DNA from: an uncultured Trueperaceae bacterium
GTDB lineage: Bacteria > Deinococcota > Deinococci > Deinococcales > Trueperaceae
Direction of reading: 5' to 3'
DNA length: 64,000 nt
Assembly (NCBI GenBank): GCA_937873495.1
Contig: CALMXZ010000010.1
Location: 310,001-374,000, forward strand
The translations under genes were made by a program, and so were the position numbers. The notes beneath the pieces were generated by a model. That model ran no database searches. It was not told the origin of the DNA and saw only the letters and a list, made by a program, of their open reading frames with translations. Of the stretch, positions 1-64,000 are shown in pieces. Every line of letters starts with the position of its first letter. Positions within the stretch are counted from its first letter, which is position 1.

Positions 1-1
1 G

Positions 2-2293
2 GGTCGGCTGGCGGTCGCACCCGACCTCCTCGGCGAGCATCCCGTCGGGGCGTTCAAGTTGACCATCGCGTGCCTGGTGGGTGGCGGTCGCCCTGGAGAC
101 GGCCCCGGGCCGGAGGTCGGCCTCGCCGAGGGCGGCACGGCGGTGCGGGTGGTCGTGGAGGATGGCGAAGGGCGGGCCGTGTTCGCCTCGCCCCCCGGCC
201 GCGCGTTCGTCGCCGCCGCGCTGGGCGAGTACCGCGCCACCGGTCGCGCCGGTCATCTCCGACCCACCGAGACCGTCACGAAGCGCTACCGCCACCAACA
301 GCTAACCGGCCTGACTCTCGGTGAGCGCTTCGGACGCCAGTGCCTGACGTTGACCGGGCGGTTGGTCCCCGACCTCCCCGCCTGGGACGCGCTCAGGTGC
401 GGCAAGCCCCCGGCCGACGCCGTGGCGTTCGCCGTACGCCTCGTGGATGTCGACGGCGCCCGCCTTGGGCTGGAAGTCGAGCTGGCCGGCCCACCGACGC
501 CGTCGAGTGCCGTGACGGGCTCCGGCCGACCTGCCGGCGGCGATGCGGCCGCGGCGTCGGGCGAGCAGCAAGGTAACGCCCTCTTCACCGACCTCTTCTG
601 GGCACAGGATCCGACCGCGCGCGTCTTCGGCTTCGGCGCGCAGTTCACGTACCTGGACATGCGGGGCAGGGCCGTGCCCATCCTCACCGCCGAGCAGGGC
701 GTCGGGCGCGGGGCCCAGCCGCTCACGCGCTACACGGAAGCGTTCGGTGGCGCCGGCGGCGACTGGTGGAGCACGTACGCGCCGGTGCCTGGCTTCGTTA
801 CCACCGGGCTGCGCGGCCTGATGCTGCGCGACACGGCCCCCGCGCTCTTCGACCTGCGACGGCCAGGGACGGGCAGCGCGAGGGTGTACGCCCAGGGGCT
901 GAGCGCCCTGCTCTACGCGGCGGCAGCTCCGAGCGAGCTCCTCGAGCTGCACACGCGCGAGACGGGCCGCATGCCCCCGTTGCCGGACTGGGCGCACGCT
1001 GGGGCCGTGGTCGGCATGCAGGGCGGCGCCGAGAAGGTCGAGCGCGTCGTCGCGGAGCTGGAGGCGGCCGGGGCCCCGCTGGCCGCCGTGTGGCTCCAGG
1101 ACTGGGTCGGCAACCGCAAGGTGCCATTCGGAACGCGCCTGTGGTGGGACTGGCAGCGCGACGCTGAGCGCTACCCCGACTGGCACGGCATGCGCGAACG
1201 ACTGGCCGCGAGGGGCGTGCGCGTGCTCGTCTACGTGAACCCGTTCCTGGCCCCCATGCACGAGCGCCCCGGTGGGCGGCCCGCGCTCTTCGAGGTCGCG
1301 GACGCCGCCGGCTACTTCGTGAAGCGGGCGGACGGCGGCACGTACCTGACCGACCAGGGCGACTTCGTCGCCGGCCTCGTCGACCTCTCCGACCCCGAGG
1401 CGCGCGCGTGGTACCTGGAGACGCTCACGGCCAACCTGCTCGAGAGCGGCGCCTCCGGCTGGATGGCGGACTTCGGCGAGGGCCTGCCGCTCGACGCCGT
1501 CATGTCCAACGGCACCGCCCTGGAGTGGCACAACCGCTACCCGGAAGAATGGGCGGCCTTCAACGCCGAGCTGCGCTCGCGTCTCGCGCTCGCGAGCGGC
1601 CGGGAGGCGCGCGACTACGTGACCTTCTTCCGCTCGGGCTTCACCCGCAGCCCCGGTCGGGCCGGGCTCTTCTGGCTGGGCGACCAGTGCGTGACGTGGG
1701 ACCGCTTCGACGGCCTCGCGAGCGCCCTAACGGGCCTCCTGGCGGGCGGGTTCTCCGGGTTCGCCCTGAACCACGGCGACGTCGGTGGCTACACTTCCAC
1801 GCTGCCGCCCCTGCCGCGCACGGTGCGCAGCCCGGAACTGCTCGCCCGCTGGGGCGAGCTGATGGCCTTCACCGTGATGCTGCGCACGCACGAGGGGAAC
1901 CGCCCCCAGCACAACGTCCAGGTCTACTCCGACGACGGCACGCGCGCTTCCTTCGCCCGCGCGGCGGGCCTGCACGCGAGCTGGCGCGAACTGCGCGCCA
2001 GGCTGATGGCCGAGGCGCACGCCACCGGCATGCCCGTGGCGTGCCATTCGTGGCTGCAGTACCCGTATGACCCGGTGTGCGCCGACCTGGCGGAGCAGCT
2101 CTTCCTCGGCCCCGACCTGCTCGTCGCGCCGGTCTTGCGGGAGGGCGCCACCACCGTGCGCGCCTACCTGCCGGCCGGGAGCGGCGCGTGGCGCCACCGC
2201 TGGACGGGCGCGCGCCACGAGGCCGGCGACGGCGCCTGGGTAGAGGTGAGCGCGCCGCTCGGCAACCCGGGGCTATTCGATCGCGAGAGCTGA
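2..2293 (+). CDS. GH31 glycosidase, sulfoquinovosidase (YihQ-like), probably open at left edge
   Basis: Predicted retaining alpha-glycoside hydrolase of family GH31, closest to sulfoquinovosidase YihQ, which releases sulfoquinovose from sulfolipid headgroups. Motifs in order: FGFGAQFTYLDMRG, SEQGVGR-like EQGVGR, QDWVGNR, the nucleophile motif WMADFGE (Asp471 counted from the TTG at 59), the acid/base motif WLGDQ (Asp542), GDVGGYTS and MLRTHEGNRP. Several of these are YihQ-type rather than general alpha-glucosidase motifs. The frame is open to the left edge and the 58 bases before the TTG read as plausible coding sequence, so the true start may lie outside. A low-complexity insert rich in Ala/Gly/Ser sits near residues 145-170. 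The neighbouring importer on the other strand is peptide-type, so no SQ pathway is visible around it. Confidence 0.85.
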   Translation, partial: GRLAVAPDLLGEHPVGAFKLTIACLVGGGRPGDGPGPEVGLAEGGTAVRVVVEDGEGRAVFASPPGRAFVAAALGEYRATGRAGHLRPTETVTKRYRHQQLTGLTLGERFGRQCLTLTGRLVPDLPAWDALRCGKPPADAVAFAVRLVDVDGARLGLEVELAGPPTPSSAVTGSGRPAGGDAAAASGEQQGNALFTDLFWAQDPTARVFGFGAQFTYLDMRGRAVPILTAEQGVGRGAQPLTRYTEAFGGAGGDWWSTYAPVPGFVTTGLRGLMLRDTAPALFDLRRPGTGSARVYAQGLSALLYAAAAPSELLELHTRETGRMPPLPDWAHAGAVVGMQGGAEKVERVVAELEAAGAPLAAVWLQDWVGNRKVPFGTRLWWDWQRDAERYPDWHGMRERLAARGVRVLVYVNPFLAPMHERPGGRPALFEVADAAGYFVKRADGGTYLTDQGDFVAGLVDLSDPEARAWYLETLTANLLESGASGWMADFGEGLPLDAVMSNGTALEWHNRYPEEWAAFNAELRSRLALASGREARDYVTFFRSGFTRSPGRAGLFWLGDQCVTWDRFDGLASALTGLLAGGFSGFALNHGDVGGYTSTLPPLPRTVRSPELLARWGELMAFTVMLRTHEGNRPQHNVQVYSDDGTRASFARAAGLHASWRELRARLMAEAHATGMPVACHSWLQYPYDPVCADLAEQLFLGPDLLVAPVLREGATTVRAYLPAGSGAWRHRWTGARHEAGDGAWVEVSAPLGNPGLFDRES

Positions 2294-2301
2294 GGAGCCG
2301 C

Positions 2302-3153
2302 TCAGCCCCGTCGCCGCCCGCGCGGGTCGAGCACGTCCCTGAGCCCGTCGCCGAGGAGGTTGAAGGCGAGGACCGTCAGGAGGATGGCGATGGCGGGCGC
2401 GGAGGACGCCCAGGGCGCCTCGATGATGAACGAGCGCGTCTCGGAGACCACCGCCCCCCACTCCGGCGTGGGCGGCTGCGCCCCGAAGCCGATGAAGCCG
2501 AGGCCCGCCGCGGTGAGGATGGCCCCCCCGACGTCGAAGCTGGCCTGCACCAACAGCGGCGTCAACGCGTTCGGCAGGACGTGGCGCATGGCCTGGCGCC
2601 AGCGGCCCGCGCCGAGCGCGCGCGACGCGTCGACGAAGTCGAGCGCCTTGAGGCTGAGCACCTGCGCCCGGATGAGGCGTGCGTAGTACGGCCACGAGAC
2701 GGCGGCCACGGCGATCATCAGGTTGACGAGGCTGGGCCCGAGCGCCCCCGCGATGGCCATGGCGAGGATCAGCGCCGGGAAGGCGAAGAAGATATCGGTG
2801 ATGCGCATGGCGATCTCGTCCACCAAGCCGCCGAGGATCCCGGCCAGCAGGCCGACGAGGCCGCCGAGGACGAGGGCGATGCCCGTCACGGTGAGGCCGA
2901 TGCGCAGCGAGATGCGCGAGCCGTGAACGACGCGCGCCCAGACGTCGCGCCCCAACTGGTCCGTGCCCAGCAGGTGCTGGCCGCTCGGCGGCCTGAGCCG
3001 CTCCGGTAGGTTCTGCAGGAGCGGGTCGCCGGCTATCACCGGTGCGAGGAGGGCGACGAGCACGAGGAGGATGGTCAGGACGCTGCCGACGACGGTGCCA
3101 GGGTTGCGCAGGAAGCGCCGCAGCGCCTTGTTCTTGATCCGGGGGGCCGTCAC
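2302..3153 (-). CDS. Peptide-type ABC transporter permease (DppC/OppC family)
   Basis: Inner-membrane permease of a peptide/nickel/opine-type ABC importer, 283 aa. The N-terminal region carries one membrane segment followed by the DppC-family signature LLGTDQLGRDVWARVVHG. The C-terminal half holds the BPD_transp_1 domain with the ATPase-contacting EAA loop around DASRALGAGRWRQAMRHVLP. It starts with GTG overlapping the stop of the upstream permease (GTGA), so the two are translationally coupled. It is the last gene of the minus-strand operon binding protein - DppB-like - DppC-like. No ATP-binding subunit follows; the next gene is the convergent glycosidase. Confidence 0.92.
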   Translation of the reverse strand: MTAPRIKNKALRRFLRNPGTVVGSVLTILLVLVALLAPVIAGDPLLQNLPERLRPPSGQHLLGTDQLGRDVWARVVHGSRISLRIGLTVTGIALVLGGLVGLLAGILGGLVDEIAMRITDIFFAFPALILAMAIAGALGPSLVNLMIAVAAVSWPYYARLIRAQVLSLKALDFVDASRALGAGRWRQAMRHVLPNALTPLLVQASFDVGGAILTAAGLGFIGFGAQPPTPEWGAVVSETRSFIIEAPWASSAPAIAILLTVLAFNLLGDGLRDVLDPRGRRRG

Positions 3154-4157
3154 GAGTAGGCGATCCTCGGGTCGAAGACGGCGTACATGACGTCGACCAG
3201 CAGGTTTATGACGCTGTAGGCCAGCCCGGCGATGAGCGTGACGCCCATTACGGCCGGGAAGTCGAGCGCCGTGGCGCTGGCGGTGGCGTACGACCCGAGC
3301 CCCGGCCAGGAGAAGATCGTCTCCGTCAGCACGGCGCCCGTGAGGAGCCCCCCTAGGAGGCTGCCGAGCACGGTCAGGACGGGCAGGGCGGCGTTGCGCA
3401 GGGCGTGCTTGAGGACGACCGTGCTCTCGGGCAGGCCCTTGGCCTTGGCCGTGCGGACGAAGTCCTGCGACAGGACCTCGAGCATGGCGCTGCGCACCAT
3501 CCTGGCGACCAGGGCGGTCGAGAAGGCGCCGAGCACCGCCGCCGGCAGCAGCAGATGCCTGAGTGCGTCGACGAGCACTTCCCAGTCGCCGGCCAGCAGG
3601 GCGTCGAGCGTGAGGATGCCCGTCACGCGCGGCGGCGCGAGCAGGAAGGCGTCGAGCCGCCCGGGTCCTGGCAGCCAGCCGAGCTTGGAGTGGAACAACA
3701 GCAGCGCGAGGATGGCCAGCCAGTAGACGGGCGTGGCGCCGCCGATGAGGGCGAGCGTCCTGACGCCGAGGTCGAGCGGCCGGTCCTGCTTCACGGCGGC
3801 GAGGATGCCGGCCGGGATGCCGAAGAGCAGCGCGAAGAGCATGGCGCCGAGCGTGAGCTCGAACGTGGCGGGGAAGAAGTCCTTGAGATCGTTCAAGATA
3901 GGCCGCTGGGTGCGCAGCGATTTACCCAGGTCACCCTTGGCGAGCGCCTGCATGTATAGGAGGTACTGCTGCCAGGCGGGCTTGTCGAGGCCGCGCTTCT
4001 CCCGGTAGGCCGCGATCTGGGCCGGGCGGGCGTTGTTGCCGAGCGCCGCGGCGGCGGGGTCGGTCGGCACGACCTGGGAGATGAAGAACGTGGCGAGCCC
4101 CACGCCCCAGACGACGAACACGAGCGAGCCGAGGCGGCGCAGCAGGAAGCCTAGCAC
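3150..4157 (-). CDS. Peptide-type ABC transporter permease (DppB/OppB family)
   Basis: Inner-membrane permease, 335 aa, the usual length for DppB/OppB. It shows the family N-terminus (a membrane segment then FFISQVVPTDPAAAALG), several further hydrophobic segments, and an EAA loop near DFVRTAKAKGLPESTVVLKH. The end DVMYAVFDPRIAYS is typical. The gene lies downstream of the binding protein with a 104-base gap containing a hairpin, and overlaps the second permease by 4 bases. Substrate cannot be read from the sequence; the family transports di- and oligopeptides, nickel and some oligosaccharides. Confidence 0.92.
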   Translation of the reverse strand: MLGFLLRRLGSLVFVVWGVGLATFFISQVVPTDPAAAALGNNARPAQIAAYREKRGLDKPAWQQYLLYMQALAKGDLGKSLRTQRPILNDLKDFFPATFELTLGAMLFALLFGIPAGILAAVKQDRPLDLGVRTLALIGGATPVYWLAILALLLFHSKLGWLPGPGRLDAFLLAPPRVTGILTLDALLAGDWEVLVDALRHLLLPAAVLGAFSTALVARMVRSAMLEVLSQDFVRTAKAKGLPESTVVLKHALRNAALPVLTVLGSLLGGLLTGAVLTETIFSWPGLGSYATASATALDFPAVMGVTLIAGLAYSVINLLVDVMYAVFDPRIAYS

Positions 4158-4199
4158 CGGCCATCCTCGTGGCCGCCGCTCGCCTCGCGGCTACCGGCA

Positions 4200-4227
4200 G
4201 AGAGGGCCCGGTGACCCAGGCCCTCTC
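4200..4227 (-). other. Stem-loop between binding-protein and permease genes
   Basis: A perfect 9-bp inverted repeat (GAGAGGGCC / GGCCCTCTC) with a 10-base loop in the gap between the binding protein stop and the DppB-like start. No T-run follows on either strand, so it is better read as an mRNA-stabilising or partial-termination hairpin. Such hairpins commonly keep the binding protein in excess over the permeases. Confidence 0.5.
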
Positions 4228-4261
4228 GTCGCGTCTCTTTGATCAAGCTCCTAGCCTTTGC

Positions 4262-5845
4262 TCAGGGGAGCTTGCTGATGCGGTCGAACTCCACGTCGCC
4301 GCCGGCGCTGCGCTCGAAGCCGAGCACCTTCGCCGAGGTGACGATGGGCTTGGAGGGCTGGTAGAGCATGGAGTACGGGCCCTCGGTCGCTACCAGGTGG
4401 TTCAACTGCGCGTAGAGCGCCTGGCGGGCGGCCACGTCGACGGTCGCCGCGGCCTCGCTGGCCAGCTCGGCGGCCTCGGCGTTGTCCCACACGTTGCGCC
4501 ACGCGATGGAGCCGGCGGGGAAGCTGCTCAGGGGCGTGGCGTTGCCGTCGGGATCGGGGTAGTCGGGGCTCCAGGCGGCCATGACGAGCTGGGCGGCCTG
4601 GGCGCGGTAGATCGTGTAGAGCTCGCCGCCCGTCGTCTGCTTGATGGTCGCGGTGATGCCGGCCTCGGCCAGGTCGGACTGGATCTTGGCAGCGAGGTCG
4701 GCGCACGGTACGCCGCCGCCGCAGGCGCCGGTCGAGATGAGGAACTCGACGCTCAGGTTCGGCACGCCGGCTTCGGCGAGCAGTTCCTTGGCCTTGGCGA
4801 CGTTGCGCTCGTAGTAGATGGTCGTGTCGGCGCCCATGAGGCCGGCCGGCACGATGGTCTGCATGGGGCGGCCGAGGCCGAGGAGCAGGTTGTCGATGAT
4901 GCCCTGCTGGTCGACGGCGTAACGCACGGCGTCGCGGACGCGGTTGTCCTCGAACGGCGCGCCCGGGCCGGAGTTCATGCCCAGGTAGGACATCTGGAAC
5001 GTGTCCGTACGGTAGGTCTTCAGGACACCGGCGGCCTCGGCGGCCTGGAACGCTTCAGGCGTGTAGTCCCAGGCGATGTCGATCTCGCCGGACTCCAGCG
5101 CGGTGCGCTGGGCGTTGGACTCGGGCATGTGGCGCATGATCACGCGCGTGATGGGGCCCGGGTCGCTGTAGGTCGGGTTCGTGACGAGCACGACCTGCGA
5201 GCTGCGGTCCCAACGCTCGAGCAGGTACGGGCCGGAGCCGGCGGAGTGGTCGTTCAACCAACCCTGGCCGTAGTCGCCGTCCTCGTAATGCTGCTCGACC
5301 TCGGCCTGGTCCATGACGCCGCCCGTGGTGAAGGTCAGCAGGTTGAGCACGATGCTGGCGTTCACACCCTCGGGCAGGTCGAGGCGCACGGTCTTGTCGT
5401 CAACGGCCACGACGGACTCGAGGTCCATGCCGACGACGTCCGTGAACAGGAACGACGATGGGCTCTCGATCAGGATCGGGCGCTGGAAGGAGTAGACGAC
5501 GTCGGACGCCTTCACGGGGCGGCCGGTGGAGAAGGTCGCGTCGCGCAGGTGGAAGGTGATGCTGTTACCACCGCCGTCGCGAGCGGCGATCTCCCACGAC
5601 TCGGCGAGGCCGGGCACGACCGCGGAGAGGTCGGCGCCGTCGAACTTGACCAGGCGCTCGTAGATGTTGTCGAGGATGGTGGTGCTGGAGAACTCGTAGC
5701 TCACGCCCGGGTCGAGCGTGATGAGGTCTCCCCAGTCGCCGCCGATGACGAGCGTGGTCTGGCGCGCAGACTGGGCGGCGCCAAACGCCGTCACCACCGA
5801 TATGACGAGCGCAACCGCCAGGGTTGCGATCCGCTTGAGACTCAT
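4262..5845 (-). CDS. Peptide-type ABC transporter substrate-binding protein (SBP_bac_5)
   Basis: Secreted solute-binding protein, 527 aa, of the DppA/OppA family (SBP_bac_5). It has a Sec signal peptide of about 24 residues with a likely cleavage after TAFGAAQ and no lipobox cysteine, so it is probably periplasmic. Family features include the N-terminal ITLDPGVSYEFSS stretch, TFHLRDATFSTGRPVKASDVVYSF, and the DNRVRDAVRYAVDQQGI segment. An SD (GGAGG) sits 4-5 bases before the ATG. It is the first gene of the three-gene importer operon. Its ligand is unknown. Confidence 0.92.
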   Translation of the reverse strand: MSLKRIATLAVALVISVVTAFGAAQSARQTTLVIGGDWGDLITLDPGVSYEFSSTTILDNIYERLVKFDGADLSAVVPGLAESWEIAARDGGGNSITFHLRDATFSTGRPVKASDVVYSFQRPILIESPSSFLFTDVVGMDLESVVAVDDKTVRLDLPEGVNASIVLNLLTFTTGGVMDQAEVEQHYEDGDYGQGWLNDHSAGSGPYLLERWDRSSQVVLVTNPTYSDPGPITRVIMRHMPESNAQRTALESGEIDIAWDYTPEAFQAAEAAGVLKTYRTDTFQMSYLGMNSGPGAPFEDNRVRDAVRYAVDQQGIIDNLLLGLGRPMQTIVPAGLMGADTTIYYERNVAKAKELLAEAGVPNLSVEFLISTGACGGGVPCADLAAKIQSDLAEAGITATIKQTTGGELYTIYRAQAAQLVMAAWSPDYPDPDGNATPLSSFPAGSIAWRNVWDNAEAAELASEAAATVDVAARQALYAQLNHLVATEGPYSMLYQPSKPIVTSAKVLGFERSAGGDVEFDRISKLP

Positions 5846-5965
5846 GGTGCCTCCGTTGCGATCACTCGATTGCTTGCCCGCTTGGGTTGACGGGTAGGCG
5901 AAGTGTACACCTTGGCTCGTTACGCGTCGGGCGCACTTGAATGGCGCGACCCGCCGCCGCGCCGC

Positions 5966-6754
5966 TCACTTCGGGTCGAGCCCGGCGAGGAGCTGCGCCG
6001 CCGCGGCCTTCTCGACCTCGTCCGAGGCTCGGCGGCTCGGCAGCGAGATGGCGAGCTCGAGCTGCGCCCGCGCGTCCGCCCGGTTCCCGAGGGCGATGAG
6101 GGCGCGCGCGTACTCGACCCGGAGGTTCACCTGCTCGGGGGCCGCGGCTACGCCCCGCGCCAGGAGCGGTTCGACGGCGTCCTTGCGCCCGCCGTACAGC
6201 CACCCGACGCCGTTCTCCACCAGCTCCAGGTGCCACATGGCCAGGCCGACGAGGGCGTCGGCGTTGGCGGGCTCCAGGGCGAGCACTCGGTCGAACAGCT
6301 CCTTGAGCTCGGACGCGACGCCGAGGTTCTGCAGGATGCCCGAGCGGCGGGCGATCTCGCCCTTGGCGCGTGCCAGCTGTATGAGCGCCGCCGCCGAGGC
6401 CTGGTCGAGGCTCACGGCGGCCTCGGCGGCCGTGACCGCCCTGTTCAGCCACACGAGCTGGTCGGTGAGCGGAGCGCCGTGCAAGGCGAGGTCGTAGACG
6501 ACCTGGTCGGTCGCGGCGCGCGCCGCCGTCGTCTGCATGGCTGCCGTTCGCGTCTGGCTCGCCTTCTCCCAGGCCGCGGCGTAGTTGCCGCCGTCGGCCA
6601 GCGCGGTGGGCGTCTGTGCTAGCGCCGTCGACCAGGCGAGAACGGCCGCCAACGCCAAGCCGGCGAGGCGCTGCCGGTGGCCCGGGGCGCCCGCCCGCTC
6701 AGAAGGCGTACGCCAGCCCGAGCCGGAACTGGGTGTTGTCCTGCCACCCTCCAT
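5966..6754 (-). CDS. Secreted TPR-like helical repeat protein
   Basis: Predicted exported protein of about 262 aa. A hydrophobic signal segment (LAGLALAAVLAWSTALA) follows an Arg-rich n-region, then helical repeats with TPR-like spacing (for example FDRVLALEPANADALVGLAMWH and AEQVNLRVEYARALIALG-like segments). The ATG at 6754 is chosen because GGGAG lies 5 bases upstream; a TTG at 6766 is also in frame. Either start overlaps the end of the beta-barrel gene by about 55-70 bases, which implies translational coupling. It is the last gene of the TetR/MMPL cassette and is likely a periplasmic accessory. Its molecular role is unknown. Confidence 0.7.
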   Translation of the reverse strand: MEGGRTTPSSGSGWRTPSERAGAPGHRQRLAGLALAAVLAWSTALAQTPTALADGGNYAAAWEKASQTRTAAMQTTAARAATDQVVYDLALHGAPLTDQLVWLNRAVTAAEAAVSLDQASAAALIQLARAKGEIARRSGILQNLGVASELKELFDRVLALEPANADALVGLAMWHLELVENGVGWLYGGRKDAVEPLLARGVAAAPEQVNLRVEYARALIALGNRADARAQLELAISLPSRRASDEVEKAAAAQLLAGLDPK

Positions 6755-8015
6755 ACGTGCTCCCAACCTTCCCGTATAGGACCGTCGCCGAGGCGGTGCC
6801 GGTCAGGCCGTCGGCGAACGTGTAGGTGAACGACGGCCTCACGGCGCCGCTGCCGTCCGTCCACTCGTGCAGCCAGGCCACGTCCATGCCCGTCCGGTTG
6901 TCGGGGTCGAACGTGGCGGCCAGCACGGTGGAGAAGGAGTCGCGCGCCTCGCCGCCCGCGTCCGGCGCCGTGCGCTGGTATGCGCCCTGGAGGGTCACGA
7001 ACGGACCGCCGGCGAGCTTGGTCTCTGCGCCGAGCACGGCCGCGAACGTGTCGTTGCCGATGGCGGGGTCCATGCCGTCCGGGTCATCAGAGAACGTGTA
7101 CGCGGCCTCGCCCCGCACGACGTAGGCGCCGAACACGGCCGAGAAGTCGCCGCCCAGCACGGTGATCCGGTCGTACGCCAGGCGCGGCTGCAGCAGGAAC
7201 GCGCCGGGCGTCTCGGTCGGCACGAGCTCGGCGGAGGCGGTCGGCAGGTGCCTGAAGCCGCGGTACACGACGGCGCTCACGTCCGCTCCGCTCCCCAGGT
7301 CGAGGTCGAGCGTCGCCCGCACACCGAACTGCACGTTGCCTAGTTCGAAGGCCGGCTGGCTCTCCGTTGGCGCCATGACCCCGACGATCGCCATCCCGGG
7401 CGGGAGGGTCGGCAGCTCGGCGGCGGGCTGCCAGCGCTCGCCCGGTAGGGTGGACGCGACGAAGACGGGCACCACGACCAGGTCGACGCTCACGCCTTCC
7501 TGGGCGTGCACGGTGGCCCGCAGCAGGGGGACGGGACGGCGTTGGTCGGCGGGGTCGGCCACGGGGTTGGAGAGGTCGCGGGGGTTGACGACGTCGACCG
7601 GGTTCACGGCGTCGGTCGAACCCCAGGCGACGACCTGGTTGCCGACGCTGAGGTCGACTGGCCCCAGGTAGACGGTCGCGTACGCGCGGCCGAGGCCGAC
7701 CTCGAACGGCTCGGCGGCGGCCGCGTCGTAGCCGGCGTACAGCTCGGCGATGAAGACGGCGTCGGGGAAGAGCCCGGAGCCGATCTCGCCGTCGAGCTTC
7801 AACGTCAGTCCGGCCGCGGCGACGGGGATGGTGCCGTCGATGGCCACCCCGAACTCGGTGGTGAGGAGCCCGCCGAGCCGGTAGCTCACCTGGGCACCGG
7901 CCGTGGCGGTGAGGAGGGCGGCGCCCGTGACGAGCGCCGCGAGCCATGCCCTGGCGACGAGGACCGCCCTCGTCGGGCTGGCTGCGATGGTGTGGCGTGA
8001 CCGCTTGGTGCTCAC
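6699..8015 (-). CDS. Outer-membrane beta-barrel protein of an MMPL transporter cassette
   Basis: Predicted outer-membrane beta-barrel, about 438 aa. It has a signal peptide ending near TATAGAQ, many alternating hydrophobic/polar short strands, and a C-terminal strand ending in FRLGLAYAF with the terminal Phe typical of barrels. The stretch VGNQVVAWGSTDAVNPVDVVNPRDLSNP resembles the DUF1302-type barrels found beside MMPL transporters and LolA-like proteins. Start: GTG at 8015 is preferred over the GTG at 8024 because GAGGTGA lies 5 bases before it. It lies 28 bases downstream of the lipoprotein-sorting gene. Its presence supports a diderm envelope. Confidence 0.72.
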   Translation of the reverse strand: MSTKRSRHTIAASPTRAVLVARAWLAALVTGAALLTATAGAQVSYRLGGLLTTEFGVAIDGTIPVAAAGLTLKLDGEIGSGLFPDAVFIAELYAGYDAAAAEPFEVGLGRAYATVYLGPVDLSVGNQVVAWGSTDAVNPVDVVNPRDLSNPVADPADQRRPVPLLRATVHAQEGVSVDLVVVPVFVASTLPGERWQPAAELPTLPPGMAIVGVMAPTESQPAFELGNVQFGVRATLDLDLGSGADVSAVVYRGFRHLPTASAELVPTETPGAFLLQPRLAYDRITVLGGDFSAVFGAYVVRGEAAYTFSDDPDGMDPAIGNDTFAAVLGAETKLAGGPFVTLQGAYQRTAPDAGGEARDSFSTVLAATFDPDNRTGMDVAWLHEWTDGSGAVRPSFTYTFADGLTGTASATVLYGKVGSTYGGWQDNTQFRLGLAYAF

Positions 8016-8043
8016 GATGTTCACCTCGGACCCGTCAGCGGTT

Positions 8044-8832
8044 TCACCGCTGCAGGAAGCGTTCCGTGAAGACGTCGGCCGGGATGGCCTCGTCCACCTT
8101 GAAGTCGGATTGGTCGATGGTCGTGTAGGAGCCCGTCGCGACCGTCTCCATGCGGATGACGCTCGGCAGGTCGTAGCCGCCGACGGCGCTCGTGCCGCCG
8201 ATGGTCAGGACCTTGACGAGCTGGCCGGCGCGGTAGAACTCGACGCGTTGCGGCAGGAGCGTAGCCTCCGGGACCTGGAAGACGATGCGGTCGTAACTGC
8301 CGTCTGAACCCGGCTTCGCGACGCCCTCGAGGACGTAGACGGGCCCCGGCAGCGTCTCCAGGAGCGTGGTCTCGAAGTCGTCGCCGAAGTCGCCGCTCAG
8401 GCTCGAGATCTCCTCGTACGAGAAGTCGGAGCCGAAGAAGGCGTCCTGCTTCTGGCCCCCGGCCACGCGGCGCACCCGGCCGAGGGCAGGCAGGTAGATC
8501 ATGGTCTCCGTCTCGCCGGACGCCTTCTCGACGGAGAGGAAGCCGGAGCCACGCACGTCGGCCGGTTCGAGGAACTTGATGAGCTGCGAGCGCCCATCGT
8601 CCGCCGACCAGATCTGCATGGTGCGCGTCAGGGAGTGGCCGGACGCGGCCGTGACGGTCATGCTCATGGTCGCGACGGTCGTGCTGGGGGCGGGCTTGGC
8701 CTCCATGGCGTCGACGACCTCCTTGGCCGTCGTGTAGCTCTGCGCGAGGGCAGTGCCGGCGAGGGCGAGCGCCAGGGCGAGCGCCGCGAGTACGCGCGCG
8801 GCCGCGCGCCGGTGGGTCTGGTGGCTGGTCAT
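8044..8832 (-). CDS. Outer membrane lipoprotein-sorting protein (LolA-like)
   Basis: Periplasmic LolA/LolB-fold protein of 262 aa (outer membrane lipoprotein-sorting family that accompanies MMPL transporters). It has a signal peptide (ALALALALAGTALAQ) and family features such as the MSMTVTAASGHSLTRTMQIW strand pair, LIKFLEPADVRGSGFL, METMIYLP-like TMIYLPALGRVRRV, and FFGSDFSYEEI. The ATG at 8832 is supported by a strong SD (GGAGGTAAC); the longer open frame further upstream is a shadow of the MMPL gene. It probably carries a lipid or lipoprotein between the inner-membrane MMPL pump and the outer membrane. Confidence 0.88.
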   Translation of the reverse strand: MTSHQTHRRAAARVLAALALALALAGTALAQSYTTAKEVVDAMEAKPAPSTTVATMSMTVTAASGHSLTRTMQIWSADDGRSQLIKFLEPADVRGSGFLSVEKASGETETMIYLPALGRVRRVAGGQKQDAFFGSDFSYEEISSLSGDFGDDFETTLLETLPGPVYVLEGVAKPGSDGSYDRIVFQVPEATLLPQRVEFYRAGQLVKVLTIGGTSAVGGYDLPSVIRMETVATGSYTTIDQSDFKVDEAIPADVFTERFLQR

Positions 8833-8885
8833 GTGGTTACCTCCGAGCGGGATGACGGTCTGTGCGTTAGGCATGGCTTGGTCCC

Positions 8886-11150
8886 CTAGGGTCGGGCGTC
8901 CGCGGTGGCAGTGGCCGGCGCGGAGCCGCGCGGGTTGCGCAGGAAGACGAGGCAGGCGGCCGGCAGCAACGTCAGCGAGGCGGTGCCGACCGAGACGACG
9001 GTGAAGGCCATGAGGGAACCGAGCGTGCGCACCGGTACGAACTGGCTGAAGATCATGGCCGCGAAGCCGGCTCCGAGCGTGAGGGCCGTGAAGAGGATGG
9101 AGCGGCCGGAGGAGTGCAGGGCGCGGCCCATGGCCGCTTCCGGCGGGCGGCCGAGGCGTCGCTCCTCCATGTACCTCACCGTGAGGTGGATGGCGTAGTC
9201 GCCGACGCCGATGGCCAGGGCGCCAAGGAGCATGGTGGAGAGGTCGAGCGGGATGCCGAAGAAGCCGAGCATGCCGTACTGGAGGGCGATGGTGAGGAGC
9301 AGCGCGAGGATGGTCACGACGGCGGCGCGGAACGAGCGCACGAACGAGTCGATGATGACCACGAGCACGATGGCGAGCGAGAGGCTCAGCACGAAGTCGT
9401 GCAGCAGCGCGTCCTCGATGGCGAGCTGGAGCATGGTCGAGCCCGTGTAACCGAGCCGCGCGTACTGGCCGATGGTGGCCGCGCCCGCCGCCTCGATCTC
9501 GCTCATGATCCGGCGCATGACCGCCGTCGACTCCGAGCGCGTCGCGATGTCGACACGCGCCAAGCGCGAGTCGAGCGTGAGGTAGTTGCTCACCTGCTTC
9601 GGGTCGCCGGAGAGCTGGTAGAGGAGGAGCTCCTGGGCGACCTCCTCGCGCGTCGCAGGCAGCGCGAGGTCGCCGGTCAGGGTGTGATGGATCCCGCGCA
9701 GCACGGTGGCGATGGACGTCGTGTGCCCCACCCCGTCGATGCCGGCCACGCGCTCCTGGAAGGCCAGCATGGCCGCGAGCGCCGCCGGGTCGCTCATGTC
9801 GCCATCCACGAGCACCTCGACCTGGCTCGAGCCGCCGAACGCCGCCTCCACCACGGCGTAGTCGTGCCGCAGCGGCGAGTCGGCGTTGAAGTAGTCGATG
9901 ACCGCGGTGTTCGGCACGATGCGGGTGGTCCCGAGGACGGCGAGCGCCAGGAGGACGCCGGCGGCCACGAGGATGCCGTACCGCTGCTTGTCCGCGAAGC
10001 GAGCTACGGCCGCGAGGAAGCCGGCGATGACCCCCGGCTGCTCCGGATCGACGACGCGGCGTGGCGGGCGCAGCAGCCCGAGCACCGCGGGCAAGAGGAC
10101 GAGGGAGGCGACGAGCGTGGCCAGCACCCCGCCGGCCGTGAGGAGGCCGAGGCCGCGCACCGTCGGCATGCCCGAGAGCGCGAACGTGCAGAGCGCGGCC
10201 GAGATGGCGAGGCCGGAGATGAGCACTCCGAGCCCCGTCTCCTTGCGCGCCGTCGCGATGGCCGTGGCCTTGTCTGCGCCGTGGGAGAGCTCCTGGAAGA
10301 AGCGTCCGAGGAGATGGAGCGAGAAGGAGCTGCCCACCGCGAGGATGGCGACCGGCGCGATCACGCTGAGGGTCGTCAGCTCCGCGCCAAGCCAGCCCAT
10401 GGTCCCGAGGGACCAGAGGAGGCCGACGAGCACGGTCATGAGCGGCAGCAGGGCGCCGCGCACCGTGCGGAAGTTGAGGTAGAGCATCACTAGGATGAGC
10501 AGGGCGGCCACCCCGCCGAGGAGCGGCATCTCGCGCGCGAGGGTGGCGCGCATCTCGCCGTCGATGAGCGGCCCGCCCACGAGGTGCGACGCCCCGAAGC
10601 CGGCCCGCTGCCACTGCTCGTCGAGCACGGCGCGGATGGCGTTGCTCATGGCGGCCGAATCGACGTCGGCGGAGACCTCCATGACGACGTTGGCCGACCG
10701 GCCGTCCTCCGCCACCAGCAGGCCGCCGCGGTAGAGGGGCGACGTCTCCAGGTAGTGGCGGGCGTCGGCCAGGTCGTCCGCCGTCGGGGTGGGCGGGAAC
10801 AGGTCCTCGACGAGGAGGAAGCCGTCGTCGTCGAGCATGCGCTGCGCGTTGGCCGCGCTCGTCACGTTTTCGACGCCCGCGACGCCGGCGAGGCTCGCCG
10901 TCAGCTTGGCGAGCTGGGCGATGGCAGGCTGCGTGTAGATGTCGCCTTCGAGGAGCGCGACCATGACGGCGTCCGCGCCGAACACGTCGGACACCTCGCG
11001 CTGCAGGTCGGCGACCGCGCTCTTGTCAGGGAGCATCGCGGACACGGAGGCGTCGAGGCGCAGCCGCAACGCCCCGAGGCCGAAGGCGATGGAGAGGACG
11101 ACGAAGGCCGCGACCACGGCCATATCGCGCCGGCGCTTGCCGGCGGTCAT
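8886..11150 (-). CDS. MMPL/RND-family lipid or hydrophobe transporter
   Basis: Inner-membrane RND-superfamily exporter of the MMPL (HpnN-like) type, about 754 aa. It shows two repeats, each with one N-terminal membrane helix, a large periplasmic domain and a block of five helices. Conserved family stretches include FRTVRGALLPL, SFSLHLLGRFFQEL and GALAIGVGDYAIHLTVRYMEE. The ATG at 11150 is preferred (GGAG 6 bases upstream). The ATG at 11180 has no SD and the bases around it form a palindrome that matches the site upstream of the TetR gene, so they are better read as an operator. The genes downstream encode a LolA-like carrier and a beta-barrel, suggesting export of a lipid-like substrate to the outer membrane. 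Confidence 0.88.
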   Translation of the reverse strand: MTAGKRRRDMAVVAAFVVLSIAFGLGALRLRLDASVSAMLPDKSAVADLQREVSDVFGADAVMVALLEGDIYTQPAIAQLAKLTASLAGVAGVENVTSAANAQRMLDDDGFLLVEDLFPPTPTADDLADARHYLETSPLYRGGLLVAEDGRSANVVMEVSADVDSAAMSNAIRAVLDEQWQRAGFGASHLVGGPLIDGEMRATLAREMPLLGGVAALLILVMLYLNFRTVRGALLPLMTVLVGLLWSLGTMGWLGAELTTLSVIAPVAILAVGSSFSLHLLGRFFQELSHGADKATAIATARKETGLGVLISGLAISAALCTFALSGMPTVRGLGLLTAGGVLATLVASLVLLPAVLGLLRPPRRVVDPEQPGVIAGFLAAVARFADKQRYGILVAAGVLLALAVLGTTRIVPNTAVIDYFNADSPLRHDYAVVEAAFGGSSQVEVLVDGDMSDPAALAAMLAFQERVAGIDGVGHTTSIATVLRGIHHTLTGDLALPATREEVAQELLLYQLSGDPKQVSNYLTLDSRLARVDIATRSESTAVMRRIMSEIEAAGAATIGQYARLGYTGSTMLQLAIEDALLHDFVLSLSLAIVLVVIIDSFVRSFRAAVVTILALLLTIALQYGMLGFFGIPLDLSTMLLGALAIGVGDYAIHLTVRYMEERRLGRPPEAAMGRALHSSGRSILFTALTLGAGFAAMIFSQFVPVRTLGSLMAFTVVSVGTASLTLLPAACLVFLRNPRGSAPATATADARP

Positions 11151-11163
11151 GCTCGGCTCCGGC

Positions 11164-11179
11164 TGGAACGAGCGTTCCA
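11164..11179. promoter_or_regulatory. Palindromic operator before the MMPL gene
   Basis: TGGAACG-AG-CGTTCCA: a perfect 7-bp inverted repeat with a 2-base centre, 14 bases before the preferred start of the MMPL gene. The same arms recur upstream of the TetR gene. Size and symmetry are typical of TetR-family operators. The binding protein is inferred to be the adjacent TetR regulator. Confidence 0.75.
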
Positions 11180-11227
11180 TATGGAGCTGGTTCGTTCGGC
11201 TCTGGCGTTCATGCGTGCGGTCGCCTC

Positions 11228-11860
11228 CTAGGCGTTCGGACGTTGGTTCGTCTGGTTCGGGGTGTGCGGTCCGGTGGGGTCGCCGGAGATGCTGTCTAGG
11301 ACCATGGCGGCGTAGCTCGTCAACGTGGCCCTCTCGGTCGAGACCTTGGCGACGAAGCCGAGGCTCAGTGCGCCGAACAGGAGGAAGCGCGCCACGTGCT
11401 CGGGCGGGTGGCGCAGCCGCAGCTCGCCGCGCTCGGCCGCGGCCGCGATCAGGCCGCCGACCATCTCGATCAGCCCCATTAGGTAGCGCGACAGGAAGGC
11501 GAGGACCTCCGGCTTCGTGCCGGCCTCCTCGACCGCCGCCCTGAGCGTGAGGGAGCTGGTGCCGCCTGCGCTCGTCAGCTCGTCGATCAGCGAGGTGAGC
11601 AAGCCGGAGAACTTCTCCTTGAAAGCGCCAGGACCTGCGAGGCCGAGCCGCAACTGCTCGCGCTCCAGGGCAGCGTGGGCGGCGAGGGCCTCCATGTACA
11701 GCTCGTACTTGCCGCCGAAAGCCGCGTAGAACGAGCTGGCGCTGAGGCCGAGCTCGTCGAGCAGATGGCGGACCGACGTGCCCTCGTAGCCCTGGCGCCG
11801 GAACAGGCCGGCCGCCTTGAGGACGGTCTCGTCGTGGTCGAACGCCTTGGGTCGCGCCAT
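11228..11860 (-). CDS. TetR/AcrR family transcriptional regulator
   Basis: DNA-binding repressor of 210 aa. The N-terminal helix-turn-helix (residues about 9-50) reads AAGLFRRQGYEGTSVRHLL then ELGLSASSFYAAFGGKYELY, the classic TetR pattern. The C-terminal ligand-binding domain is helical with no recognisable ligand signature. It is the first gene of the minus-strand cassette and lies 77 bases before the MMPL gene. Palindromes upstream of it and of the MMPL gene suggest autorepression and cassette control, possibly relieved by the transported compound. Confidence 0.92.
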   Translation of the reverse strand: MARPKAFDHDETVLKAAGLFRRQGYEGTSVRHLLDELGLSASSFYAAFGGKYELYMEALAAHAALEREQLRLGLAGPGAFKEKFSGLLTSLIDELTSAGGTSSLTLRAAVEEAGTKPEVLAFLSRYLMGLIEMVGGLIAAAAERGELRLRHPPEHVARFLLFGALSLGFVAKVSTERATLTSYAAMVLDSISGDPTGPHTPNQTNQRPNA

Positions 11861-11881
11861 CGGCCTGAGACTACCACGTTA

Positions 11882-11897
11882 TGGAACGTTCGTTCCG
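11882..11897. promoter_or_regulatory. Palindromic operator upstream of the TetR gene
   Basis: TGGAACG-TT-CGTTCCG: a 6-of-7 bp inverted repeat with a 2-base centre, 22 bases before the TetR start codon. It matches the site at 11164-11179 in both arms, with only the centre and one end base different. Its position suits autorepression. Confidence 0.75.
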
Positions 11898-11930
11898 TAT
11901 CCAGCCGACGCCTGTTCGCCGCGGCACTGG

Positions 11931-12683
11931 TCAGGCGACGAGCTTGTGCCTGAGCGCCGCCAACTGCTCGTCCCGCAGCCCGTTGGCCCGCAAGTAGGCC
12001 GTCGCGCCGCCGTAACGGGTGGCGAGGTAGTCGAGCGCGGGCAGCATGAGGTCGGGCGTCGCCCCGAGCAGGCGCTCGAAGTCGCTGCGCTTGACGCCGT
12101 GCTTGGCGGCGTCCTCGAGCAGGCGCCGGCGCAGCGGGTCGATGCGGTCGTGCGTGAGGGCGAAGTCCTCGATGATCGTGTCCCTGTCAACTCCGACGGC
12201 CTCGAGCAGGAGCGCGGCCACGAGGCCGGTGCGGTCCTTGCCGGCCGTGCAGTGGAAGAGCGAGGCGCCCCGCGCGTTCGCCAGCAGCGTCATCACGCGC
12301 ACGAAGCCGGGGCCGGCGTGATCGAGGGCCCGCAGGTAGAAGGCGGTGATGTCCCACGGGTCGGTGGGGCGGTCGCCGGCCGCGTCGATATGCCCCCAGA
12401 TCTCGACGTTCTGGTAATCGATGCCGCTCCTGGCCGCCAGGCTGTTCTTGTCGCGCTCGAGCTCGTGCGCCTGGCGCAGGTCTATGACGGTGCTCAGGCC
12501 GAGCCGGGCGAGGCGCTCGAAGTCGGCGGCTCCCAGGTCCATCGGGACGTCGGAGCGGAAGAACACGCCGAAACGGGTCTGGCCGTTCCCGGCGACGGGC
12601 AAGCCCCCGAGGTCACGGGTGTTGAGGGTGCCGTCGAGCGGGAGGAAGCGGTGGTCGTGAGGTGAAGCGGACGCCTTACTCAT
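11931..12683 (-). CDS. Tyrosine-protein phosphatase (Y_phosphatase3 family)
   Basis: Protein tyrosine/serine phosphatase of 250 aa. It has the family N-terminus NTRDLGG and FFRSD, a VIDLRQAHE stretch, and the catalytic P-loop HCTAGKDRTG (Cys-x5-Arg) near residue 166, with the general-acid region upstream. Likely cytoplasmic (no signal peptide). A TAGAAT box ends 9 bases before the ATG, so the transcript is probably nearly leaderless. It is transcribed divergently from the zinc metallopeptidase gene. The substrate is unknown. Confidence 0.9.
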   Translation of the reverse strand: MSKASASPHDHRFLPLDGTLNTRDLGGLPVAGNGQTRFGVFFRSDVPMDLGAADFERLARLGLSTVIDLRQAHELERDKNSLAARSGIDYQNVEIWGHIDAAGDRPTDPWDITAFYLRALDHAGPGFVRVMTLLANARGASLFHCTAGKDRTGLVAALLLEAVGVDRDTIIEDFALTHDRIDPLRRRLLEDAAKHGVKRSDFERLLGATPDLMLPALDYLATRYGGATAYLRANGLRDEQLAALRHKLVA

Positions 12684-12833
12684 GGTCCGGGGATTCTACT
12701 ATCGGGGTAGCATGCTCGGACGACGACGCGTGAGCGGGGCACGGGGCAAGGTCCGCCGAGCCCGCGGCGCCGCGAGGTCGTGGCGAGACGTGGCAGGGCG
12801 GGTCCCCTCCGGTGCCCGCCGAGGAGAGTGCGC

Positions 12834-13655
12834 ATGAAGTGGGAAGACGCTGGTCGTAGCAAGAACCTCGAGGACCGCAGAGCGGCCGGTCCGGGCCGCG
12901 CGGCCGTACCCCTCGGCATCGGCGGCGTGCTGATCATCCTCGCGCTCAGCGCCATCACGGGCACGGACCTCTTCTCGGCCCTCGGCCTGTCGCCGAGCGC
13001 GGCCGTGCAGCCCCAGACCGCCGCCCCCAACCAGGCGGAACTCGAGGCGGAGGAGCCGATGGTGCGCTTCGTCTCGTTCGTGCTCGACGACGTGCAGTCG
13101 TTCTGGCACGCGACGTTCGAGGCGAGCGACCTCCCGTACCAGGAAGCGGGCCTCGTCCTGTACCGCAACGCCGTGAGCACGGCGTGCGGCGACGCCCCCT
13201 CCTCCGCCGGGCCTTTCTACTGTCCTGGCGATCAGAAAGTCTACCTCGACCTCTCGTTCTTCGAGGAGCTGAGCAGGCGCTATGGGGCGCCTGGCGACTT
13301 CGCCCAGGCCTACGTGGTCGCGCACGAACTCGGCCACCACGTGCAGAACCTGCTCGGCACGCTCTCGCGCGCCCAGTCACAGGGCTTGTCCGTGCCGGTC
13401 GAGCTCCAGGCCGACTGCTTCGCGGGCGTGTGGGGCGCCAGCGCCGACCGGCGCGGGGTCATGGAGCGCGGCGACCTCCAGGAGGGTCTCGGCGCGGCCG
13501 CCTCCGTCGGCGACGACACCCTCGCGAAGCGCGCCGGACGCATCCCCAACCAGGAGACCTTCACGCACGGTAGCTCGGCCCAGCGCACCCAATGGTTCAC
13601 CACGGGCTTCCAGTCCGGCGACCCCAACAGCTGCAACACGTTCGCCGGCCGGTGA
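12834..13655 (+). CDS. Neutral zinc metallopeptidase (YpfJ family)
   Basis: Membrane-anchored metalloprotease of the YpfJ family, 273 aa. One N-terminal membrane helix (VPLGIGGVLIILALSAI) follows a short cytoplasmic segment that begins MKWEDAGRSKN, a family hallmark. The zinc motif HELGHH is in the domain that follows, with QADCFAGVWG downstream supplying the third ligand region. The ATG at 12834 has a GAGGAG SD 7 bases upstream; an in-frame extension to 12780 has none. The physiological substrate is unknown for this family. Confidence 0.92.
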   Translation: MKWEDAGRSKNLEDRRAAGPGRAAVPLGIGGVLIILALSAITGTDLFSALGLSPSAAVQPQTAAPNQAELEAEEPMVRFVSFVLDDVQSFWHATFEASDLPYQEAGLVLYRNAVSTACGDAPSSAGPFYCPGDQKVYLDLSFFEELSRRYGAPGDFAQAYVVAHELGHHVQNLLGTLSRAQSQGLSVPVELQADCFAGVWGASADRRGVMERGDLQEGLGAAASVGDDTLAKRAGRIPNQETFTHGSSAQRTQWFTTGFQSGDPNSCNTFAGR

Positions 13656-13752
13656 GCCGTGCGCGTGACGTGCGCGCCGGGACCACGCGCCTTGGTCGCG
13701 AGCCGGACCATGGTCGGCCCGCGCCGGCGGTTCATGCGGTACTCATACTTCG

Positions 13753-13781
13753 TTGACGGCTTATGCCTTCCCTAATATGCT
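13753..13781 (+). promoter_or_regulatory. Sigma-A type promoter of the sugar ABC operon
   Basis: TTGACG at 13753-13758, a 17-base spacer, and TATGCT at 13776-13781. This is a near-consensus promoter located in the gap after the metallopeptidase gene. It would give a leader of about 110 bases before the binding-protein start. Confidence 0.7.
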
Positions 13782-13899
13782 GCGCGGTGATATCGCAATC
13801 AGGTGGGAGCGCGGAACCGGGCTCTCCGCCGCTTACCCCCGCTCGTGCGGTTGGTTGGATATCGTGCCCGGACGTGAGAGTCGGGGAATAGGAGGAATG

Positions 13900-15183
13900 A
13901 TGTTCAACCGCTTAGCCCGCGTTCTCGCTCTGCTGCTGGCCGCCATCGTGGTCGGAGGCAGCGCCGTCGCGCAGACGGAGATCGTCTACTGGACGCACGA
14001 GGACCCGAACCGCACGGCCCTCGAAACGGAACTCATCGCCAGGTTCGAGGCCGACTACCCGCAGTACAAGGTCGTGCGCGTCACCAACCCGACGGACCAG
14101 ATGGCGCAGCTCATCCTGACGGCCTTCTCCGCCAACCGCGGCCCCGACATCTTCAACATGGACATCCCGAACGAGTACCCGTACATCGTCAACGGGCGCG
14201 TCGCCCCAGTCAACCCGGCGGCCGCGGGCTACATCGACGAGCAGTCCATCTACGACGCGTACCTCCCGGGCACCCTCGACCCGGTCACGTACGAGGGCGA
14301 GCTCTACGGCCTGCCCCTCGAGGTGACGAACTGGTCGATCTACCTGAACATGAACGTGTTCCGCGACGCCGGGCTCGACCCCCTCACCGACTACCCGCGC
14401 ACGTGGGAGCAGCTGATGGACGTGGCCGAGAAGCTCACGGTCCGCGACGGTGAGATCATCACGCGCCGCGGCTTCGACTTCCGCTATCCCTACTACCTCA
14501 ACTTCATGCCGTCCATGGCCGCGCAGCTCGGCGGCAAGCTCATCGGCGACGACGGCAAGAGCGCCATCGTCGGCGACGAGGCCTGGCTCCGCGTGCTGCA
14601 GTACTTCAAGGACTGGGGCCCCACCGGCAAGAACCTCGGCGCTCCGACCTACAAGGCGGCGCGCTCGATCTTCAACTTCGACAACAACGACATCGGCATG
14701 ATGGAGTCCGGCCAGTACCAGGCCGCGCGCATCCTCAACGACAACCCCGGCTTCCTGCCGGGCGAGGGCTGGATGGTCGTCCCGTTCCCGCAGTGGGAGG
14801 ACGCCGTCGCCGACGTGGCCGAGGCGTACTACGGCCACTACTGGATGGTCAACGCCCAGGCGTCGAAGGAGAAGCAGCAGGCTGCCTGGACGCTGCTCGG
14901 CTACTTCGCGAGCCACGCGGACGAGTTCTTCCAGCGCGTCGCGGTCCTGCAGCCGACCCAGGACCTCCTCGCCTCCGACATGTTCAAGAATGCCCCGTAC
15001 TCCTCCGTCTTCATGGGCGACCTGGCCAAGGCGCCGGTCATCTACTACGACGAGAACTCGCCGCAGGTGCTGCAGGTCCTCAAGGACTCTGTCGAGGCGG
15101 TCATGCTGCAAGGCAAGGACCCCGCGGACGTCCTCAAGACCATGCGCGAAGGCGTCGAGCGCGCCCTGCGCGGCGAGTACTGA
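13900..15183 (+). CDS. Sugar ABC transporter substrate-binding protein (SBP_bac_1)
   Basis: Extracellular solute-binding protein of the MalE/UgpB type, 427 aa. A Sec signal peptide ends at VVGGSAVAQ, followed by EIVYWTHEDPN and the family segments ANRGPDIFNMD and YGLPLEVTNWSIYLNMNVF. An SD (GGAGG at 13891) precedes two adjacent ATGs at 13897 and 13900; the second has better spacing. It opens a four-gene operon with two permeases and a HAD phosphatase. The ligand is most likely a carbohydrate, by family. Confidence 0.92.
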   Translation: MFNRLARVLALLLAAIVVGGSAVAQTEIVYWTHEDPNRTALETELIARFEADYPQYKVVRVTNPTDQMAQLILTAFSANRGPDIFNMDIPNEYPYIVNGRVAPVNPAAAGYIDEQSIYDAYLPGTLDPVTYEGELYGLPLEVTNWSIYLNMNVFRDAGLDPLTDYPRTWEQLMDVAEKLTVRDGEIITRRGFDFRYPYYLNFMPSMAAQLGGKLIGDDGKSAIVGDEAWLRVLQYFKDWGPTGKNLGAPTYKAARSIFNFDNNDIGMMESGQYQAARILNDNPGFLPGEGWMVVPFPQWEDAVADVAEAYYGHYWMVNAQASKEKQQAAWTLLGYFASHADEFFQRVAVLQPTQDLLASDMFKNAPYSSVFMGDLAKAPVIYYDENSPQVLQVLKDSVEAVMLQGKDPADVLKTMREGVERALRGEY

Positions 15184-15193
15184 GTAGTTCCGG

Positions 15194-16096
15194 GTGGCGC
15201 GCAAGGCCGTCAAACTGACCGTGGCCACCAGAAGGGCGATGTGGGGCTGGGTGTTCGTACTCCCAGCCCTCATCTATTTCGCGGTCTTCAGCTTCTACCC
15301 TATCTTCAACGCGTTGTGGCTCAGCCTGCACACCAAGAACCCCCTGTCATTGCGACCTCCCAGGTTCGTCGGCCTGCGCAACTACATCGACCTGTTGCAC
15401 TCGACGTCGTTCTGGAACTCGTGGAAGGCCACGGGGCTCTTTACGCTCGGCACGGCCATCCCCCTCGTCGTGCTTAGCCTCCTGCTGGCCACGATCATCG
15501 TCTCCCGTCTGAACTTCCGGCGCTTCTTCCAGCTGGCGTTCTACGCCCCGGCCGTGATCCCGAGCGTGGTGGCGGCGGCCGTGTGGCTGCTCCTGCTCGA
15601 CCCGCGCGGCATCGCCAACCAGTGGGTCAACTTCGTGCTCGGGCTCAGCGGCGTCGACCACAAGTGGCTCGCCAACCCCGAGATGGTGCGCTTCTCGACC
15701 ACGATCGTCTACTTGTGGGAGAAGCTCGGCTTCTTCACGATCATCTTCATAGCCGGCCTCGGCGGCATCCCGCAGAGCGTCAGGGAAGCGGCCCACGTCG
15801 ACGGCGCCGGCGGCTGGCAGCTCTACCGCTACGTGACCTTGCCGCTGCTCAAGCCGACAACGCTCCTCGTCTCGGTCATGGCCATGATCTTCTGCATGCG
15901 CACGTTCGCGACGCAGTACCTGTTCACCCAGGCCGGCGCCCCGCGCGAGTCCATCAACGTGGTGACCCTCGGGATCTACACGACGGGCATCCGCGACCTC
16001 CAGCTGGGCTTGGCGAACGCCATGAGCATCGTGCTCCTGGTCGTCATGCTGGTCCTGTCCGTGCTGCAGTTCAGGCTGTCAGGGAGGGAGGGCTGA
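15194..16096 (+). CDS. Sugar ABC transporter permease (MalF/UgpA family)
   Basis: Inner-membrane permease, 300 aa, six predicted helices. The EAA loop reads REAAHVDGAGGWQLYRYVTLP, the standard CUT1-family form. It starts with GTG 11 bases after the binding protein stop, and its stop is directly followed by the next ATG. It would pair with the MalG-like permease; no ATPase gene is in the operon, which is common for CUT1 importers that share a MsiK/UgpC-type ATPase. Confidence 0.93.
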   Translation: MARKAVKLTVATRRAMWGWVFVLPALIYFAVFSFYPIFNALWLSLHTKNPLSLRPPRFVGLRNYIDLLHSTSFWNSWKATGLFTLGTAIPLVVLSLLLATIIVSRLNFRRFFQLAFYAPAVIPSVVAAAVWLLLLDPRGIANQWVNFVLGLSGVDHKWLANPEMVRFSTTIVYLWEKLGFFTIIFIAGLGGIPQSVREAAHVDGAGGWQLYRYVTLPLLKPTTLLVSVMAMIFCMRTFATQYLFTQAGAPRESINVVTLGIYTTGIRDLQLGLANAMSIVLLVVMLVLSVLQFRLSGREG

Positions 16097-16996
16097 ATGG
16101 CCACCGGTAGCCTCAGACGACGGCGCGCCGCTTCAGGGATGCCGGTCGTGCGCCGGACCGCGATGGAGTCGGTCGTCCACGCCCTTGGTTGGCTCGTGCT
16201 CGTAGTCGCGCTGGTGTTGGTGTTGGCCCCGCTCGCGTTCATGTTCATCGCGTCCTTCATGCCGGCGCGAGACATCATGCGCATGCCGTTCTCGTGGTGG
16301 CCCGACTCCCTCTTCCTCGACAACTTCTGGCAGGCCATCAAGGGCAACGACGGCAAGTTCATCTTCCCGCGCGCCATCCTGAACTCGGTCGTGGTGGCGA
16401 GCAGCGTGGCCCTCACGACGGTGCTGTTCTCGGCGCTGGCGGGCTACGGGCTCACGAAGCTGAAGTTCAGGGGCAGCAACATCGTCTTCCTCCTCATCCT
16501 CTCCACCCTGATGGTGCCGTTCGAGACCGTCATGATCCCCCTGTACGTCGTGGTGACCGGCATGGGGCTCCAGAACAGTTACGCCGGGCTGATCATCCCG
16601 TTCCTGCTTAGCGCGTTCGGCGTGTTCCTCATGCGGCAGTCGCTCGTGACCTTCCCGGACGAGCTCCTCGACGCCTCCCGCATCGACGGCGCGTCCGAGT
16701 TGGGGATCTTCTTTCGCATCGTGCTGCCCAACATGCTGCCCGTCATGGCGGTCCTCGGCGTCCTCACCTTCGAGCAACAGTGGGGCAACCTCATCTGGCC
16801 GCTGCTGGTCGTCCAGACCGCCGAGCTGAGGACCATGCCGCTCTACGTCGTGACGTTCATGGAGGAGAAGAGCACGAACGAAGGCGCCATGGTCGCCGTC
16901 GCCGCGCTCTCGAGCATTCCGATGCTCGTCATCTTCTTCAGCCTCTCGCAGTTCTTCCTCAAAGGCGCCAACGTCTTCTCGGCTGGTAAGGAGTGA
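16097..16996 (+). CDS. Sugar ABC transporter permease (MalG/UgpE family)
   Basis: Inner-membrane permease, 299 aa, partner of the preceding MalF-like subunit. It shows the typical N-terminal helix plus SFMPARDIMRMPFSWWPD periplasmic loop and an EAA loop LDASRIDGASELGIFFRIVLP. The start codon abuts the previous stop. The final bases overlap the GTG of the HAD gene. Confidence 0.93.
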   Translation: MATGSLRRRRAASGMPVVRRTAMESVVHALGWLVLVVALVLVLAPLAFMFIASFMPARDIMRMPFSWWPDSLFLDNFWQAIKGNDGKFIFPRAILNSVVVASSVALTTVLFSALAGYGLTKLKFRGSNIVFLLILSTLMVPFETVMIPLYVVVTGMGLQNSYAGLIIPFLLSAFGVFLMRQSLVTFPDELLDASRIDGASELGIFFRIVLPNMLPVMAVLGVLTFEQQWGNLIWPLLVVQTAELRTMPLYVVTFMEEKSTNEGAMVAVAALSSIPMLVIFFSLSQFFLKGANVFSAGKE

Positions 16997-17625
16997 TCCG
17001 CCCTCCAGCAGCCGGGCTCGGAGCCGACCAGGCGCCGAGGCTGGCCATCTTCGATATGGGCGGCGTGATGGTCGACGGGCACGATGTCGCCCCGACCATC
17101 GCGACCGCGCTCGGCCTCGACGCCGCCACCTTCAGGCGCCTGCTGCGGGAGGCGGGGTCGGACGATCTCGACACCGGCAGGGTCTCCGCGGCCGAGTTCT
17201 GGGAGCGCTTCAAGGCCGTCACCGGGTTGGAGCTGGCCGGTGAGCCGTGGGGCGATCACTTCCACCCGCGCCGTCGGCCCGGCATGTACGACCTGGTGGA
17301 GCGGCTCAAGGCCGCCGGCGTGAGGGTGGTGGCCGGCACCAACACGTCGGGCCCGCACTACCGCGTCCACCTGGACGGCGGCGACTACGCCGTGTTCGAC
17401 CATGTCTACGCCTCGCATATCCTCGGGGTCGCGAAGCCGGACCCGCAGTTCTGGCTCAGGATCCTCGATGCCGAGGGCGTTGGTGGGGAGCAGGCGTTCT
17501 TCATCGACGACCTCGCCGAGAACGTCGGCGCGGCCGCGCGGCTCGGGCTCACGACCGTGACGTGCGGCGACCCGGCCGCGGCGATCGCCGGGGTCGAGGC
17601 CGTCTTCGGTCTGGCGCCTGGCTGA
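16993..17625 (+). CDS. HAD-superfamily hydrolase (phosphatase-like)
   Basis: Cytoplasmic HAD-like phosphatase of 210 aa. Motif I is FDMGGVMVDG (nucleophile Asp at about residue 19), motif II lies in AGTNTSG, motif III includes the Lys in GVAKPDPQFW, and motif IV is FFIDDLAENV. The helical cap is short (HAD IA type). It is coupled to the MalG-like gene by a GTGA overlap, so it probably acts on a phosphorylated intermediate of the imported sugar. The exact substrate cannot be read. Confidence 0.85.
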   Translation: MIRPPAAGLGADQAPRLAIFDMGGVMVDGHDVAPTIATALGLDAATFRRLLREAGSDDLDTGRVSAAEFWERFKAVTGLELAGEPWGDHFHPRRRPGMYDLVERLKAAGVRVVAGTNTSGPHYRVHLDGGDYAVFDHVYASHILGVAKPDPQFWLRILDAEGVGGEQAFFIDDLAENVGAAARLGLTTVTCGDPAAAIAGVEAVFGLAPG

Positions 17626-17702
17626 GCGGCGCGGGGCGCCCGGCCGCGGCCTTTGTCTCGGGTCATGGCTCGCGGCCGCGCGCGGCGGTTAGCTTCGCCC
17701 CC

Positions 17703-18182
17703 ATGACGGGACCCTCCCCCCTGCCTGACGACCGCCCGGCGCCGACCCAAAGCGAGGCGGTCGCCGCACTGAACAAGCTGTTCGACAAGGCCCTGCGCGC
17801 CCTTGGCGACGCCGGCAAGCAGGACGACGCCTGTGAGCTGGCCGCCAAGGGTTGGTCCCTCCTGCGCCAGGGGTGGCCGAAGGAAGGGGAGCGCCTGAAC
17901 GGCACGCTGCACTACCTCACACGCACCATCAAGCCAACGCCGGTCGCGGACGCCGGCCCGGACAGGCCGCTCGAGGTGCGCCACCTACCTCCCGCCGAAC
18001 GCCACCGCCTCATCTTCCAGACCTACGCCGACCTGGCGGCGGGCGAGGCCTTCGTGCTCGTCAACGACCACGACCCCAAGCCGCTCTACTACCAGCTCGC
18101 CGCCGAGAACCCCGGCGCCTTCACTTGGGAGCCCCTGGAGGAAGGGCCGGAGGTCTGGCGCGTGAGGATCGGCAAGGTCTAG
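17703..18182 (+). CDS. DUF2249-domain protein
   Basis: Small cytoplasmic protein of 159 aa. The C-terminal 70 residues (EVRHLPPAERH, then LAAGEAFVLVNDHDPKPLYYQLAAENPGAFTWEPLEEGPEVWRV in pieces) match the DUF2249 fold, which is related to the SirA/TusA-like sulfur proteins and hemerythrin-associated proteins. The N-terminal 90 residues are helical and unassigned. There is no SD before the ATG; TAGCTT lies 8-13 bases upstream, so the message is probably leaderless. Confidence 0.8.
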   Translation: MTGPSPLPDDRPAPTQSEAVAALNKLFDKALRALGDAGKQDDACELAAKGWSLLRQGWPKEGERLNGTLHYLTRTIKPTPVADAGPDRPLEVRHLPPAERHRLIFQTYADLAAGEAFVLVNDHDPKPLYYQLAAENPGAFTWEPLEEGPEVWRVRIGKV

Positions 18183-18294
18183 CCGGTCGCCGAGGGCGGG
18201 CGGCATCCGACCGCCGCGGTCGGTCGGGGGAGACGGGCGGTCGGGCGCAGCCGTCGGGCGCAGCGCTCCGGTGAAGGCGCGCTTGGCTTTCGGG

Positions 18295-18300
18295 TAGTCT
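18295..18300 (+). promoter_or_regulatory. Leaderless -10 box of the MFS gene
   Basis: TAGTCT at exactly -12 to -7 relative to the GTG start of the MFS gene, with no SD. This is the arrangement of leaderless Deinococcus promoters (-10 TAnnnT seven bases before the start codon). A -35-like GTGAAG lies at the usual distance. Confidence 0.6.
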
Positions 18301-18306
18301 GACGCG

Positions 18307-19659
18307 GTGAGCGTAGACGCCTCGAGCCTACCGACGGAACCGAGCGAGGAGGCGGCGCACGCCGCCGCCTCGCAAGCGGTCGTCGGGCCGGCTTCGCAGG
18401 CCGCCGGCGCAGCGTTGACCGACCCGGCCGTGCGGGCGCGCTACGCGCGTGGCATCACGCGCGCGCTGTTCGTCAGCCAGAGCCTCGGCACCGCCGGCTC
18501 CATCGCAGCCACGACGGTGGCGGCCATCGTAGGCGCCGAACTCTCTGGCAGGGACTCGTTGGCCGGCCTGCCGTCCGCCGTCGTGCAGATCGGCGTGGCC
18601 GTCGGCGCTTACTTCTGGAGCCGCCGCTCCGACAAGATGGGTCGCCGCGGCGCCCTGGTCGCCGCGCTGCTCACGGGCATGGTGGGCGCCACGATGTCGC
18701 TCTTCGCCGTGGCGAGCGGCAACTTCCCCCTCGTGCTCATCGCCCTGTTCATCACCGGTTCTGGCAACTCGGCCGTGCAGCTCGGCCGCTTCGTGGCCGC
18801 CGAGGTCAACCCGCGCGCCAGGCGCGCCCGCGCGCTCTCCTCCGTCGTGTTCGGGGGCACCATCGGCAGCGTCGTCGGACCGGCGCTCGTCGGACCGACG
18901 GGCCGGCTCGTCGAGGGCTGGGGCTGGAGCGAGATCGCCGGACCCTACCTGGCGACCGGCGTCGGCTACCTGCTAACCGCCGTGCTCCTCTTCCTGGCCC
19001 TGCGACCGGAGCCGCGCCTGATCGGCGAAGCCATCGCCTTCGACGAGGGGACCGTCGTGCGCAAGGACAGCGCGCGGAGCCTGCGCCAACTCCTCTCGGA
19101 CACGGCGGTGCGCACGGCCGTCGCGAGCGTAGTGCTCGCCCACATGGTCATGGTCGGCCTCATGCAGATGACGTCGTTGCACATGCACCAGCACGCCCAC
19201 AGCCTCGCCAACATCTCGTTCGTGTTCTCCAGCCACACGCTTGGCATGTACGCGTTCTCGACCGTCGCGGGTTGGATGACGGACAAGTGGGGCAGACGCC
19301 GCGTGCTCGGCATCGGCGCGATCATCATCATCGCCGCGTGCCTGCTCGCGCCCCTGTCGCCCCACCTCCTGCCCGTCGCGTTCGCGCTCTTCCTCCTCGG
19401 CTTGGGGTGGAACTTCTGCTACGTTGCCGGCTCCGCGCTCCTCACCGACGCGCTTACGCCCGCCGAGAAAGGCCGCATGCAGGGCTTCAACGACCTGCTC
19501 GTCGGCGGAGCGGCCGCCAGCGCCACGATCATCGGCGGCCTGATCATGGCCAACGCCGGCTACCTGGCGATGGGCTTGGCCGGCGCCGCCGTCTCGGCGC
19601 CCTTGCTGTTCATAGTGGCGCGCCTGCCGCGCCCCACGGCCGGTGCCGCGCTCGACTGA
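18307..19659 (+). CDS. MFS transporter
   Basis: Major facilitator permease of 450 aa with 12 predicted helices. The loop 2-3 motif is SRRSDKMGRRGAL and its second-half counterpart is GWMTDKWGRRRVLG. The hydrophilic N-terminus (about 55 residues, Ala/Glu-rich) is longer than usual. A His/Met-rich stretch MTSLHMHQHAHSL sits in the middle of the protein, after the central loop, and is unusual for the family. The substrate is unknown; drug or small-acid efflux is the default guess. Confidence 0.88.
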   Translation: MSVDASSLPTEPSEEAAHAAASQAVVGPASQAAGAALTDPAVRARYARGITRALFVSQSLGTAGSIAATTVAAIVGAELSGRDSLAGLPSAVVQIGVAVGAYFWSRRSDKMGRRGALVAALLTGMVGATMSLFAVASGNFPLVLIALFITGSGNSAVQLGRFVAAEVNPRARRARALSSVVFGGTIGSVVGPALVGPTGRLVEGWGWSEIAGPYLATGVGYLLTAVLLFLALRPEPRLIGEAIAFDEGTVVRKDSARSLRQLLSDTAVRTAVASVVLAHMVMVGLMQMTSLHMHQHAHSLANISFVFSSHTLGMYAFSTVAGWMTDKWGRRRVLGIGAIIIIAACLLAPLSPHLLPVAFALFLLGLGWNFCYVAGSALLTDALTPAEKGRMQGFNDLLVGGAAASATIIGGLIMANAGYLAMGLAGAAVSAPLLFIVARLPRPTAGAALD

Positions 19660-19660
19660 C

Positions 19661-21052
19661 GTGGGCGCGGAGCACCACGTGCCACCGAGCGGCGCCGGCT
19701 TCGACGTCGTCGTGATCGGCGGCGGCGTGGCCGGCGCGGCCTGCGCGTTCCGGCTGGCCGGCGCCGGCGCCAAGGTGCTCGTGCTCGAACGCGAACCCAG
19801 GTTCGTCGATCGGGTGCGCGGCGACGTCATGTATCCGTGGGGCGTCGCCGAGGCGCGCCGGCTTGGTCTCGCGGACGTGCTTACGGCGGTGACGCGACCG
19901 CTCCCGTACTGGCAGACCCACGTCGCGGGCCTCCCCTCGGCCAGGCCGCGCGACCTGGCCGCCGAATGGGCTGCCAGGGACGCCGTCGAGGCGGGGGCCG
20001 GGGTGGTGAGTGGAGGAGAGACGGCGGTGGCCTTCTTCCACCCCGAGCTGCAGGAGGCGCTCATACTGGCCGCCGTGCGGGCGGGCGCCCAGGTCGTGCG
20101 GGGCGCCGCGGTGACCCGTGTCGGTGCCGGCGCAGTTCGCGGACCCAGGTGGCGGGTGCTGGTGAGGAGCGCGGGCGTTGAGCGCGAGGTTGGCGCGGAT
20201 GTCGTCATCGGCGCCGACGGCCGGTCGTCCCGAGCCCGGACCTGGGGCGGGTTTCCGATGCGCGTCGCCGAGGAGCGGCTGATGTTCGCCGGCACCCTGG
20301 TCGAGGGCGCGGCCGTCGCAGGTATGGGCGGGGGGACCTCGACCAGGGCGGCAGTCGATGCGTCAACCGACCTGACCGCGCGTACCGCCGTCGGCGGCGC
20401 CGGTCAGCCCGACACCGCGCACGTCTTCTTCGCGCCGAGCGCCGGCCTTCTCGCCATGGTGCTTCCGCTGGACGAGCGCCGCACGCGCGTCTACGCCGGT
20501 TTTCACGTGGCGACGGGGGCGTGGAAGCTCAGAGGCGCCGCCGCCTTCGCGGACTTCCTGCGCCTGGCCGAGGCGGCGGGCGTGCCGCCCGAATGGCTGG
20601 CCGCAGCCGAGCGGGCGGGCCCGCTGGCGCAGTTCTCCGGCGCCGACGCATGGGCCACGAACCCGTACCGCAACGGCTTCGCCCTGCTTGGTGACGCCGC
20701 TGCGGCGAGCGACCCGAGCTTCGGCTGCGGGATGGCCCTCGCCATGCGCGGGGCACGGGAACTCGCGGAAGCGGTGCTGGCCGCGGGCTCGTTCGAGCCG
20801 ACCGCGGTCGACGCCGCAGGCGAGGCTTACGCCGAGGCCACGGTGCGTACCGGCGACGCCCTGCGCAGGCTCACGGGTTGGTTGCGGGACGTGTACAGGG
20901 AGCCGGGCGAGCGGGCGGACGTGCTACGCGCCCGACTCTGGCCCCTGTTCGCGCGCGATCCCAGCCGCGTCCCTGACGTTGTCCTCGTCGGACCTGATTC
21001 GCCGAGCGACGAGGCCGCTCGAGCCCGGTTCTTTGGGGAGGATCGCCCCTAG
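19661..21052 (+). CDS. FAD-dependent oxidoreductase (PHBH-fold monooxygenase/reductase type)
   Basis: Flavoprotein of about 463 aa with the PHBH/geranylgeranyl-reductase fold. It has the N-terminal dinucleotide motif VVIGGGVAGAACA with acidic LEREPR downstream, the second FAD motif VVIGADGRSSRAR, and GFALLGDAAAASDP near the C-terminus. GTG at 19661, just after the MFS stop, is taken as the start; GTG at 19643 is also in frame and would overlap that gene. Neither has a clear SD. The substrate is not identifiable. Confidence 0.82.
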   Translation: MGAEHHVPPSGAGFDVVVIGGGVAGAACAFRLAGAGAKVLVLEREPRFVDRVRGDVMYPWGVAEARRLGLADVLTAVTRPLPYWQTHVAGLPSARPRDLAAEWAARDAVEAGAGVVSGGETAVAFFHPELQEALILAAVRAGAQVVRGAAVTRVGAGAVRGPRWRVLVRSAGVEREVGADVVIGADGRSSRARTWGGFPMRVAEERLMFAGTLVEGAAVAGMGGGTSTRAAVDASTDLTARTAVGGAGQPDTAHVFFAPSAGLLAMVLPLDERRTRVYAGFHVATGAWKLRGAAAFADFLRLAEAAGVPPEWLAAAERAGPLAQFSGADAWATNPYRNGFALLGDAAAASDPSFGCGMALAMRGARELAEAVLAAGSFEPTAVDAAGEAYAEATVRTGDALRRLTGWLRDVYREPGERADVLRARLWPLFARDPSRVPDVVLVGPDSPSDEAARARFFGEDRP

Positions 21053-21297
21053 CCGCTTCGGGAGAACAGGCGCACGATGACGAGTAGGACGATGGCGCCG
21101 ACGACCGCCACCAAGAGGCTGTATAGGTTGAAGCCCGTCACGCCCATGCCGCCGAACTGGTTGAACAGCCACCCGCCTAGGAAGGCGCCGATGACGCCCA
21201 CGACGATGTTGGTGACGAGCCCTTTCCCGGAGCCCGTGATGGCACCCGCGATCCAGCCCGCCAACGCGCCGAAGATGATCCATAGCAAGATGTTCAT
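21049..21297 (-). CDS. GlsB/YeaQ/YmgE family membrane protein
   Basis: Small membrane protein of 82 aa with three hydrophobic helices and the Gly-rich transglycosylase-associated signature: GALAGWIAGAITGSGKGLVTNIVVG in pieces, then GAFLGGWLFNQFG. The family is linked to envelope and general stress in other bacteria. AAGGA lies 9 bases before the ATG. Its stop overlaps that of the convergent flavoprotein gene by 4 bases. Confidence 0.88.
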   Translation of the reverse strand: MNILLWIIFGALAGWIAGAITGSGKGLVTNIVVGVIGAFLGGWLFNQFGGMGVTGFNLYSLLVAVVGAIVLLVIVRLFSRSG

Positions 21298-21428
21298 CTG
21301 GTGATTCCTTTCCGGCGCGGTCCTTACTACGACCGGCGCTCGACAAAGGTAGCAGTAGTAACGGCGTTTTCCTGGTACGGATGACCTATCGGCGCCCCGG
21401 CCGAGGCCCGGCGCTTGCGCGCGTCGCT

Positions 21429-21941
21429 CTAGTCGCGCCCCGGTCCGCCGTCGGTCGCGCCCTTTTCCGCGGTCGCCGGTGAGTCGGTTCGGACTGCCGG
21501 TTCGAACGTCAACGCCGCGGAGTTGATGCAGTAGCGCAGGCCGGTGGGCGCGGGACCGTCCGGGAAGACGTGCCCGAGGTGGGCGTCGCATGCGGCGCAG
21601 CGCACCTCGATGCGGTGCATGCCGTGGCTGAAGTCCTCGAAGCTCGTGACGCGCCCCTGAGCAGCGATCTCCGAGAAGCTCGGCCAGCCGCAGTGCGAAT
21701 GGAACTTGTCGTCCGATTCGAAAAGCAGCGCCCCACACACGATGCAGTGGTAGTCGCCGGCCGCGAAGTGATCCCAGAACTCGCCCGTGAACGGGGCCTC
21801 GGTGCCCGCCTCCTGAGTGACGCGCCAGGCGAGGGGGGAGAGCCGGTCACGCAAGGCGCGTACGTCCTGCGGGGCGCCGGCGTCGCGCTGGACGGCTTCG
21901 GCAGCGGCGGTGTCGATCCGGTCGTCTGTCGGCTCGTTCAC
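21429..21941 (-). CDS. msrB: Peptide-methionine (R)-S-oxide reductase MsrB
   Basis: Repairs methionine-R-sulfoxide in proteins. The 170-aa protein has both zinc Cys pairs (CIVCG and CAACD), the SHCGWPSF motif, SGHMHR-like [20 protein letters not shown], and the catalytic Cys in [11 protein letters not shown] variable 35-residue N-terminal extension and a 25-residue tail flank the domain. The GTG start has TAGACT at -12 to -7, so it is probably leaderless. The MsrA partner is encoded separately at 28968-29519. Confidence 0.95.
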
Positions 21942-21947
21942 GAGGCG

Positions 21948-21953
21948 AGTCTA
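21948..21953 (-). promoter_or_regulatory. Leaderless -10 box of msrB
   Basis: TAGACT on the minus strand at exactly -12 to -7 from the GTG start of msrB, with no SD between. Same geometry as the other leaderless starts in the window. Confidence 0.6.
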
Positions 21954-22045
21954 AGCCTGGGGGCCGCGCTCGACTGTGTCGCCGGAGCGTTGCGCTCACG
22001 ACGGCGTTATGCTCCGCCGATGGTCGCGGACAGGCGGGGAACGGC

Positions 22046-23134
22046 GTGAGCGAGAACGTACATGCGCCCGGCCGGCTGGCAACTGCGCTCGCCGCCCTCC
22101 CGCCCGAGTACGGCGCGCTCGTCATGGCGACCGGCATCGTCGCGATCGCCGTCGACGGCGTTGGCCTGCGCGCGGTCGCCCTGCCGCTCACCTGGTTGAA
22201 CGTCGTCATGTACCTGGCCCTGGCCTGCGCCTTCGCCGCGCGGTTCGTGGTTGCGCGGCAGCGGATGACCCAGGAGTTCGTCGACCACGCCCGCGGTCCC
22301 GGCTACTTCACGTGGGTGGCGGCGACCTGCGTCCTGGCAAGCCAGGTCTCCGGCTTCCTCGGCGCCGACCAGGTCGCTCGCGGCCTGCTGGCGCTCGCAG
22401 CCACGCTGTGGGTGAGCGTGACCTACGGCTTCTTCGCCGCCGTGACGTTGCGGCGCACGAAGCCCCGCCTCGAGAGTGCGTTGAGCGGCTCTTGGCTTCT
22501 TGCCGTGGTGGCCACGCAGGCCTTGGGCCTGCTCGCGGCGCAGGTGGGTGGGAGGGCGGCGGACGTCGCTCCGGTTGGGAACCCCGCCCTGCCGGGCGTG
22601 GGCGGCGACCTGCTCTTCACGGGCCTGTGCCTGTTCCTGGCGGGCGCCGTCCTGTACCTCCTGATCGTAGGCCTGATCTTCTACCGGTTCACTTTCCTGA
22701 AGCTCGAGGCCGGCCAACTGGCCGCCCCGTACTGGATCAACATGGGCGCGCTTGCCATAACCACGCTGACGGGCGCGACGCTGCTGGCGCAACCGGGCCC
22801 CGAGCCGCTCTGGAGCATGATCGCGCCGGCGCTCCTCGGCTTCACCCTCCTCTTCTGGGCGTTCGGCACCTGGTGGGTGCCGCTGCTTGTCGTCTTCGGG
22901 GTGTGGCGTCACGTCGTCGCCAGGTACCCCCTGCGTTACGCCCCCGAGTACTGGGGCCTCGTCTTCCCGCTCGGGATGTACGGCGTCGCCTCGCGCCACC
23001 TCGCCGACCACATCAGGATCCCCCTCGTGGAGCACGCATCGTCGGTCATCGCATGGGTCGCGCTCGCGGCGTGGGCGGTCACGTTCCTCGGCATGCTTCG
23101 GGCGTTGCTGGCTTTCAGGCGGACGATCACCTGA
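22046..23134 (+). CDS. TDT family transporter (tellurite resistance/dicarboxylate, SLAC1-like)
   Basis: Integral membrane protein of 362 aa with about ten helices. The N-terminus LPPEYGALVMATGIVAIA matches the start of TehA/Mae1/SLAC1-family channels, and later segments (FWAFGTWWVPLL, YAPEYWGLVFPLGMYGVAS) are characteristic of the family's second half. Family members pass anions such as dicarboxylates, sulfite or chloride. The GTG start has a GGCGGGG-type weak SD. It lies 28 bases before an MFS gene and is divergent from msrB. Confidence 0.88.
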   Translation: MSENVHAPGRLATALAALPPEYGALVMATGIVAIAVDGVGLRAVALPLTWLNVVMYLALACAFAARFVVARQRMTQEFVDHARGPGYFTWVAATCVLASQVSGFLGADQVARGLLALAATLWVSVTYGFFAAVTLRRTKPRLESALSGSWLLAVVATQALGLLAAQVGGRAADVAPVGNPALPGVGGDLLFTGLCLFLAGAVLYLLIVGLIFYRFTFLKLEAGQLAAPYWINMGALAITTLTGATLLAQPGPEPLWSMIAPALLGFTLLFWAFGTWWVPLLVVFGVWRHVVARYPLRYAPEYWGLVFPLGMYGVASRHLADHIRIPLVEHASSVIAWVALAAWAVTFLGMLRALLAFRRTIT

Positions 23135-23162
23135 GAGCGACGCGGCATATCATCTGACCTAC

Positions 23163-24638
23163 ATGCTCTCAGCCGAGGTACCGAGCCAGCCGCCGACGGG
23201 CCGGAGGCGCGGCGTGGTGATGGCCTTCCTGATGCTCGCCATGTCGCTCGCCGCCATAGAGGGCACGATCGTGGCGACTGCCATGCCGAGCATCGTCGCG
23301 AGCGTCGGCGGCTTCGAGTACTACGCCTGGGTGTTCGCGGCGTTCCTGCTCGCCCAGGCGACCTCGACGCCCCTCTACGGCCGGCTGGCGGACGCCCACG
23401 GGCGCAAGCCCGTCCTCCTAGCTGGGATAGCCCTGTTCATGCTCGGCTCCGCCCTGTGCGGCTTCGCGACGAGCATGCCGCTGCTCGTGGCCTTCAGGGT
23501 CTTGCAGGGCTTCGGCGCCGGCGCCGTCTACCCCATGGTGACGACCCTCGTCGGCGACCTCTACGAAGTCAAGGACCGCGGCATGGCGCAGGCCTACCTC
23601 TCGAGCGTCTGGGGCGTCTCGGCCGTCGTCGGGCCGCTGCTGGGCGGGGCGCTCGTGCAACACGCCCACTGGGGCTGGGTCTTCTGGTTCAACGTTCCGT
23701 TCGGGCTGGCGGCCATCGTCGGGCTGGGGGTCTACCTGCACGAGTCAGTCAAGCGCACGGACAGTCGCATCGACGTGCTCGGCGCCGCCCTGATGTTCGT
23801 CGCCATCGGCGGCCTGATGCTCTTCCTCACCCAGGGCGCCCTCTGGGGTCCGGCCGCCACGATCGCCATCGTGGTCGTCGCCTGTGCGGCCGGCACCGCG
23901 TTCGTGCGGCGCCAGCTCGGCAGCGTCGCCCCGCTCATCGGCTTCGACCTGTGGCGCGACCCCCTCATCCTCCTGGCCGACGCCACGACCTTCATGGGCG
24001 GCATGCTCATGATCGGCCTGATCACCTACTCCCCGACCTACGTCCAAGGCGTGATGGGCTACTCGCCCACGGTCGCCGGGCTCGCCCTCACCGCCATGTC
24101 GGTGGGGTGGCCGTTGGCCTCGGCCGTCGCCGGCCGCCTGGTGGTCCCCTTCGGGCCGGCGAACACGGCGCGCGTCGGCGGCATCGCGGCGCTGATCGGC
24201 GGCGCCATGTACTTGGCGGTCACGCCCGAACGGGGGCCTTGGTGGGTGGCCGCCTCGTCGCTGGCCGTCGGGGTCGGCCTGGGGTTCATCATGACGACGA
24301 CGATCGTCACCATCCAGTCGTCCGTCGGGTGGCAGCGCCGCGGCTCCGCCACCGCCGGAAACATGCTGATGCGGCTGCTCGGCAACTCGGTCGGCGCCGC
24401 CACGCTCGGCGCGGTGCTTAACCTCGCGCTCGTGCGCCGCTCGGCCGGGGCCGGGCAGGCGGTCATCGAGGAGGTCCAGGCGCTGCTCGAGCCGGCCGGC
24501 GGCCGGGTGGCCGCCGATCCGGGTACCCTCGCGTTGCTGGCGTCGAGCCTTCACTCGGTCTACGTCGGCGTGTTCGTGATAGCAGTGCTCATCTGCCTCC
24601 TCGCCTGGCTGATCCCGCGCGGCAGGCGCCTGGCGTGA
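23163..24638 (+). CDS. MFS transporter, DHA2 (14-helix drug/proton antiporter) family
   Basis: EmrB/QacA-type exporter of 491 aa with 14 predicted helices. It has motif D1 (EGTIVATAMPSI), motif A (YGRLADAHGRKPVLL) and motif C (SVWGVSAVVGPLLGGALV). The ATG at 23163 is taken; TATCAT lies 10-15 bases upstream, so the transcript is nearly leaderless. The long in-frame upstream extension runs through the TDT gene and is not real. It probably exports a small hydrophobic compound. Confidence 0.9.
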   Translation: MLSAEVPSQPPTGRRRGVVMAFLMLAMSLAAIEGTIVATAMPSIVASVGGFEYYAWVFAAFLLAQATSTPLYGRLADAHGRKPVLLAGIALFMLGSALCGFATSMPLLVAFRVLQGFGAGAVYPMVTTLVGDLYEVKDRGMAQAYLSSVWGVSAVVGPLLGGALVQHAHWGWVFWFNVPFGLAAIVGLGVYLHESVKRTDSRIDVLGAALMFVAIGGLMLFLTQGALWGPAATIAIVVVACAAGTAFVRRQLGSVAPLIGFDLWRDPLILLADATTFMGGMLMIGLITYSPTYVQGVMGYSPTVAGLALTAMSVGWPLASAVAGRLVVPFGPANTARVGGIAALIGGAMYLAVTPERGPWWVAASSLAVGVGLGFIMTTTIVTIQSSVGWQRRGSATAGNMLMRLLGNSVGAATLGAVLNLALVRRSAGAGQAVIEEVQALLEPAGGRVAADPGTLALLASSLHSVYVGVFVIAVLICLLAWLIPRGRRLA

Positions 24639-24649
24639 TAGGAGGGGCC

Positions 24650-25765
24650 ATGGACAACGTACCGGTGTGGGGGAGGGACGACTGGGAGGCGCTCCCGCGC
24701 CTCCATGACGACCTGGAGGCCGACGTCTGCGTCGTCGGGCTCGGCGGCTCGGGGCTGAGCGCCGTGCGCGAGCTGAGGGCGCTCGGCCGCAGCGTCGTCG
24801 GGGTGGATGCCGGCAGCGTGGCGGGCGGGGCGGCGGGGCGCAACGGCGGCCTGCTGCTGGCCGGCCTGGCCGCCTTCCATCACGACGCGCGCGCCCGGCT
24901 GGGAGCGGAGCGGGCCGTGGCGCTCTACCGCGCGACGATCGAGGGTGTGGAGGCGGAGTTGGCGACGGCCGGCGCGACCGCCAGGCGCGTCGGCTCGCTG
25001 CGCATCGCGGTCGACGCCGCCGAGGAGGCCGACTGCGCCGAGCAGTACGCCATCATGCGCGCCGACGGGCTGCCGGTGGAGAGGTACACCGGCCCGGAGG
25101 GGGTTGGGCTGCTCTTCCCGAACGACGCGGTGTTCGACCCGCTCGCGCGTTGTCGGCGCCTGGCGCGCCTCGCCCTCGCGGCCGGCGCCAAGCTCTTCGA
25201 ACACAGCCCGGTCGTCGAGCTGAGCGGTGAGCGCGTCCGCACCGTGCACGGCAGCGTCGCGTGCGGGTCCGTCGTCGTGGCCGTCGATGGGCGGCTGGCC
25301 AAGCTCCTGCCGGAGCTGGCCCGCGAGGTCAAGGACGTGCGCCTCCAGATGCTCGCCACCGCGCCGACGACCGAGGTGAGCCTCCCGCTCCCCGTCTACC
25401 GCAGGTACGGTTACGAGTACTTCCAGCAGCTCCCGGACGGCCGCGTGGCGCTCGGGGGCTTCCGCGACCACGGCGGGGAAGCCGAGTGGACGGACGCCGC
25501 CGAGCCGTCCGCGTTGGTGCAGGGGCTGTTGGAGGCGTACTTGCGCGACGGTCTCGGCGTAGGCGCGCCGATAACCCACCGCTGGGCCGCGACGGTCGGC
25601 TACACCGACACGCTGCTGCCCGTCGCGAGGGAAGCGCGCGAGGGGCTGTGGGCCATCGGCGGCTACAGCGGGACCGGCAACGTCGTCGGGGCCGTGCTCG
25701 GGCGGGCGGTGGCGCGGCGCGCGCTCGGGCTGCCTTCCGCGGAGTGGGACCTCATCGCGTCTTAG
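24650..25765 (+). CDS. FAD-dependent amine/amino-acid oxidoreductase (DAO family)
   Basis: D-amino-acid-oxidase-fold flavoenzyme of 371 aa, similar in layout to gamma-glutamylputrescine oxidases. The FAD motif VCVVGLGGSGLSAVREL is at residues about 25-41, followed by a GAAGRNGGLLLAG flavin-contact segment. The C-terminal motif GYSGTGNVVGAVLGRAVA is typical of the family. ATG at 24650 is chosen over 24635 because GGAGGGG lies 3-8 bases upstream. It follows the MFS gene by 11 bases, so the two are probably co-transcribed. Confidence 0.85.
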   Translation: MDNVPVWGRDDWEALPRLHDDLEADVCVVGLGGSGLSAVRELRALGRSVVGVDAGSVAGGAAGRNGGLLLAGLAAFHHDARARLGAERAVALYRATIEGVEAELATAGATARRVGSLRIAVDAAEEADCAEQYAIMRADGLPVERYTGPEGVGLLFPNDAVFDPLARCRRLARLALAAGAKLFEHSPVVELSGERVRTVHGSVACGSVVVAVDGRLAKLLPELAREVKDVRLQMLATAPTTEVSLPLPVYRRYGYEYFQQLPDGRVALGGFRDHGGEAEWTDAAEPSALVQGLLEAYLRDGLGVGAPITHRWAATVGYTDTLLPVAREAREGLWAIGGYSGTGNVVGAVLGRAVARRALGLPSAEWDLIAS

Positions 25766-25840
25766 CCCGCGTCGCCTCGCGGTGCTCGCGCGCTCCGCGC
25801 CGCCGCAGCAGCCGTGCCCGCGCGCTCCGGGCTTCCGCCC

Positions 25841-26650
25841 TCAGCCGTTGGTGCGGGGCAACCGCGCCCACAGCGGCCACGCCTCGAGCTCCTTGCCGAG
25901 GGCCCGCCACTCCGGCAGGTGGCGCGTCATGAGCGCCTTGAAGCGTGGGCCGTGATCGGCGACGAGCAGGTGCGCGAGTTCGTGGACCACCACGCACTCG
26001 AGCAGGGCCGGCCTACGCTTGCCGAGCTCGAGGTTGAACCAGAGGCGCCCCGCCACGGGGTTGCAGCTCCCCCAACGCGTCGACATGCGCTTGATGCCGA
26101 CCGCGCCTGCCCTCACCCCGAGCTCCCGCTCCCAATCGGCGACGAGCGGCACGAGGTCGGCGGCCAGCTCGTTCCGGTAGAACCGGTCGAAGGCGCGCTC
26201 CAGCGCGGCGCGCTCGACGTCGGGCCGTGCGTGCACGTGGATGCGGTCCTCCGCGATGCGGATGCGCACGCGGGCGCCGCTCGCGCCGGCGAGGTCGCTA
26301 TGGCGCGCCAGCGTGTAGGCGGTGCCGCGCAGGTAGTGCGTCTCGCCAGGCAGATAGCGCGCCGCGGCGCCAACATGCAGTTCAAAGAATCGTTGGCGAT
26401 GACGCTCTATCCAGTCGCTGCGCTCCGTTACGAGCCGGGCGAGGTCGCGCAGCGGGGTGCTGCCAGGCGCGGTCAGCCTCACGCGGCCGTCGGGTGGGTA
26501 GACGCGCAGGGTGACGCGCTTGACGCGCTTCCTGACGAGCTCGACCTCGTGGCCGCCCAGGTTGACGACCGTCGGCGCCGCGGTCTGCTCCCCAGCGTTG
26601 CGGTGCGCGGGGCCGCGGCCGCGCGCGGGTGCCGAAGGGGGGTAGGCCAT
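25841..26650 (-). CDS. YgjP/SprT-like zinc metallopeptidase (WLM/DUF45)
   Basis: Putative metal-dependent hydrolase of 269 aa. Family features are the N-terminal KRVKRVTLRVYPPDGRVRLTAP, MSTRWGSCNPVAGRLWFNLEL and the zinc motif VVHELAHLLVADHGPRF (HExxH plus downstream His). ATG at 26650 is used; an in-frame ATG at 26686 adds a short unlikely leader. It is convergent with the DAO gene. E. coli YgjP is of uncertain biological function. Confidence 0.88.
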   Translation of the reverse strand: MAYPPSAPARGRGPAHRNAGEQTAAPTVVNLGGHEVELVRKRVKRVTLRVYPPDGRVRLTAPGSTPLRDLARLVTERSDWIERHRQRFFELHVGAAARYLPGETHYLRGTAYTLARHSDLAGASGARVRIRIAEDRIHVHARPDVERAALERAFDRFYRNELAADLVPLVADWERELGVRAGAVGIKRMSTRWGSCNPVAGRLWFNLELGKRRPALLECVVVHELAHLLVADHGPRFKALMTRHLPEWRALGKELEAWPLWARLPRTNG

Positions 26651-26825
26651 GCCGCCACTGTCGCACGCGCCTGGGGCGCCGAGCAACGCGGGTGGCCGCG
26701 GGCGCGTGCTCGCCTAGCGCCACGCCGCGACGCCTGCCTGACGGAGGCGCGGGGTGGCGGAGTACACTGGGCCACTTGGTTCCGACCGCGCTGGCTAGCG
26801 CCGTTCGGAACCGGCGGAGGTCAAG

Positions 26826-27224
26826 GTGTCGCAACCGAGATGGTACCTACCCAGGCCGCGACCGACCCCCTTGGTCGTGTCTTCGAGGGTGTTCGTCAAG
26901 GCCTTCCACAGCCTTGCCGTCATCATCTTCGCCGTCGCCGCCTGCTACCTGATCTACTGCGGCGTGACCGGCACGCGGGACGCCATCATGGTGTGGGCGC
27001 TCGTCGCCGTCGCCATCGAGACCGTCGTCTACGTCGGCTTCGGCCGCAAGTGCCCACTGACCATGCTGGCGCGCTGGCTCGGCGACGAGGGCGGGCACGA
27101 CTACCTCTTCGAGTGGCTCCTCGGCACACGCAACATCGGCCTCGTGTCGCGCTCGCTGGCCGGCTTGGCGGCCGTCGGCGTGCTGCTCATCATCATCGGC
27201 AGCATCAGGCAGGCGCTGGCCTGA
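26826..27224 (+). CDS. Unrecognised small membrane protein
   Basis: 132-aa protein with three or four predicted membrane helices separated by a conserved-looking loop FGRKCPLTMLARWLGDEGGH. The Cys-Pro-Leu-Thr segment recalls small DUF2784-type membrane proteins, but the match is weak and I do not assign it. The GTG start has a clear GGAGG SD 6 bases upstream. It stands alone between the divergent YgjP-type gene and the convergent SDR gene. Confidence 0.75.
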   Translation: MSQPRWYLPRPRPTPLVVSSRVFVKAFHSLAVIIFAVAACYLIYCGVTGTRDAIMVWALVAVAIETVVYVGFGRKCPLTMLARWLGDEGGHDYLFEWLLGTRNIGLVSRSLAGLAAVGVLLIIIGSIRQALA

Positions 27225-27292
27225 CCCGCCGCCGGCGAGGCGCGTGACGCTCGCTAGCGACCGGGTCGCCGCGATGCCTTCCCCCTAAGGCC

Positions 27293-28084
27293 TCAGAGCG
27301 AGGTGACCAGGCCGCCGTCGACCAACAGGCTCGCGCCCGTCACGTAGGACGCGGCGTCGGAGGCGAGGAAGGCGGCGACGCGCCCGAACTCCTCGGTGGT
27401 GCCGATACGCCCGAGGGGGATGGTCGCGACGGTGCGAGCGCGCGCCTCCTCGACGCTTATGCCTTCCCGCTCGGAGGCCTTGCCGTCCAGCTCGCGGATG
27501 CGCGGCGTGTCGATGCGGCCGGGCGACACCACGTTCACCCTGATCCCCTCCCGCGCGAGGTTGGTGGCGAGATCTTTGCATAGCGCCTGCACCGCCGGGC
27601 GGTAGGCGTTCGACAGGGTCAGGTTCTTGATGGGCACGCGCACGCTCGACGAGCCGATGACGACGATGGCTCCCCCGCCCGCCGAGCGCATGTGCGGCAA
27701 CGCCAAGCGCACCGAACGCACCACGCTCATCAAGGTGAGCTCGAACGCCTGTGCCCAAGCGGCGTCGGAGAGCGCGTCGAAACCGCCGGCCGGCGGCCCG
27801 CCGGCGTTGCCTACGAGCACGTCGATGCCGCCGAGCTGCGCCGCCGCCGCTGCGAAGAGCTGCTCCAGGCCGGCCCCGTCGGCCACGTCGCACTGGAAGC
27901 CGGTCACGGCCGGGTTGCCGGTCGCTGCGGCGATCTCGCTCGCCACGGCCCTGGCGCGCTCGAGCGACCGCCCGCAGATGGCGACGCGAGCGCCCTCGCC
28001 GGCCAGGGCGGTCGCCGTGCCGCGGCCGAGGCCGCTCGTTCCCGCGAGCACGAGCGCCCGCTTGCCTGTCAGTCCAAGGTTCAT
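27293..28084 (-). CDS. Atypical short-chain dehydrogenase (SDR)
   Basis: NAD(P)-binding SDR of 263 aa. The cofactor motif AGTSGLGRGTA is at residues 14-24, the NAG motif at 93-95 (GNAGG), and a Ser triplet at 145-147. The active-site region reads NAYRPAVQAL, so the residue four after Tyr161 is Val165 instead of the catalytic Lys; only this residue is clearly off. The C-terminal ASYVTGASLLVDGG is typical of FabG-like SDRs. GGAGG lies 5 bases before the ATG. A subgroup with this altered motif exists, so it may be active on an unusual substrate. Confidence 0.88.
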   Translation of the reverse strand: MNLGLTGKRALVLAGTSGLGRGTATALAGEGARVAICGRSLERARAVASEIAAATGNPAVTGFQCDVADGAGLEQLFAAAAAQLGGIDVLVGNAGGPPAGGFDALSDAAWAQAFELTLMSVVRSVRLALPHMRSAGGGAIVVIGSSSVRVPIKNLTLSNAYRPAVQALCKDLATNLAREGIRVNVVSPGRIDTPRIRELDGKASEREGISVEEARARTVATIPLGRIGTTEEFGRVAAFLASDAASYVTGASLLVDGGLVTSL

Positions 28085-28389
28085 CTTCGCCTCCGTGACT
28101 CGTTGAGCACGAGATGGTCCTAGCCTAGCCTCCGGTGGGCGTCGGCGTGGCGGTTCGCGGCCGCGATCGACGCCGCGCGGCGCTCGGTCGGGCGTCGGCG
28201 CCCTCCCCAAGCCGGGCCGGCAGGCGCGGTTGGGTCGCTCTTGGGCGGCAGTCCCGAACCGTTACAGAGTTTCGCGCGGCAATAGTACCCACCGGATCGT
28301 CGCTCAACGTGTATCCTAGTAACCGAGCCTTCAATTGGAAGACTCGTGTCAAAAAGTCTGGTTCTGAAGAGCAAGCGATAGGAGACCCC
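28085..28389. other. Intergenic region with AT-rich leader
   Basis: 305 bases between the divergent SDR and DUF7662-like genes. The first 170 bases are GC-rich with nothing I can assign. From about 28260 the composition falls sharply towards 50% GC. This part contains TATCCT (28312-28317) and AATAGT (28281-28286) as candidate -10 boxes on the plus strand, neither with a convincing -35. It also has a short imperfect dyad around CTTCAATTGGAAG. It probably holds the promoter and a leader of about 70 bases for the following gene. Confidence 0.4.
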
Positions 28390-28803
28390 ATGGCGTTGAC
28401 CGAAGTAATCGTGCTGATCCCCGAGGAGCGCGTAGGAGATTTCTACCGAGTCGTCGGAGCCTGGATAGGCGGTGCCAACCTCGTCGACGAGTCGAACACC
28501 GGACGCGGCCGCCGGCGTAGCAGCCCCAGCTCCACCCCGCTGGTGCTCTCGACCAGCAGCCGGTATCACCCGCTCCACCGTCACCTCGCCAACGTCAACA
28601 AGGACACCAAGTCCTACGAGATGAGCTTCGACGAGATCACGACGGTGATGGGCGCCAGGCTGCCGAAGTCCGCCGAGGACCACCGCGCGTGGTGGGCGAA
28701 CACGGAGTCGCACTCGCAGGCGCTCGCCTGGATCTCCGCCGGCTGGAAGGTCGACGGCGTCGACCTCAACGGCCGCCTGATCCACTTCACCCGGCCCAAG
28801 TAG
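28390..28803 (+). CDS. DUF7662-like domain protein
   Basis: Small protein of 137 aa. The C-terminal half has the pattern SYEMSFDEITTVMG, LPKSAEDHRAWWAN, SQALAWISAGWKVD and HFTR, which I recognise as the DUF7662 pattern (a predicted winged-helix-like domain of unknown function). The N-terminal 60 residues (EVIVLIPEERVGDFYRVVG, then an Arg/Ser-rich stretch) are unassigned. GGAGA precedes the ATG by 5 bases. It is followed by a strong hairpin, so it is a single-gene unit with its own AT-rich leader. Function unknown. Confidence 0.75.
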   Translation: MALTEVIVLIPEERVGDFYRVVGAWIGGANLVDESNTGRGRRRSSPSSTPLVLSTSSRYHPLHRHLANVNKDTKSYEMSFDEITTVMGARLPKSAEDHRAWWANTESHSQALAWISAGWKVDGVDLNGRLIHFTRPK

Positions 28804-28861
28804 TCCCGCTCTACCGCTAGGGGGTCTTCTTGCCGCACGCTGGCGGCACGGAATGATGACG

Positions 28862-28903
28862 GGAGGCGGCCAGGCATCGGTTCCACGATGCCTGGCCGCC
28901 TCC
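28862..28903. terminator. Bidirectional hairpin terminator
   Basis: A perfect 18-bp inverted repeat (arms 28862-28879 and 28886-28903) with a 6-base loop, between the plus-strand DUF7662-like gene and the convergent msrA. The T-tract after it is short (TTGGGTGTT). The position between convergent genes and the stem strength indicate a shared terminator. Confidence 0.85.
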
Positions 28904-28967
28904 TTGGGTGTTCACCGGGTCGGGTGGACCAGGTTCTTACGGCCGCGCGGCGAACCCGCCGCGCGCC

Positions 28968-29519
28968 TCAGGCGTAGCCAGGGCGCAACTTCTCCAGGTA
29001 GAGCTTGCGGAACTTCGCGACCTTCGGCGCGATGACGGCCGCGCAGTACGGCTGCCGCGGGTTACGCGCGAAGTAGTCGTCGTGGTACTCCTCGGCCGGG
29101 TAGAAGTTCGTGAGCGGCTGGAGCTCGGTCACGATGGGGGCGTCGTACATGCCGGAGTCCGCCACCTCGCGCAGGACGGCCGCGGCGGTCATGCGCTGCT
29201 CCTCGCCCTGGTAGAAGACGGCCGAGCGGTACTGGGTGCCGACGTCGTTGCCCTGTCGGTCCTTCGTCGTCGGGTCGTGCATCGTGAAGAACACGCGCAG
29301 GATGTCGGCGTAGGAGACGACGCCGGGGTCGAACTCCAGCCGCACGACCTCGGCATGCCCCGTGGTCCCGGTGCAGACCTGCTCGTAGCTAGGGTCGGCG
29401 ACGGTGCCGCCGGAGTAGCCTGATCTAACGCTCTCGATGCCGTTCAAGCCGGTGAAGATCGCTTCCATGCACCAGAAGCAGCCCCCGGCCAGCACGGCGG
29501 TTGACGTCTTGTCGCTCAT
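28968..29519 (-). CDS. msrA: Peptide-methionine (S)-S-oxide reductase MsrA
   Basis: Reduces methionine-S-sulfoxide in proteins. The 183-aa protein carries the catalytic motif GGCFWCMEA at residues 12-20, then GYSGGTVADPSYEQVCTGTTGHAEVV in pieces and the family FYPAEEYHDDYFARN. It is of normal MsrA length with no fused MsrB domain. Upstream TAGGGT lies at -12 to -7 from the ATG, which suits a leaderless start, although the same bases resemble a weak SD. It is convergent with the preceding gene across a strong terminator. Confidence 0.96.
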   Translation of the reverse strand: MSDKTSTAVLAGGCFWCMEAIFTGLNGIESVRSGYSGGTVADPSYEQVCTGTTGHAEVVRLEFDPGVVSYADILRVFFTMHDPTTKDRQGNDVGTQYRSAVFYQGEEQRMTAAAVLREVADSGMYDAPIVTELQPLTNFYPAEEYHDDYFARNPRQPYCAAVIAPKVAKFRKLYLEKLRPGYA

Positions 29520-29525
29520 GGCACC

Positions 29526-29531
29526 ACCCTA
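29526..29531 (-). promoter_or_regulatory. Candidate leaderless -10 box of msrA
   Basis: TAGGGT on the minus strand at exactly -12 to -7 before the msrA ATG. It fits the TAnnnT leaderless pattern; because AGGGTGG could also pair with 16S rRNA, the reading is less certain here than at msrB. Confidence 0.45.
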
Positions 29532-29544
29532 ATCCCGTCCGTAT

Positions 29545-31104
29545 TCACGCCCAGTCGCGCAGGAACTCGACGAACAGCCTCACCCCGTAGCCGGTCGCGC
29601 CTGGCGTCAGGTACGCGCGCCCCTTGGGGTTCTCCACGAGCCCGAGCCCCGCCATGTCGACGTGCGCCCACGGGTAGTCCGTGAACGCCTGCAGGAAGGC
29701 GGCGGCCGTACCTACGCCGCCCTTGGCGCCGCCGCTGTTCTTGAGGTCGGCGACCTTCGATTCGATACTGGCCCGGTACTCAGGGAAGAGGGGCATGGGC
29801 CAGACGCGCTCGCCCGTTGCCTCCGACGCGGTCTCGAGCCGGGCCCGTAAGGTCGGGTCGGTGAAGAAGAGCGAGGCCGCTACCCCCTCGCCGAGTGCCG
29901 TGACGCTCGCGCCGGTGAGGGTCGCGATGTCGATCACGGCGGCCGGCGCGTACCCCTTGGCGTGCACGAGCGCGTCGGCGAGGGCGAGGCGCCCCTCGGC
30001 GTCGGTCGAGATGACCTCGATCGACAGACCGTTGCTCGCTACGAGCACGTCGGAGGGCCGGTACGCCGCGCCGTCCGGCATGTTCTCGACGCAGGGGGCG
30101 AGCCCGAGGACGCGCACGTTCAGGTCGAGCTCGGCGACCGCCTGCATGGCCCCGATGACGGCGGCGGCGCCGGACATGTCCGACTTCATCGGGACCATGC
30201 CGTCCTTGGTCTTGAGCGAGAGGCCGCCGGAGTCGAACGTGACGCCCTTGCCGACGAGGACGACGAGCGGGAGGTCCGTGCGCGCCTCGTTGTGCGCCAG
30301 CTCGATGAACCGGGGTTCGAGGGCGCTGCCCTTGGTGATGGCAAGGAAGGCGCCCATGCCGCGCTCCTCGGCCCAGACGCGGTCGCCGATCGTCACGCGC
30401 AGGCCCGTGCGCGCCGCCATGGCCGCCGCCGCGTCGGCCAGGTACTCGGGCGTGGCGTAGCCGGGCGGGAGGTTGACGAGGTCGCGGGCGAGGGCGACGC
30501 CGCGGGCTATCGCCGCCGCCGCCGCCGCGCCTTCCCGGACCTGCGGCAGGTGCCCGCCGTCCAGCTCGACGAGCGCGACCTTGGTCAGCGCCCGTTCGGG
30601 TTCCTGCTCCTTGGTTCGCCAACCGCCGAAGCGGTAGCTGGCGAGCAGCGCGCCCTCCAACGTGGCCTGCGCCGCCTCGCTCGCGACCAGCCCGCCCCCG
30701 CCGGCGCCGTGGACGAGCGAGGCCAAGATGCCGGCGCCAAGCTCGCGCGCCTTGGTTGCCGCCGCGGCGGAGGCGCGCCGCACCGCCTCCAGGCCGAAGG
30801 ACGTCCGACTGCCCAGCCCGGCGACGATGACGCGCGGCGCGGCGACGCCGCCCGACGGGTAGAGGACGGTCACCTCGCCGAGCTTCCCTGCCAGGTCGCC
30901 GCTCGCGATCAGGCGGGAGATGGCGCCGCCCATGGCGGCGTCGACCGCCCCGGTCGCCCCGGTCGGGGACGCCGCGCCGGCGAACAGGTTGACCACGATG
31001 GCGTCCGCGGCCACGTCCTGGATCTTGCCGCTGATCACCTCGCTGGCCGGAAGCGTGCCTAGACCGAGGCGCGGCGCGCGCCGGTCGCTGAAGTGGTCGA
31101 TCAT
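29545..31104 (-). CDS. pepA: Leucyl aminopeptidase (M17 family)
   Basis: Cytosolic M17 aminopeptidase of 519 aa that removes N-terminal residues from peptides using two metal ions. The catalytic segments are intact: VGKGVTFDSGGLSLKTKDGM, KSDMSGAAAVIGAM and STDAEGRLALADALVHA, which supply the Lys, Asp and Glu metal ligands and the catalytic Arg. The N-terminal macro-like domain occupies roughly residues 15-170. ATG at 31104 has a near-perfect SD (AGGAGG, 5 bases upstream); the open frame continues further but has no role. It is divergent from the IclR gene. Confidence 0.95.
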   Translation of the reverse strand: MIDHFSDRRAPRLGLGTLPASEVISGKIQDVAADAIVVNLFAGAASPTGATGAVDAAMGGAISRLIASGDLAGKLGEVTVLYPSGGVAAPRVIVAGLGSRTSFGLEAVRRASAAAATKARELGAGILASLVHGAGGGGLVASEAAQATLEGALLASYRFGGWRTKEQEPERALTKVALVELDGGHLPQVREGAAAAAAIARGVALARDLVNLPPGYATPEYLADAAAAMAARTGLRVTIGDRVWAEERGMGAFLAITKGSALEPRFIELAHNEARTDLPLVVLVGKGVTFDSGGLSLKTKDGMVPMKSDMSGAAAVIGAMQAVAELDLNVRVLGLAPCVENMPDGAAYRPSDVLVASNGLSIEVISTDAEGRLALADALVHAKGYAPAAVIDIATLTGASVTALGEGVAASLFFTDPTLRARLETASEATGERVWPMPLFPEYRASIESKVADLKNSGGAKGGVGTAAAFLQAFTDYPWAHVDMAGLGLVENPKGRAYLTPGATGYGVRLFVEFLRDWA

Positions 31105-31158
31105 GTTGCCTCCTGGGAGCGCTTTCGCGCCACTGCCGGCCATGCTAACGCCGGCGAC

Positions 31159-31215
31159 CGGCGGCCGTTTGCATTCTGATCGGCGGCCGTCTATAGTCTC
31201 CCAATCACCGGCCGT
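31159..31215. repeat. Three spaced CGGCCGT direct repeats (candidate operator)
   Basis: CGGCGGCCGT occurs at 31159-31168 and 31181-31190 (22-base period, two helical turns), and CGGCCGT again at 31209-31215. The first abuts the -35 box, the second lies in the spacer and the third lies downstream of the -10 box of the candidate iclR promoter. This spacing suggests cooperative binding on one face of the DNA, possibly by the IclR regulator itself. Confidence 0.5.
31168..31197 (+). promoter_or_regulatory. Candidate promoter of the iclR-peptide operon
   Basis: TTTGCA at 31168-31173, an 18-base spacer, and TATAGT at 31192-31197 on the plus strand. It would start transcription about 80 bases before the IclR start codon. 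The direct repeats overlap it throughout. Confidence 0.6.
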
Positions 31216-31280
31216 ATGGCAATGTGAAATCGTCTCGCCAGGCGAGATGGATTCGCCGAGGCCGAGGTCAGGAGGCGGAC

Positions 31281-32051
31281 ATGAACCAGTACGTGATCCA
31301 GTCGGCCCTGCGCACGCTGCAGGTCCTCCTGGCGTTCGGTAAGCCTCCACACCGGTTCGGGCTCTCCGACCTGCTGCTTGTGACGCCGTTCGAGAAGAAC
31401 CAGCTCTACCGCTCGCTCAGGACCCTCGAGGCCGCCGGTTTCATCGTGGCGGACAGCAGCGGCCGCTACACGGTCACACCCGTCGTCAACGTCCTCAGCG
31501 CCGCCAGCGCCCATGGGCGGCCCCTCACCCTCGTGGAGGTCGCGTCGCCGCACCTCGACGCCCTCGCCGAGGAGACGGGGGAGGCCATCAACCTCAACGT
31601 CCTCGCAGGCGAGCAGGCCGTGTGCCTCGACCGTCGCGAGAGCCCTCACCGCGTGCGGCTCGCGTCCGTCCTCGGACAGGCGTACCCCTTGCATGCCGGG
31701 GCCGGCCCGAAGGCCATCCTCGCCTTCCTCGACGAGGAGCTGCGCGCCCAGGTCCTGCGGAAGCTCGACGGTTATCCCAGCTACACCTCCACCACGCAGC
31801 GCGACCCCGCGTTGCTGGCGCGCGAGCTGGAGCTCACGCGCGAGCGTGGTTACTCGATCAGCGACGGAGACTTCGACGAGAACGCCAAAGGGATCGGAGC
31901 GCCCATCTTCGATGGTCCCGGTCAGGTCGTAGGCGCGATCAGCATCGGGGGACCGTCTTTCCGCGTCGGCGCTACGGAGCTGGCGCGCTACACCCCGCTC
32001 ATCATCCGGGTAGCCAGGGCCATCTCGAGCGGCCTGGGGTACTCGGGGTGA
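31281..32051 (+). CDS. IclR family transcriptional regulator
   Basis: 256-aa regulator. The N-terminal winged helix (residues about 5-65) includes SALRTLQVLLAFG and EKNQLYRSLRTLEAAGFIV. The C-terminal effector domain has the IclR pattern PHLDALAEETGEAINLNVL, AGAGPKAILAFL, ERGYSISDGDFDENAKGIGAPIF and GAISIGGPSFRV. GGAGG lies 5 bases before the ATG. It heads an operon for peptide uptake and hydrolysis, so its effector is likely a peptide or a breakdown product. Confidence 0.93.
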   Translation: MNQYVIQSALRTLQVLLAFGKPPHRFGLSDLLLVTPFEKNQLYRSLRTLEAAGFIVADSSGRYTVTPVVNVLSAASAHGRPLTLVEVASPHLDALAEETGEAINLNVLAGEQAVCLDRRESPHRVRLASVLGQAYPLHAGAGPKAILAFLDEELRAQVLRKLDGYPSYTSTTQRDPALLARELELTRERGYSISDGDFDENAKGIGAPIFDGPGQVVGAISIGGPSFRVGATELARYTPLIIRVARAISSGLGYSG

Positions 32052-32071
32052 GGAAGTCCAAGGAGGACCGC

Positions 32072-33670
32072 ATGCCCCCGATCCGTGTCCGCTTCAAGCT
32101 CCTCAGGCTACTGACCACGCTGCTGGCGTCCATGGCGGTCGTCGTGGCGAGCGCGCAGGAGTACGACCCCAACGGGTCGCTGACCTTCGCGACCAACGCC
32201 GACCCGACGCTGAACCCGTGGAACGCCTCCGCCGTCATCGAGTCCAACCTCATCAACACCATCCTCTTCGACCAGCTCGTGCGCTACGACCCCACCGACC
32301 TCCGCCCCGCGCCGGGTCTGGCCGAGAGCTGGGAGACGGCGGCCGACGGCCTCTCCTGGACGTTCCACCTCCGCCAGGACGCGACCTGGTCGGACGGCGA
32401 GAAGTTCACGGCCGACGACGTCGTGTTCACGTTCAACGAGGCCATCCTCGTCAAGGAGCTCGGCGCCAACCGCGCCTCGACCTTCACCCCCGTCGACCGC
32501 GTCGTCAAGGTCGACGACTACACGGTCGTGTTCGAGCTCAACCGGCCCTTCTCCTCGCTGCCCTACTACCTCGCCTACTACTCGGGCATGCTGCCGGAGC
32601 ACGTCCTGAAGGGCGCGGAGAACCCCCTCATGGTCGCCTCGTTCAACAAGGGCCAGCCCGTCGTCACGGGGCCGTACCGCGTGGGCGAGTTCGTGTCGGG
32701 CGCCTACGTCAAGCTGGTACCCAACGAGAACTACTGGGGCCCCAAGCCGAAGCTCGCCTCCATCACGTTCAACATCATCCCCGACGGCAACGCCCAGGTC
32801 GCGCAGCTCCTCGCCGGCGGCCTCGACATGGTCTCCATCACCAACCCGGCGCTCCTCGCCGGCGTGTCGCGCAACCCCGACCTCGAGGTCGTCCGCCAGA
32901 GCCAGAACATCTGGTACTTCGTCGCCCTCAACCTGGACGACGAGCGCTTCCAGGACGCGCGCGTCCGCCAGGCCCTCCTCAGCGCCATTGACCGCCAGGC
33001 GATGATAGAAGCGGTCCTCGAAGGCTACGGCGTCGAGGCCACCGGCCCCATCGCGCCACTCCTGCAGGCGTTCTACGAAACGGACGTCGCGCACTGGCCC
33101 TACGACCCCGAGGGCGCGAAGGCGCTCCTCGCCGAGGCTGGCTGGACCCCGGGTGCCGACGGCATCCTGCAGAAGGACGGTCAGCGCCTGAGCATCGACA
33201 TGCCGACCGGCCAGTTCGGCTACCTCGTGCCGGCCACGCTCCTCGTGCAGGGGTACTGGGAGGACATCGGCGTCGAGGTGAAGGTCGAGACCATCGAGTG
33301 GAACGCCTTCATCCAGAAGGCCGTCGTGAACCGCGACTACGACGCCATGCTCGCCTGGTGGAGCACCCCGCCGACGCCGGACCAGTCCGGCTACTTCGCC
33401 TCGTCTGCCGCCGTCACGGGCAACAACATCCCGAACTACCGCAACCCCGAGCTCGACGCGTTGTGGGAGCAGGGGCGCGCCGCCACGACCCTCGACGAGC
33501 AGATCGCCGTCTACCGCCAGGTGCAGGAGATCATCGCCCAGGAGCTGCCATACCTGTTCCTCTGGTACCCCGATATGATCTCGGTCAGGAACACACGCAT
33601 CGGCGGCATGCAGGACATCAACAGCGCGGCGAACTTCCAGTACTCGTTCGACTGGTACGTCAAGCCCTGA
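32072..33670 (+). CDS. Peptide-type ABC transporter substrate-binding protein (SBP_bac_5)
   Basis: Secreted binding protein of 532 aa in the DppA/OppA family. The signal peptide ends at VVVASAQ with no lipobox. Family stretches include LTFATNADPTLNPWN, WTFHLRQDATWSDGEKFTADDV and DARVRQALLSAIDRQAMI. An AGGAGG SD precedes the ATG. It follows the IclR gene by 20 bases and is followed by two permeases and peptidase-like enzymes. That context points to a di- or oligopeptide, or a related amide, as ligand. Confidence 0.93.
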   Translation: MPPIRVRFKLLRLLTTLLASMAVVVASAQEYDPNGSLTFATNADPTLNPWNASAVIESNLINTILFDQLVRYDPTDLRPAPGLAESWETAADGLSWTFHLRQDATWSDGEKFTADDVVFTFNEAILVKELGANRASTFTPVDRVVKVDDYTVVFELNRPFSSLPYYLAYYSGMLPEHVLKGAENPLMVASFNKGQPVVTGPYRVGEFVSGAYVKLVPNENYWGPKPKLASITFNIIPDGNAQVAQLLAGGLDMVSITNPALLAGVSRNPDLEVVRQSQNIWYFVALNLDDERFQDARVRQALLSAIDRQAMIEAVLEGYGVEATGPIAPLLQAFYETDVAHWPYDPEGAKALLAEAGWTPGADGILQKDGQRLSIDMPTGQFGYLVPATLLVQGYWEDIGVEVKVETIEWNAFIQKAVVNRDYDAMLAWWSTPPTPDQSGYFASSAAVTGNNIPNYRNPELDALWEQGRAATTLDEQIAVYRQVQEIIAQELPYLFLWYPDMISVRNTRIGGMQDINSAANFQYSFDWYVKP

Positions 33671-33692
33671 CGCTTAGAGGGGGCGGCAGCAG

Positions 33693-34640
33693 TTGACTTC
33701 GTACATCCTCCGCAGACTCGTCCTCGGCGCCGTCGTGCTGTGGCTCGTCTCGGTGGTCACGTTCTTCCTCATCCACCTTGCCCCGGGTGGCCCCTCCTCG
33801 GCCGTGAGCTTCGAGCGCACGGCCGAGGAGCGGGAGGCGCTGCTCAAGCAGTTCGGCTTGGACGAGCCGGTGGTGGTGCGTTACGGCAAGTGGCTGCTAA
33901 GCGCGGTGCAGGGCGACCTCGGCGTGTCGTACAACCAGGGCCTGCCGGTCGCCCTTCTGCTCAAGCAGCGCCTACCCAACACGCTCACCCTCGGCCTGGC
34001 CGCGCTCGTCACGGCCACCGTCCTCGGCATCCTGCTCGGCACGGTGGCCGCCGTCAACCGTAACGGCTGGTTGGATCACGTGGTGAGCACGATCACGACC
34101 CTCGGTATGTCCATCCCCGGCTTCTGGCTCGGGATCGTCGCCATCATCCTCTTCGCGGTCGAACTGCGCTGGCTGCCAGCCTCCGGCATCGTCAGTTCGG
34201 GGAAGGCGGGCGACCTCGTCGACAGGCTCAAGCACCTCGCCATGCCGGCGGGCGTCCTCGCGTTCACCCTGATGCCTAACGTCGTGCGCGTCACGCGCTC
34301 GGCGCTCCTCGAGGTGAGCCGCGCCGACTTCGTCCGCACCGCGCGCGGCAAGGGCCTGGCGCCCGGCACGGTGCTCTTCAAGCACGCCTTCAAGAACGCG
34401 CTCGTTCCCGTGCTCGCCGTGCTCGGCCTGGTGACCACTGCCCTCTTCTCCGGCTCGGTCGTGATCGAGAGCGTGTTCGGCTGGCCTGGGCTCGGCCGCC
34501 TCGCCATCGAGGCGGCCAACGGGCGCGACTACCCCGTCATCCTCGGGGCCACGCTCTTGGCGGGCCTCGTCGTCGTGGTCGTCAACCTGCTCGTCGACCT
34601 CCTGTACGCGGCCGTCGACCCGAGGATCCGCCATGAGTGA
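33693..34640 (+). CDS. Peptide-type ABC transporter permease (DppB family)
   Basis: Inner-membrane permease of 315 aa starting with TTG (MTSYILRRLVLG), the usual DppB N-terminus. It carries FFLIHLAPGGPSSAVS, KQFGLDEPVVVRYGKWL, and the EAA loop DFVRTARGKGLAPGTVLFKHA. The purine-rich GAGGGGGCGG before the TTG can serve as SD. Its end overlaps the next permease by 8 bases. Confidence 0.93.
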   Translation: MTSYILRRLVLGAVVLWLVSVVTFFLIHLAPGGPSSAVSFERTAEEREALLKQFGLDEPVVVRYGKWLLSAVQGDLGVSYNQGLPVALLLKQRLPNTLTLGLAALVTATVLGILLGTVAAVNRNGWLDHVVSTITTLGMSIPGFWLGIVAIILFAVELRWLPASGIVSSGKAGDLVDRLKHLAMPAGVLAFTLMPNVVRVTRSALLEVSRADFVRTARGKGLAPGTVLFKHAFKNALVPVLAVLGLVTTALFSGSVVIESVFGWPGLGRLAIEAANGRDYPVILGATLLAGLVVVVVNLLVDLLYAAVDPRIRHE

Positions 34641-35520
34641 CGCCACCGCCTCCGCCCTGCTCCACGAGGCCGAGGACGACGCGCGCAAGGCGCAGCGCGG
34701 GCGCTTCTGGCGGCGCGTGCGGCGCCAGCCGCTCGGCGTCATCGCCCTCATCGTGCTCGTCCTGCTGGCAGCGGCCGTCTGGCTCGGGCCGCTCGTCTAC
34801 CGGACGGCGCCCAACCGCACGGACGCCCGCAACATCCTCAAGGCCCCGAGCGCCGCGCACCTGCTCGGCACCGACGAGCTCGGCCGCGACGTCCTCGCGC
34901 GCGTGCTCGCCGGGGGGCGCGTCTCCTTGAGCGTCGGCCTGCTCGCCATGGTCGTCGGCCTCGCCATCGGCATGTTGGCCGGCGGCCTCGCCGGCTACTT
35001 CCGCGGCCGGGTCGAGGTCGTGGTGATGCGCCTAGTCGACGTGTTCATGGCCATCCCCAACTTCTTCCTCATCCTGGTCGTCGTCACGGCCTTCGGCAAC
35101 CATCCGGTGACCGTCATCGTCACCGTCGGCATCGGCTTCTGGGCCCAGATGGCCAGGGTCGTGCACGCCGAGTTCGTTAAGGTCAGGGGCTTCGAGTTCG
35201 TCGAGGCCGCCCGCGCCCTTGGGGCCACCCACCCGCGCACCATGCTCAGGCACGTCATGCCGCAGGTCGCGCCGCAGGCGATCGTCCTCGCGTCGCTCGG
35301 GGTCGGGTGGGCCATCCTCACCGAGGCGGGCCTGTCGTACCTGGGGCTCGGCATCCAGCCGCCCCTCGCCTCCTGGGGCAACATGCTCCAGAACGCCCAG
35401 TCCTACCTCTGGCTCAAGCCGGAGCTCGCCATCTACCCAGGCCTGTTCATCGCCGTGACGGTGCTGGCCTTCAACGTGCTTGGCAACGCGCTGCGCGACG
35501 TGTTCGACCCGCGCGGCTAG
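34633..35520 (+). CDS. Peptide-type ABC transporter permease (DppC family)
   Basis: Inner-membrane permease of 295 aa. A charged N-terminus (about 30 residues) leads into a helix and then the DppC signature HLLGTDELGRDVLARVLAGG. The EAA loop reads EFVEAARALGATHPRTMLRHV, and GLSYLGLGIQPPLASWGNML is typical of the family C-terminus. It overlaps the DppB-like gene and is followed after 26 bases by the M19 dipeptidase, with no ATPase gene between. Confidence 0.93.
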   Translation: MSDATASALLHEAEDDARKAQRGRFWRRVRRQPLGVIALIVLVLLAAAVWLGPLVYRTAPNRTDARNILKAPSAAHLLGTDELGRDVLARVLAGGRVSLSVGLLAMVVGLAIGMLAGGLAGYFRGRVEVVVMRLVDVFMAIPNFFLILVVVTAFGNHPVTVIVTVGIGFWAQMARVVHAEFVKVRGFEFVEAARALGATHPRTMLRHVMPQVAPQAIVLASLGVGWAILTEAGLSYLGLGIQPPLASWGNMLQNAQSYLWLKPELAIYPGLFIAVTVLAFNVLGNALRDVFDPRG

Positions 35521-35546
35521 ACGCGTCCTAACTACAAGGAGATCCG

Positions 35547-36749
35547 ATGCAGAAGAAGCGTTACGACGGCTACAAGTCGTTCCAGTACCTCGAGCCGGGC
35601 GTCGACTACAAGGAGTTCGAGCTCGCCGCCGTGGTGAACCGCGTGCCCTCGAAGCAGGTCGAGGTGACGCCGGAGCAGGAGGAGCGCGTCAAGCGTCTCT
35701 TCCAGGAGAAGCTCATGATCTCGCTCCACGACCACTGCTTCGTGGCGCCGAAGGACCTGCGCCAGTTCTTCGAGTTCCGCCGGTGGGGGCGCGACTTCAC
35801 GGGCTACGAAGGGTTGGCCGTCAGCGGCCTCGACGCCGTCTTCGACAACATGATGGACGGCACCGCCATGGTCCACTCCCGTGGCGGTTGGAAGTGGGAC
35901 GACGTCATCACCGACATCGGCCTGCGCCTCTCCGACATCGCCCACCAGGACATGGTCGAGCTCTGCACCACGACCGAGCAGATCGTGCGGGCGAAGGCGG
36001 AGGGCAAGATCGCCTTCATCATCAGCATCGAGGGCGCGGCCATGATCGAGAACGAGCTCGACCGCCTCGACGTCCTCTACGGCCTCGGCGTGCGCTGCAT
36101 CGGCATCGCATACAGCGAGGGCAACGCCCTCGGCGCCGGCCTCAAGGAGCCGCGCGACGGCGGCCTCACCGCCTTCGGCCGCAAGGCCGTCGAGCGCATG
36201 AACAAGCTCGGCCTCGCCATCGACGTCAGCCACTCGGGCGACGTCACGGCCATGGACACGATCGAGCTCTCCAGCAAGCCCATCTTCATCACGCACGCCG
36301 GTGCCCGCAGCCTATGGAACTCGCGGCGCCTGAAGCCGGACGAGGTCATCAAGGCCTGCGCCGCCCGGGGCGGGGTGATTGGCATCGAGGCGGCGCCACA
36401 TACGACCATCACGAAGAGCCGGCCGCGCCACACCATCGAGTCGTTCATGGAGCACTTCGAGTACTGCGTCGACCTGGTCGGCATCGACCACGTCGCGTTC
36501 GGCCCCGACGTCCTCTTCGGTGATCACGTCGGCCTGCACACGACGTTGACCGAGGCCCTGTCGATCGGCGCATCGCGCGGCCAGCTCGAGTACCCCCGCG
36601 TCGAGTTCGTCGACGGGCTCGAGAACCCCTCCGAAGCGTTCCCGAACATCGTGCGCTGGCTCGTCAAGAACGGCTACAGCGACGACGACATCGGCAAGGC
36701 GGTAGGCGGCAACGTCATGCGCGTCCTCAAGGCGACGTGGGCGAGGTGA
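35547..36749 (+). CDS. Membrane dipeptidase-like metallopeptidase (M19)
   Basis: Binuclear zinc dipeptidase-like enzyme of 400 aa in the renal dipeptidase family (M19), an amidohydrolase-fold TIM barrel. Visible metal-ligand regions are SLHDHC (first His-x-Asp/His pair), IISIEGAAMI (bridging Glu), IDVSHSGD and FITHAGARSLWNSRR. DHVAFGPDVLFGD near the C-terminus supplies the last Asp. There is no signal peptide, so it is probably cytoplasmic and acts on imported dipeptides, possibly with D-residues. AAGGAG lies 5 bases before the ATG. Confidence 0.9.
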   Translation: MQKKRYDGYKSFQYLEPGVDYKEFELAAVVNRVPSKQVEVTPEQEERVKRLFQEKLMISLHDHCFVAPKDLRQFFEFRRWGRDFTGYEGLAVSGLDAVFDNMMDGTAMVHSRGGWKWDDVITDIGLRLSDIAHQDMVELCTTTEQIVRAKAEGKIAFIISIEGAAMIENELDRLDVLYGLGVRCIGIAYSEGNALGAGLKEPRDGGLTAFGRKAVERMNKLGLAIDVSHSGDVTAMDTIELSSKPIFITHAGARSLWNSRRLKPDEVIKACAARGGVIGIEAAPHTTITKSRPRHTIESFMEHFEYCVDLVGIDHVAFGPDVLFGDHVGLHTTLTEALSIGASRGQLEYPRVEFVDGLENPSEAFPNIVRWLVKNGYSDDDIGKAVGGNVMRVLKATWAR

Positions 36750-37645
36750 GCGCCCCCGGCACCGGCAGGGCTGAGGAGGCGGCTACCACCCGCAGGCTAG
36801 AGATCAACGGCGCCACCCTGGCGGTCGACGACAGCGCGTTGAGCGACCCCGCCGCGGGCGCCAAGCCCGCGATCATCACGCTGCACGGCGCGCCAGGCAT
36901 GGGCAGCCGGAGGAACGACTGGGAGGTCTACGCGGCGTTCACCGACCGTTTCAGGGTCGTGAGCTACGACCAGCGCGGGTCCGGGTCCAGTTCGGACACC
37001 CCGCCTTACACGCACGAGCAGTTCGCCGCCGACACCGACGCCGTGCGGCGGACCCTCGGCCTCGGCGACAAGGTCGTCATCGCGGGCGGATCGTACGGCG
37101 GCTACCTCGCCCAGGAGTACGCGCTGCGCTACCCGGAGCACGTGAGCGCCGTGGTCCTGCGCGACACGGCCGCGCACTCCGGCCACAAGGGCGAGGCCAT
37201 GCGCGTCGCCCTCGAGAGCCCCTATCCGATGGACCAGGGCGAGCTCGAGCGGCTCTTCGAGGGCAGGACGACGTCAGACGACGACTTCCGGGCCCTCATC
37301 GCCATGATCATGCCGCTCTACACGACCACTTACGACCCCGACCGCGACGCCAGTCAGGTCGCCGCGATGCAGATCCACCACGCCACCCACAACTACGCGT
37401 TCGCGCACAACCAGCAGGGGTTCGACCTGCGCGCCCGCCTGGGCGAGCTGCGCGTGCCCGTCCTCATCACCGTTGGTCGGCACGACTGGATCACGCCGCT
37501 CGCCGCCAGCGAGGAGCTCCACGCGCTGATCCCGCGCTCCGAGCTCGTGATCTTCGAGAACAGCGGTCACGGGCCGCAGAACGAGGAGCGCGAGGCCTGG
37601 CGCGCCGCCGTGAGGCGGTTCTTGGACCGCGTAGTGCCGGCGTGA
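36746..37645 (+). CDS. Alpha/beta hydrolase, proline iminopeptidase-like (S33)
   Basis: Alpha/beta-hydrolase of about 299 aa. The oxyanion region is TLHGAPGMGSRR, the nucleophile elbow is GGSYGGYLAQ (Ser), the acid lies in VGRHDWITP and the His in ENSGHGPQNEE. The RGSGSS and YALRYPEHV segments resemble proline iminopeptidases. GTG at 36746 overlaps the dipeptidase stop (GTGA); a GTG at 36737 is also in frame. The operon context fits release of an N-terminal residue, often proline, from imported peptides. Confidence 0.87.
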   Translation: MSAPGTGRAEEAATTRRLEINGATLAVDDSALSDPAAGAKPAIITLHGAPGMGSRRNDWEVYAAFTDRFRVVSYDQRGSGSSSDTPPYTHEQFAADTDAVRRTLGLGDKVVIAGGSYGGYLAQEYALRYPEHVSAVVLRDTAAHSGHKGEAMRVALESPYPMDQGELERLFEGRTTSDDDFRALIAMIMPLYTTTYDPDRDASQVAAMQIHHATHNYAFAHNQQGFDLRARLGELRVPVLITVGRHDWITPLAASEELHALIPRSELVIFENSGHGPQNEEREAWRAAVRRFLDRVVPA

Positions 37646-38913
37646 GCGGGCCGGCCGGGCCAGGTCCTGGCGCGGCCGCCGGTCGCTCGGTCGGGCCCGC
37701 CTCTGGCGCGCCCGTCAGGGCCGCCGTGGCCCCCATCGGGGCGGCGGAGTACGCGGAGCGTGCCAAGGCGGCGTACGCACGCGCGCAAGGCGCCGGCGCG
37801 GACGTCGTCGTCCTCTTCGACGACCAGTACATCCAGTACTTCACGGGCTTCGTGTTCAGCCCGACCGAGCGGCCGATAGCGCTCATCGTCGGACCGGGCG
37901 GGGAGCGCGCCCTCTTCGTCCCGCTCCTCGAGCTCGAGCACGCGGAAGCCTTGGCGGACGTCGACCGCGTCGTCGCCTACCCCGAGTACCCCGGCGAGGT
38001 ACATCCCCTCGAGCTGCTGCTCCGCGAGGTGCGTCGGCTCGGGGTGGGCCGACGCACCATCGCCGTCGACCACGACGGCTACCCGCCCGTGATGGGGTAC
38101 GCCCCGGTGAAGCTCGGCGAGCTGGCCGGCGTCGGCACCTCGAGCTTCAGCGTGGCCCTCGACGAGCAGATGGCCCGCAAGTCCGAGCACGAGGTCGCCC
38201 TGGTGCGCGAGAGCGCCCGCTGGGGCGCGTACGCCCACCGGCTCCTGCAGGCCGGCACCGAGCCGGGGTTGACGGAGGACGCCGTCGTGGGGGCCGCCTG
38301 CGCCGCCGCCACGCGCGCCATGAACGAGAGCTTCGGCGTGCCGTACCGTCAACGCAACAAGTGGGTGAGGGGCGCCTTGGCCATCTACCGAGGCCAGATA
38401 GGTCCGGCCGGCGCTTTCCCGCACGCGTTGGCGCACGACGCCACCTTCCAGGTCGGCGATACGCTCGTGACGGGCGCGGCGGCGGACGTGTGGGGCTACC
38501 TCAGCGAGCTGGAGCGCACGATGTTCCTGGGCGAGCCGAGCGCCGAGCAGCGGCGCTACTTCGACCACATGCTCGCCTTGCAGGACCTGTGCTTCACCGC
38601 CATCGTGCCGGGGGCCGCCGCCGCCTCCGTCGACCTCGCGATGCGCGCCTACGTCGACGAGCACTCCCTGTGGCCTTACTGGCGCCACCACGTCGGGCAC
38701 GGCCTCGGGCAGCGCATCCACGAGAGCCCGTTCCTCGACCTCGGCTACCGAGGGACCATCGAGGCCGGCATGGTCCTCTCCGTCGAGCCGGGCCTGTACG
38801 TGCCGGGGCTCGGGGGCTTCCGCCACTCGGACACGGTGCTGGTCACCACGTCGGGTATCGAGCTTCTGACCGACTACCCGCGCGACATCGCGAGCCTGAC
38901 CATCGACGTCTGA
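37642..38913 (+). CDS. M24-fold (creatinase/Xaa-Pro peptidase-like) protein with altered metal ligands
   Basis: Pita-bread-fold protein of 423 aa: an N-terminal creatinase-type domain (about 30-175) and a C-terminal M24 domain (about 185-415). The His motif GHGLGQRIHESPFL and the Glu in SVEPGLYVP are present. Three of the five usual dinuclear-metal ligands appear changed: the first Asp aligns to Gly278, the second to Glu289 (GYLSELERT in place of GYxSDxTRT), and the last Glu to Ser in FRHSDTVLV. This resembles metal-free creatinase-type members. It starts with GTG overlapping the upstream stop (GTGA). It may cleave a C-N bond in a modified amino acid or peptide. Confidence 0.85.
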   Translation: MSGPAGPGPGAAAGRSVGPASGAPVRAAVAPIGAAEYAERAKAAYARAQGAGADVVVLFDDQYIQYFTGFVFSPTERPIALIVGPGGERALFVPLLELEHAEALADVDRVVAYPEYPGEVHPLELLLREVRRLGVGRRTIAVDHDGYPPVMGYAPVKLGELAGVGTSSFSVALDEQMARKSEHEVALVRESARWGAYAHRLLQAGTEPGLTEDAVVGAACAAATRAMNESFGVPYRQRNKWVRGALAIYRGQIGPAGAFPHALAHDATFQVGDTLVTGAAADVWGYLSELERTMFLGEPSAEQRRYFDHMLALQDLCFTAIVPGAAAASVDLAMRAYVDEHSLWPYWRHHVGHGLGQRIHESPFLDLGYRGTIEAGMVLSVEPGLYVPGLGGFRHSDTVLVTTSGIELLTDYPRDIASLTIDV

Positions 38914-38932
38914 GGTCCGGGCGCGCGCGGGC

Positions 38933-38938
38933 TATCCT
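38933..38938 (+). promoter_or_regulatory. Leaderless -10 box of selU
   Basis: TATCCT at exactly -12 to -7 before the GTG start of selU, with no SD. It lies just after the M24 stop, so the selenium genes have their own promoter. Confidence 0.6.
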
Positions 38939-38944
38939 GGCGCG

Positions 38945-40075
38945 GTGGACATAGCCCCCGACGACGTCTACCCCTTGGGCGGTCGCGTGCCGCCCTACAC
39001 GTTGGTGGACGTGCGCTCGCCCATCGAGGTCGGGCGCGGCGCCCTGCCTGGCGCCGTGTCCTTGCCCCTCATGACGGATGCGGAGCGCCACCTGGTCGGC
39101 ATCCGCTACAAGGAGGCCGGCCAGCGGGCGGCCGTCGAGCTGGGCTACCAGCTGCTCGGCGACTCGCTGGCCGAGCGGGTCTCCGCCTGGCGCGGCGCGA
39201 TAGACGCCGGCCGGCCGCAGACGGCCGTCGCGTGTTGGCGCGGTGGACTGCGCAGCCGGCTCGTCGTCGAACTCGCGGACCGCGACCGGGCGCGGCAGGT
39301 CGCGGGGGGCTACAAGGCGCTCAGGGCCTACCTCATGAAGACCATGCCCGGCGCCATGGCGCGCAAGCGGCTGATCGTGCTGAGCGGCCTGACGGGGGTC
39401 GGCAAGACCCGGCTCCTGAGGCGTTTGGGGGGCGCCACCGATGGCGACCATGTCGCTGGTGGCGTTGGGCGGCCGCCCAACGACGCCAAGGCGCCGGGCC
39501 TGCAGGCGCTCGACCTCGAGGACCTCGCCCGGCATCGGGGCAGCGCCTTCGGGCACGGCACGGCCGCCCAACCGAGCCAGCAGACGTTCGAGAACGCCCT
39601 CGCCGCCGAACTGGTCCTCGACCCGGCGGAGCGGCTCGTCGTGGAGGACGAGTCGCGCTTCGTCGGGGTGCGCGCCCTGCCGGACGCGCTCTTCGCCGCC
39701 ATGTGCGCGGCGCCGGTCGTGGTGCTCGAGGCGGGGCTCGCCGAGCGGAGCGCGGCGATCTACGACGAGTACGTGTCCGGGCCGACCGCGCGCCTCGGGC
39801 GCGACGCCGTGGCCGCCGACCTCGCCGCTTCGAGCCTCAAGCTCAAGCGACGCATGGGCGCGGCCGCCGTGCAGGACGTCGTCGCGCGGATCGCGGCACT
39901 GGCGGCGAGCGACGCGGCCTGGTCCGACCAGGAAGCTCACGCGGGCTGGATCGGGGCGTTGCTCGAAGGGCATTACGACCCCCTGTACCGCCGCGCGCTC
40001 GTTAAGCTGGCCAGGCCCGTGCTGTTCACGGGTGACGAGGAGGCGGTGACCGGATGGCTGAAGACGGAGTGGTGA
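38945..40075 (+). CDS. selU: tRNA 2-selenouridine synthase SelU (MnmH)
   Basis: Replaces sulfur with selenium at the wobble 2-thiouridine of certain tRNAs, using selenophosphate. The 376-aa protein has an N-terminal rhodanese domain: TLVDVRSPIEVGRG, YKEAGQRAAVELGYQ and the catalytic Cys in VACWRGGLRSR. The C-terminal P-loop ATPase-like domain has SGLTGVGKTRLLRRL. It is a normal SelU length. It overlaps selD by 22 bases, so selenophosphate supply and use are co-translated. Confidence 0.93.
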   Translation: MDIAPDDVYPLGGRVPPYTLVDVRSPIEVGRGALPGAVSLPLMTDAERHLVGIRYKEAGQRAAVELGYQLLGDSLAERVSAWRGAIDAGRPQTAVACWRGGLRSRLVVELADRDRARQVAGGYKALRAYLMKTMPGAMARKRLIVLSGLTGVGKTRLLRRLGGATDGDHVAGGVGRPPNDAKAPGLQALDLEDLARHRGSAFGHGTAAQPSQQTFENALAAELVLDPAERLVVEDESRFVGVRALPDALFAAMCAAPVVVLEAGLAERSAAIYDEYVSGPTARLGRDAVAADLAASSLKLKRRMGAAAVQDVVARIAALAASDAAWSDQEAHAGWIGALLEGHYDPLYRRALVKLARPVLFTGDEEAVTGWLKTEW

Positions 40076-41169
40076 CTGGGCACGCGACGGCGCTCAAGGT
40101 GAGCTTGGAGGGGGCCGCCGCGACCACGACGGGCCCGGTGCGCCTCACCAGCACGGTCAAGAAGGGCGGCTGCGCCGCCAAGATAGCGGCGGGTACGCTC
40201 TCGCGGCTCGTACGCTCCCTGCCGGTGAACACGCACCCCGACCTCCTGGTCGGCACGGAGCACCTGGACGACGCCGCCGTCTGGCGCCTCACCCCGGAGC
40301 TGGCCCTCATCCAGACGCTCGACTTCTTCACGCCCATCCTCGACGACCCCCGCGACTTCGGTGCCGTGGCCGCCGCCAACGCCATCTCGGACGTCTTCGC
40401 CATGGGCGGCCGCCCGCTGAGCGCCATGACCATCCTCGCCTACCCCCTCGGGACGCTGCCGGACTCGGTCCTCACCGAGCTGATGGCGGGGGCCGCCGAG
40501 GTCATCGAGGAGGCAGGCGCCGTCCTCGTCGGCGGGCACTCCATCGAGGACGACACGCTAAAGTTCGGCTTCAGCGTGGCCGGCGTCGCCCACCCTGACC
40601 GACTGTGGACGAACGCGGGCGCGCGGCCGGGCGACGTCGTCATCCTCACGAAGGCGCTCGGCACCGGCACGCTGTCGGCCGCCCTGAAGGCCGGCGAGGT
40701 GGGAGCCGCGGCGCTCGGGGAGGCCGTCGCCTCCATGCGGCAGGTGAACAGGCTGGAGCTGCCTGACGAGCTCCACGCCGCCGTACACGCCGCCACGGAC
40801 GTCACGGGGTTCGGCCTGCTCGGGCACGCCTTGCATGTCGCTCGCGCCTCCGGGGTCGCCATCCGGATCCACCCAGGCAGCGTCCCCCTGCTGGCCGGCG
40901 CCCGGGAGGCTCTCGCCGGCGGCAGCCTGACGCGAGCCCACCGCACCAACGGCGAGTACGTCGCCGAGGCCGTCGAGGGCCGTGACGCCCTGGACGAGGT
41001 CACGTGGTTGACGTTGGTCGACCCGCAGACCAGCGGCGGCCTGTTCCTGTGCGTGGCGCCCGACCGGGCCGACGCCGTCGCCACGCACCTCGCGGGGCGC
41101 TTCCCGCGCACCAGCCGCATCGGCGTCGTGGAGGAGCTGGGCTCGGGTCGGTCGCTGCGGCTGGCCTGA
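40054..41169 (+). CDS. selD: Selenide, water dikinase SelD
   Basis: Makes selenophosphate from selenide and ATP. The 371-aa protein has a 35-residue N-terminal region, the active-site loop KKGGCAAKI with ordinary Cys and Lys, then TLDFFTPILDDPRDFGAVAAANAISDVFAMGG in pieces and GGHSIEDDTLKFGFSV. The C-terminal half contains DVTGFGLLGHAL and TSGGL. The Cys is encoded by TGC, not a selenocysteine codon. With SelU next door and no selA, selB or selC in view, selenium use here points to tRNA modification. Confidence 0.95.
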   Translation: MAEDGVVTGHATALKVSLEGAAATTTGPVRLTSTVKKGGCAAKIAAGTLSRLVRSLPVNTHPDLLVGTEHLDDAAVWRLTPELALIQTLDFFTPILDDPRDFGAVAAANAISDVFAMGGRPLSAMTILAYPLGTLPDSVLTELMAGAAEVIEEAGAVLVGGHSIEDDTLKFGFSVAGVAHPDRLWTNAGARPGDVVILTKALGTGTLSAALKAGEVGAAALGEAVASMRQVNRLELPDELHAAVHAATDVTGFGLLGHALHVARASGVAIRIHPGSVPLLAGAREALAGGSLTRAHRTNGEYVAEAVEGRDALDEVTWLTLVDPQTSGGLFLCVAPDRADAVATHLAGRFPRTSRIGVVEELGSGRSLRLA

Positions 41170-41271
41170 GGGTCGTCAGGGAGACCGGTGCTTCTTGCGC
41201 CGCCCCCGACCCGACGGCGCGCCCACCCGATCGGTAGGGCCGGGAGCCGGTGGTCTACCTGGCCGGGCGGC

Positions 41272-41595
41272 CTAGTTGTGCGACTGGCGTTCGCGTTCCA
41301 GCAGTTCTACCAGCGAGGTGACCTCGCTCACCCGCGTCCCGTCGCGGTAGGTGCCGCGCGCCAAGGTCGCCGTGATCAGGTCGTAGGCGAGGAACGCTTC
41401 CTGCTCGTCCTCGCAGGCGTGGATCAGCGCCTCGTCGCCGGAGGCGAGCACGGCCACGACCTCGAAGTAGTCGGGCTCGACGAGCTCCGCCTCGATGTCC
41501 TGCGGGTCGACCTCGTCCGGGTAGGTCTCGACGACCTCGAGGCTCTCGATCTGTTCGGAGTTGATCACACGGTCGTCGAGGGTGCGGATCCACAT
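41272..41595 (-). CDS. Small acidic hypothetical protein
   Basis: 107-aa acidic protein starting MWIRTLDDRVINSEQIESLEVVE, with no cysteine cluster, signal peptide or membrane segment. The N-terminal 25 residues resemble a short beta-rich opening seen in small uncharacterised proteins; I do not recognise the family. TATGAT lies at -12 to -7 before the ATG, a good leaderless promoter, which supports it as a real gene. It lies between convergent selD and the upstream ABC permease gene on its own strand. Confidence 0.7.
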   Translation of the reverse strand: MWIRTLDDRVINSEQIESLEVVETYPDEVDPQDIEAELVEPDYFEVVAVLASGDEALIHACEDEQEAFLAYDLITATLARGTYRDGTRVSEVTSLVELLERERQSHN

Positions 41596-41601
41596 GCACC
41601 G

Positions 41602-41607
41602 ATCATA
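41602..41607 (-). promoter_or_regulatory. Leaderless -10 box of the small acidic protein gene
   Basis: TATGAT on the minus strand at exactly -12 to -7 before the ATG at 41595. It is the best match to the TAnnnT leaderless consensus in the window. Confidence 0.65.
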
Positions 41608-41614
41608 CGACCGC

Positions 41615-42409
41615 TCAGGAACGGCGGTCGAGCACGTCGCGCAGGCCGTCCGACATGAACTGGAACGACAACGACGCGCCGGCGAGAAAGAGGCCGGGGC
41701 CGACGGCCGCCCACGGCTGGGTGGTGAGGTAGGAGCGGGCGTCCTGCAGGACGTTGCCCCAGCTGGGCGTCGGTAGCGGCACGCCGAGGCCGAGGAACGA
41801 GAGGGACGCTTCCACCAGCAGGAAGGCCGCGGCCGTGCTGGCCATCTGGACCACCACGCTGCCGAGGAAGTTCGGCACGGCGTGGCGCAGCAGCTGCCGC
41901 CCCCGGCCGGCGCCGAGCGCCCGCGCGGCCGTCACGTACTCGGAGCGCAGCTCCTGGCGGGTGAAGGACCGGGCCAGCCGGAAGAACACGGGTGCGCCCG
42001 CCACCCCCATGGCCATGACGGTCTGCAGCGAGCCGCCGCCGAGGGTAGCGACGACGATGAGGATGAGCAGGAAGCCGGGGAAGGCGAGGAGCGCGTCGAA
42101 CACGCGCGAGAGCAGGAGGTCGGTGGCGCCGCCGACGCCGGCTGCCAGGATGCCGAGCGAGGCGCCGAGGGCGAACGTGAGGAGGGTGGCCGAGAGAGCG
42201 ACGACGAGCGAGACCCTGCCGCCCGCCAACGAGCGGGCGAGCACGTCGCGGCCGAGCCCGTCGGTGCCAAGCGGGTGCTCGCTGCTCGGGCCGACGTAGC
42301 GGGCGCGGTAATCGGGCTTGATCGGGTCGTGGCCGGTCAGTTGCGGCGCGAAGACGGCCGAGACCGCGATCAGCACCAGGAGGATGACGCCGAAACGTGC
42401 CTGGTTCAT
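41615..42409 (-). CDS. Peptide-type ABC transporter permease (DppC family)
   Basis: Inner-membrane permease of 264 aa, short for the family because the N-terminal cytoplasmic segment is minimal. It has HPLGTDGLGRDVLARSLAGG, the EAA loop EYVTAARALGAGRGRQLLRHA and LSFLGLGVPLPTPSWGNVLQ. It overlaps the DppB-like gene by 4 bases and ends the minus-strand operon binding protein - DppB - DppC. No ATPase gene follows. Confidence 0.92.
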   Translation of the reverse strand: MNQARFGVILLVLIAVSAVFAPQLTGHDPIKPDYRARYVGPSSEHPLGTDGLGRDVLARSLAGGRVSLVVALSATLLTFALGASLGILAAGVGGATDLLLSRVFDALLAFPGFLLILIVVATLGGGSLQTVMAMGVAGAPVFFRLARSFTRQELRSEYVTAARALGAGRGRQLLRHAVPNFLGSVVVQMASTAAAFLLVEASLSFLGLGVPLPTPSWGNVLQDARSYLTTQPWAAVGPGLFLAGASLSFQFMSDGLRDVLDRRS

Positions 42410-43344
42410 GAGGCCCTCAACCTCGGGTCGGCGATGACCTGCGCGAGGTCGGCCAACCAGTTGACGAGGACGTAGACGGTCACCGCGAGGATGGTGACGC
42501 CCTGCACCACGGGGTAGTCGCGCGCGCCGATCGCGCCCAGGATGGTCGCTCCCAACCCGGGGAGGCCGAAGACCTGCTCGACGACGATGGTGCCGGTGAG
42601 GAGGCCACCGAGCTCGAGCGCGAGCAGCGGGATGACGCCGGGGAGCGAGTTGCTGGCGATGTGCCTGGCGACCGACGCCGGCTTGAGGCCCTTGCTGCGC
42701 GCGGTGCGGACGTAGTCGGAGCGGCGCTCCTCCAGCACGCGGGCGCGCGCGAGGCGCGCCACCTGGGCCGCCCGCGGGATGGCGAGGGTGATGGCTGGGA
42801 GGAGCAGGTGCCAGCTCGCGGCGAGCGTCAACCCCTGGGGCGGCAGGCCGATCACGGGGAACCAGCCCAGCTGCACGGCGAACAGAAGGATGAGCAGGAA
42901 CCCGAACCAGAACTCAGGGAGGGCGAGCGCGATGGTCGTGAAGAGCAAGGCGATCCTGTCGAACACGCCGCCGGGCCGGAGCCCGGCCAGGAGGCCGAGG
43001 CCTAAGCCGATGACGAGCGCGAGTACGAAGGCGATGCTGGCGAGCGTGATGGTCACGGGCAGCCGGTCGACGAGCACGCGGACGACGGGCCGCCGCTCGC
43101 GCAGGGAGTTGCCGAGGTCGCCTTGCACGACGTCGGCCAGGTAGCCGACGTACTGGGCCGGGAGGGAACGGTCGAGCCCGAGTTGCGCGCGCAGCGCGCT
43201 CGTCTGCGACTCGGTCGCGTCGAGTCCGCCCATGATCGTGGCGGCGTCGCCAGGCAGCGCGCGCATCGCGATGAACACGAGCGTCAGCACCGCCCAGAGC
43301 GTGACGATGAAAGAGAGGGTCTGTACCAGCAAGTACCTGGGCAC
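42406..43344 (-). CDS. Peptide-type ABC transporter permease (DppB family)
   Basis: Inner-membrane permease of about 312 aa with the start PRYLLVQTLSFIVTLWAVL, FIAMRALPGDAATIMGG, and EAA loop DYVRTARSKGLKPASVARH. GTG at 43344 gives a normal DppB N-terminus; the open frame reaches 43422 but the added 26 residues are Arg/Ala-rich and unlike the family. Only a weak GGAAC precedes the GTG. It lies 132 bases downstream of the binding-protein gene. Confidence 0.9.
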   Translation of the reverse strand: MPRYLLVQTLSFIVTLWAVLTLVFIAMRALPGDAATIMGGLDATESQTSALRAQLGLDRSLPAQYVGYLADVVQGDLGNSLRERRPVVRVLVDRLPVTITLASIAFVLALVIGLGLGLLAGLRPGGVFDRIALLFTTIALALPEFWFGFLLILLFAVQLGWFPVIGLPPQGLTLAASWHLLLPAITLAIPRAAQVARLARARVLEERRSDYVRTARSKGLKPASVARHIASNSLPGVIPLLALELGGLLTGTIVVEQVFGLPGLGATILGAIGARDYPVVQGVTILAVTVYVLVNWLADLAQVIADPRLRAS

Positions 43345-43476
43345 GTTGGTTCCGGTTCGCGAGCCGCTCGGGGCGTGAGCGGCGCCGACGCGGGTGGGGC
43401 GCCTCGCGGCGGCCCCACCCATCGTCGACCGAGCGTCAGTCGGCTAACTCACGCGGCCGGCTCGGCGGCCCGGCGA

Positions 43477-44970
43477 TCACTGGAAGCTGGTCGTCCTGAA
43501 GTCGAAGGAGTCGAGGAGCGGCGTGATCCAGAAGCCCTGGACGCTCGCCTTCCTGGCGTACACGCGTTCGGCGGTGCCGAAGTAGATGAACGGCGCGTCG
43601 TCGTGCAGGCGGATGAGGGCCTGCGAGTACAGGGAGCGGCGCATGGTCGGATCGGGGTTGGAGTTGGCCTGGGCGATCCAGTTGGCGACGTCGTCGTCGA
43701 TCACGCCGGTGTAGTTACGGTCGGTGCCGAGGCCGGTGACGCGGCCGGAGGGGTCGAGCTTGCCGGTATGGCCGATGACGGTGATGTCGAACTCGCGCGG
43801 GCCGCCGTAGATGTCGGAGAGCCACACGCCCCACTCGACGATGGAGATCTCGGTCTTGACGCCGACCTGGCTGAGGAAGTCCTGCACGATCTGGCCCGCC
43901 TGGATGTGCTGCGGGTACGGCTGCGGGAGGACGAGCCGCAAGGTCCAGTCGGCCGGCACGCCGGCGTCCTTGAGGAGCGCCTTGGCCTTCTCGGGGTCGT
44001 ACGGGAACGGCTGCACGGACTCGGGGTACCAGGGGCTGCCCGCTTCCATGAACGTGCCGACCTGCGGGCCGCCGCCGTAGGCGACTTCCATGACGATCTC
44101 GGTGTCGACGGCCATGTTGAGGGCGCGGCGCACGCGAGCGTCGTTCAGGTACGGGTTGCGGGCGTTGAGGGCGGCCACCAGGACCGTGCCGGACGGCTCG
44201 CGCACGAGCGCGAGGCTCGGGTCGGCCTCCACCGTGGGCTGCTGCGCCTGGGGCACGTTGTCGATGATGTCGAACTCGCCCGTGGCGAGGCCCTGGTACT
44301 GCACGGCGTTGTCCGTCACGAAGCGGATGACGACCTGCTCGAGCGCCGGGGCGCCCTGGTAGTAGCTGTCGTTGCGCTGGAGGGTGATGGCATTGTCGCG
44401 GACCCAGGAGACGAGCTTGAAGGGGCCGGTCCCGATCGGCTGGTTGCCGAAGTCGTGGCCCTCGGCCAGCTTCTCGCTCGGGAGCATGGCGCCCCAGCCG
44501 GAGGCGAGGCTGGCGAGGAGCGCGGGGCTCGTCTGCGAGAGGGCGATGGTGACGGTGTGATCGTCGACGGCCGTCACGCTGGTGATGCTGGCGAACTCGC
44601 TGCGCTTCGAGGAGCCCGTGGCCTCGTCCCTGATGCGATCGAGGGTGGCCACGACGTCCTGCGCGTCGAAGGCGGTGCCGTCGTGGAACGTGGCGTCGTT
44701 CAGCACGAAGGTGTAGCTGAGGCCGTCGTTGCTGACGGTGTACGACTTGGCGAGGGCCGGCACGATGTTCCCGGCCTGGTCGACCTCGACGAGCCCGTCG
44801 TAGATGGACTTCGCCACCTGGAAGGCCGCCGTGGCGGCGGTCACTTGCGGGTCAAGCGTGTCGGGTTGGGCGCTCATCGCCATGGTGAGCGTCTGCGCCG
44901 AGGCCCAACCGCCGACCGTGAGGGCGGCGACGAGCAGCACCAGCGCGCGTGGTACGAACTTGATCTTCAT
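43477..44970 (-). CDS. Peptide-type ABC transporter substrate-binding protein (SBP_bac_5)
   Basis: Secreted binding protein of 497 aa. The signal peptide ends at GGWASAQ, followed directly by TLTMAMSAQPDTLDPQ, the family N-terminus. YTFVLNDATFHDGTAFDAQDVVATLDR and NDARVRRALNMAVDTEIVM are typical of SBP_bac_5. A strong SD (AAGGAGG) lies 6 bases upstream. It is the first gene of the third peptide-type importer in the window. The ligand is unknown. Confidence 0.93.
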   Translation of the reverse strand: MKIKFVPRALVLLVAALTVGGWASAQTLTMAMSAQPDTLDPQVTAATAAFQVAKSIYDGLVEVDQAGNIVPALAKSYTVSNDGLSYTFVLNDATFHDGTAFDAQDVVATLDRIRDEATGSSKRSEFASITSVTAVDDHTVTIALSQTSPALLASLASGWGAMLPSEKLAEGHDFGNQPIGTGPFKLVSWVRDNAITLQRNDSYYQGAPALEQVVIRFVTDNAVQYQGLATGEFDIIDNVPQAQQPTVEADPSLALVREPSGTVLVAALNARNPYLNDARVRRALNMAVDTEIVMEVAYGGGPQVGTFMEAGSPWYPESVQPFPYDPEKAKALLKDAGVPADWTLRLVLPQPYPQHIQAGQIVQDFLSQVGVKTEISIVEWGVWLSDIYGGPREFDITVIGHTGKLDPSGRVTGLGTDRNYTGVIDDDVANWIAQANSNPDPTMRRSLYSQALIRLHDDAPFIYFGTAERVYARKASVQGFWITPLLDSFDFRTTSFQ

Positions 44971-45358
44971 CCACTTCCTCCTTGGTCTCCAGACCCGCGG
45001 GTAGGCCTGCTGGGCGCTCGTGGCATCCGGTATACCCCTCGACCGGAAGTAGCTTCCATGCCAAAGCGCCTCGCTGGAGATTGCCTCAATGCTACCCGCT
45101 TTGCCGCCTCCCAGTCACTACCTTCTCATGTGGGCGACGCGTCTCTCCATGCGAGACGCCGTGAGTTCTACCGCGCCAGTGTCATCGGTCCGTGATGAGC
45201 CCGCGGGGGGCCGCCGCTCCCCGTGCGGGTGTACGTGAGGTAGTGCATAGGCCGCACCAACCCGGGCGGCGGCGCCGCTCCCCGGGGCGGGCCCGCGTGA
45301 GAGTTGTCACGGAGCGCGTAAGAAGCCCGTCACGCGGCCCCGCTAACCTGCTTGCAAG
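44971..45358. other. Intergenic region between divergent SBP and GGDEF-EAL genes
   Basis: 388 bases with no supported gene. It contains the palindrome GGTATACC (45029-45036), a GGAAG-TAG-CTTCC dyad (45045-45057) and a 7-bp hairpin GCGTCTC/GAGACGC with a 7-base loop (45139-45159). Between about 45185 and 45300 two imperfect copies of a GC-rich unit containing GCCGCTCCCCG occur. TAACCT lies 10-15 bases before the GGDEF-EAL start and is a plausible -10 box for a nearly leaderless transcript. I could not fit a known riboswitch to the hairpins. Confidence 0.4.
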
Positions 45359-47293
45359 ATGCCCGGTTGGCTCAAGAGACTGTCACCGCTGCTCCTCTGG
45401 GGCGCCTACCTAGTCGGGTACGGCGAGATCGCAGAGCTCGCCGGCTCGTACGCTCCCCTCGTCGCCCTGCTCCCGGTGGCCGTCTCCGGCTGGAGTTGGG
45501 GCCCGGTCGGCGGGCTGGCGAGCGGCGTGCTCGGCTACCTCGCCGTGCAGGTCCGCATGGACGCTCTCGGGGTCACGGCGTGGAACCCGTCGAGCCTCTT
45601 GCAGGCCGACCAGATGTTCGCGTTCCTCGCCTGTTCCGGCGCCGGCCTAGTCGTCGGCTGGATGCGGCGGCTGGAGCACAACCTCCACCATGAGCGCGCC
45701 GCCCGCCGCAAGGCGCTCGTCGACCCATTGACCGGCACCCTGGTGCGCCAAGCGTTCGAGGAGCGCCTGCGGGCGGAACTGGACGCCGCCACGGCCGCTG
45801 GCAGCGGGCTGGCGCTCCTCTTCGTCGACCTCGACCGCTTCAAGTTCGTCAACGACACCTACGGTCACGACCTCGGCGACAAGCTCCTCAGGGAGGTCGG
45901 CCAGATCCTGCTGAGCAACGTGAGGGACGAAGACCTCGTCGGCCGGGTTGGCGGCGACGAGTTCATGGTCGCCCTCGTGGGGGTGCGAGACGAGCAGGCC
46001 GCCGGTCAGATCGCGAGGAGCCTCGTCCGGGAGCTGAGCACCCCGTTCACCGTCGACGGCCGTGAACTGCAAGTCTCCGCCTCGATCGGCGTCGCCCTCT
46101 ACCCGCGCGACGGGGCCGAGGTCGAGGGGCTGCTCCAGTCGGCCGACGCCGCCATGTACCAGGTCAAGGTCGCAGGCAAGAACGCGTACAACTTCAGCAC
46201 GGTCGAGGTTCGCACGCGCCTCACGCGGCGGCTTGAGCTCGAGCGCGTGCTGAGGCGCGCGCTGGCGGAGAACGAGTTCAAGGTCGTCTACCAGCCCCAG
46301 GTGCGGATCGTCGACGGCACGCTCGTCGGCTTCGAGGCGCTGCTGCGCTGGCACTCGCCCGATCTCGGCAAGGTCTCGCCGGCCGAGTTCATCCCGGTCG
46401 CCGAGGAGGCGGGCATGATCGCGCCGATCGGGCACTGGATGCTGCGCGAGACCGCCATGCAGCTGCGCGCGTGGCTGCGCCAGGGCCTCGTGCCCGTACG
46501 CGTGGCCGTCAACGTGTCTACGTTGCAGTTCCACCAGTCGAACTTCGTCGACACCGTGAAGGGCGCGCTCGACGACTCCGGCATCGACCCGGGCCTGTTC
46601 GAGCTCGAGGTCACGGAGAGCGTGCTCGTGCGCGACAACGAGCTGGCGGTCCGCACCCTCAAGCAGCTCCAGCGGCTCGGCGTGCGCATGGCGCTCGACG
46701 ACTTCGGGACGGGCTACTCGTCGCTCGCCTACCTCCAGAGCCTGCCGATCGGCACGCTGAAGATCGACAGGTCGTTCGTCCAGGCGCTCGCCCAGGGGCC
46801 GCTACGCGGCGCGCCCCCGGCGCCGGCGGCGGGGGAGGTCGACCCGGCGGTCAGGAGCGCACTGCAGCGCAACGTGGTGCGCACGTCGAGCGGCTCCGAG
46901 GACGCCGCCCCCATCGTCGAGGCCATCTGCGCCATGGCGCACAAGCTGAACAAGGAGGTCGTGGCGGAGGGCGTCGAGACGGCCTACCAGCGCGACTTCC
47001 TCCGCAGGCTCGGCGCCGACAACGCGCAGGGCTACTTCTTCGCCAAGCCCATGACACCGGTGCAGGCGGAGGAGCTCCTCAAGCGGGTCACGCTCGCCAC
47101 GGCCGAGGCCGTCGCCGCCGCCCGCGCTTCGGCCATCAAGCCGCCACAGGACGTGAGCAGCACCGGAACCTTCGAGCGGTTCGGCGCGCGCGCCGCGCCC
47201 GAGACGGTCATGGAGCCGATCCCTACCGCCGGGCGCGACACCCCGCCGCCCGAGCGGGCGTCCTCGTTCGACGAGCTCGTCATCTGGAAGTGA
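45359..47293 (+). CDS. Membrane GGDEF-EAL protein (c-di-GMP turnover)
   Basis: 644-aa protein with three or four N-terminal helices (residues about 8-105), a GGDEF domain (about 118-285, GGDEF motif intact at 198-202) and an EAL domain (about 300-585). EAL residues look complete: EAL at 326-328, Asn in AVNVSTLQF, Glu in FELEVTES, ALDDFGTGYSSL, LKIDRSFV and VVAEGVE. A 35-40 residue Ala/Pro/Gly-rich insertion (about 478-515) lies between KIDRSF and the next helix. Both synthesis and breakdown of c-di-GMP look possible. The C-terminal 60 residues are disordered. It is convergent with the next gene across a 4-base gap. Confidence 0.93.
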   Translation: MPGWLKRLSPLLLWGAYLVGYGEIAELAGSYAPLVALLPVAVSGWSWGPVGGLASGVLGYLAVQVRMDALGVTAWNPSSLLQADQMFAFLACSGAGLVVGWMRRLEHNLHHERAARRKALVDPLTGTLVRQAFEERLRAELDAATAAGSGLALLFVDLDRFKFVNDTYGHDLGDKLLREVGQILLSNVRDEDLVGRVGGDEFMVALVGVRDEQAAGQIARSLVRELSTPFTVDGRELQVSASIGVALYPRDGAEVEGLLQSADAAMYQVKVAGKNAYNFSTVEVRTRLTRRLELERVLRRALAENEFKVVYQPQVRIVDGTLVGFEALLRWHSPDLGKVSPAEFIPVAEEAGMIAPIGHWMLRETAMQLRAWLRQGLVPVRVAVNVSTLQFHQSNFVDTVKGALDDSGIDPGLFELEVTESVLVRDNELAVRTLKQLQRLGVRMALDDFGTGYSSLAYLQSLPIGTLKIDRSFVQALAQGPLRGAPPAPAAGEVDPAVRSALQRNVVRTSSGSEDAAPIVEAICAMAHKLNKEVVAEGVETAYQRDFLRRLGADNAQGYFFAKPMTPVQAEELLKRVTLATAEAVAAARASAIKPPQDVSSTGTFERFGARAAPETVMEPIPTAGRDTPPPERASSFDELVIWK

Positions 47294-47297
47294 GCAG

Positions 47298-49385
47298 CTA
47301 GAACCCGCAGACGGGGGCGCCGAGGCCGCCGAGCGCGTCGAGCTCGCCGGCGCTTAGTGGCCCTCTCGGCAACGTCCCTACCAGCCGACCGGCCGCGAGT
47401 CGTTGCGAGAGCGTCGTCCCCCACTGGGCGTTCGGGTTGATGGCCACCTCGTAGAGCGGCTGGCGCAGTTCGTGGTCGGTCGGGCGGAAAGCGACGTCGC
47501 CTGCCTTGCCGCCGAGGCTCCCGGCATCGACCTCGAGCAGTGCTGCGCTCAGCGCGGCGCCGTCGGCGCTGTCCGCCAGGCGCGCCGCGGCCGTCAGCAC
47601 GGCGACGGCCTCGTAGGCGGCCCAGGCCGGGGCGTCGAACGGCTGACCCCAGCGTGCCGCGAACCGCTCGTTCGTGTCTGCTGCCGCGGCGCCGAGCGTC
47701 GGTTCCCAGAGCTGGATGCGCGGCACGTCCCTGCCGACCCCGTAGCGGTTGGTCGACGCCAGGAACTCCCGCGTCTGCGTGACGGGGTCGGGGAAGGGCG
47801 CCATGCGCAAGGCGTAGCCGCCGTCCTCCGCCTGACCGATCAGCGCCACCTGATCGGCGGCGTCGAGCAGCACCGCGACCACGCCGGCCCCCAGGCTCGT
47901 CGCCTCGTCTAGGAGGTCGAAGTAGACGGGGCGCGCGGTGGGCACGCCGCGGCTCCCGACCACGACGTCGCCGACGGCGGCGGCGGCGAGCGTCGCCCTG
48001 GCCAGGAGCGCCTCGCCCTCGCCGCCCTCCGGGTAGACGACGTACCACCGCTGCGGAGCCGTTCCGTTCCGGTAGAGGCGCGCCATGGCGTCGAGGTAGG
48101 CCCCGGCGGACGGTTGCACGTGGAAGGTAGTCGGCCGGCACTCCTCACGCAGGGCGAGGCTCGGCGAGCCGATGTTGACGAACGGCACGCCGTGCGCGGC
48201 GGCCAACTCGGCGAGGGCCTCCGCCTGGCCGTCGCCGATGCCGCCGAGGATGGCGTCGACCTCGCCGAGCGAGAGCAGGGCGTCCGCCGCCCGCGCCGCC
48301 GCCGCGGCGCTCGGGCTGCTGGCGAGCAGGACGCGCACGTCGCGGTCGGTCGTGGTCCCGGCCTGGTTGACGACGGCCTCGGCCTGCAGCGCGCCCATGC
48401 GGGCCGCGTTGCCGACGAGGTCGTTGACGCCGGCTATGAACGTGCGCCCGCCCGTCGGCATGGGGATCACGGCGCCGACCCGCAACGTCGTCGGCGGCAG
48501 CGCCGAGTCGCCGAGGAAGGGGGCGGGCATGTCGAGGAGGGGCACGTGGTACTCGCGCAGCACGGCCTGGATGTCGTCCCACCTGGCGACGATGGCCCGG
48601 TTGAGGCGCTCCTGCATGGCGACGTCGTTACGCCGCACCGCCATCGTCATGGGCAGGTACTCGAAGATCGATGGGAAGTCGAAGGCGGGCTCCACCGGCT
48701 TGACGACGAGCTCGACCTGGCTGAGGGCGGCGTAGTACGCCATCACCGGACCCCAGCCGAAGCCAACGTCGATGGCACCCGACCCGATGTCCCTCACCAC
48801 GACGCCGAGGCGGTCCTTGCCCTCCTCCCCGCCGTAGATGCGAGCCACCCTGTCGATGAGCCGCCGCTGGCGTAACGCCTCGTGGGGTGGGATGCCGAGC
48901 CCCTGCACGCCCAGTCTGAGGTCTGCGAGGTCGGGGTCGTCCATGTCGTCGATGTCGAAGCCGGCGTCGGCCCGGTAGACGAGCACGTAAGGGCTTTGAT
49001 AGTAGGTGATGGTGTTGAGGCCCTTCTCGAAGCCGTCGGGCACGCCCATTATCACGTCGCACGTGCCTTCGGCGAAGTGCAGGTTGACGAGGTCGGAAGT
49101 GAAGGGGGTCCAGTCGTAGGTCAGGTGCGCGCCGAGCTCCTCTGCCAGGAGGGCGGCGATGCGGTTCTCGAAGCCTTCCTCCGCCTGGTTCGAGAAGGGC
49201 ATCTCGTCGGGCGCGGCGCAGACGCGCAGCTCCCAGGCGTGCTCAGAACTCTGCGCCGCGCCGCTCGAGAGCGCGGCGAGTGCCAGTGATACGAGCAGCG
49301 TCAGATAGGCGGCGCCGAGCTTGGGGTGGGCCGGGCGTCGTGAAGGCCTAGCGGTAGATAGTGTCGTGTCAACGCCTCGGAGCAT
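47298..49385 (-). CDS. Fused MoxJ/XoxJ-like and Peripla_BP_6-like periplasmic protein of a PQQ dehydrogenase system
   Basis: 695-aa exported protein made of two binding-protein folds. After a signal region (residues about 24-46), residues 50-295 match the quinoprotein-dehydrogenase-associated family of SBP_bac_3-like proteins (MoxJ/XoxJ): ELRVCAAPDEMPFSN, AEGTCDVIMGVPDGFE, YYQSPYVLVYR and GAIDVGFGWGPVMAYY. Residues about 300-695 match the binding protein of the PQQ alcohol dehydrogenase ABC system: VPFVNIGSPSLALREECRPTTFHV and HELRQPLYEVAINP. A stand-alone paralogue of the second half is encoded at 56672-58003. XoxJ proteins are thought to help assemble or activate the dehydrogenase. The fusion is unusual. 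The gene follows the dehydrogenase across a hairpin with a T-rich tail. Confidence 0.85.
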   Translation of the reverse strand: MLRGVDTTLSTARPSRRPAHPKLGAAYLTLLVSLALAALSSGAAQSSEHAWELRVCAAPDEMPFSNQAEEGFENRIAALLAEELGAHLTYDWTPFTSDLVNLHFAEGTCDVIMGVPDGFEKGLNTITYYQSPYVLVYRADAGFDIDDMDDPDLADLRLGVQGLGIPPHEALRQRRLIDRVARIYGGEEGKDRLGVVVRDIGSGAIDVGFGWGPVMAYYAALSQVELVVKPVEPAFDFPSIFEYLPMTMAVRRNDVAMQERLNRAIVARWDDIQAVLREYHVPLLDMPAPFLGDSALPPTTLRVGAVIPMPTGGRTFIAGVNDLVGNAARMGALQAEAVVNQAGTTTDRDVRVLLASSPSAAAAARAADALLSLGEVDAILGGIGDGQAEALAELAAAHGVPFVNIGSPSLALREECRPTTFHVQPSAGAYLDAMARLYRNGTAPQRWYVVYPEGGEGEALLARATLAAAAVGDVVVGSRGVPTARPVYFDLLDEATSLGAGVVAVLLDAADQVALIGQAEDGGYALRMAPFPDPVTQTREFLASTNRYGVGRDVPRIQLWEPTLGAAAADTNERFAARWGQPFDAPAWAAYEAVAVLTAAARLADSADGAALSAALLEVDAGSLGGKAGDVAFRPTDHELRQPLYEVAINPNAQWGTTLSQRLAAGRLVGTLPRGPLSAGELDALGGLGAPVCGF

Positions 49386-49470
49386 CGTCGGTCGGTCACC
49401 TTTCTCGGCGAGCGTCTAACGCGGTGCCGTCGTGTAAGCGCCGCGGTCGGCGGACCCTGATGGAAAAGAA

Positions 49471-49501
49471 GTGTGCGGGCAGCTGGCCGCCGCCCGCACA
49501 C
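49471..49501 (-). terminator. Hairpin with T-rich tail after the PQQ dehydrogenase gene
   Basis: A perfect 10-bp stem (GTGTGCGGGC/GCCCGCACAC, 11-base loop). On the minus strand it is followed by TTCTTTTCC, so it looks like a Rho-independent terminator or attenuator. It lies between the dehydrogenase and the fused XoxJ-like gene and would make the dehydrogenase transcript more abundant. Confidence 0.6.
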
Positions 49502-49555
49502 TACACCTTCAGTCAGCTTGTTCCGCCTCGAACGGCTAGGCGGTCGCGGTCTGGC

Positions 49556-51376
49556 TCAGGGCAGACCGAAGACGTACAGCGTCGTACCGGCACGGCGGTA
49601 ACGGCCGGCGTTGTCGGCCGTCGTGTCGGTGCCGATCTGCGGGTCGGTCGGGGCCTGGCTCGTGACGACCGCCAAGTACTGCCGGCCGTCCGGGCCCGTG
49701 AAGCTCATCGGCGAGCCACGGAAGTTGGAGCCCGTGCGGAACGTCCAGAGGACCTGGCCGGTGCGGGCGTCCACGGCGCGGAACTCGCCCGTGTCGGTGC
49801 CGCCGAAGACGAGGTTGCCTGCCGTCGCAAAGACGGGCTTGGCGTCGTTGCCGGTCGAGGTCTTGAGGCCCCAGGCCTTCTGGCCGGTGACCGGGTCCCA
49901 CGCCTGCAGTTCGCCGGTCCAACCGCCGGGGCCGTCACCGATGTTCGTGAAGCTCATCAGGATGTAGCTCTCACCGGGGGTGTACTCGGCTTCCGTGCCC
50001 GTGAAGGTCGCGCAGCGGTTCTCCGCCTGGAAGTAGACGAGGCCCGTGGCGGGCGAGTAGGCGTCGTTGTACCAGTTGTTGCCCGCGATGAAGGGGCACA
50101 CCGAGATCGGCGTCGGGATGTCCGTGTAAGTGAGGGCGTCCTCGTTGTAGATCGGCATGCCGGTCGCGCGGTCGACGCCGGAGGCCCAGTTGACGTTCGT
50201 GTACGCGAACACGTCGCGGACGAGCTCGCCCGTCAGGCGGTCGAACACGTAGAAGAAGCCGTTGCGGGCGGGCTTGATGAGGGCCTTGACGACCTGGCCG
50301 TCGATGGTGAGGTCGGCCACGAAGTTCTGGCCCGGCTCGTCGAAGTCCCACTGGTCCTGCGGCGTGTTCGAGTACGCCCAGATCATCTCGCCCGTCGTCG
50401 CGTCACGCGCGATGGTCGAGGCGCAGTACTTGGACATGTACTGGTCGAGGCCCGGCGCGGTGGCCGGGTCGCGGCGGTAGTCGGGGTTCCACGGGCCGCA
50501 GTTGGCGGTGCCGTAGTAGAAGAGGTTCGACTCGGGGTCGTAAGTGAAGTAGCCCCACGCCGTGCCGCCGCCGAGCTTCCAGGAGTCGCCGTACCAGGTA
50601 TCGACGCCCGGTTCGGTCCAGCGCTTGTCGGCCTCGTAGAAGGGGTTCCAGCGTTCGCCGATGCCCATGTCGGCGTTAGGGCCAGTGTTGTAGAACTTCC
50701 AGACCTCGGCGCCGGTCTGGAGGTCGTAGGCGGCCACCCAGCCGCGCACCCCGCGCTCGCCGCCTTCGTTGCCGATCAGGATGTTGTTGCCGACGATGAG
50801 GGGGGCGTTGGTCGTGGTCTCGGTGATGCTCAGGTCCGTGACCTGAGTGTTCCAGAGCACGGCGCCAGTGTTGGCGTTGAGCGCGATGAGCTGGCCGTCG
50901 AGCGAGTTGAGGATGATCTTGCCGTCGGCGTAGCTGATGCCGCGCGACTGGGCGCCGCAACACGCTTTGGCCTGCGAGAGGTTCGGCTGGTCGACGCGGT
51001 ACGACCACTTGATGAACCCTTCGCGGGTGAGGTCGAGCGCGTACACCGTGTTCGGCTTCGGCGTGAGGATGTACATGGTGTTGCCGACCACGATGGGTGG
51101 GGCTTCGAGGGAGTCCGTGACGCCGAGCTGCAGCGTCCACTTCACCTGCAGGTTCTTGACGTTGTAGCTCGTGATCTGGTTGAGCGTGCTGTAGTTCCAG
51201 CCCTGATAGTTGCCGTTCGCCATCACCCACTGGCCGGCATCGCGCTGGATGCGGATGAGTTCGGCGTTGGCGAAGGCCGCACCGACCGTGAGGAGTAAGG
51301 CGAGCGCGCAGCCGAGCGCGATGGAGCGTCGGCCACTGCGTTTGGCGGTTTGCTTATACGTCATGCTTGTTGCCAC
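49556..51376 (-). CDS. PQQ-dependent alcohol dehydrogenase with lanthanide-type Asp-x-Asp signature
   Basis: Periplasmic eight-bladed quinoprotein of 606 aa, methanol/ethanol dehydrogenase family, oxidising alcohols and passing electrons to cytochrome c. The signal peptide ends near AAFANA. Visible active-site features are the vicinal disulfide Cys139-Cys140 (KACCGAQSRG), metal ligand Glu207 (GGERGVRG), Asn292 (YGTANCGPWN), catalytic Asp344 and Asp346 in QWDFDEPG. Asp at catalytic position +2 marks lanthanide-dependent XoxF/ExaF/PedH enzymes; calcium enzymes have Ala, Ser or Thr there. Tryptophan-docking repeats (DARTGQVLW type) occur throughout. The start is GTG at 51376; an ATG at 51364 has similar support. 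It lies 81 bases after its cytochrome gene. The exact alcohol is unknown. Confidence 0.95.
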   Translation of the reverse strand: MATSMTYKQTAKRSGRRSIALGCALALLLTVGAAFANAELIRIQRDAGQWVMANGNYQGWNYSTLNQITSYNVKNLQVKWTLQLGVTDSLEAPPIVVGNTMYILTPKPNTVYALDLTREGFIKWSYRVDQPNLSQAKACCGAQSRGISYADGKIILNSLDGQLIALNANTGAVLWNTQVTDLSITETTTNAPLIVGNNILIGNEGGERGVRGWVAAYDLQTGAEVWKFYNTGPNADMGIGERWNPFYEADKRWTEPGVDTWYGDSWKLGGGTAWGYFTYDPESNLFYYGTANCGPWNPDYRRDPATAPGLDQYMSKYCASTIARDATTGEMIWAYSNTPQDQWDFDEPGQNFVADLTIDGQVVKALIKPARNGFFYVFDRLTGELVRDVFAYTNVNWASGVDRATGMPIYNEDALTYTDIPTPISVCPFIAGNNWYNDAYSPATGLVYFQAENRCATFTGTEAEYTPGESYILMSFTNIGDGPGGWTGELQAWDPVTGQKAWGLKTSTGNDAKPVFATAGNLVFGGTDTGEFRAVDARTGQVLWTFRTGSNFRGSPMSFTGPDGRQYLAVVTSQAPTDPQIGTDTTADNAGRYRRAGTTLYVFGLP

Positions 51377-51433
51377 CGGTACCTTTCTAGAGGACGTTGA
51401 AGGTCGGACTCGAGCTTCGACACTTCGCGGCGT

Positions 51434-51453
51434 GGACCTGGTGCGTCAGGTCC
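51434..51453 (-). other. Stem-loop between cytochrome and dehydrogenase genes
   Basis: Perfect 7-bp stem GGACCTG/CAGGTCC with a 6-base loop in the 81-base gap. There is no T-tract, so it is more likely an RNA processing or stabilising element than a terminator. Confidence 0.4.
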
Positions 51454-51457
51454 GGTC

Positions 51458-52234
51458 TTACCGCCGGGAACTCACCTCCTCTGGAAGAACGGCACCGTAG
51501 TCGTTGCCGAAGGAGTTGCGTACGAACGTGATGACGCCGGCGATCTTCTGGTCGTCGAGAGCGGCCTTGAAGGGCGGCATGCCGTGCTCGATGAAGCCGT
51601 TGAGCACGCGTTCGACGATGAAGTCGGTGTTGCCGACGATGGTGTTGCTTGCCAGGGCCGGACCGATGCGCCCTTCGCCCTTGTCGCCGTGGCACACGGC
51701 GCAGTTCGCGGCGAAGACGGCCGCGCCCTCCGTCATGAGCGCGTCGAGGGCGGTCTCAGGGAGATCGACCTTCTGCTCGGGTAGCTTGTCGAGGATGGCG
51801 TCGCCGGCGGGAGACACGAGGAAGAACTCGCCGCCGAGCTTCTGACCGCGCGTCGTGCCGGGCGCCGTGTCGCGCTTGAAGGTGTAGAGGGGGTGACCGT
51901 TGTAGGTGAGCTGGACGCTGCCGTCGGCGCGCGTGGCGGTGCCGACCAGGCTCTGGTCGGCACCTTCGCCGGCAGTGGCGACGCCGTCCTCGCCCGCGAG
52001 CAGAGCGATCCAGTTGTTGGCGCATGCGTCGACACAGGCGCTGGCGTCGGCCTCGTCCTTCGTGTACAGGTAAAGGGAGTGCCCATCGGGCGTGACCAAG
52101 TAGGTGCCGTAGTCGGCCGTGGTGACGACCGTGAGATCGGCCGGAGCCGCTTCCTGGGCGATGACGTAGAAAGTCAGGCCGGCCACGACCAGTGCCGTGA
52201 GTAGGGCGAGACGTTTGAGCTTCCTGTCGATCAT
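51458..52234 (-). CDS. Secreted-repeat (Lipoprotein_15) domain fused to cytochrome c
   Basis: 258-aa exported protein. A signal segment (residues 8-27) is followed by a domain with two copies of the secreted-repeat motif: GTYLVTPDGHSLYLYTKD with CVDACANNW (residues 42-75) and LTYNGHPLYTFKRD through LGGEFFLVSPAG (109-144). The C-terminal cytochrome c (165-245) has the heme motif CAVCH at 178-182 and likely axial Met219 (HGMPPF). Its place directly upstream of the dehydrogenase suggests it is the electron acceptor (XoxG/ExaB role). GGAGGAG lies 6 bases before the ATG. Fusion to the repeat domain is unusual for this partner. Confidence 0.9.
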   Translation of the reverse strand: MIDRKLKRLALLTALVVAGLTFYVIAQEAAPADLTVVTTADYGTYLVTPDGHSLYLYTKDEADASACVDACANNWIALLAGEDGVATAGEGADQSLVGTATRADGSVQLTYNGHPLYTFKRDTAPGTTRGQKLGGEFFLVSPAGDAILDKLPEQKVDLPETALDALMTEGAAVFAANCAVCHGDKGEGRIGPALASNTIVGNTDFIVERVLNGFIEHGMPPFKAALDDQKIAGVITFVRNSFGNDYGAVLPEEVSSRR

Positions 52235-52419
52235 CTACTTCTCCTCCGTCAAGTTCGCGTGGGTTTGGCCGGTCATGGGTTCTCGGCTGGCCTCGCTCTC
52301 GCGGGGGAAGCTTTGGGTTCGCTGGGCCGGCGCCGCTCTCCGAGCACCCGAATGACCTGCGTGGCCGACCCCTTCGGAAGGCGGGGTGCGAAGCCCAAAC
52401 GCAAACAGGTTTGAGGAAG

Positions 52420-52448
52420 ATGATAGTCGGGACATAAGTCCCGCGCAA
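52420..52448 (-). promoter_or_regulatory. Promoter of the cytochrome-dehydrogenase-XoxJ operon
   Basis: On the minus strand TTGCGC (52443-52448), a 17-base spacer and TATCAT (52420-52425). It would give a leader of about 180 bases before the cytochrome start. The spacer is almost filled by an inverted repeat. Confidence 0.65.
52428..52443. promoter_or_regulatory. Inverted repeat in the promoter spacer (candidate operator)
   Basis: CGGGAC-ATAA-GTCCCG, a perfect 6-bp dyad with a 4-base centre, lying between the -35 and -10 boxes of the dehydrogenase operon promoter. This is where repressors or MerR-like activators bind. The regulator is not known. Confidence 0.6.
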
Positions 52449-52814
52449 GTAGCGAGGCATCGTGTACGACGAAGAGTGGTCGGCCGCTGCCGTGGTGGAC
52501 GGGAAAGAGCCACGGGCCGAACATCGGTGCTCACCGATGCGAGAGGGTAGCGTCGGCTCGGCTAGGTACTGGTCTCGGGGCGCGTGCTATCCTGCTTGTT
52601 CGCGGCCCGCGTAACGCGCCTCGGGCGTGACGGGCGTGACGGGCGGGTGCCGGAGCCGAGCTCCGCATCTCGCCGGCGAGCAGGTGACAGGAGTAAGAGC
52701 TTCTGCGCGGGGACAAGTGAGAATGGTCGGGCGGCCCGGGTGGTCGTCCATGGTTTCGTGTCGTGGCACCGAACCGTGCGCTGCACGGCGGCGGGCGCTT
52801 CTCGGGAGGTAACG
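52449..52814. other. Upstream region and long leader of rpoD
   Basis: About 365 bases between the dehydrogenase-operon promoter and the rpoD start. An extended -10 motif TGCTATCCT lies at 52585-52593 on the plus strand and is the best rpoD promoter candidate, giving a leader of about 215 bases. Part of that leader has short GACGGGCGTGACGGGCG-type direct repeats (52627-52647). I see no supported small gene. Confidence 0.45.
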
Positions 52815-54773
<1,959 letters not shown>

Positions 54774-54793
54774 CGGTCCGCTCCGGGCCGTCG

Positions 54794-54832
54794 GGTGAGT
54801 GCCGCCCCTCTCGCTGAGGGGCGGCACTCACC
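54794..54832. terminator. Bidirectional terminator after rpoD
   Basis: A perfect 17-bp stem (54794-54810 with 54816-54832) and a 5-base loop, between rpoD and the convergent histidine kinase gene. The following tract is only weakly T-rich (GTTTC). A 12-base unit GTTTCAGCTCAC is then repeated twice in tandem (54833-54856). Confidence 0.85.
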
Positions 54833-54884
54833 GTTTCAGCTCACGTTTCAGCTCACCGTGCTGTTCATCACGGCGCGTTTCGGT

Positions 54885-55853
54885 TCACGGCGCGGCCGAC
54901 CCGGCGACGATCGGGAGCGAGAGCTCGGCCGTCAAGCCCCTCTCGGAGTTGGAGAGGTTGAGGTCGCCCTCTAGCGCTTTCGCCAGGAACGCGACGAACG
55001 ACAGCCCCAACCCCATGCCGTCGCCGTCGCCGGCGCGGTAGAACGGCTCGATGGCTCGCTCGAGGTGAGGCGAGGCGAGGCCGGGCCCTTCGTCGTTGAC
55101 TGAGAGGGTCACGAAGCGCTCGCCGACCCGCAGCTCGACCGTCGCGCCGCCGCTCCCATGCCGCAGAGCGTTGTCGAGCAGGTTGGTCACAGCTTGCTGG
55201 AAGAGGCGCGCGTGCCTGACGGGCGTGTCAGCTAAGGCCGGCAGGAGCCTCACGCGGCCCCGTTCGTCGGGGGTGAGGCCGGAGATCACGTCCGTGACGA
55301 CGGCGGAGGCCGAACGCGTGTCAGGCTGCGGCTCGGAGGCGCGCGCGAGCGCCAGGAGCGCCGCCAGGATCTCTTCCAGCTGCGCCACCGCGCGCGCCAG
55401 CGCGGGCATGACCTCGGCAGCGGGGACGTAGCCGAGCTGGGCGCGCTCGATCTGCAGCCGCATGGCGCTCAGGGGCGTACGCAGCTCGTGGGAGGCGTAG
55501 CGGGTGAAGGCCCGTTCGCGGTCGACGTACCCCTCGATGGTCGCGGCCATGGCGTTGAAGCTGGTCGCCAGTTCGGCGAGCTCGTCTCTGCCGGCAGGGA
55601 CCTGGAGCGGCCGGTCGAACGACTGGCGTGCGACGTGCCTGGTCGCCTCGGTCAGCCGCCGCAGCGGCGCGCCTATGCGGCGGGCGAGCAGCCAGGCCGC
55701 GAGGACGGCGATGCCGAGCATGATCGGGATGTCGATCAGGTCGAGGAAGAGCCGCTCGTCCTCGAACTGGTCGATCCACACGTCGAGGAGGCCCTCCACG
55801 AGGATGGAGCACGCGACCGCGCCGAGCACGGCGACGAAGACGGAGCGCCGCAC
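54885..55853 (-). CDS. Two-component sensor histidine kinase
   Basis: Inner-membrane kinase of 322 aa. Two N-terminal helices (about 4-20 and 40-58) enclose a periplasmic loop of only about 20 residues, so there is no dedicated sensor domain. A HAMP domain (about 60-112) leads to the dimerisation/phosphoacceptor box SHELRTPLSAM (His near 121) and a HATPase domain with the N-box NLLDNALRHG, NDEGPGL and GMGLGLSFV. It lies 1 base after the response regulator stop. Its place inside the PQQ island suggests, but does not prove, that it responds to alcohol oxidation or envelope state. Confidence 0.93.
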   Translation of the reverse strand: MRRSVFVAVLGAVACSILVEGLLDVWIDQFEDERLFLDLIDIPIMLGIAVLAAWLLARRIGAPLRRLTEATRHVARQSFDRPLQVPAGRDELAELATSFNAMAATIEGYVDRERAFTRYASHELRTPLSAMRLQIERAQLGYVPAAEVMPALARAVAQLEEILAALLALARASEPQPDTRSASAVVTDVISGLTPDERGRVRLLPALADTPVRHARLFQQAVTNLLDNALRHGSGGATVELRVGERFVTLSVNDEGPGLASPHLERAIEPFYRAGDGDGMGLGLSFVAFLAKALEGDLNLSNSERGLTAELSLPIVAGSAAP

Positions 55854-55854
55854 G

Positions 55855-56514
55855 TCAGGCCGGCCCCAGCCGGTAGCCGCCCGGCACGGTCTGGATGATC
55901 CCGTCGGAGATCTTGTGGCGGAGCTGGCTGACGTAGACGCGCACCACGCTGGCGCCGGACGTGGCCTCGGGGAAGAAGCGGTCGAGGAGCTCGTCCGTGC
56001 TGAACGTGCGGTCGGGGTAATGGGCGAAGTACTCGAGCATCACGAACTCGCGCTCGGTCAGGTCGACGTTGGAGCCGGCCCACATGACCCTGCGCGTCGT
56101 CAGGTCGATGCGCAGCTCGGCCCTCTCGAACACGGCGCGCTTGGTGTCCGCGACGCGGCGGAGGAGCGCGCGTACCCGCGCCATGAACTCACGCAGGCCG
56201 AACGGCTTGTAGAGGTAGTCGTCGCCGCCGAGGTCGAGGCCCATGACCGCGTCGCCTTCGGTGTCGCGCGCGCTCATGAACATGAGCGGGGCGAGGAAGC
56301 CCTGGCTCCGCAGCGTCGTGGCCACCTCGAAACCGGCGTCGTCGTTGCCGGGGAACATGACGTCGAGGATGGCGAGGTCGAAGCCGCCGCTGGTGAACTC
56401 CTGGAAGACGTCGTCCGGGCGCTCCACCCACCTGACGTCGTAACGCTGCGACTCGAGGGCCTCGACGAGCGGCTCGGCGATGTCGCGGTTGTCTTCCAAC
56501 AACAGGATGCGCAT
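55855..56514 (-). CDS. OmpR-family response regulator
   Basis: 219-aa regulator. The receiver domain has acidic Glu7/Asp8 (LLLEDNRD), phosphoacceptor Asp in AILDVMFPG, Ser in FMSARD and Lys in YLYKPFG. The winged-helix domain (about 125-218) includes LTEREFVMLEYFA and VRVYVSQLRHKI. It is the first gene of the RR-HK pair and is divergent from the periplasmic binding protein gene; a 14-bp perfect palindrome lies between them. Confidence 0.94.
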   Translation of the reverse strand: MRILLLEDNRDIAEPLVEALESQRYDVRWVERPDDVFQEFTSGGFDLAILDVMFPGNDDAGFEVATTLRSQGFLAPLMFMSARDTEGDAVMGLDLGGDDYLYKPFGLREFMARVRALLRRVADTKRAVFERAELRIDLTTRRVMWAGSNVDLTEREFVMLEYFAHYPDRTFSTDELLDRFFPEATSGASVVRVYVSQLRHKISDGIIQTVPGGYRLGPA

Positions 56515-56554
56515 GGCGTCTCTCGTGTGCGTCGTGGACTGGCTTGGCGGACGG

Positions 56555-56568
56555 GGCCGACGTCGGCC
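56555..56568. promoter_or_regulatory. 14-bp perfect palindrome in the divergent RR/binding-protein region
   Basis: GGCCGAC-GTCGGCC, next to an AT-rich stretch CCTATATCATC (56570-56580) that offers -10 boxes on both strands. Its position between the response regulator and the plus-strand arm suits a shared operator. OmpR-type proteins usually bind direct repeats, so the binder may be another regulator. Confidence 0.5.
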
Positions 56569-56671
56569 ATCCTATATCATCGCCTCCTGGAATCGGAAGC
56601 ATTCCGTCGACCCGAGCGCCGGCGGGGTCGCTTCGCCCACGCCAGGGGGACGGGATGGAGGCGGAACGAAG

Positions 56672-58003
56672 TTGAACGAAGCCGTCAGATCATCGATCGG
56701 TGACGATGAAGCGCGTAACGGGGCCGTACGGCGGTTGAGGCGGAGCGCGGCGACCACGGTCGCCGCGCTCGCGCTCCTCGTCGGGACGGTGAGTGCGCAG
56801 GAGGGCCTGGAGGCCGGCTTCCGGGTCGGGATCGTCCTCCCAGGTCCGGGCGAGGAAGGCGCCGCTATCAGCGGGGCGCTGGCGCGCGGCGCCGCGCAGG
56901 GCGCCGCGATGGCGAACGACGAGTTCGGCTTCAACGCGGAGATGCTCGGCTACGTGTTCTCTGCGGAGACGGCGGTGGCCGACGGCCCCGAGGGCGTCGT
57001 GGCCGCCGCGCAGGCGCTGCTGGACGAGCACGGGGTCTACGGCGTCGTCGGCGGCTTCGACCTGGCCGAGGCCGAGGCCCTCGCCGAATGGTCGGCCGAG
57101 GTCGGGGTGCCGTTCATCAACGTCGGCGCCTCCGCCGACGTGCTCCGCAACGAGCAGTGCCGGCCGACGCTCTTCAACGTGGAGCCGAGCGCGGCCATGT
57201 ACCTGGACGCCATGGCCGGCTGGTACGTGCGCTCCGGTCTGCGCGACTGGTACTTCCTGCTGGCCGGCGACGACGAGTCCGCGGCGCAGCTGGGCCGGAT
57301 CGAGCGCACCCTCAACGAGCGCCACTTCGCGGCGAACGTCGCCGGCAGCACGGTCGTCGGACCGACCACCGACTGGGACGACATCGCGGCGCGCATCTCA
57401 CGTTCGCGCGCCGACTTCGTCATCCTCTTCATGGGCGCAGAGGACCAGCTCGCCGCCGTCCACGAGCTGGACGCGCGCGGGGTATCCGCCATGGTGACCG
57501 GCTACCCCTACCAGGCGGCGCAGACCAGGGACTTCTACCGGGCGTGGCGCGCCGCCGCCCCGACGCTCGGCGCCGGTCACCGCATCTCGGCCTGGGAGGC
57601 GACCCTCGACGCCTACGGCGCGCGTGAGCTCAACGCCCGCTACCGCATGACGTACGGCGAGCCAATGGACACGAGCGCCTGGGCCGTCTACCAGGGCGTG
57701 AAGATCCTGTACGAGGCGGCGTTCTTCGGCAGCTCGGCGGCGCCGGACGCCGTGATGGCCTACCTCACCGGCCCGCAGTCGGTGTTCGACGTCTGGAAGG
57801 GCATCGGCACGAGCTTCAGGCCGTGGGACCACCAGCTGCGCCAGCCGCTCTACCTCGTGAAGATCGACCGGACCGAGGAGGCCGCGTTCACCCTCGCCAC
57901 GTTGGTCGGCGAGCTCCCCGCCATCTACATGCCGGGCACTGAAGTCGTCGAGCGGCTCGACCAGTTGGGCGAGTTGGCGGCCGCCAGCCGCTGCGGCAGG
58001 TGA
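56672..58003 (+). CDS. Periplasmic binding protein of the PQQ alcohol dehydrogenase ABC system
   Basis: Exported Peripla_BP_6-like protein of 443 aa. A twin-Arg-like basic stretch and signal (VAALALLVGTVSAQ) precede FRVGIVLPGPGEEGAA. VPFINVGASADVLRNEQCRPTLFNVEPS and HQLRQPLYLVKI are the features of the binding protein found with PQQ alcohol dehydrogenases. The same segments occur in the second half of the fused protein at 47298-49385. The TTG start has GGAGG 9 bases upstream; a longer frame has no SD. It heads the plus-strand arm of the island. Confidence 0.87.
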   Translation: MNEAVRSSIGDDEARNGAVRRLRRSAATTVAALALLVGTVSAQEGLEAGFRVGIVLPGPGEEGAAISGALARGAAQGAAMANDEFGFNAEMLGYVFSAETAVADGPEGVVAAAQALLDEHGVYGVVGGFDLAEAEALAEWSAEVGVPFINVGASADVLRNEQCRPTLFNVEPSAAMYLDAMAGWYVRSGLRDWYFLLAGDDESAAQLGRIERTLNERHFAANVAGSTVVGPTTDWDDIAARISRSRADFVILFMGAEDQLAAVHELDARGVSAMVTGYPYQAAQTRDFYRAWRAAAPTLGAGHRISAWEATLDAYGARELNARYRMTYGEPMDTSAWAVYQGVKILYEAAFFGSSAAPDAVMAYLTGPQSVFDVWKGIGTSFRPWDHQLRQPLYLVKIDRTEEAAFTLATLVGELPAIYMPGTEVVERLDQLGELAAASRCGR

Positions 58004-58105
58004 GGCCTGCTTACTTACGTTCGCCTTACGTAGCGACGATAACGTGGTGCGGCACGACCCTCGTGACTCACTGCCCTGGTGTCGTAGCGTCGTTCGCTCG
58101 TACAT

Positions 58106-58128
58106 GCTCGCGCTCGTTGGACGCGAGC
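58106..58128 (+). other. Stem-loop abutting the SD of the beta-propeller gene
   Basis: GCTCGCG/CGCGAGC, a 7-bp stem with a 9-base loop, ending directly before the GGGAGG SD. It could modulate translation initiation or stabilise the transcript. No direct evidence. Confidence 0.35.
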
Positions 58129-58139
58129 GGGAGGAGACC

Positions 58140-59186
58140 ATGGAGCATCCGAAACGTCTCGCCGCCGCCATCCGCGTAGGCTTGCTCGCCCTGGGGGTCG
58201 GCCTGGTGTCGGCCGCCGGCACGGCGCTGGCCCAGGACTCGTACCGGCTGTACGTCGCCAACGAGTTCAGCGCCGACATCACGGTCATCGACACGGCGAG
58301 CGGTGAGGTCATCGATACCCTGTCCATCTCCGGCAGGCCGGGCGAGGTCCGGCCGCGCGGCATGGCGGTCAGCCCGGACGGCACGATCGTCTACGCCTCG
58401 GTGAGCGACTTCAACCCGGTGCTCGAGACGCCGGAGGACAAGATCCTCGCCATCGACGTGCGCACCAACGAGGTCGTGCGCGAGTTCCGCGCCGGCGGCA
58501 ACCCCGAGCGGGTCGCGGTCAGCCCCGACGGCACGCAGGTTTGGGCGGCCCTCGAGGCGATCGCCCAGGGCGCGGGCTACGACGCCGTCACCGGCGAGCA
58601 GCTCGCCAGCTTCCGAGTGGGCGTCGAGGCCGAGGGCGTGGCGGTCAGTCCGGACGGCAAGTGGGTCTACATCACGGCCGAGGCCACCCACACGGTCACG
58701 GTGATCGACCGCGAGGCGCTCAAGGTCGTCACGCACGTGCTGGTCGGCAACCGGCCCCGCGTCGTCGAGTTCTCCAACGACGGCAGCAGGGCGTACGTGA
58801 CCGCCGAGATCGGCGGCACCGTCTCCGTCATCGACACGAGCACGCACAAGGTCGTGAACACGATCAACCTCGGCCTCGACTCGCGGCCGGTCGAGATCGC
58901 CGTCGATCCGACGAGCTCCCTCATCTACGTGGCGGGCGGCGGCACGAGCGCCGTCTACGTCATCGACACGACCACCGACCAGATCGTCAACACGATCAAG
59001 GAGAACATGGGGCGGCGCCCGTGGGGCATCGCCATCACGCCGGACGGCAAGACGGTCTTCACGGCCAACGGCCTCTCGGATAGCGTCAGCGTCATCGACA
59101 CGGCCTGCGGCTGCGTCGTCAAGAACATCCCTGCCGGTCGGGGTGCCCACTCGGCCGAGATCGGAGTGATCCCAGGTGGTATCTAG
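58140..59186 (+). CDS. YVTN beta-propeller protein of the PQQ alcohol dehydrogenase system
   Basis: Exported seven-bladed beta-propeller of 348 aa. The signal peptide ends at GTALAQ. Repeats of the YVTN type follow: RLYVANEFSADITVIDTASGEV, VAVSPDGTQVWAAL, VYITAEATHTVTVIDRE, IYVAGGGTSAVYVIDT and VFTANGLSDSVSVIDT in turn. This is the family annotated as PQQ-dependent catabolism-associated beta-propeller. GGGAGG precedes the ATG at 58140 by 5 bases. A Cys-Gly-Cys near the C-terminus (TACGCVV) is noteworthy. It overlaps the next gene by 11 bases. Confidence 0.9.
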   Translation: MEHPKRLAAAIRVGLLALGVGLVSAAGTALAQDSYRLYVANEFSADITVIDTASGEVIDTLSISGRPGEVRPRGMAVSPDGTIVYASVSDFNPVLETPEDKILAIDVRTNEVVREFRAGGNPERVAVSPDGTQVWAALEAIAQGAGYDAVTGEQLASFRVGVEAEGVAVSPDGKWVYITAEATHTVTVIDREALKVVTHVLVGNRPRVVEFSNDGSRAYVTAEIGGTVSVIDTSTHKVVNTINLGLDSRPVEIAVDPTSSLIYVAGGGTSAVYVIDTTTDQIVNTIKENMGRRPWGIAITPDGKTVFTANGLSDSVSVIDTACGCVVKNIPAGRGAHSAEIGVIPGGI

Positions 59187-60261
59187 GCTCTTCCGCGGCA
59201 CGGCGCTCGCGCTCGTCGCCGCCTTCATCGCTACGGCCTTCGCCCAGTACGGCTACCAGCCGTTCTTCGACCAGCCGCTCATCCAGAGCCGTGCGTACGG
59301 CATGGAGCTCATCCTGGTGCGGCTGCGCGCCATCGACCAGTTCGACGCGCCGCTCGACGACGACCTCATGGAGCTGATCGAGCTGATCGGCGAGAGCGAC
59401 GTCAACCGCTTCATAGGCACGGTGCGCGCCGCCGATCCTGAACTGGCTGAGGAGCTGCTCGACGAGATCGAGGAGCTCGAGGAGAAGGCGGAGGAGGGCA
59501 GGAACCACCACGGCTCCGTCCGCGAGGTCCGCGAACTCACCGAGCGTGCCTACGACCTGATCATCCCGTCCGAGATCCGCAAGTCGCCTGCGTTCCTTGC
59601 TGCGTTGATCGCCGATCTCACCTTGGGTGAGGGCGGTATCGCCGAAGGTTACGAGGAGGCCATCCTCGACGAGGAGCCGTTCCTGTTCACTGGCGGCTGG
59701 TCCTCGCTGCAGAGCGTCAAGGAGCTATGGTCGCAGCTCGCCGTCTACGCCACACCGGCGCAGGCCGCCGACGTGAACGAGATGCTCGCCCAGCTCGACG
59801 GCATCTACTTCGCCCCTGAACCGCCGGAACCCCTCGTCGGCAACCCCGAGGAGGCCGAGGCGCCGGCCCAGCGCATGCTTGGCCTCATCGAACCCATCGC
59901 CGACGCCGAAGTGTTCGCCGGTCGCGACATGCAGGCGTTGGCCGTCAGCCTCGTCGCCACGCAGGCGCAGGCGTGCCGCGCCTACGAGGCAGGCAACGAC
60001 GAGGTGGGCCTCGAAGGCGTGTACGCCGTCGGCGAGATGTACGCCAGGTACCTGGCCGGGTTCCTCGGCTTCATGGCCCCCGACGTGCACGAAGAGGCTG
60101 CCGAGACCATCTACGCCCTCACCGGCATCCAGGACGAGGGGGCGGAGGACGAGGACGACGAGGACGAGGAAGACGAGCGTCCGGCGGTCGCCGACCCGGC
60201 CGACGCCTGCCGCGAACTGCTCGAGGCACTCGAAGAAGCTGTAGAGGTTCTGGGAGGCTGA
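59176..60261 (+). CDS. Unrecognised secreted protein with acidic tail in the PQQ island
   Basis: 361-aa protein, family not recognised. A signal peptide (FRGTALALVAAFIATAFAQ) precedes a mostly helical, acidic protein with Glu-rich segments (LLDEIEELEEKAEEG) and a C-terminal acidic stretch of Asp/Glu over about 15 residues near position 317-332. Two Cys occur late (QACRAYEAG and DACRELLEAL). The GTG start overlaps the propeller stop by 11 bases, so it is made with the propeller and precedes the ABC genes. Acidic runs could bind calcium or lanthanide ions, but that is only a guess. Confidence 0.78.
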   Translation: MVSRLFRGTALALVAAFIATAFAQYGYQPFFDQPLIQSRAYGMELILVRLRAIDQFDAPLDDDLMELIELIGESDVNRFIGTVRAADPELAEELLDEIEELEEKAEEGRNHHGSVREVRELTERAYDLIIPSEIRKSPAFLAALIADLTLGEGGIAEGYEEAILDEEPFLFTGGWSSLQSVKELWSQLAVYATPAQAADVNEMLAQLDGIYFAPEPPEPLVGNPEEAEAPAQRMLGLIEPIADAEVFAGRDMQALAVSLVATQAQACRAYEAGNDEVGLEGVYAVGEMYARYLAGFLGFMAPDVHEEAAETIYALTGIQDEGAEDEDDEDEEDERPAVADPADACRELLEALEEAVEVLGG

Positions 60262-60364
60262 GGGCGCCGACGCGGGCTGCGCCGGGGTGCGTCCCGGCCT
60301 CCCCACGCGAGCGCTCGAAGCGCCTTGACCACCTTGCGAGGATGAGCGCGGTACTCTCCACGGG

Positions 60365-61300
60365 ATGAGCCCGACCGGCAGCGCCACCACTGTCATGGGC
60401 GGACCCGGGGACGACCAAGCGGCCATACTTGCAGACCGGCTCGGCCGCCGTTACGGAGACGTGACGGCGGTCGAGTCTTTCTCGCTGGCCATCCGGCCGG
60501 GCGAGTTCTTCGCCCTCCTCGGCCCCAACGGCGCCGGCAAGACGACCACGCTGCACATGCTCACGACCATGGTCCGGCCCACGGCCGGCACCGCGTCGGT
60601 GTTCGGACTCGACGTCGTGCGCCAGGCCCACGCGGTCAGGCGGCTCCTCGGCATGGTCTTCCAGGATCCGGCGCTCGACGACCGCCTGACCGCCAAGGAG
60701 AACCTCGAGATCCACGCCGTCCTGTACGGCATCGGGCGCAGTGAGCGCGCGCACGTGATCGAACGGGCCCTCGAATGGGCGGCGCTCACGGAGGCGCGCG
60801 ACAGACGCGTGCGGTCCTTCTCGGGCGGCATGAAGCGGCGCCTGGAGCTCGCCCGCGCGCTCACCCACTCGCCCAGGGTCCTGTTCCTCGACGAGCCGAC
60901 CATCGGCCTCGACCCGCAGGGGCGACGCAACCTCTGGGAGCACATCGCTGCGCTCCGCGAGGGCGGCATGACGGTCCTAATGACGACGCACAACCTGCCC
61001 GAGGCCGAGGCGTGCGACCGCGTCGGCATCATGGACGCCGGTCGCCTCGTCGCCGTCGGCACCCCGCGGGAGCTCGTCGCGCGCTACGGGGGGGCCGGTG
61101 CCGGCGGAGCCGAGGTCGCGATGCCGGGCCCAGGCAGGCTAGACCAGAACGCGCCTGGCCAGGCGCCGCGGGACTCGGAACCCGCCGACCTGGAGGACGT
61201 GTTCATCGCCCTCACCGGGAAGCAGCTGCGTGACGAGCAGGCGACGGCGCGCGACCGACTGGTGAGCTTCGCCAAGCGCGGCGGGGAGCACACGCGGTGA
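60365..61300 (+). CDS. ABC transporter ATP-binding protein of the PQQ alcohol dehydrogenase system
   Basis: ABC-2-type ATPase of 311 aa. Walker A GPNGAGKTT, Q-loop VFQDPALDD, signature FSGGMKRRLELARAL, Walker B VLFLDEPTIGLD and switch MTTHNLPEAE are all intact. The C-terminal 80 residues, Gly/Pro-rich, extend past the core. In known PQQ cassettes this ATPase pairs with the permease that follows. TACTCT lies 8-13 bases before the ATG with no SD, so a separate, nearly leaderless transcript is possible. Confidence 0.92.
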   Translation: MSPTGSATTVMGGPGDDQAAILADRLGRRYGDVTAVESFSLAIRPGEFFALLGPNGAGKTTTLHMLTTMVRPTAGTASVFGLDVVRQAHAVRRLLGMVFQDPALDDRLTAKENLEIHAVLYGIGRSERAHVIERALEWAALTEARDRRVRSFSGGMKRRLELARALTHSPRVLFLDEPTIGLDPQGRRNLWEHIAALREGGMTVLMTTHNLPEAEACDRVGIMDAGRLVAVGTPRELVARYGGAGAGGAEVAMPGPGRLDQNAPGQAPRDSEPADLEDVFIALTGKQLRDEQATARDRLVSFAKRGGEHTR

Positions 61301-62223
61301 GGGCGGGGAACCAAGGGGTCCTTGGCCCCTTCGGCGCCAAGGCGGTCGGCGTCCGCTCCTTGGCCGGCATCGCTCCGGCCGTGGTGCTCGTCATGTGGCG
61401 CCGCGAGATGAAGCGTTACCTCCGCGACCGCTCGCAGATCTTCGGCGGCTTCTCCCGCACCGTGCTCTGGCTGGTCATCCTCGGCTACGGCCTCGGCGCC
61501 TCGCTGCGCGAGATCGAGGGCTACACGTACGGTCAGTACATCCTGCCCGGCGTCATCGTGCTCAACGTGCTCTTCGCCGCGCTGCAGTGCGCCATCGCGC
61601 TCGTATGGGACCGGGAGGTGGGCCTGCTCCGCGAGGTGGTCGTCTCTCCGGCGCCCATGTTCTCTGTCACGCTCGGCAAGCTCCTCGGTGGCGCGACCAT
61701 CTCCCTCATCCAGGGCTCGATCCCCCTCCTGTTCGCGCCGCTCATCGGCGTGCGCCTTAGCGTCGGTGGGCTGCTCGGCGCCTGGGGCGTGATCTTCTGC
61801 CTCGGCGTCTTCATGACGGCCGTCGGCGTCATCATCGCCACGCGCCTCAAGACGTTCGAGGGCTTCGGTAGCATCTCGAACGGCGTCATCCAGCCGCTCT
61901 ACTTCCTCTCCGGCTCGATCTTCCCGCTGCGGGGCGTCATCGGCGGGGTCGGCTTCCTTGACATCCCCGACCAGCTGCGCGACGAGCTACGGCGCATCGG
62001 GGTGTTCGCGATCGGCGGCGGCTGGGTCGTGCAGCTCCCGGAGTGGCTCAAGGTCCTCGTCTACGCCAACCCCGTGAGCTACCAGCTCGACCTGCTGCGC
62101 CACGCGCTGCTGCGCTTCCACCAGTTGCCCATGACCGCCGACGTGCTCGTCACGGTCCTGGCGCCGGTCCTGGCTGCCGTTGTGGCCGCCGCGCTGATGC
62201 GGAGGATGACGGCCCAGCGGTGA
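61297..62223 (+). CDS. ABC-2 type permease of the PQQ alcohol dehydrogenase system
   Basis: ABC-2 membrane protein of 308 aa with six predicted helices. WRREMKRYLRDRSQIFGGFSRTVLWLVI in pieces, YIQYILPGV-like GQYILPGVIVLNVLF and the later LYFLSGSIFPL segment are typical of the permease found beside PQQ alcohol dehydrogenases. It begins with GTG overlapping the ATPase stop (GTGA). It probably exports a substrate or product, or a lipid, together with the ATPase; the compound is unknown. Confidence 0.9.
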   Translation: MRAGNQGVLGPFGAKAVGVRSLAGIAPAVVLVMWRREMKRYLRDRSQIFGGFSRTVLWLVILGYGLGASLREIEGYTYGQYILPGVIVLNVLFAALQCAIALVWDREVGLLREVVVSPAPMFSVTLGKLLGGATISLIQGSIPLLFAPLIGVRLSVGGLLGAWGVIFCLGVFMTAVGVIIATRLKTFEGFGSISNGVIQPLYFLSGSIFPLRGVIGGVGFLDIPDQLRDELRRIGVFAIGGGWVVQLPEWLKVLVYANPVSYQLDLLRHALLRFHQLPMTADVLVTVLAPVLAAVVAAALMRRMTAQR

Positions 62224-62289
62224 GCGGCCCCGGCGGGGCCTACGCGCTCGGGGCGCTCGGCCGCGCACCGCGCGCGGCGCACGACCCCG

Positions 62290-63039
62290 TCAGGGGCCCG
62301 CCGCTCCGCCGCGCAAGGCGGTCACGGCCTGCCGCGACAGCTCCCAGAGCCGCGGATCGTCCGCGTCCCGCGGGCGCGGCAGGCTGTCCGCCGGGCGGAT
62401 CTCGCCGACGATGCGGCCCGGCCCTGGGCTCATGACGAGGATGCGATCGGCGAGGAACGCGGCCTCGAGCGGGTTGTGGGTCACGAACAGGACGGTGCAC
62501 CGGAGCTCGGCCCAGAGCGCGAGCAGCTCGACGCGCATGCGCGAGGCCGTCAGCTCGTCGAGGGCCGAGAACGGTTCGTCCATGAGGAGCACGTCCGGTT
62601 GCACGATCAGCGCGCGCGCGACCGCCACCCGCTGCCGCTGGCCGATGGAGAGCTGCCGAGGGTAGTCGTCGCCTCGGCCGCCCAACCCGACGCGCTCGAG
62701 CCATGCGTCGACGAGCGCCTTCGCCCCACGGCGCTCGTCGAGCACGAAGCGCAGGTTCGCGCCGACCGTCGACCACGGCATGAGCCGCGGCTCCTGGAAC
62801 ACGTAGCTGATCACGGGCTTGCGGCCACGACCGCGGAGGACCTCGACCGTACCGCCGTCCGGCGTGTCAAGCCCGGCCAACACGTTCAGGAGGGTCGTCT
62901 TGCCGCAGCCGGACGGACCGATGATGCATACGAGCTCCCCGCTCGCGACGTCGAGGTCGACCCCGGCGATGGCGGGGCGCGCGCCGCCCGCGTTGGCGGC
63001 GTAAGACTTGGTGATGCCGCGTGCCCTCAGCTCCGCCAT
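62290..63039 (-). CDS. ABC transporter ATP-binding protein (SsuB/TauB family)
   Basis: ATPase of 249 aa for a nitrate/sulfonate/taurine-type importer. Walker A GPSGCGKTTLLN, Q-loop VFQEPRLMPW, signature LSIGQRQRVAVARAL, Walker B VLLMDEPFSALD and switch FVTHNPLEA are intact. The start is ATG at 63039, overlapping the stop of the permease by 1 base (TGATG); the longer open frame is a shadow of the permease. It is convergent with the PQQ permease gene and shares no obvious link to the island. Confidence 0.93.
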   Translation of the reverse strand: MAELRARGITKSYAANAGGARPAIAGVDLDVASGELVCIIGPSGCGKTTLLNVLAGLDTPDGGTVEVLRGRGRKPVISYVFQEPRLMPWSTVGANLRFVLDERRGAKALVDAWLERVGLGGRGDDYPRQLSIGQRQRVAVARALIVQPDVLLMDEPFSALDELTASRMRVELLALWAELRCTVLFVTHNPLEAAFLADRILVMSPGPGRIVGEIRPADSLPRPRDADDPRLWELSRQAVTALRGGAAGP

Positions 63040-63821
63040 CAGCCGACCGCGCTGACCTTGACCGGCGCCCGCCAGCGGAAGGCGAAGTGCTGGATGGCGC
63101 CCATGAGCCCGAGGTCGACGACGGCCAGCAGGAGCATCATCGTCACGCCGTAGGCGAGGACGCCGGTCATGTTGAAGAACTGGAAGTAGAACGAGATCTG
63201 GTAACCGACGCCGGACGTGCGCCCGAGCAGCTCGCCGAGGACGACCATCTTCCACGTCAGCGCCAGCGCGCCGCGCGCGGTGCCTACCAGGTAGGGGGTC
63301 AGTTGGGGGAAGACGATGCGGCGCCAGATGGTCGCGCGCGAGCGGCGGAAGGCCACGGCCATCTCGACGAGCCCGCCGTCTATCGCCCGAGCGCCTTCGC
63401 GCACGGCGACCGTGACGGTGGGCATGATCGTGATGACGAGGGCAAGCACGAGCGCGCGGTCTGACAGGCCGATGCTCAAGTAGGCGACCACGAACAGGAC
63501 GATCCGCGGCACGGTCAGCGCGACGACCAGCCACGCCTGCAGCAGGTCGTCGACCTTGCGCGACAGCCCCATGGCGGCGCCGAGCGCCGTGCCGGCCAGC
63601 ATGCCGATCACGAAGGCCGTCAGCACCCGCTGGGCGGTGACCACGAGGTTCGGCACCAGCACGCCCCGCTCGGCCTCGCGCAGGATGAACGCGAACGTCT
63701 CGACCGGGCCCGGCAGCACGTTGGGTCCGAGGACGCGTCCGCCGACGAGCCACAGTCCGGCGATCGAGGCGTACGAGACCAAGCGGAGGGCGGTCCGTGC
63801 GCCCCTGGTAGGCGAACGCAC
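63039..63821 (-). CDS. ABC transporter permease (SsuC/TauC family)
   Basis: Inner-membrane permease of about 260 aa with six helices. The EAA loop region reads VEMAVAFRRSRATIWRRIVFP. It starts with GTG at 63821, 11 bases after the stop of the upstream binding protein; a CTG overlapping that stop is also in frame. It is translationally coupled to the ATPase. The substrate class is sulfonate, nitrate or pyrimidine precursor (NMT1-type), not further resolvable. Confidence 0.88.
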   Translation of the reverse strand: MRSPTRGARTALRLVSYASIAGLWLVGGRVLGPNVLPGPVETFAFILREAERGVLVPNLVVTAQRVLTAFVIGMLAGTALGAAMGLSRKVDDLLQAWLVVALTVPRIVLFVVAYLSIGLSDRALVLALVITIMPTVTVAVREGARAIDGGLVEMAVAFRRSRATIWRRIVFPQLTPYLVGTARGALALTWKMVVLGELLGRTSGVGYQISFYFQFFNMTGVLAYGVTMMLLLAVVDLGLMGAIQHFAFRWRAPVKVSAVG

Positions 63822-63832
63822 CGCGGCCTTAC

Positions 63833-64000
63833 TCAGTCCGGCAGGAACTCGAGAGTGTAGGCGGCCGGGTCGACCCCGTCGACACCGACGACCTCGGGGC
63901 CGGCGAGTTCGACCAGGCGAGCGACCATCGCGGTCAGGCCGTCGATGGACGCCTGCGTCCACGTGGTGGTCGTGCCCATCTTCCAGCGCTCGACGACGCT
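63833..64000 (-). CDS. C-terminal end of an ABC substrate-binding protein (partial)
   Basis: About 55 C-terminal residues, reading WKMGTTTTWTQASIDGLTAM near the edge and ending TLEFLPD at the stop. The frame is open to the right edge. The position 5' to an SsuC-like permease and ATPase makes it the likely binding protein of that importer (NMT1/SsuA-like). The length and N-terminus are outside the window. Confidence 0.6.
   Translation of the reverse strand, partial: SVVERWKMGTTTTWTQASIDGLTAMVARLVELAGPEVVGVDGVDPAAYTLEFLPD

Follow-up and report, generated by a model that had tools for sequence, protein, structure and literature searches.

A XoxJ domain joined to a PedA1/LutA-like binding domain in one chain, encoded beside a lanthanide-type dehydrogenase in Trueperaceae

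PedA1A2BC and Lut (LutABEF) are lanthanide uptake systems. Growth with PedH depends on PedA1A2BC when La3+ is low (PMC6839425), and LutA is predicted to carry lanthanides to LutEF (PMC7391723). XoxJ and MxaJ act on the enzyme side: they have been proposed to hold the partly folded apo-dehydrogenase while PQQ and metal are inserted, and their exact job is unsettled (PMC12997753). Known members of the XoxJ/MxaJ/PedG group (TIGR03871; PDB 6onp, 5sv6 and 9ism) are single-domain proteins of about 280–300 aa encoded beside a cytochrome and a quinoprotein dehydrogenase. A joined form is present in Azospirillum brasilense (WP_175426596), in which XoxJ and a rhodanese-like CXXCW protein (TIGR03865), another member of PQQ-ABC neighbourhoods, both score above their cut-offs; such an XoxJ-PQQ_CXXCW fusion lies on plasmid p2 of this alphaproteobacterium (L084:3182-4498).

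Here, we describe a Deinococcota protein with the same gene company as XoxJ, in which a full-length XoxJ half is followed by about 400 aa of binding protein. It is encoded in a 64,000-nucleotide stretch of an uncultured Trueperaceae genome, hereafter the window. All components of the locus are of known kinds, and in the literature outside subscription journals we found no description of the fusion or of a binding-protein class dedicated to dehydrogenases, nor any work on MxaF-MxaJ cryo-EM or on Truepera with PQQ.

The fused chain and its two halves

The fusion is a 695-aa protein read from one unbroken frame on the minus strand (47298-49385), from an ATG at 49385 to a stop at 47298; the plus-strand frame over the same interval contains stops. 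An earlier note, made from the DNA letters alone, had held that enzyme maturation and solute binding are joined here in one chain, and the single frame and the domain matches bear this out; there is no interruption into two genes. The chain begins with a predicted leader (residues ~1–44, 49254-49385, minus strand), a hydrophobic stretch ending in ...LSSGAAQ/SS, which is its sole signal peptide. The genome has no second full copy of the fusion, its only other match being the free paralogue described below.

Residues 52–284 (48534-49232, minus strand) pass the NCBIfam model TIGR03871 narrowly, with 213.5 bits against a cut-off of 212.15. Two relatives score 233.7 and 214.7, and one more distant fusion 145. 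The MoxJ equivalog TIGR03870 gave 111.3 bits, under its cut-off of 258.1, and PDB matches were XoxJ 6onp (E 8e-33), 5sv6 and the MxaJ of 9ism. Judged by sequence, the N-terminal half is best labelled a XoxJ/MoxJ-family protein of TIGR03871, much as the note had read residues 50–295.

The type I solute-binding domain occupies residues 300–695 (47301-48488, minus strand). The Pfam family Peripla_BP_6 (PF13458) aligns to residues 318–650 with 109.5 bits against a gathering score of 31.7 (E 3.7e-31). The free paralogue proposed for the other arm of the locus is present at 56672-58003; it is 35% identical to the fused half over 334 aa (E 3e-32), and the alignment contains both shared motifs, ECRPT/QCRPT and LRQPLY, so the two are clearly related. 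The more specific assignment to the binding protein of PQQ-ABC systems holds only in part, because TIGR03863 (PQQ_ABC_bind) gave 47.3 bits for the fusion and 129.9 for the free copy against a cut-off of 413.6, which the positive controls from Haematobacter (485.6) and Azospirillum (483.3) passed. By profile scores, then, the C-terminal half and likewise the free copy are classed as Peripla_BP_6 proteins of the PQQ-ABC kind that fall below the curated cut-off, distant relatives of PedA1/LutA.

Between the halves, a linker of residues 285–299 (48489-48533, minus strand) takes the place of the stop codon and second signal peptide seen in split homologues, as judged by comparison with the split genes of Bauldia, Rhizobiales and Calidithermus chliarophilus. 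An AlphaFold2 model of residues 41–695, built from an alignment of 20 fusions (pLDDT 90.8, pTM 0.90), predicts two well-formed domains in a confident mutual arrangement. The first domain matched two MxaJ structures, 5sv6 and the one within the MxaF/MxaJ complex (9ism), as well as XoxJ (6onp). The second matched LivJ-type folds (Z ~40), and its hits were type I binding proteins specific for aromatic acids, branched-chain amino acids, urea or amides; ligands among these structural neighbours include 4-hydroxybenzoate, vanillate, coumarate, urea and amides.

The two arms of the locus

The left arm lies on the minus strand in the order cytochrome c with secreted repeats, quinoprotein dehydrogenase and fusion, which is the context typical of TIGR03871 proteins. 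The dehydrogenase (49556-51376, minus strand) scored 503.8 bits with TIGR03075 and best matched XoxF (4mae and 6fkw). A second Asp two residues past the catalytic Asp is the mark of lanthanide-type enzymes, and the residues D344/D346 align with D299/D301 of SolV XoxF (4mae). The cytochrome (51458-52234, minus strand) is probably the electron acceptor of the dehydrogenase. It combines Lipoprotein_15 repeats (PF03640) with a c-type cytochrome domain (PF13442) in an SCO0930-like arrangement, and similar proteins are encoded upstream of the dehydrogenase in nearly all cassettes.

The right arm lies on the plus strand and matches PedA1A2BC (PMC6839425) and Lut (PMC7391723) in the order and kinds of its genes. 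It comprises the PedA1/LutA-like free binding protein (56672-58003, whose start is uncertain since an ATG at 56480 already opens the frame), a PedA2-like YVTN beta-propeller protein (58044-59186; TIGR03866, 221 bits, cut-off 287.3), a 361-aa protein, a PedB/LutE-like ABC ATPase (60365-61300; TIGR03864, 219.5 bits, cut-off 302) and a PedC/LutF-like ABC-2 permease (61297-62223; TIGR03861, 116.7 bits, cut-off 241). Propeller, ATPase and permease all fall below their cut-offs, and drrA-type and drrB-type models score higher for the ATPase and permease, respectively. On these sequence comparisons the arm resembles PedA1A2BC/Lut in gene order and composition without being a curated member. Company of the TIGR03863 type is thus true of the free copy and not of the fusion, which lies outside the ABC operon. 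Between the arms, a histidine kinase (54885-55853) and a response regulator (55855-56514) are encoded on the minus strand (54885-56514), and this pair also adjoins the ABC operon in several relatives.

The 361-aa protein (59176-60261, plus strand) is acidic and has no Pfam or NCBIfam match; most operons examined from Deinococcota and Alphaproteobacteria encode a homologue between propeller and ATPase. Its model is all-helical (pLDDT 87.9), with invariant Glu pairs (E157, E160, E225 and E228), an acidic C-terminal stretch and C267/C345. It is a candidate for a metal-binding component. A fold search gave no convincing match (best Z ~8), and a likeness to metal-binding EfeO/EfeM was rejected, since their Z scores of 7.6–7.9 do not rise above the background of helical proteins.

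Fused and split forms and their phylogeny

The one-chain architecture recurs in 13 of the 111 Deinococcota genomes, 12 of them from the window's own family and the other being Calidithermus roseus. The cytochrome-dehydrogenase-fusion cassette is repeated wherever the contig covers the region, the contigs of two fusions being too short for the whole cassette (in G090, and the 3.4-kb contig L005). In each cassette with sequence on that side, the gene directly ahead of the fusion is the one for the quinoprotein dehydrogenase. The Asp-x-Asp lanthanide motif is present in each of the 19 complete dehydrogenases encoded directly next to a fusion, and in 10 of 10 complete ones paired with split XoxJ and binding-protein genes. 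In 12 of the 13 fusion genomes, the ABC operon includes a free binding protein dedicated to it; the thirteenth genome is fragmentary. One genome (G082) encodes seven dehydrogenase-fusion cassettes of widely differing sequence (L035-L040 and L005) and a single ABC operon. In the window and several relatives, fusion cassette and ABC operon are neighbours. Four relatives additionally encode a second quinoprotein gene after the fusion (L035:4528-6189, L046:6644-9907, L047:13316-15088 and L049:5210-7210, the last on the plus strand); its catalytic Asp is replaced by Gly, Ser, Glu and Ala, respectively, and these proteins are apparently inactive dehydrogenase-like subunits.

Across 84,980 species genomes scanned, the two halves were encoded by adjacent separate genes on six alphaproteobacterial contigs (L059, L060, L062, L063, L064 and L066). 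The Thermus-like genome G060 (Thermaceae) encodes XoxJ, a binding protein and another PedA1-like protein in consecutive genes. These split genes specify the same halves in the same order after a lanthanide-type dehydrogenase; they differ in giving two polypeptides, the second with its own leader in the checked examples. In Bauldia (L059:1600-1660 and L060:8745-8800), XoxJ ends in a TAG, and the binding protein, which has its own Tat-type leader, starts at the very next codon, an ATG in the same frame. Because the split genes adjoin and their stop and leader correspond to a short linker in the fusions, the fusion joins genes that are neighbours elsewhere. Split-form contigs that extend far enough also have an ABC operon nearby, and in it a further binding protein that is free. 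In Calidithermus chliarophilus and Rhodobacterales, a single binding protein is encoded, between XoxJ and the propeller gene.

The fusion was not found in 289 alphaproteobacterial genomes, in 398 Pseudomonadota genomes (40 with a XoxJ match) or in plasmids (no record covering 80% of the query). The phyla sampled by genome were Deinococcota and Pseudomonadota. The genome scan was seeded with a 6-row alignment (A2), the 20-row alignment (A1) being too divergent as a seed; it is a weak test of absence from other phyla, because the seeds of A2 fall mostly within conserved parts of XoxJ.

When 48 binding domains were placed in a tree, the ABC-operon copies formed a clade (98/95), which three single-copy alphaproteobacterial proteins joined with support of 98/93. 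All domains attached to XoxJ, fused or adjacent, fell outside the ABC-operon clade, and a constraint placing the attached copies together was not rejected (p 0.28). For the binding domain, a topology with one origin for every fusion was rejected (AU p 0.0008). The fusions of Calidithermus cluster with the split gene of the Thermus-like genome, which means either two fusions or one fission.

Eleven positions are near-invariant among the free copies (N88, W184, R191, F219, E309, D313, Y315, R318, E319, E348 and T423 in free-protein numbering). Free copies keep 10–11 of them, single copies 9–10, adjacent copies 1–3 and fusions 0–5, in a comparison where the positions were chosen after viewing the alignment and most copies within each group are kin. 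The single copy of C. chliarophilus keeps 10 of the 11 while lying outside the free clade. Canonical TIGR03863 outgroups are without this signature, so that the set marks only this branch of the family. The fused domain has a conserved set of its own (G381, G382, N404, R413, C416, Q537, R539, R556, W560, W588, K627 and C693).

Proposed role and ligand

We give about even weight to the reading that the fusion is a periplasmic maturation factor of the lanthanide-type dehydrogenase, with a XoxJ half that would hold the apo-enzyme and a binding half that would deliver a cofactor-related ligand. The XoxJ half most likely engages the apo-dehydrogenase while the latter is still partly folded, in line with proposals for MxaJ/XoxJ. 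The second half would be a duplicated PedA1/LutA-type binding protein that departed from the transporter and became dedicated to the dehydrogenase. It may capture Ln3+, a lanthanide chelate or PQQ in the periplasm and release it beside the open active site of the dehydrogenase, while the free PedA1-like copy would continue to serve the ABC transporter. A loading factor is the most economical reading because the binding half derives from the binding protein of a lanthanide-transport-type system, is tied to the dehydrogenase, has shed transporter features and keeps its core. More tentatively, and with less confidence than the general role, we suggest a one-chain loading machine for lanthanide or lanthanide-PQQ, in which a binding protein that once belonged to a transporter would act as a metallochaperone, tethered to the XoxJ domain that keeps the apo-dehydrogenase open; the split homologues of Alphaproteobacteria and Deinococcota would then form a separate XoxJ-dedicated class of binding proteins.

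The kinship with LutA/PedA1 and the exclusive pairing with lanthanide-type enzymes point to Ln3+ or a chelate as the ligand. Bare Ln3+ is less favoured, as the retained arginines suggest a better fit to an anionic ligand. In favour of PQQ are the conserved arginines and the lack of any PqqE or PqqC above cut-off across the 111 Deinococcota genomes, in a search whose positive control found PqqE in 9 of 12 alphaproteobacteria. This argument is weakened by the presence of PqqC in four of the six alphaproteobacteria with the two-gene form, so that loss of PQQ synthesis does not accompany the dedicated binding protein. Deinococcota may scavenge PQQ; neither synthesis protein was found in the phylum's 111 genomes although one of them has seven quinoprotein dehydrogenase cassettes.

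The earlier note had supposed that the binding half scaffolds the dehydrogenase and does not feed a transporter. The second part gains indirect support from the free binding protein in nearly every fusion genome, from the seven cassettes beside a single ABC operon in G082, and from the separation in the tree with the 11-residue signature largely lost. The first part we consider fairly unlikely: if it were nothing but a scaffold, the binding half would stabilise the XoxJ-dehydrogenase assembly, perhaps with the cytochrome, and neither transport nor deliver a ligand. The loss of the transporter-copy signature and the confident two-domain model fit this. Between more distant relatives, the fused domain is also less conserved than the free one (window genus against G082, 40% versus 59% identity; against G086, 32% versus 58%), the nearest fusion in each genome not always being orthologous, whereas within the window's genus the two are conserved alike. 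The two-lobed fold is nevertheless kept throughout, and the binding-loop residues and C416/C693 are conserved at 80–100% across 20 diverse fusions, which argues that the domain is not simply decaying. This conserved core could be structural. Its retention is explained by ligand delivery at least as well as by a scaffold, and we rate delivery above it. In favour of the maturation role, divergence of both halves tracks that of the paired dehydrogenase (Spearman 0.77 for XoxJ and 0.51 for the binding domain; none of 2000 permutations as high), although this may reflect operon duplication only.

It is improbable that the binding half captures a substrate (an alcohol, an aldehyde or an aromatic acid) and hands it to the dehydrogenase or signals its presence. 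Its structural neighbours bind compounds such as 4-hydroxybenzoate and vanillate, and the paired dehydrogenases are diverse, so their substrates probably differ; the same domain is nevertheless found with dehydrogenases from widely separated clades, every one of the lanthanide type, which points to a shared cofactor and not to a substrate. We give equally little credence to docking, in which the fused domain would still bind a PedBC/LutEF-type transporter and couple lanthanide uptake or export to maturation at the membrane. The domain is of the same family as the transporter's own binding protein and its cassette can adjoin the ABC operon, but 12 of the 13 fusion genomes have a dedicated free copy, G082 has seven cassettes for one transporter, and the residues common to transporter copies are lost. 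An artefact, in which a sequencing error or chance frame merged two genes of the kind separated by one stop codon in the two Bauldia genomes, is refuted by the recurrence of the single chain in 13 genomes, by the frame kept at 89–90% identity in two relatives and by the short linker replacing the second signal peptide and stop.

The insertion of lanthanide and PQQ into periplasmic quinoprotein dehydrogenases is an open question on which the fusion bears. By placing XoxJ and a paralogue of a lanthanide-transport binding protein in one natural chain, it links the two processes, and it offers a single soluble protein for the study of ligand binding and hand-over. It also sorts the PedA1/LutA-like proteins of these bacteria into two classes, one belonging to the transporter and one dedicated to the dehydrogenase, and the residue signature that distinguishes them is accessible to mutation.

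Follow-up and report, generated by a model that had tools for sequence, protein, structure and literature searches.

A probable lanthanide quinoprotein alcohol dehydrogenase with a conserved accessory module in an uncultured Trueperaceae bacterium

The window, that is, the whole stretch of 64,000 nucleotides from an uncultured Trueperaceae bacterium (Deinococcota) that was analysed here, encodes a dehydrogenase that is a probable lanthanide quinoprotein. As judged from sequence, it comes with a conserved accessory module and belongs to a clade outside the named families. An earlier note had predicted rare-earth-dependent alcohol oxidation from an Asp-x-Asp (D-x-D) signature. This is still the best-supported prediction for the enzyme and the signature is real, but the signature is not decisive alone, as ligand-altered paralogues and a glucose dehydrogenase share it. 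The open reading frame is located on the minus strand; the earlier note had given no strand.

49556-51376, minus strand: PQQ-dependent alcohol dehydrogenase, 606 amino acids; TIGR03075, best PDB match XoxF 4mae, predicted Sec signal peptide (read by eye)

The reading frame starts with GTG at 51376, and an in-frame ATG is found at residue 5. The protein scores 503.8 bits against TIGR03075, the PQQ-dependent methanol/ethanol dehydrogenase family, for which the curated cut-off is 480.05. A HMMER search of PDB sequences identified 4mae (XoxF of Methylacidiphilum fumariolicum SolV) as the closest solved relative (E 8.1e-124), and PedH 6zcw was matched with E 1.2e-71. An AlphaFold model built with 4 sequences had a mean pLDDT of 54.5. 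With 11 sequences, the mean rose to 67.7 (pTM 0.77), and pLDDT was below 50 at the catalytic loop (residues 339-346) and the vicinal-cysteine region (134-141). The best fold match of the model was XoxF 6dam (Z 43.4, rmsd 2.3 Å over 514 residues), a match that is not independent because the model was built partly on XoxF-type rows. The dehydrogenase is the single match in the host genome (G000) at E <= 0.001, and therefore no calcium-type partner was seen there. A 96% identical gene is carried by a genome of the same genus as the host (G003), and likewise by contig CAUJFI010000100.1 (L022).

50339-50347, minus strand: codons of Asp344-Phe345-Asp346, the D-x-D signature (translation and alignment)

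Alignment showed that the dehydrogenase carries Cys139-Cys140, Arg145, Glu207, Asn292, Asp344, Asp346, and Arg371. Asp344 and Asp346 (within WDFDE) fall on the WDYDG motif of 4mae in the HMMER alignment, and Asp is likewise found two positions after the catalytic Asp when the protein is aligned by MAFFT with the 10 PDB references. The signature and the vicinal cysteines, Glu, and Asn ligands proposed in the earlier note were all recovered, and these residues together make up the XoxF pattern. The +2 residue is Asp in 4mae, 7o6z, 6dam, 6oc5, and PedH 6zcw, Ala in MxaF 4tqo and 1g72, Ser in ExaA 1flg, and Thr in 1kb0 and 1kv9, with metals that we take to be those suggested by the PDB names and titles and by general knowledge. 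Where calcium-type MxaF has Ala, the dehydrogenase has Asp346.

The rule that lanthanide enzymes have Asp at this position and calcium enzymes have Ala, Ser, or Thr agrees with the 10 references, but it does not separate the wider family. All 32 non-reference rows with a letter at +2 have Asp and none has a calcium-type residue; paralogues with altered ligands are among them. D-x-D is also present in the characterised membrane glucose dehydrogenase, which reportedly binds Ca, Mg, Zn, and Sr (PMC11996626). Because the ligand-altered Deinococcota paralogues keep it too, D-x-D looks necessary rather than sufficient and is weak evidence alone. In the clade of the dehydrogenase, Asp346 is conserved in 9/9 rows, some of them just ~48% identical, which on sequence grounds is more than chance. 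Several Deinococcota paralogues (L008, L009, L010, and L011, in rows at ~1470 or 1353, as well as L048:5587 and L054:12358) have Asp for Glu and Gln for Asn and lack the vicinal cysteines while keeping D-x-D. They possibly represent a second metal-site variant.

The sequence around the motif reads D-x-D-E-P in the dehydrogenase, in contrast to D-x-D-G-[VI]-N in XoxF and PedH, and Cys293 directly follows the Asn ligand where XoxF has Pro. In an alignment of 53 rows, the clade showed the variants D-x-D-E-P, D-x-D-E-[IV], D-x-D-L-P, and D-x-D-S-P, and nearly all D-x-D rows outside it read D-x-D-[GA]-[VI]-N (L098 is the exception). The metal-binding Asn is followed by Cys or Gly in the clade (NC or NG; the flank is also written NC[GA]P), whereas NP is found elsewhere. 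None of the 9 clade rows has the C-terminal GxGG(W) loop that methanol dehydrogenases, including XoxF, carry. It is present in 31 of the 33 non-clade rows with a complete C-terminus (missing in L082 and L085), a count that leaves out the C-terminally incomplete sequence of XoxF1 7o6z. In MxaF, this loop contributes Trp540 and Leu547 above the pocket. The flank differences and the loss of GxGG predict a different substrate pocket.

Three maximum-likelihood trees (40, 53, and 43 rows) grouped the dehydrogenase with other Deinococcota rows and L021 in a clade that has support of at least 100/99. This clade is sister to all sampled methanol dehydrogenases, namely XoxF1, 2, 4, and 5, MxaF, and probable XoxF3 rows; the methanol dehydrogenases without the clade were supported at 92/82 (40 rows), 98/95 (53 rows), and 99/97 (43 rows). 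In these trees, the enzyme lies outside the XoxF/MxaF branch. A grouping of the clade with PedH/ExaA, as expected for an ExaF/PedH member, was also tried and rejected (AU p 2.27e-54). In the phylogenetic check proposed in the earlier note, the protein thus fell outside both the sampled XoxF clades and ExaA/PedH. Joining the clade to XoxF3-like rows was not rejected on 53 rows (AU p 0.091) and was weakly rejected on 43 rows (AU p 0.0138), a set that was chosen after the first value was known, so this rejection is only marginal. The rows are labelled XoxF3 on the strength of the cytochrome oxidase genes near the dehydrogenase in L060; such neighbours are described for XoxF3 (PMC10875860). The 40-row tree omits the fragments L034_1 and L037_0, plus L048_7445. 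The 53-row tree combines 14 locus rows with the 10 references and 29 newly added proteobacterial loci; the thirtieth, L077, is a duplicate of L023 and was left out. For the 43-row tree, 3 rows were added and 13 were removed (L063, L075, L078, L083, L084, L086, L087, L089, L091, L094, L096, L097, and L098), including three long-branch rows flagged in the 53-row tree.

The genes near the dehydrogenase encode a cytochrome fusion, a XoxJ-domain fusion, and a two-component system.

51458-52234, minus strand: secreted Lipoprotein_15 (SCO0930-like) repeats fused to a C-terminal c-type cytochrome (PF03640 7.4e-26; PF13442 6.8e-13)
47298-49385, minus strand: fusion of a XoxJ/MoxJ domain and a Peripla_BP_6/PedA1-like domain, downstream of the dehydrogenase (TIGR03871, PF13458, PDB 6onp)
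54885-55853, minus strand: histidine kinase with HAMP, HisKA, and HATPase_c domains (domain searches); also retained next to the module in G003, G004, G005, and G009
55855-56514, minus strand: OmpR-type response regulator (domain searches, locus comparison)

The cytochrome fusion is encoded upstream of the dehydrogenase on the same strand, and its gene adjoins an alcohol dehydrogenase homologue in many of the compared loci. It is likely the electron acceptor of the dehydrogenase. It scores 95.7 bits against SCO0930_lipo, under the cut-off of 275, and only 36.5 bits against the XoxG/cytochrome cL model TIGR03872, which demands 147.8. In the downstream fusion, the XoxJ/MoxJ domain is N-terminal (residues 52-284, about 48534-49232) and the Peripla_BP_6/PedA1-like domain is C-terminal (residues 318-650, about 47436-48434). 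The fusion narrowly passes TIGR03871 (213.5 against 212.15 bits) and matches the XoxJ structure 6onp with E 7.8e-33; its match to TIGR03863 is weak. Only the XoxJ part was matched in G069 and G097, and likewise in L052 and L056. Flanked by the cytochrome gene and the genes of the two-component system, 52584-54773 on the plus strand encodes an RpoD that is extended at the N-terminus by a long Ala/Lys-rich segment.

A set resembling the lanthanide transporter genes pedA1A2BC is located beyond the RpoD gene and the two-component system, and is followed by SsuB/SsuC-like genes.

56480-58003, plus strand: PedA1-like periplasmic binding protein (TIGR03863 129.2 bits, cut-off 413.6; PF13458); true start probably ~56672
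58044-59186, plus strand: PedA2-like YVTN beta-propeller protein (TIGR03866 221.1 bits, cut-off 287.3)
59176-60261, plus strand: conserved secreted protein without a known family, encoded after the PedA2-like and before the PedB-like gene
60365-61300, plus strand: PedB-like ABC ATPase (TIGR03864 219.5 bits, cut-off 302.25)
61297-62223, plus strand: PedC-like ABC-2 permease (TIGR03861 116.7 bits, cut-off 241.35)
62290-63153, minus strand: SsuB-like ABC importer ATPase, accompanying the module
63039-63962, minus strand: SsuC-like ABC importer permease; most of the gene for the associated NMT1-type binding protein is outside the window (L064:3833-5164)

The order of binding protein, beta-propeller protein, ATPase, and permease next to a PQQ-dependent alcohol dehydrogenase is that of PedA1A2BC, with one extra gene between the beta-propeller protein and the ATPase. 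All four Ped models match, but all scores are below the curated cut-offs, and the set was therefore rejected as a proven lanthanide transporter. The ATPase scores higher against the drug-export family drrA (290.8 bits) and the permease against the drug-export family drrB (143.6 bits), yet these values are also under the cut-offs of 312.45 and 223.05. On a Mesorhizobium plasmid (L060), the same four-gene order was found near XoxJ and a 41% identical dehydrogenase, and all four proteins exceed the Ped cut-offs. In P. putida KT2440, PedH-dependent growth at nanomolar La requires PedA1A2BC (PMC6839425; PMC12997753). The product of the extra gene had no match in NCBIfam, Pfam, or PDB. A homologue was found in 7/7 other loci examined, by position beside the PedA2-/PedB-like genes, and a passage on the P. 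putida ped cluster lists no gene like it (PMC12997753). Conserved cysteines and an AE[GS]YE[ED]A motif were observed in this protein. Its acidic C-terminal tail was considered as a lanthanide site and rejected, being missing in 3/8 rows and not conserved.

Comparison of the window proteins with 27 loci showed that the module is conserved. Genes for the cytochrome fusion, the dehydrogenase, the XoxJ domain, and the PedA1-, PedA2-, PedB-, PedC-, SsuB-, and SsuC-like proteins are clustered, in varying order, in G003, G004, G005, G009, G069, G070, and L021; G097 has the same module without a detected cytochrome fusion. The PedC-like permease (E <= 1e-60) was found in 14 of 111 Deinococcota genomes, and all 14 also have a PQQ-dependent alcohol dehydrogenase homologue at E <= 1e-50, a threshold that was set after the matches were seen. 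Within a 61-genome subset, the two genome sets coincide (11 and 11). The p value computed for the co-occurrence ignores kinship. In 5 of the 14 genomes (G007, G023, G034, G035, and G036), the best dehydrogenase homologue has altered ligands, and therefore the permease tracks the dehydrogenase superfamily and not the intact site. Of the 14 genomes, 13 also have the SsuC-like permease (E <= 1e-50), which occurs in 5 further genomes that lack a PedC-like gene.

These data place the system beside several known ones. The dehydrogenase resembles XoxF in D-x-D, the Glu, Asn, and Asp ligands, Cys-Cys, and Arg, in its best sequence and fold matches, and in its XoxJ neighbour. It differs from XoxF in lying outside the methanol dehydrogenase branch (98/95, 99/97), in lacking the GxGG(W) loop, in its D-x-D-E-P and NC[GA]P flanks, and in a cytochrome neighbour far below the cytochrome cL cut-off. 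D-x-D and the same ligand set are shared with PedH/ExaF, but grouping with PedH/ExaA was rejected at AU p 2.3e-54. The N-terminal domain of the fusion is like XoxJ/MxaJ, which is here joined to a C-terminal Peripla_BP_6 domain. PedA1A2BC/Lut lanthanide ABC transporters are matched in gene order and by all four Ped models, but not in score or in the family-less extra gene. PedR2 is a LuxR-type response regulator, and the regulator of the module differs from it in being OmpR-type. The P. putida ped cluster has a PedA1A2BC set and a two-component system, a combination comparable to that of the module (PMC12997753).

The supply of the cofactor was examined in genomes that are mostly drafts (completeness is not given for G111 and G112). 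PqqB and PqqC were found in none of 9 module-bearing genomes, including the host, and both are present in the Roseicella control G112. PqqE gave nothing over the cut-off in 8 genomes, but weak matches occurred in 14/14 controls, so this search is uninformative. No TonB receptors (PF00593) were detected in 11 non-control genomes (the module is present in 9), whereas G112 gave 14 matches. Formaldehyde-activating enzyme (Fae) was also found in 0 of the same 11 genomes and is missing in the Roseicella genome too, so its absence says little beyond the loss of that single route. With no PqqB or PqqC match, the host enzyme would need external PQQ, which is probably scavenged; scavenging is common among non-producers (PMC12124388).

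Together with these data, it can be proposed with reasonable confidence that the enzyme is a lanthanide PQQ-dependent alcohol dehydrogenase with a cytochrome c acceptor, loading by the XoxJ fusion, Ped-like uptake or signalling, and scavenged PQQ. From the residues, family, neighbourhood, co-occurrence, and clade, all of which were computed, we infer the metal, the direction of electron flow, the accessory roles, and the alcohol substrate. The secreted periplasmic enzyme would most likely use a trivalent lanthanide as Lewis acid, bound with PQQ by Glu207, Asn292, Asp344 (the presumed catalytic base), and Asp346. Alcohol would be oxidized to aldehyde, and the electrons would be accepted by the c-type cytochrome whose gene lies directly upstream. 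Loading or assembly of the dehydrogenase may be aided by the XoxJ-domain fusion, and the PedA1A2BC-like set may serve lanthanide uptake or signalling. The lanthanide prediction is strengthened because a XoxJ domain and a PedA1A2BC-like set neighbour the dehydrogenase, and the gene context, including the cytochrome c fusion, supports it better than D-x-D alone. Points against it are D-x-D in glucose dehydrogenase and in ligand-altered paralogues, the Ped-like scores, the five genomes in which the PedC-like permease accompanies a ligand-altered form, the lack of PqqB and PqqC matches, and the loop pLDDT below 50.

The enzyme might instead be a PQQ dehydrogenase that depends on Ca or Mg, or accepts various metals, with the second Asp retained as an ancestral feature in the manner of membrane glucose dehydrogenase (PMC11996626). 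The uniform Asp at +2 in the 32 non-reference rows, ligand-altered paralogues included, and flanks unlike those of XoxF and PedH agree with such an enzyme. It is nevertheless unlikely: the remaining first-shell residues all match lanthanide enzymes, and the dehydrogenase is accompanied by the XoxJ domain and the Ped-like genes across loci. Failure to work as a quinoprotein, with PQQ not made in the host, is far less probable still. The PqqB, PqqC, PqqE, and TonB receptor searches favour it, but the open reading frames are intact, the catalytic residues are conserved in several genera, and the accessory module is conserved; non-producers, moreover, commonly scavenge PQQ (PMC12124388).

A different question is the substrate. 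Lacking the C-terminal GxGG(W) loop, the enzyme might act on a substrate larger than methanol or ethanol, which rivals the preferred reading on the substrate only and fits a lanthanide quinoprotein. The regular loss of GxGG in the clade against its near-regular presence elsewhere, the covering of the MxaF pocket by Trp540 and Leu547, and the lack of Fae matches point this way, but L082 and L085 outside the clade are also without GxGG. On balance, a larger substrate is a serious possibility, somewhat short of an even chance.

No report of a lanthanide alcohol dehydrogenase in Deinococcota was recognised among the papers that searches of the open-access literature brought up. If the lanthanide prediction is true, lanthanide enzymes reach this deep-branching phylum, and the clade would provide an outgroup with which to ask if methanol dehydrogenases were lanthanide-first or calcium-first. 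Because PqqB, PqqC, and TonB receptors were undetected in the hosts, the question is raised by which route rare earths and PQQ enter the periplasm. It can be suggested, tentatively and with considerable doubt, that Deinococcota hold a separate deep lanthanide alcohol dehydrogenase lineage, sister to the known methanol dehydrogenases, with a TonB-free lanthanide and PQQ supply through the Ped-like set and the SsuABC-type importer, and with the 59176-60261 protein as an undescribed lanthanide-handling component.

Related genes were also observed in genomes and contigs not labelled as Deinococcota. L021 (JACDOI010000001.1), titled as a Bacillota MAG, has the whole module, and its 68% identical dehydrogenase falls within the Deinococcota clade; this placement may be due to transfer, misbinning, or a wrong label. 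In L118 and L119, from genomes G600 and G698 of the phylum assigned to the genome of L021, dehydrogenases with XoxJ and SsuB-like neighbours fall inside the methanol dehydrogenase branch. The IMG/VR viral contigs L121, L122, L125, and L130 carry XoxF-like genes that are 52-67% identical to XoxF4/5 and are either virus-borne or located on misassigned host contigs.
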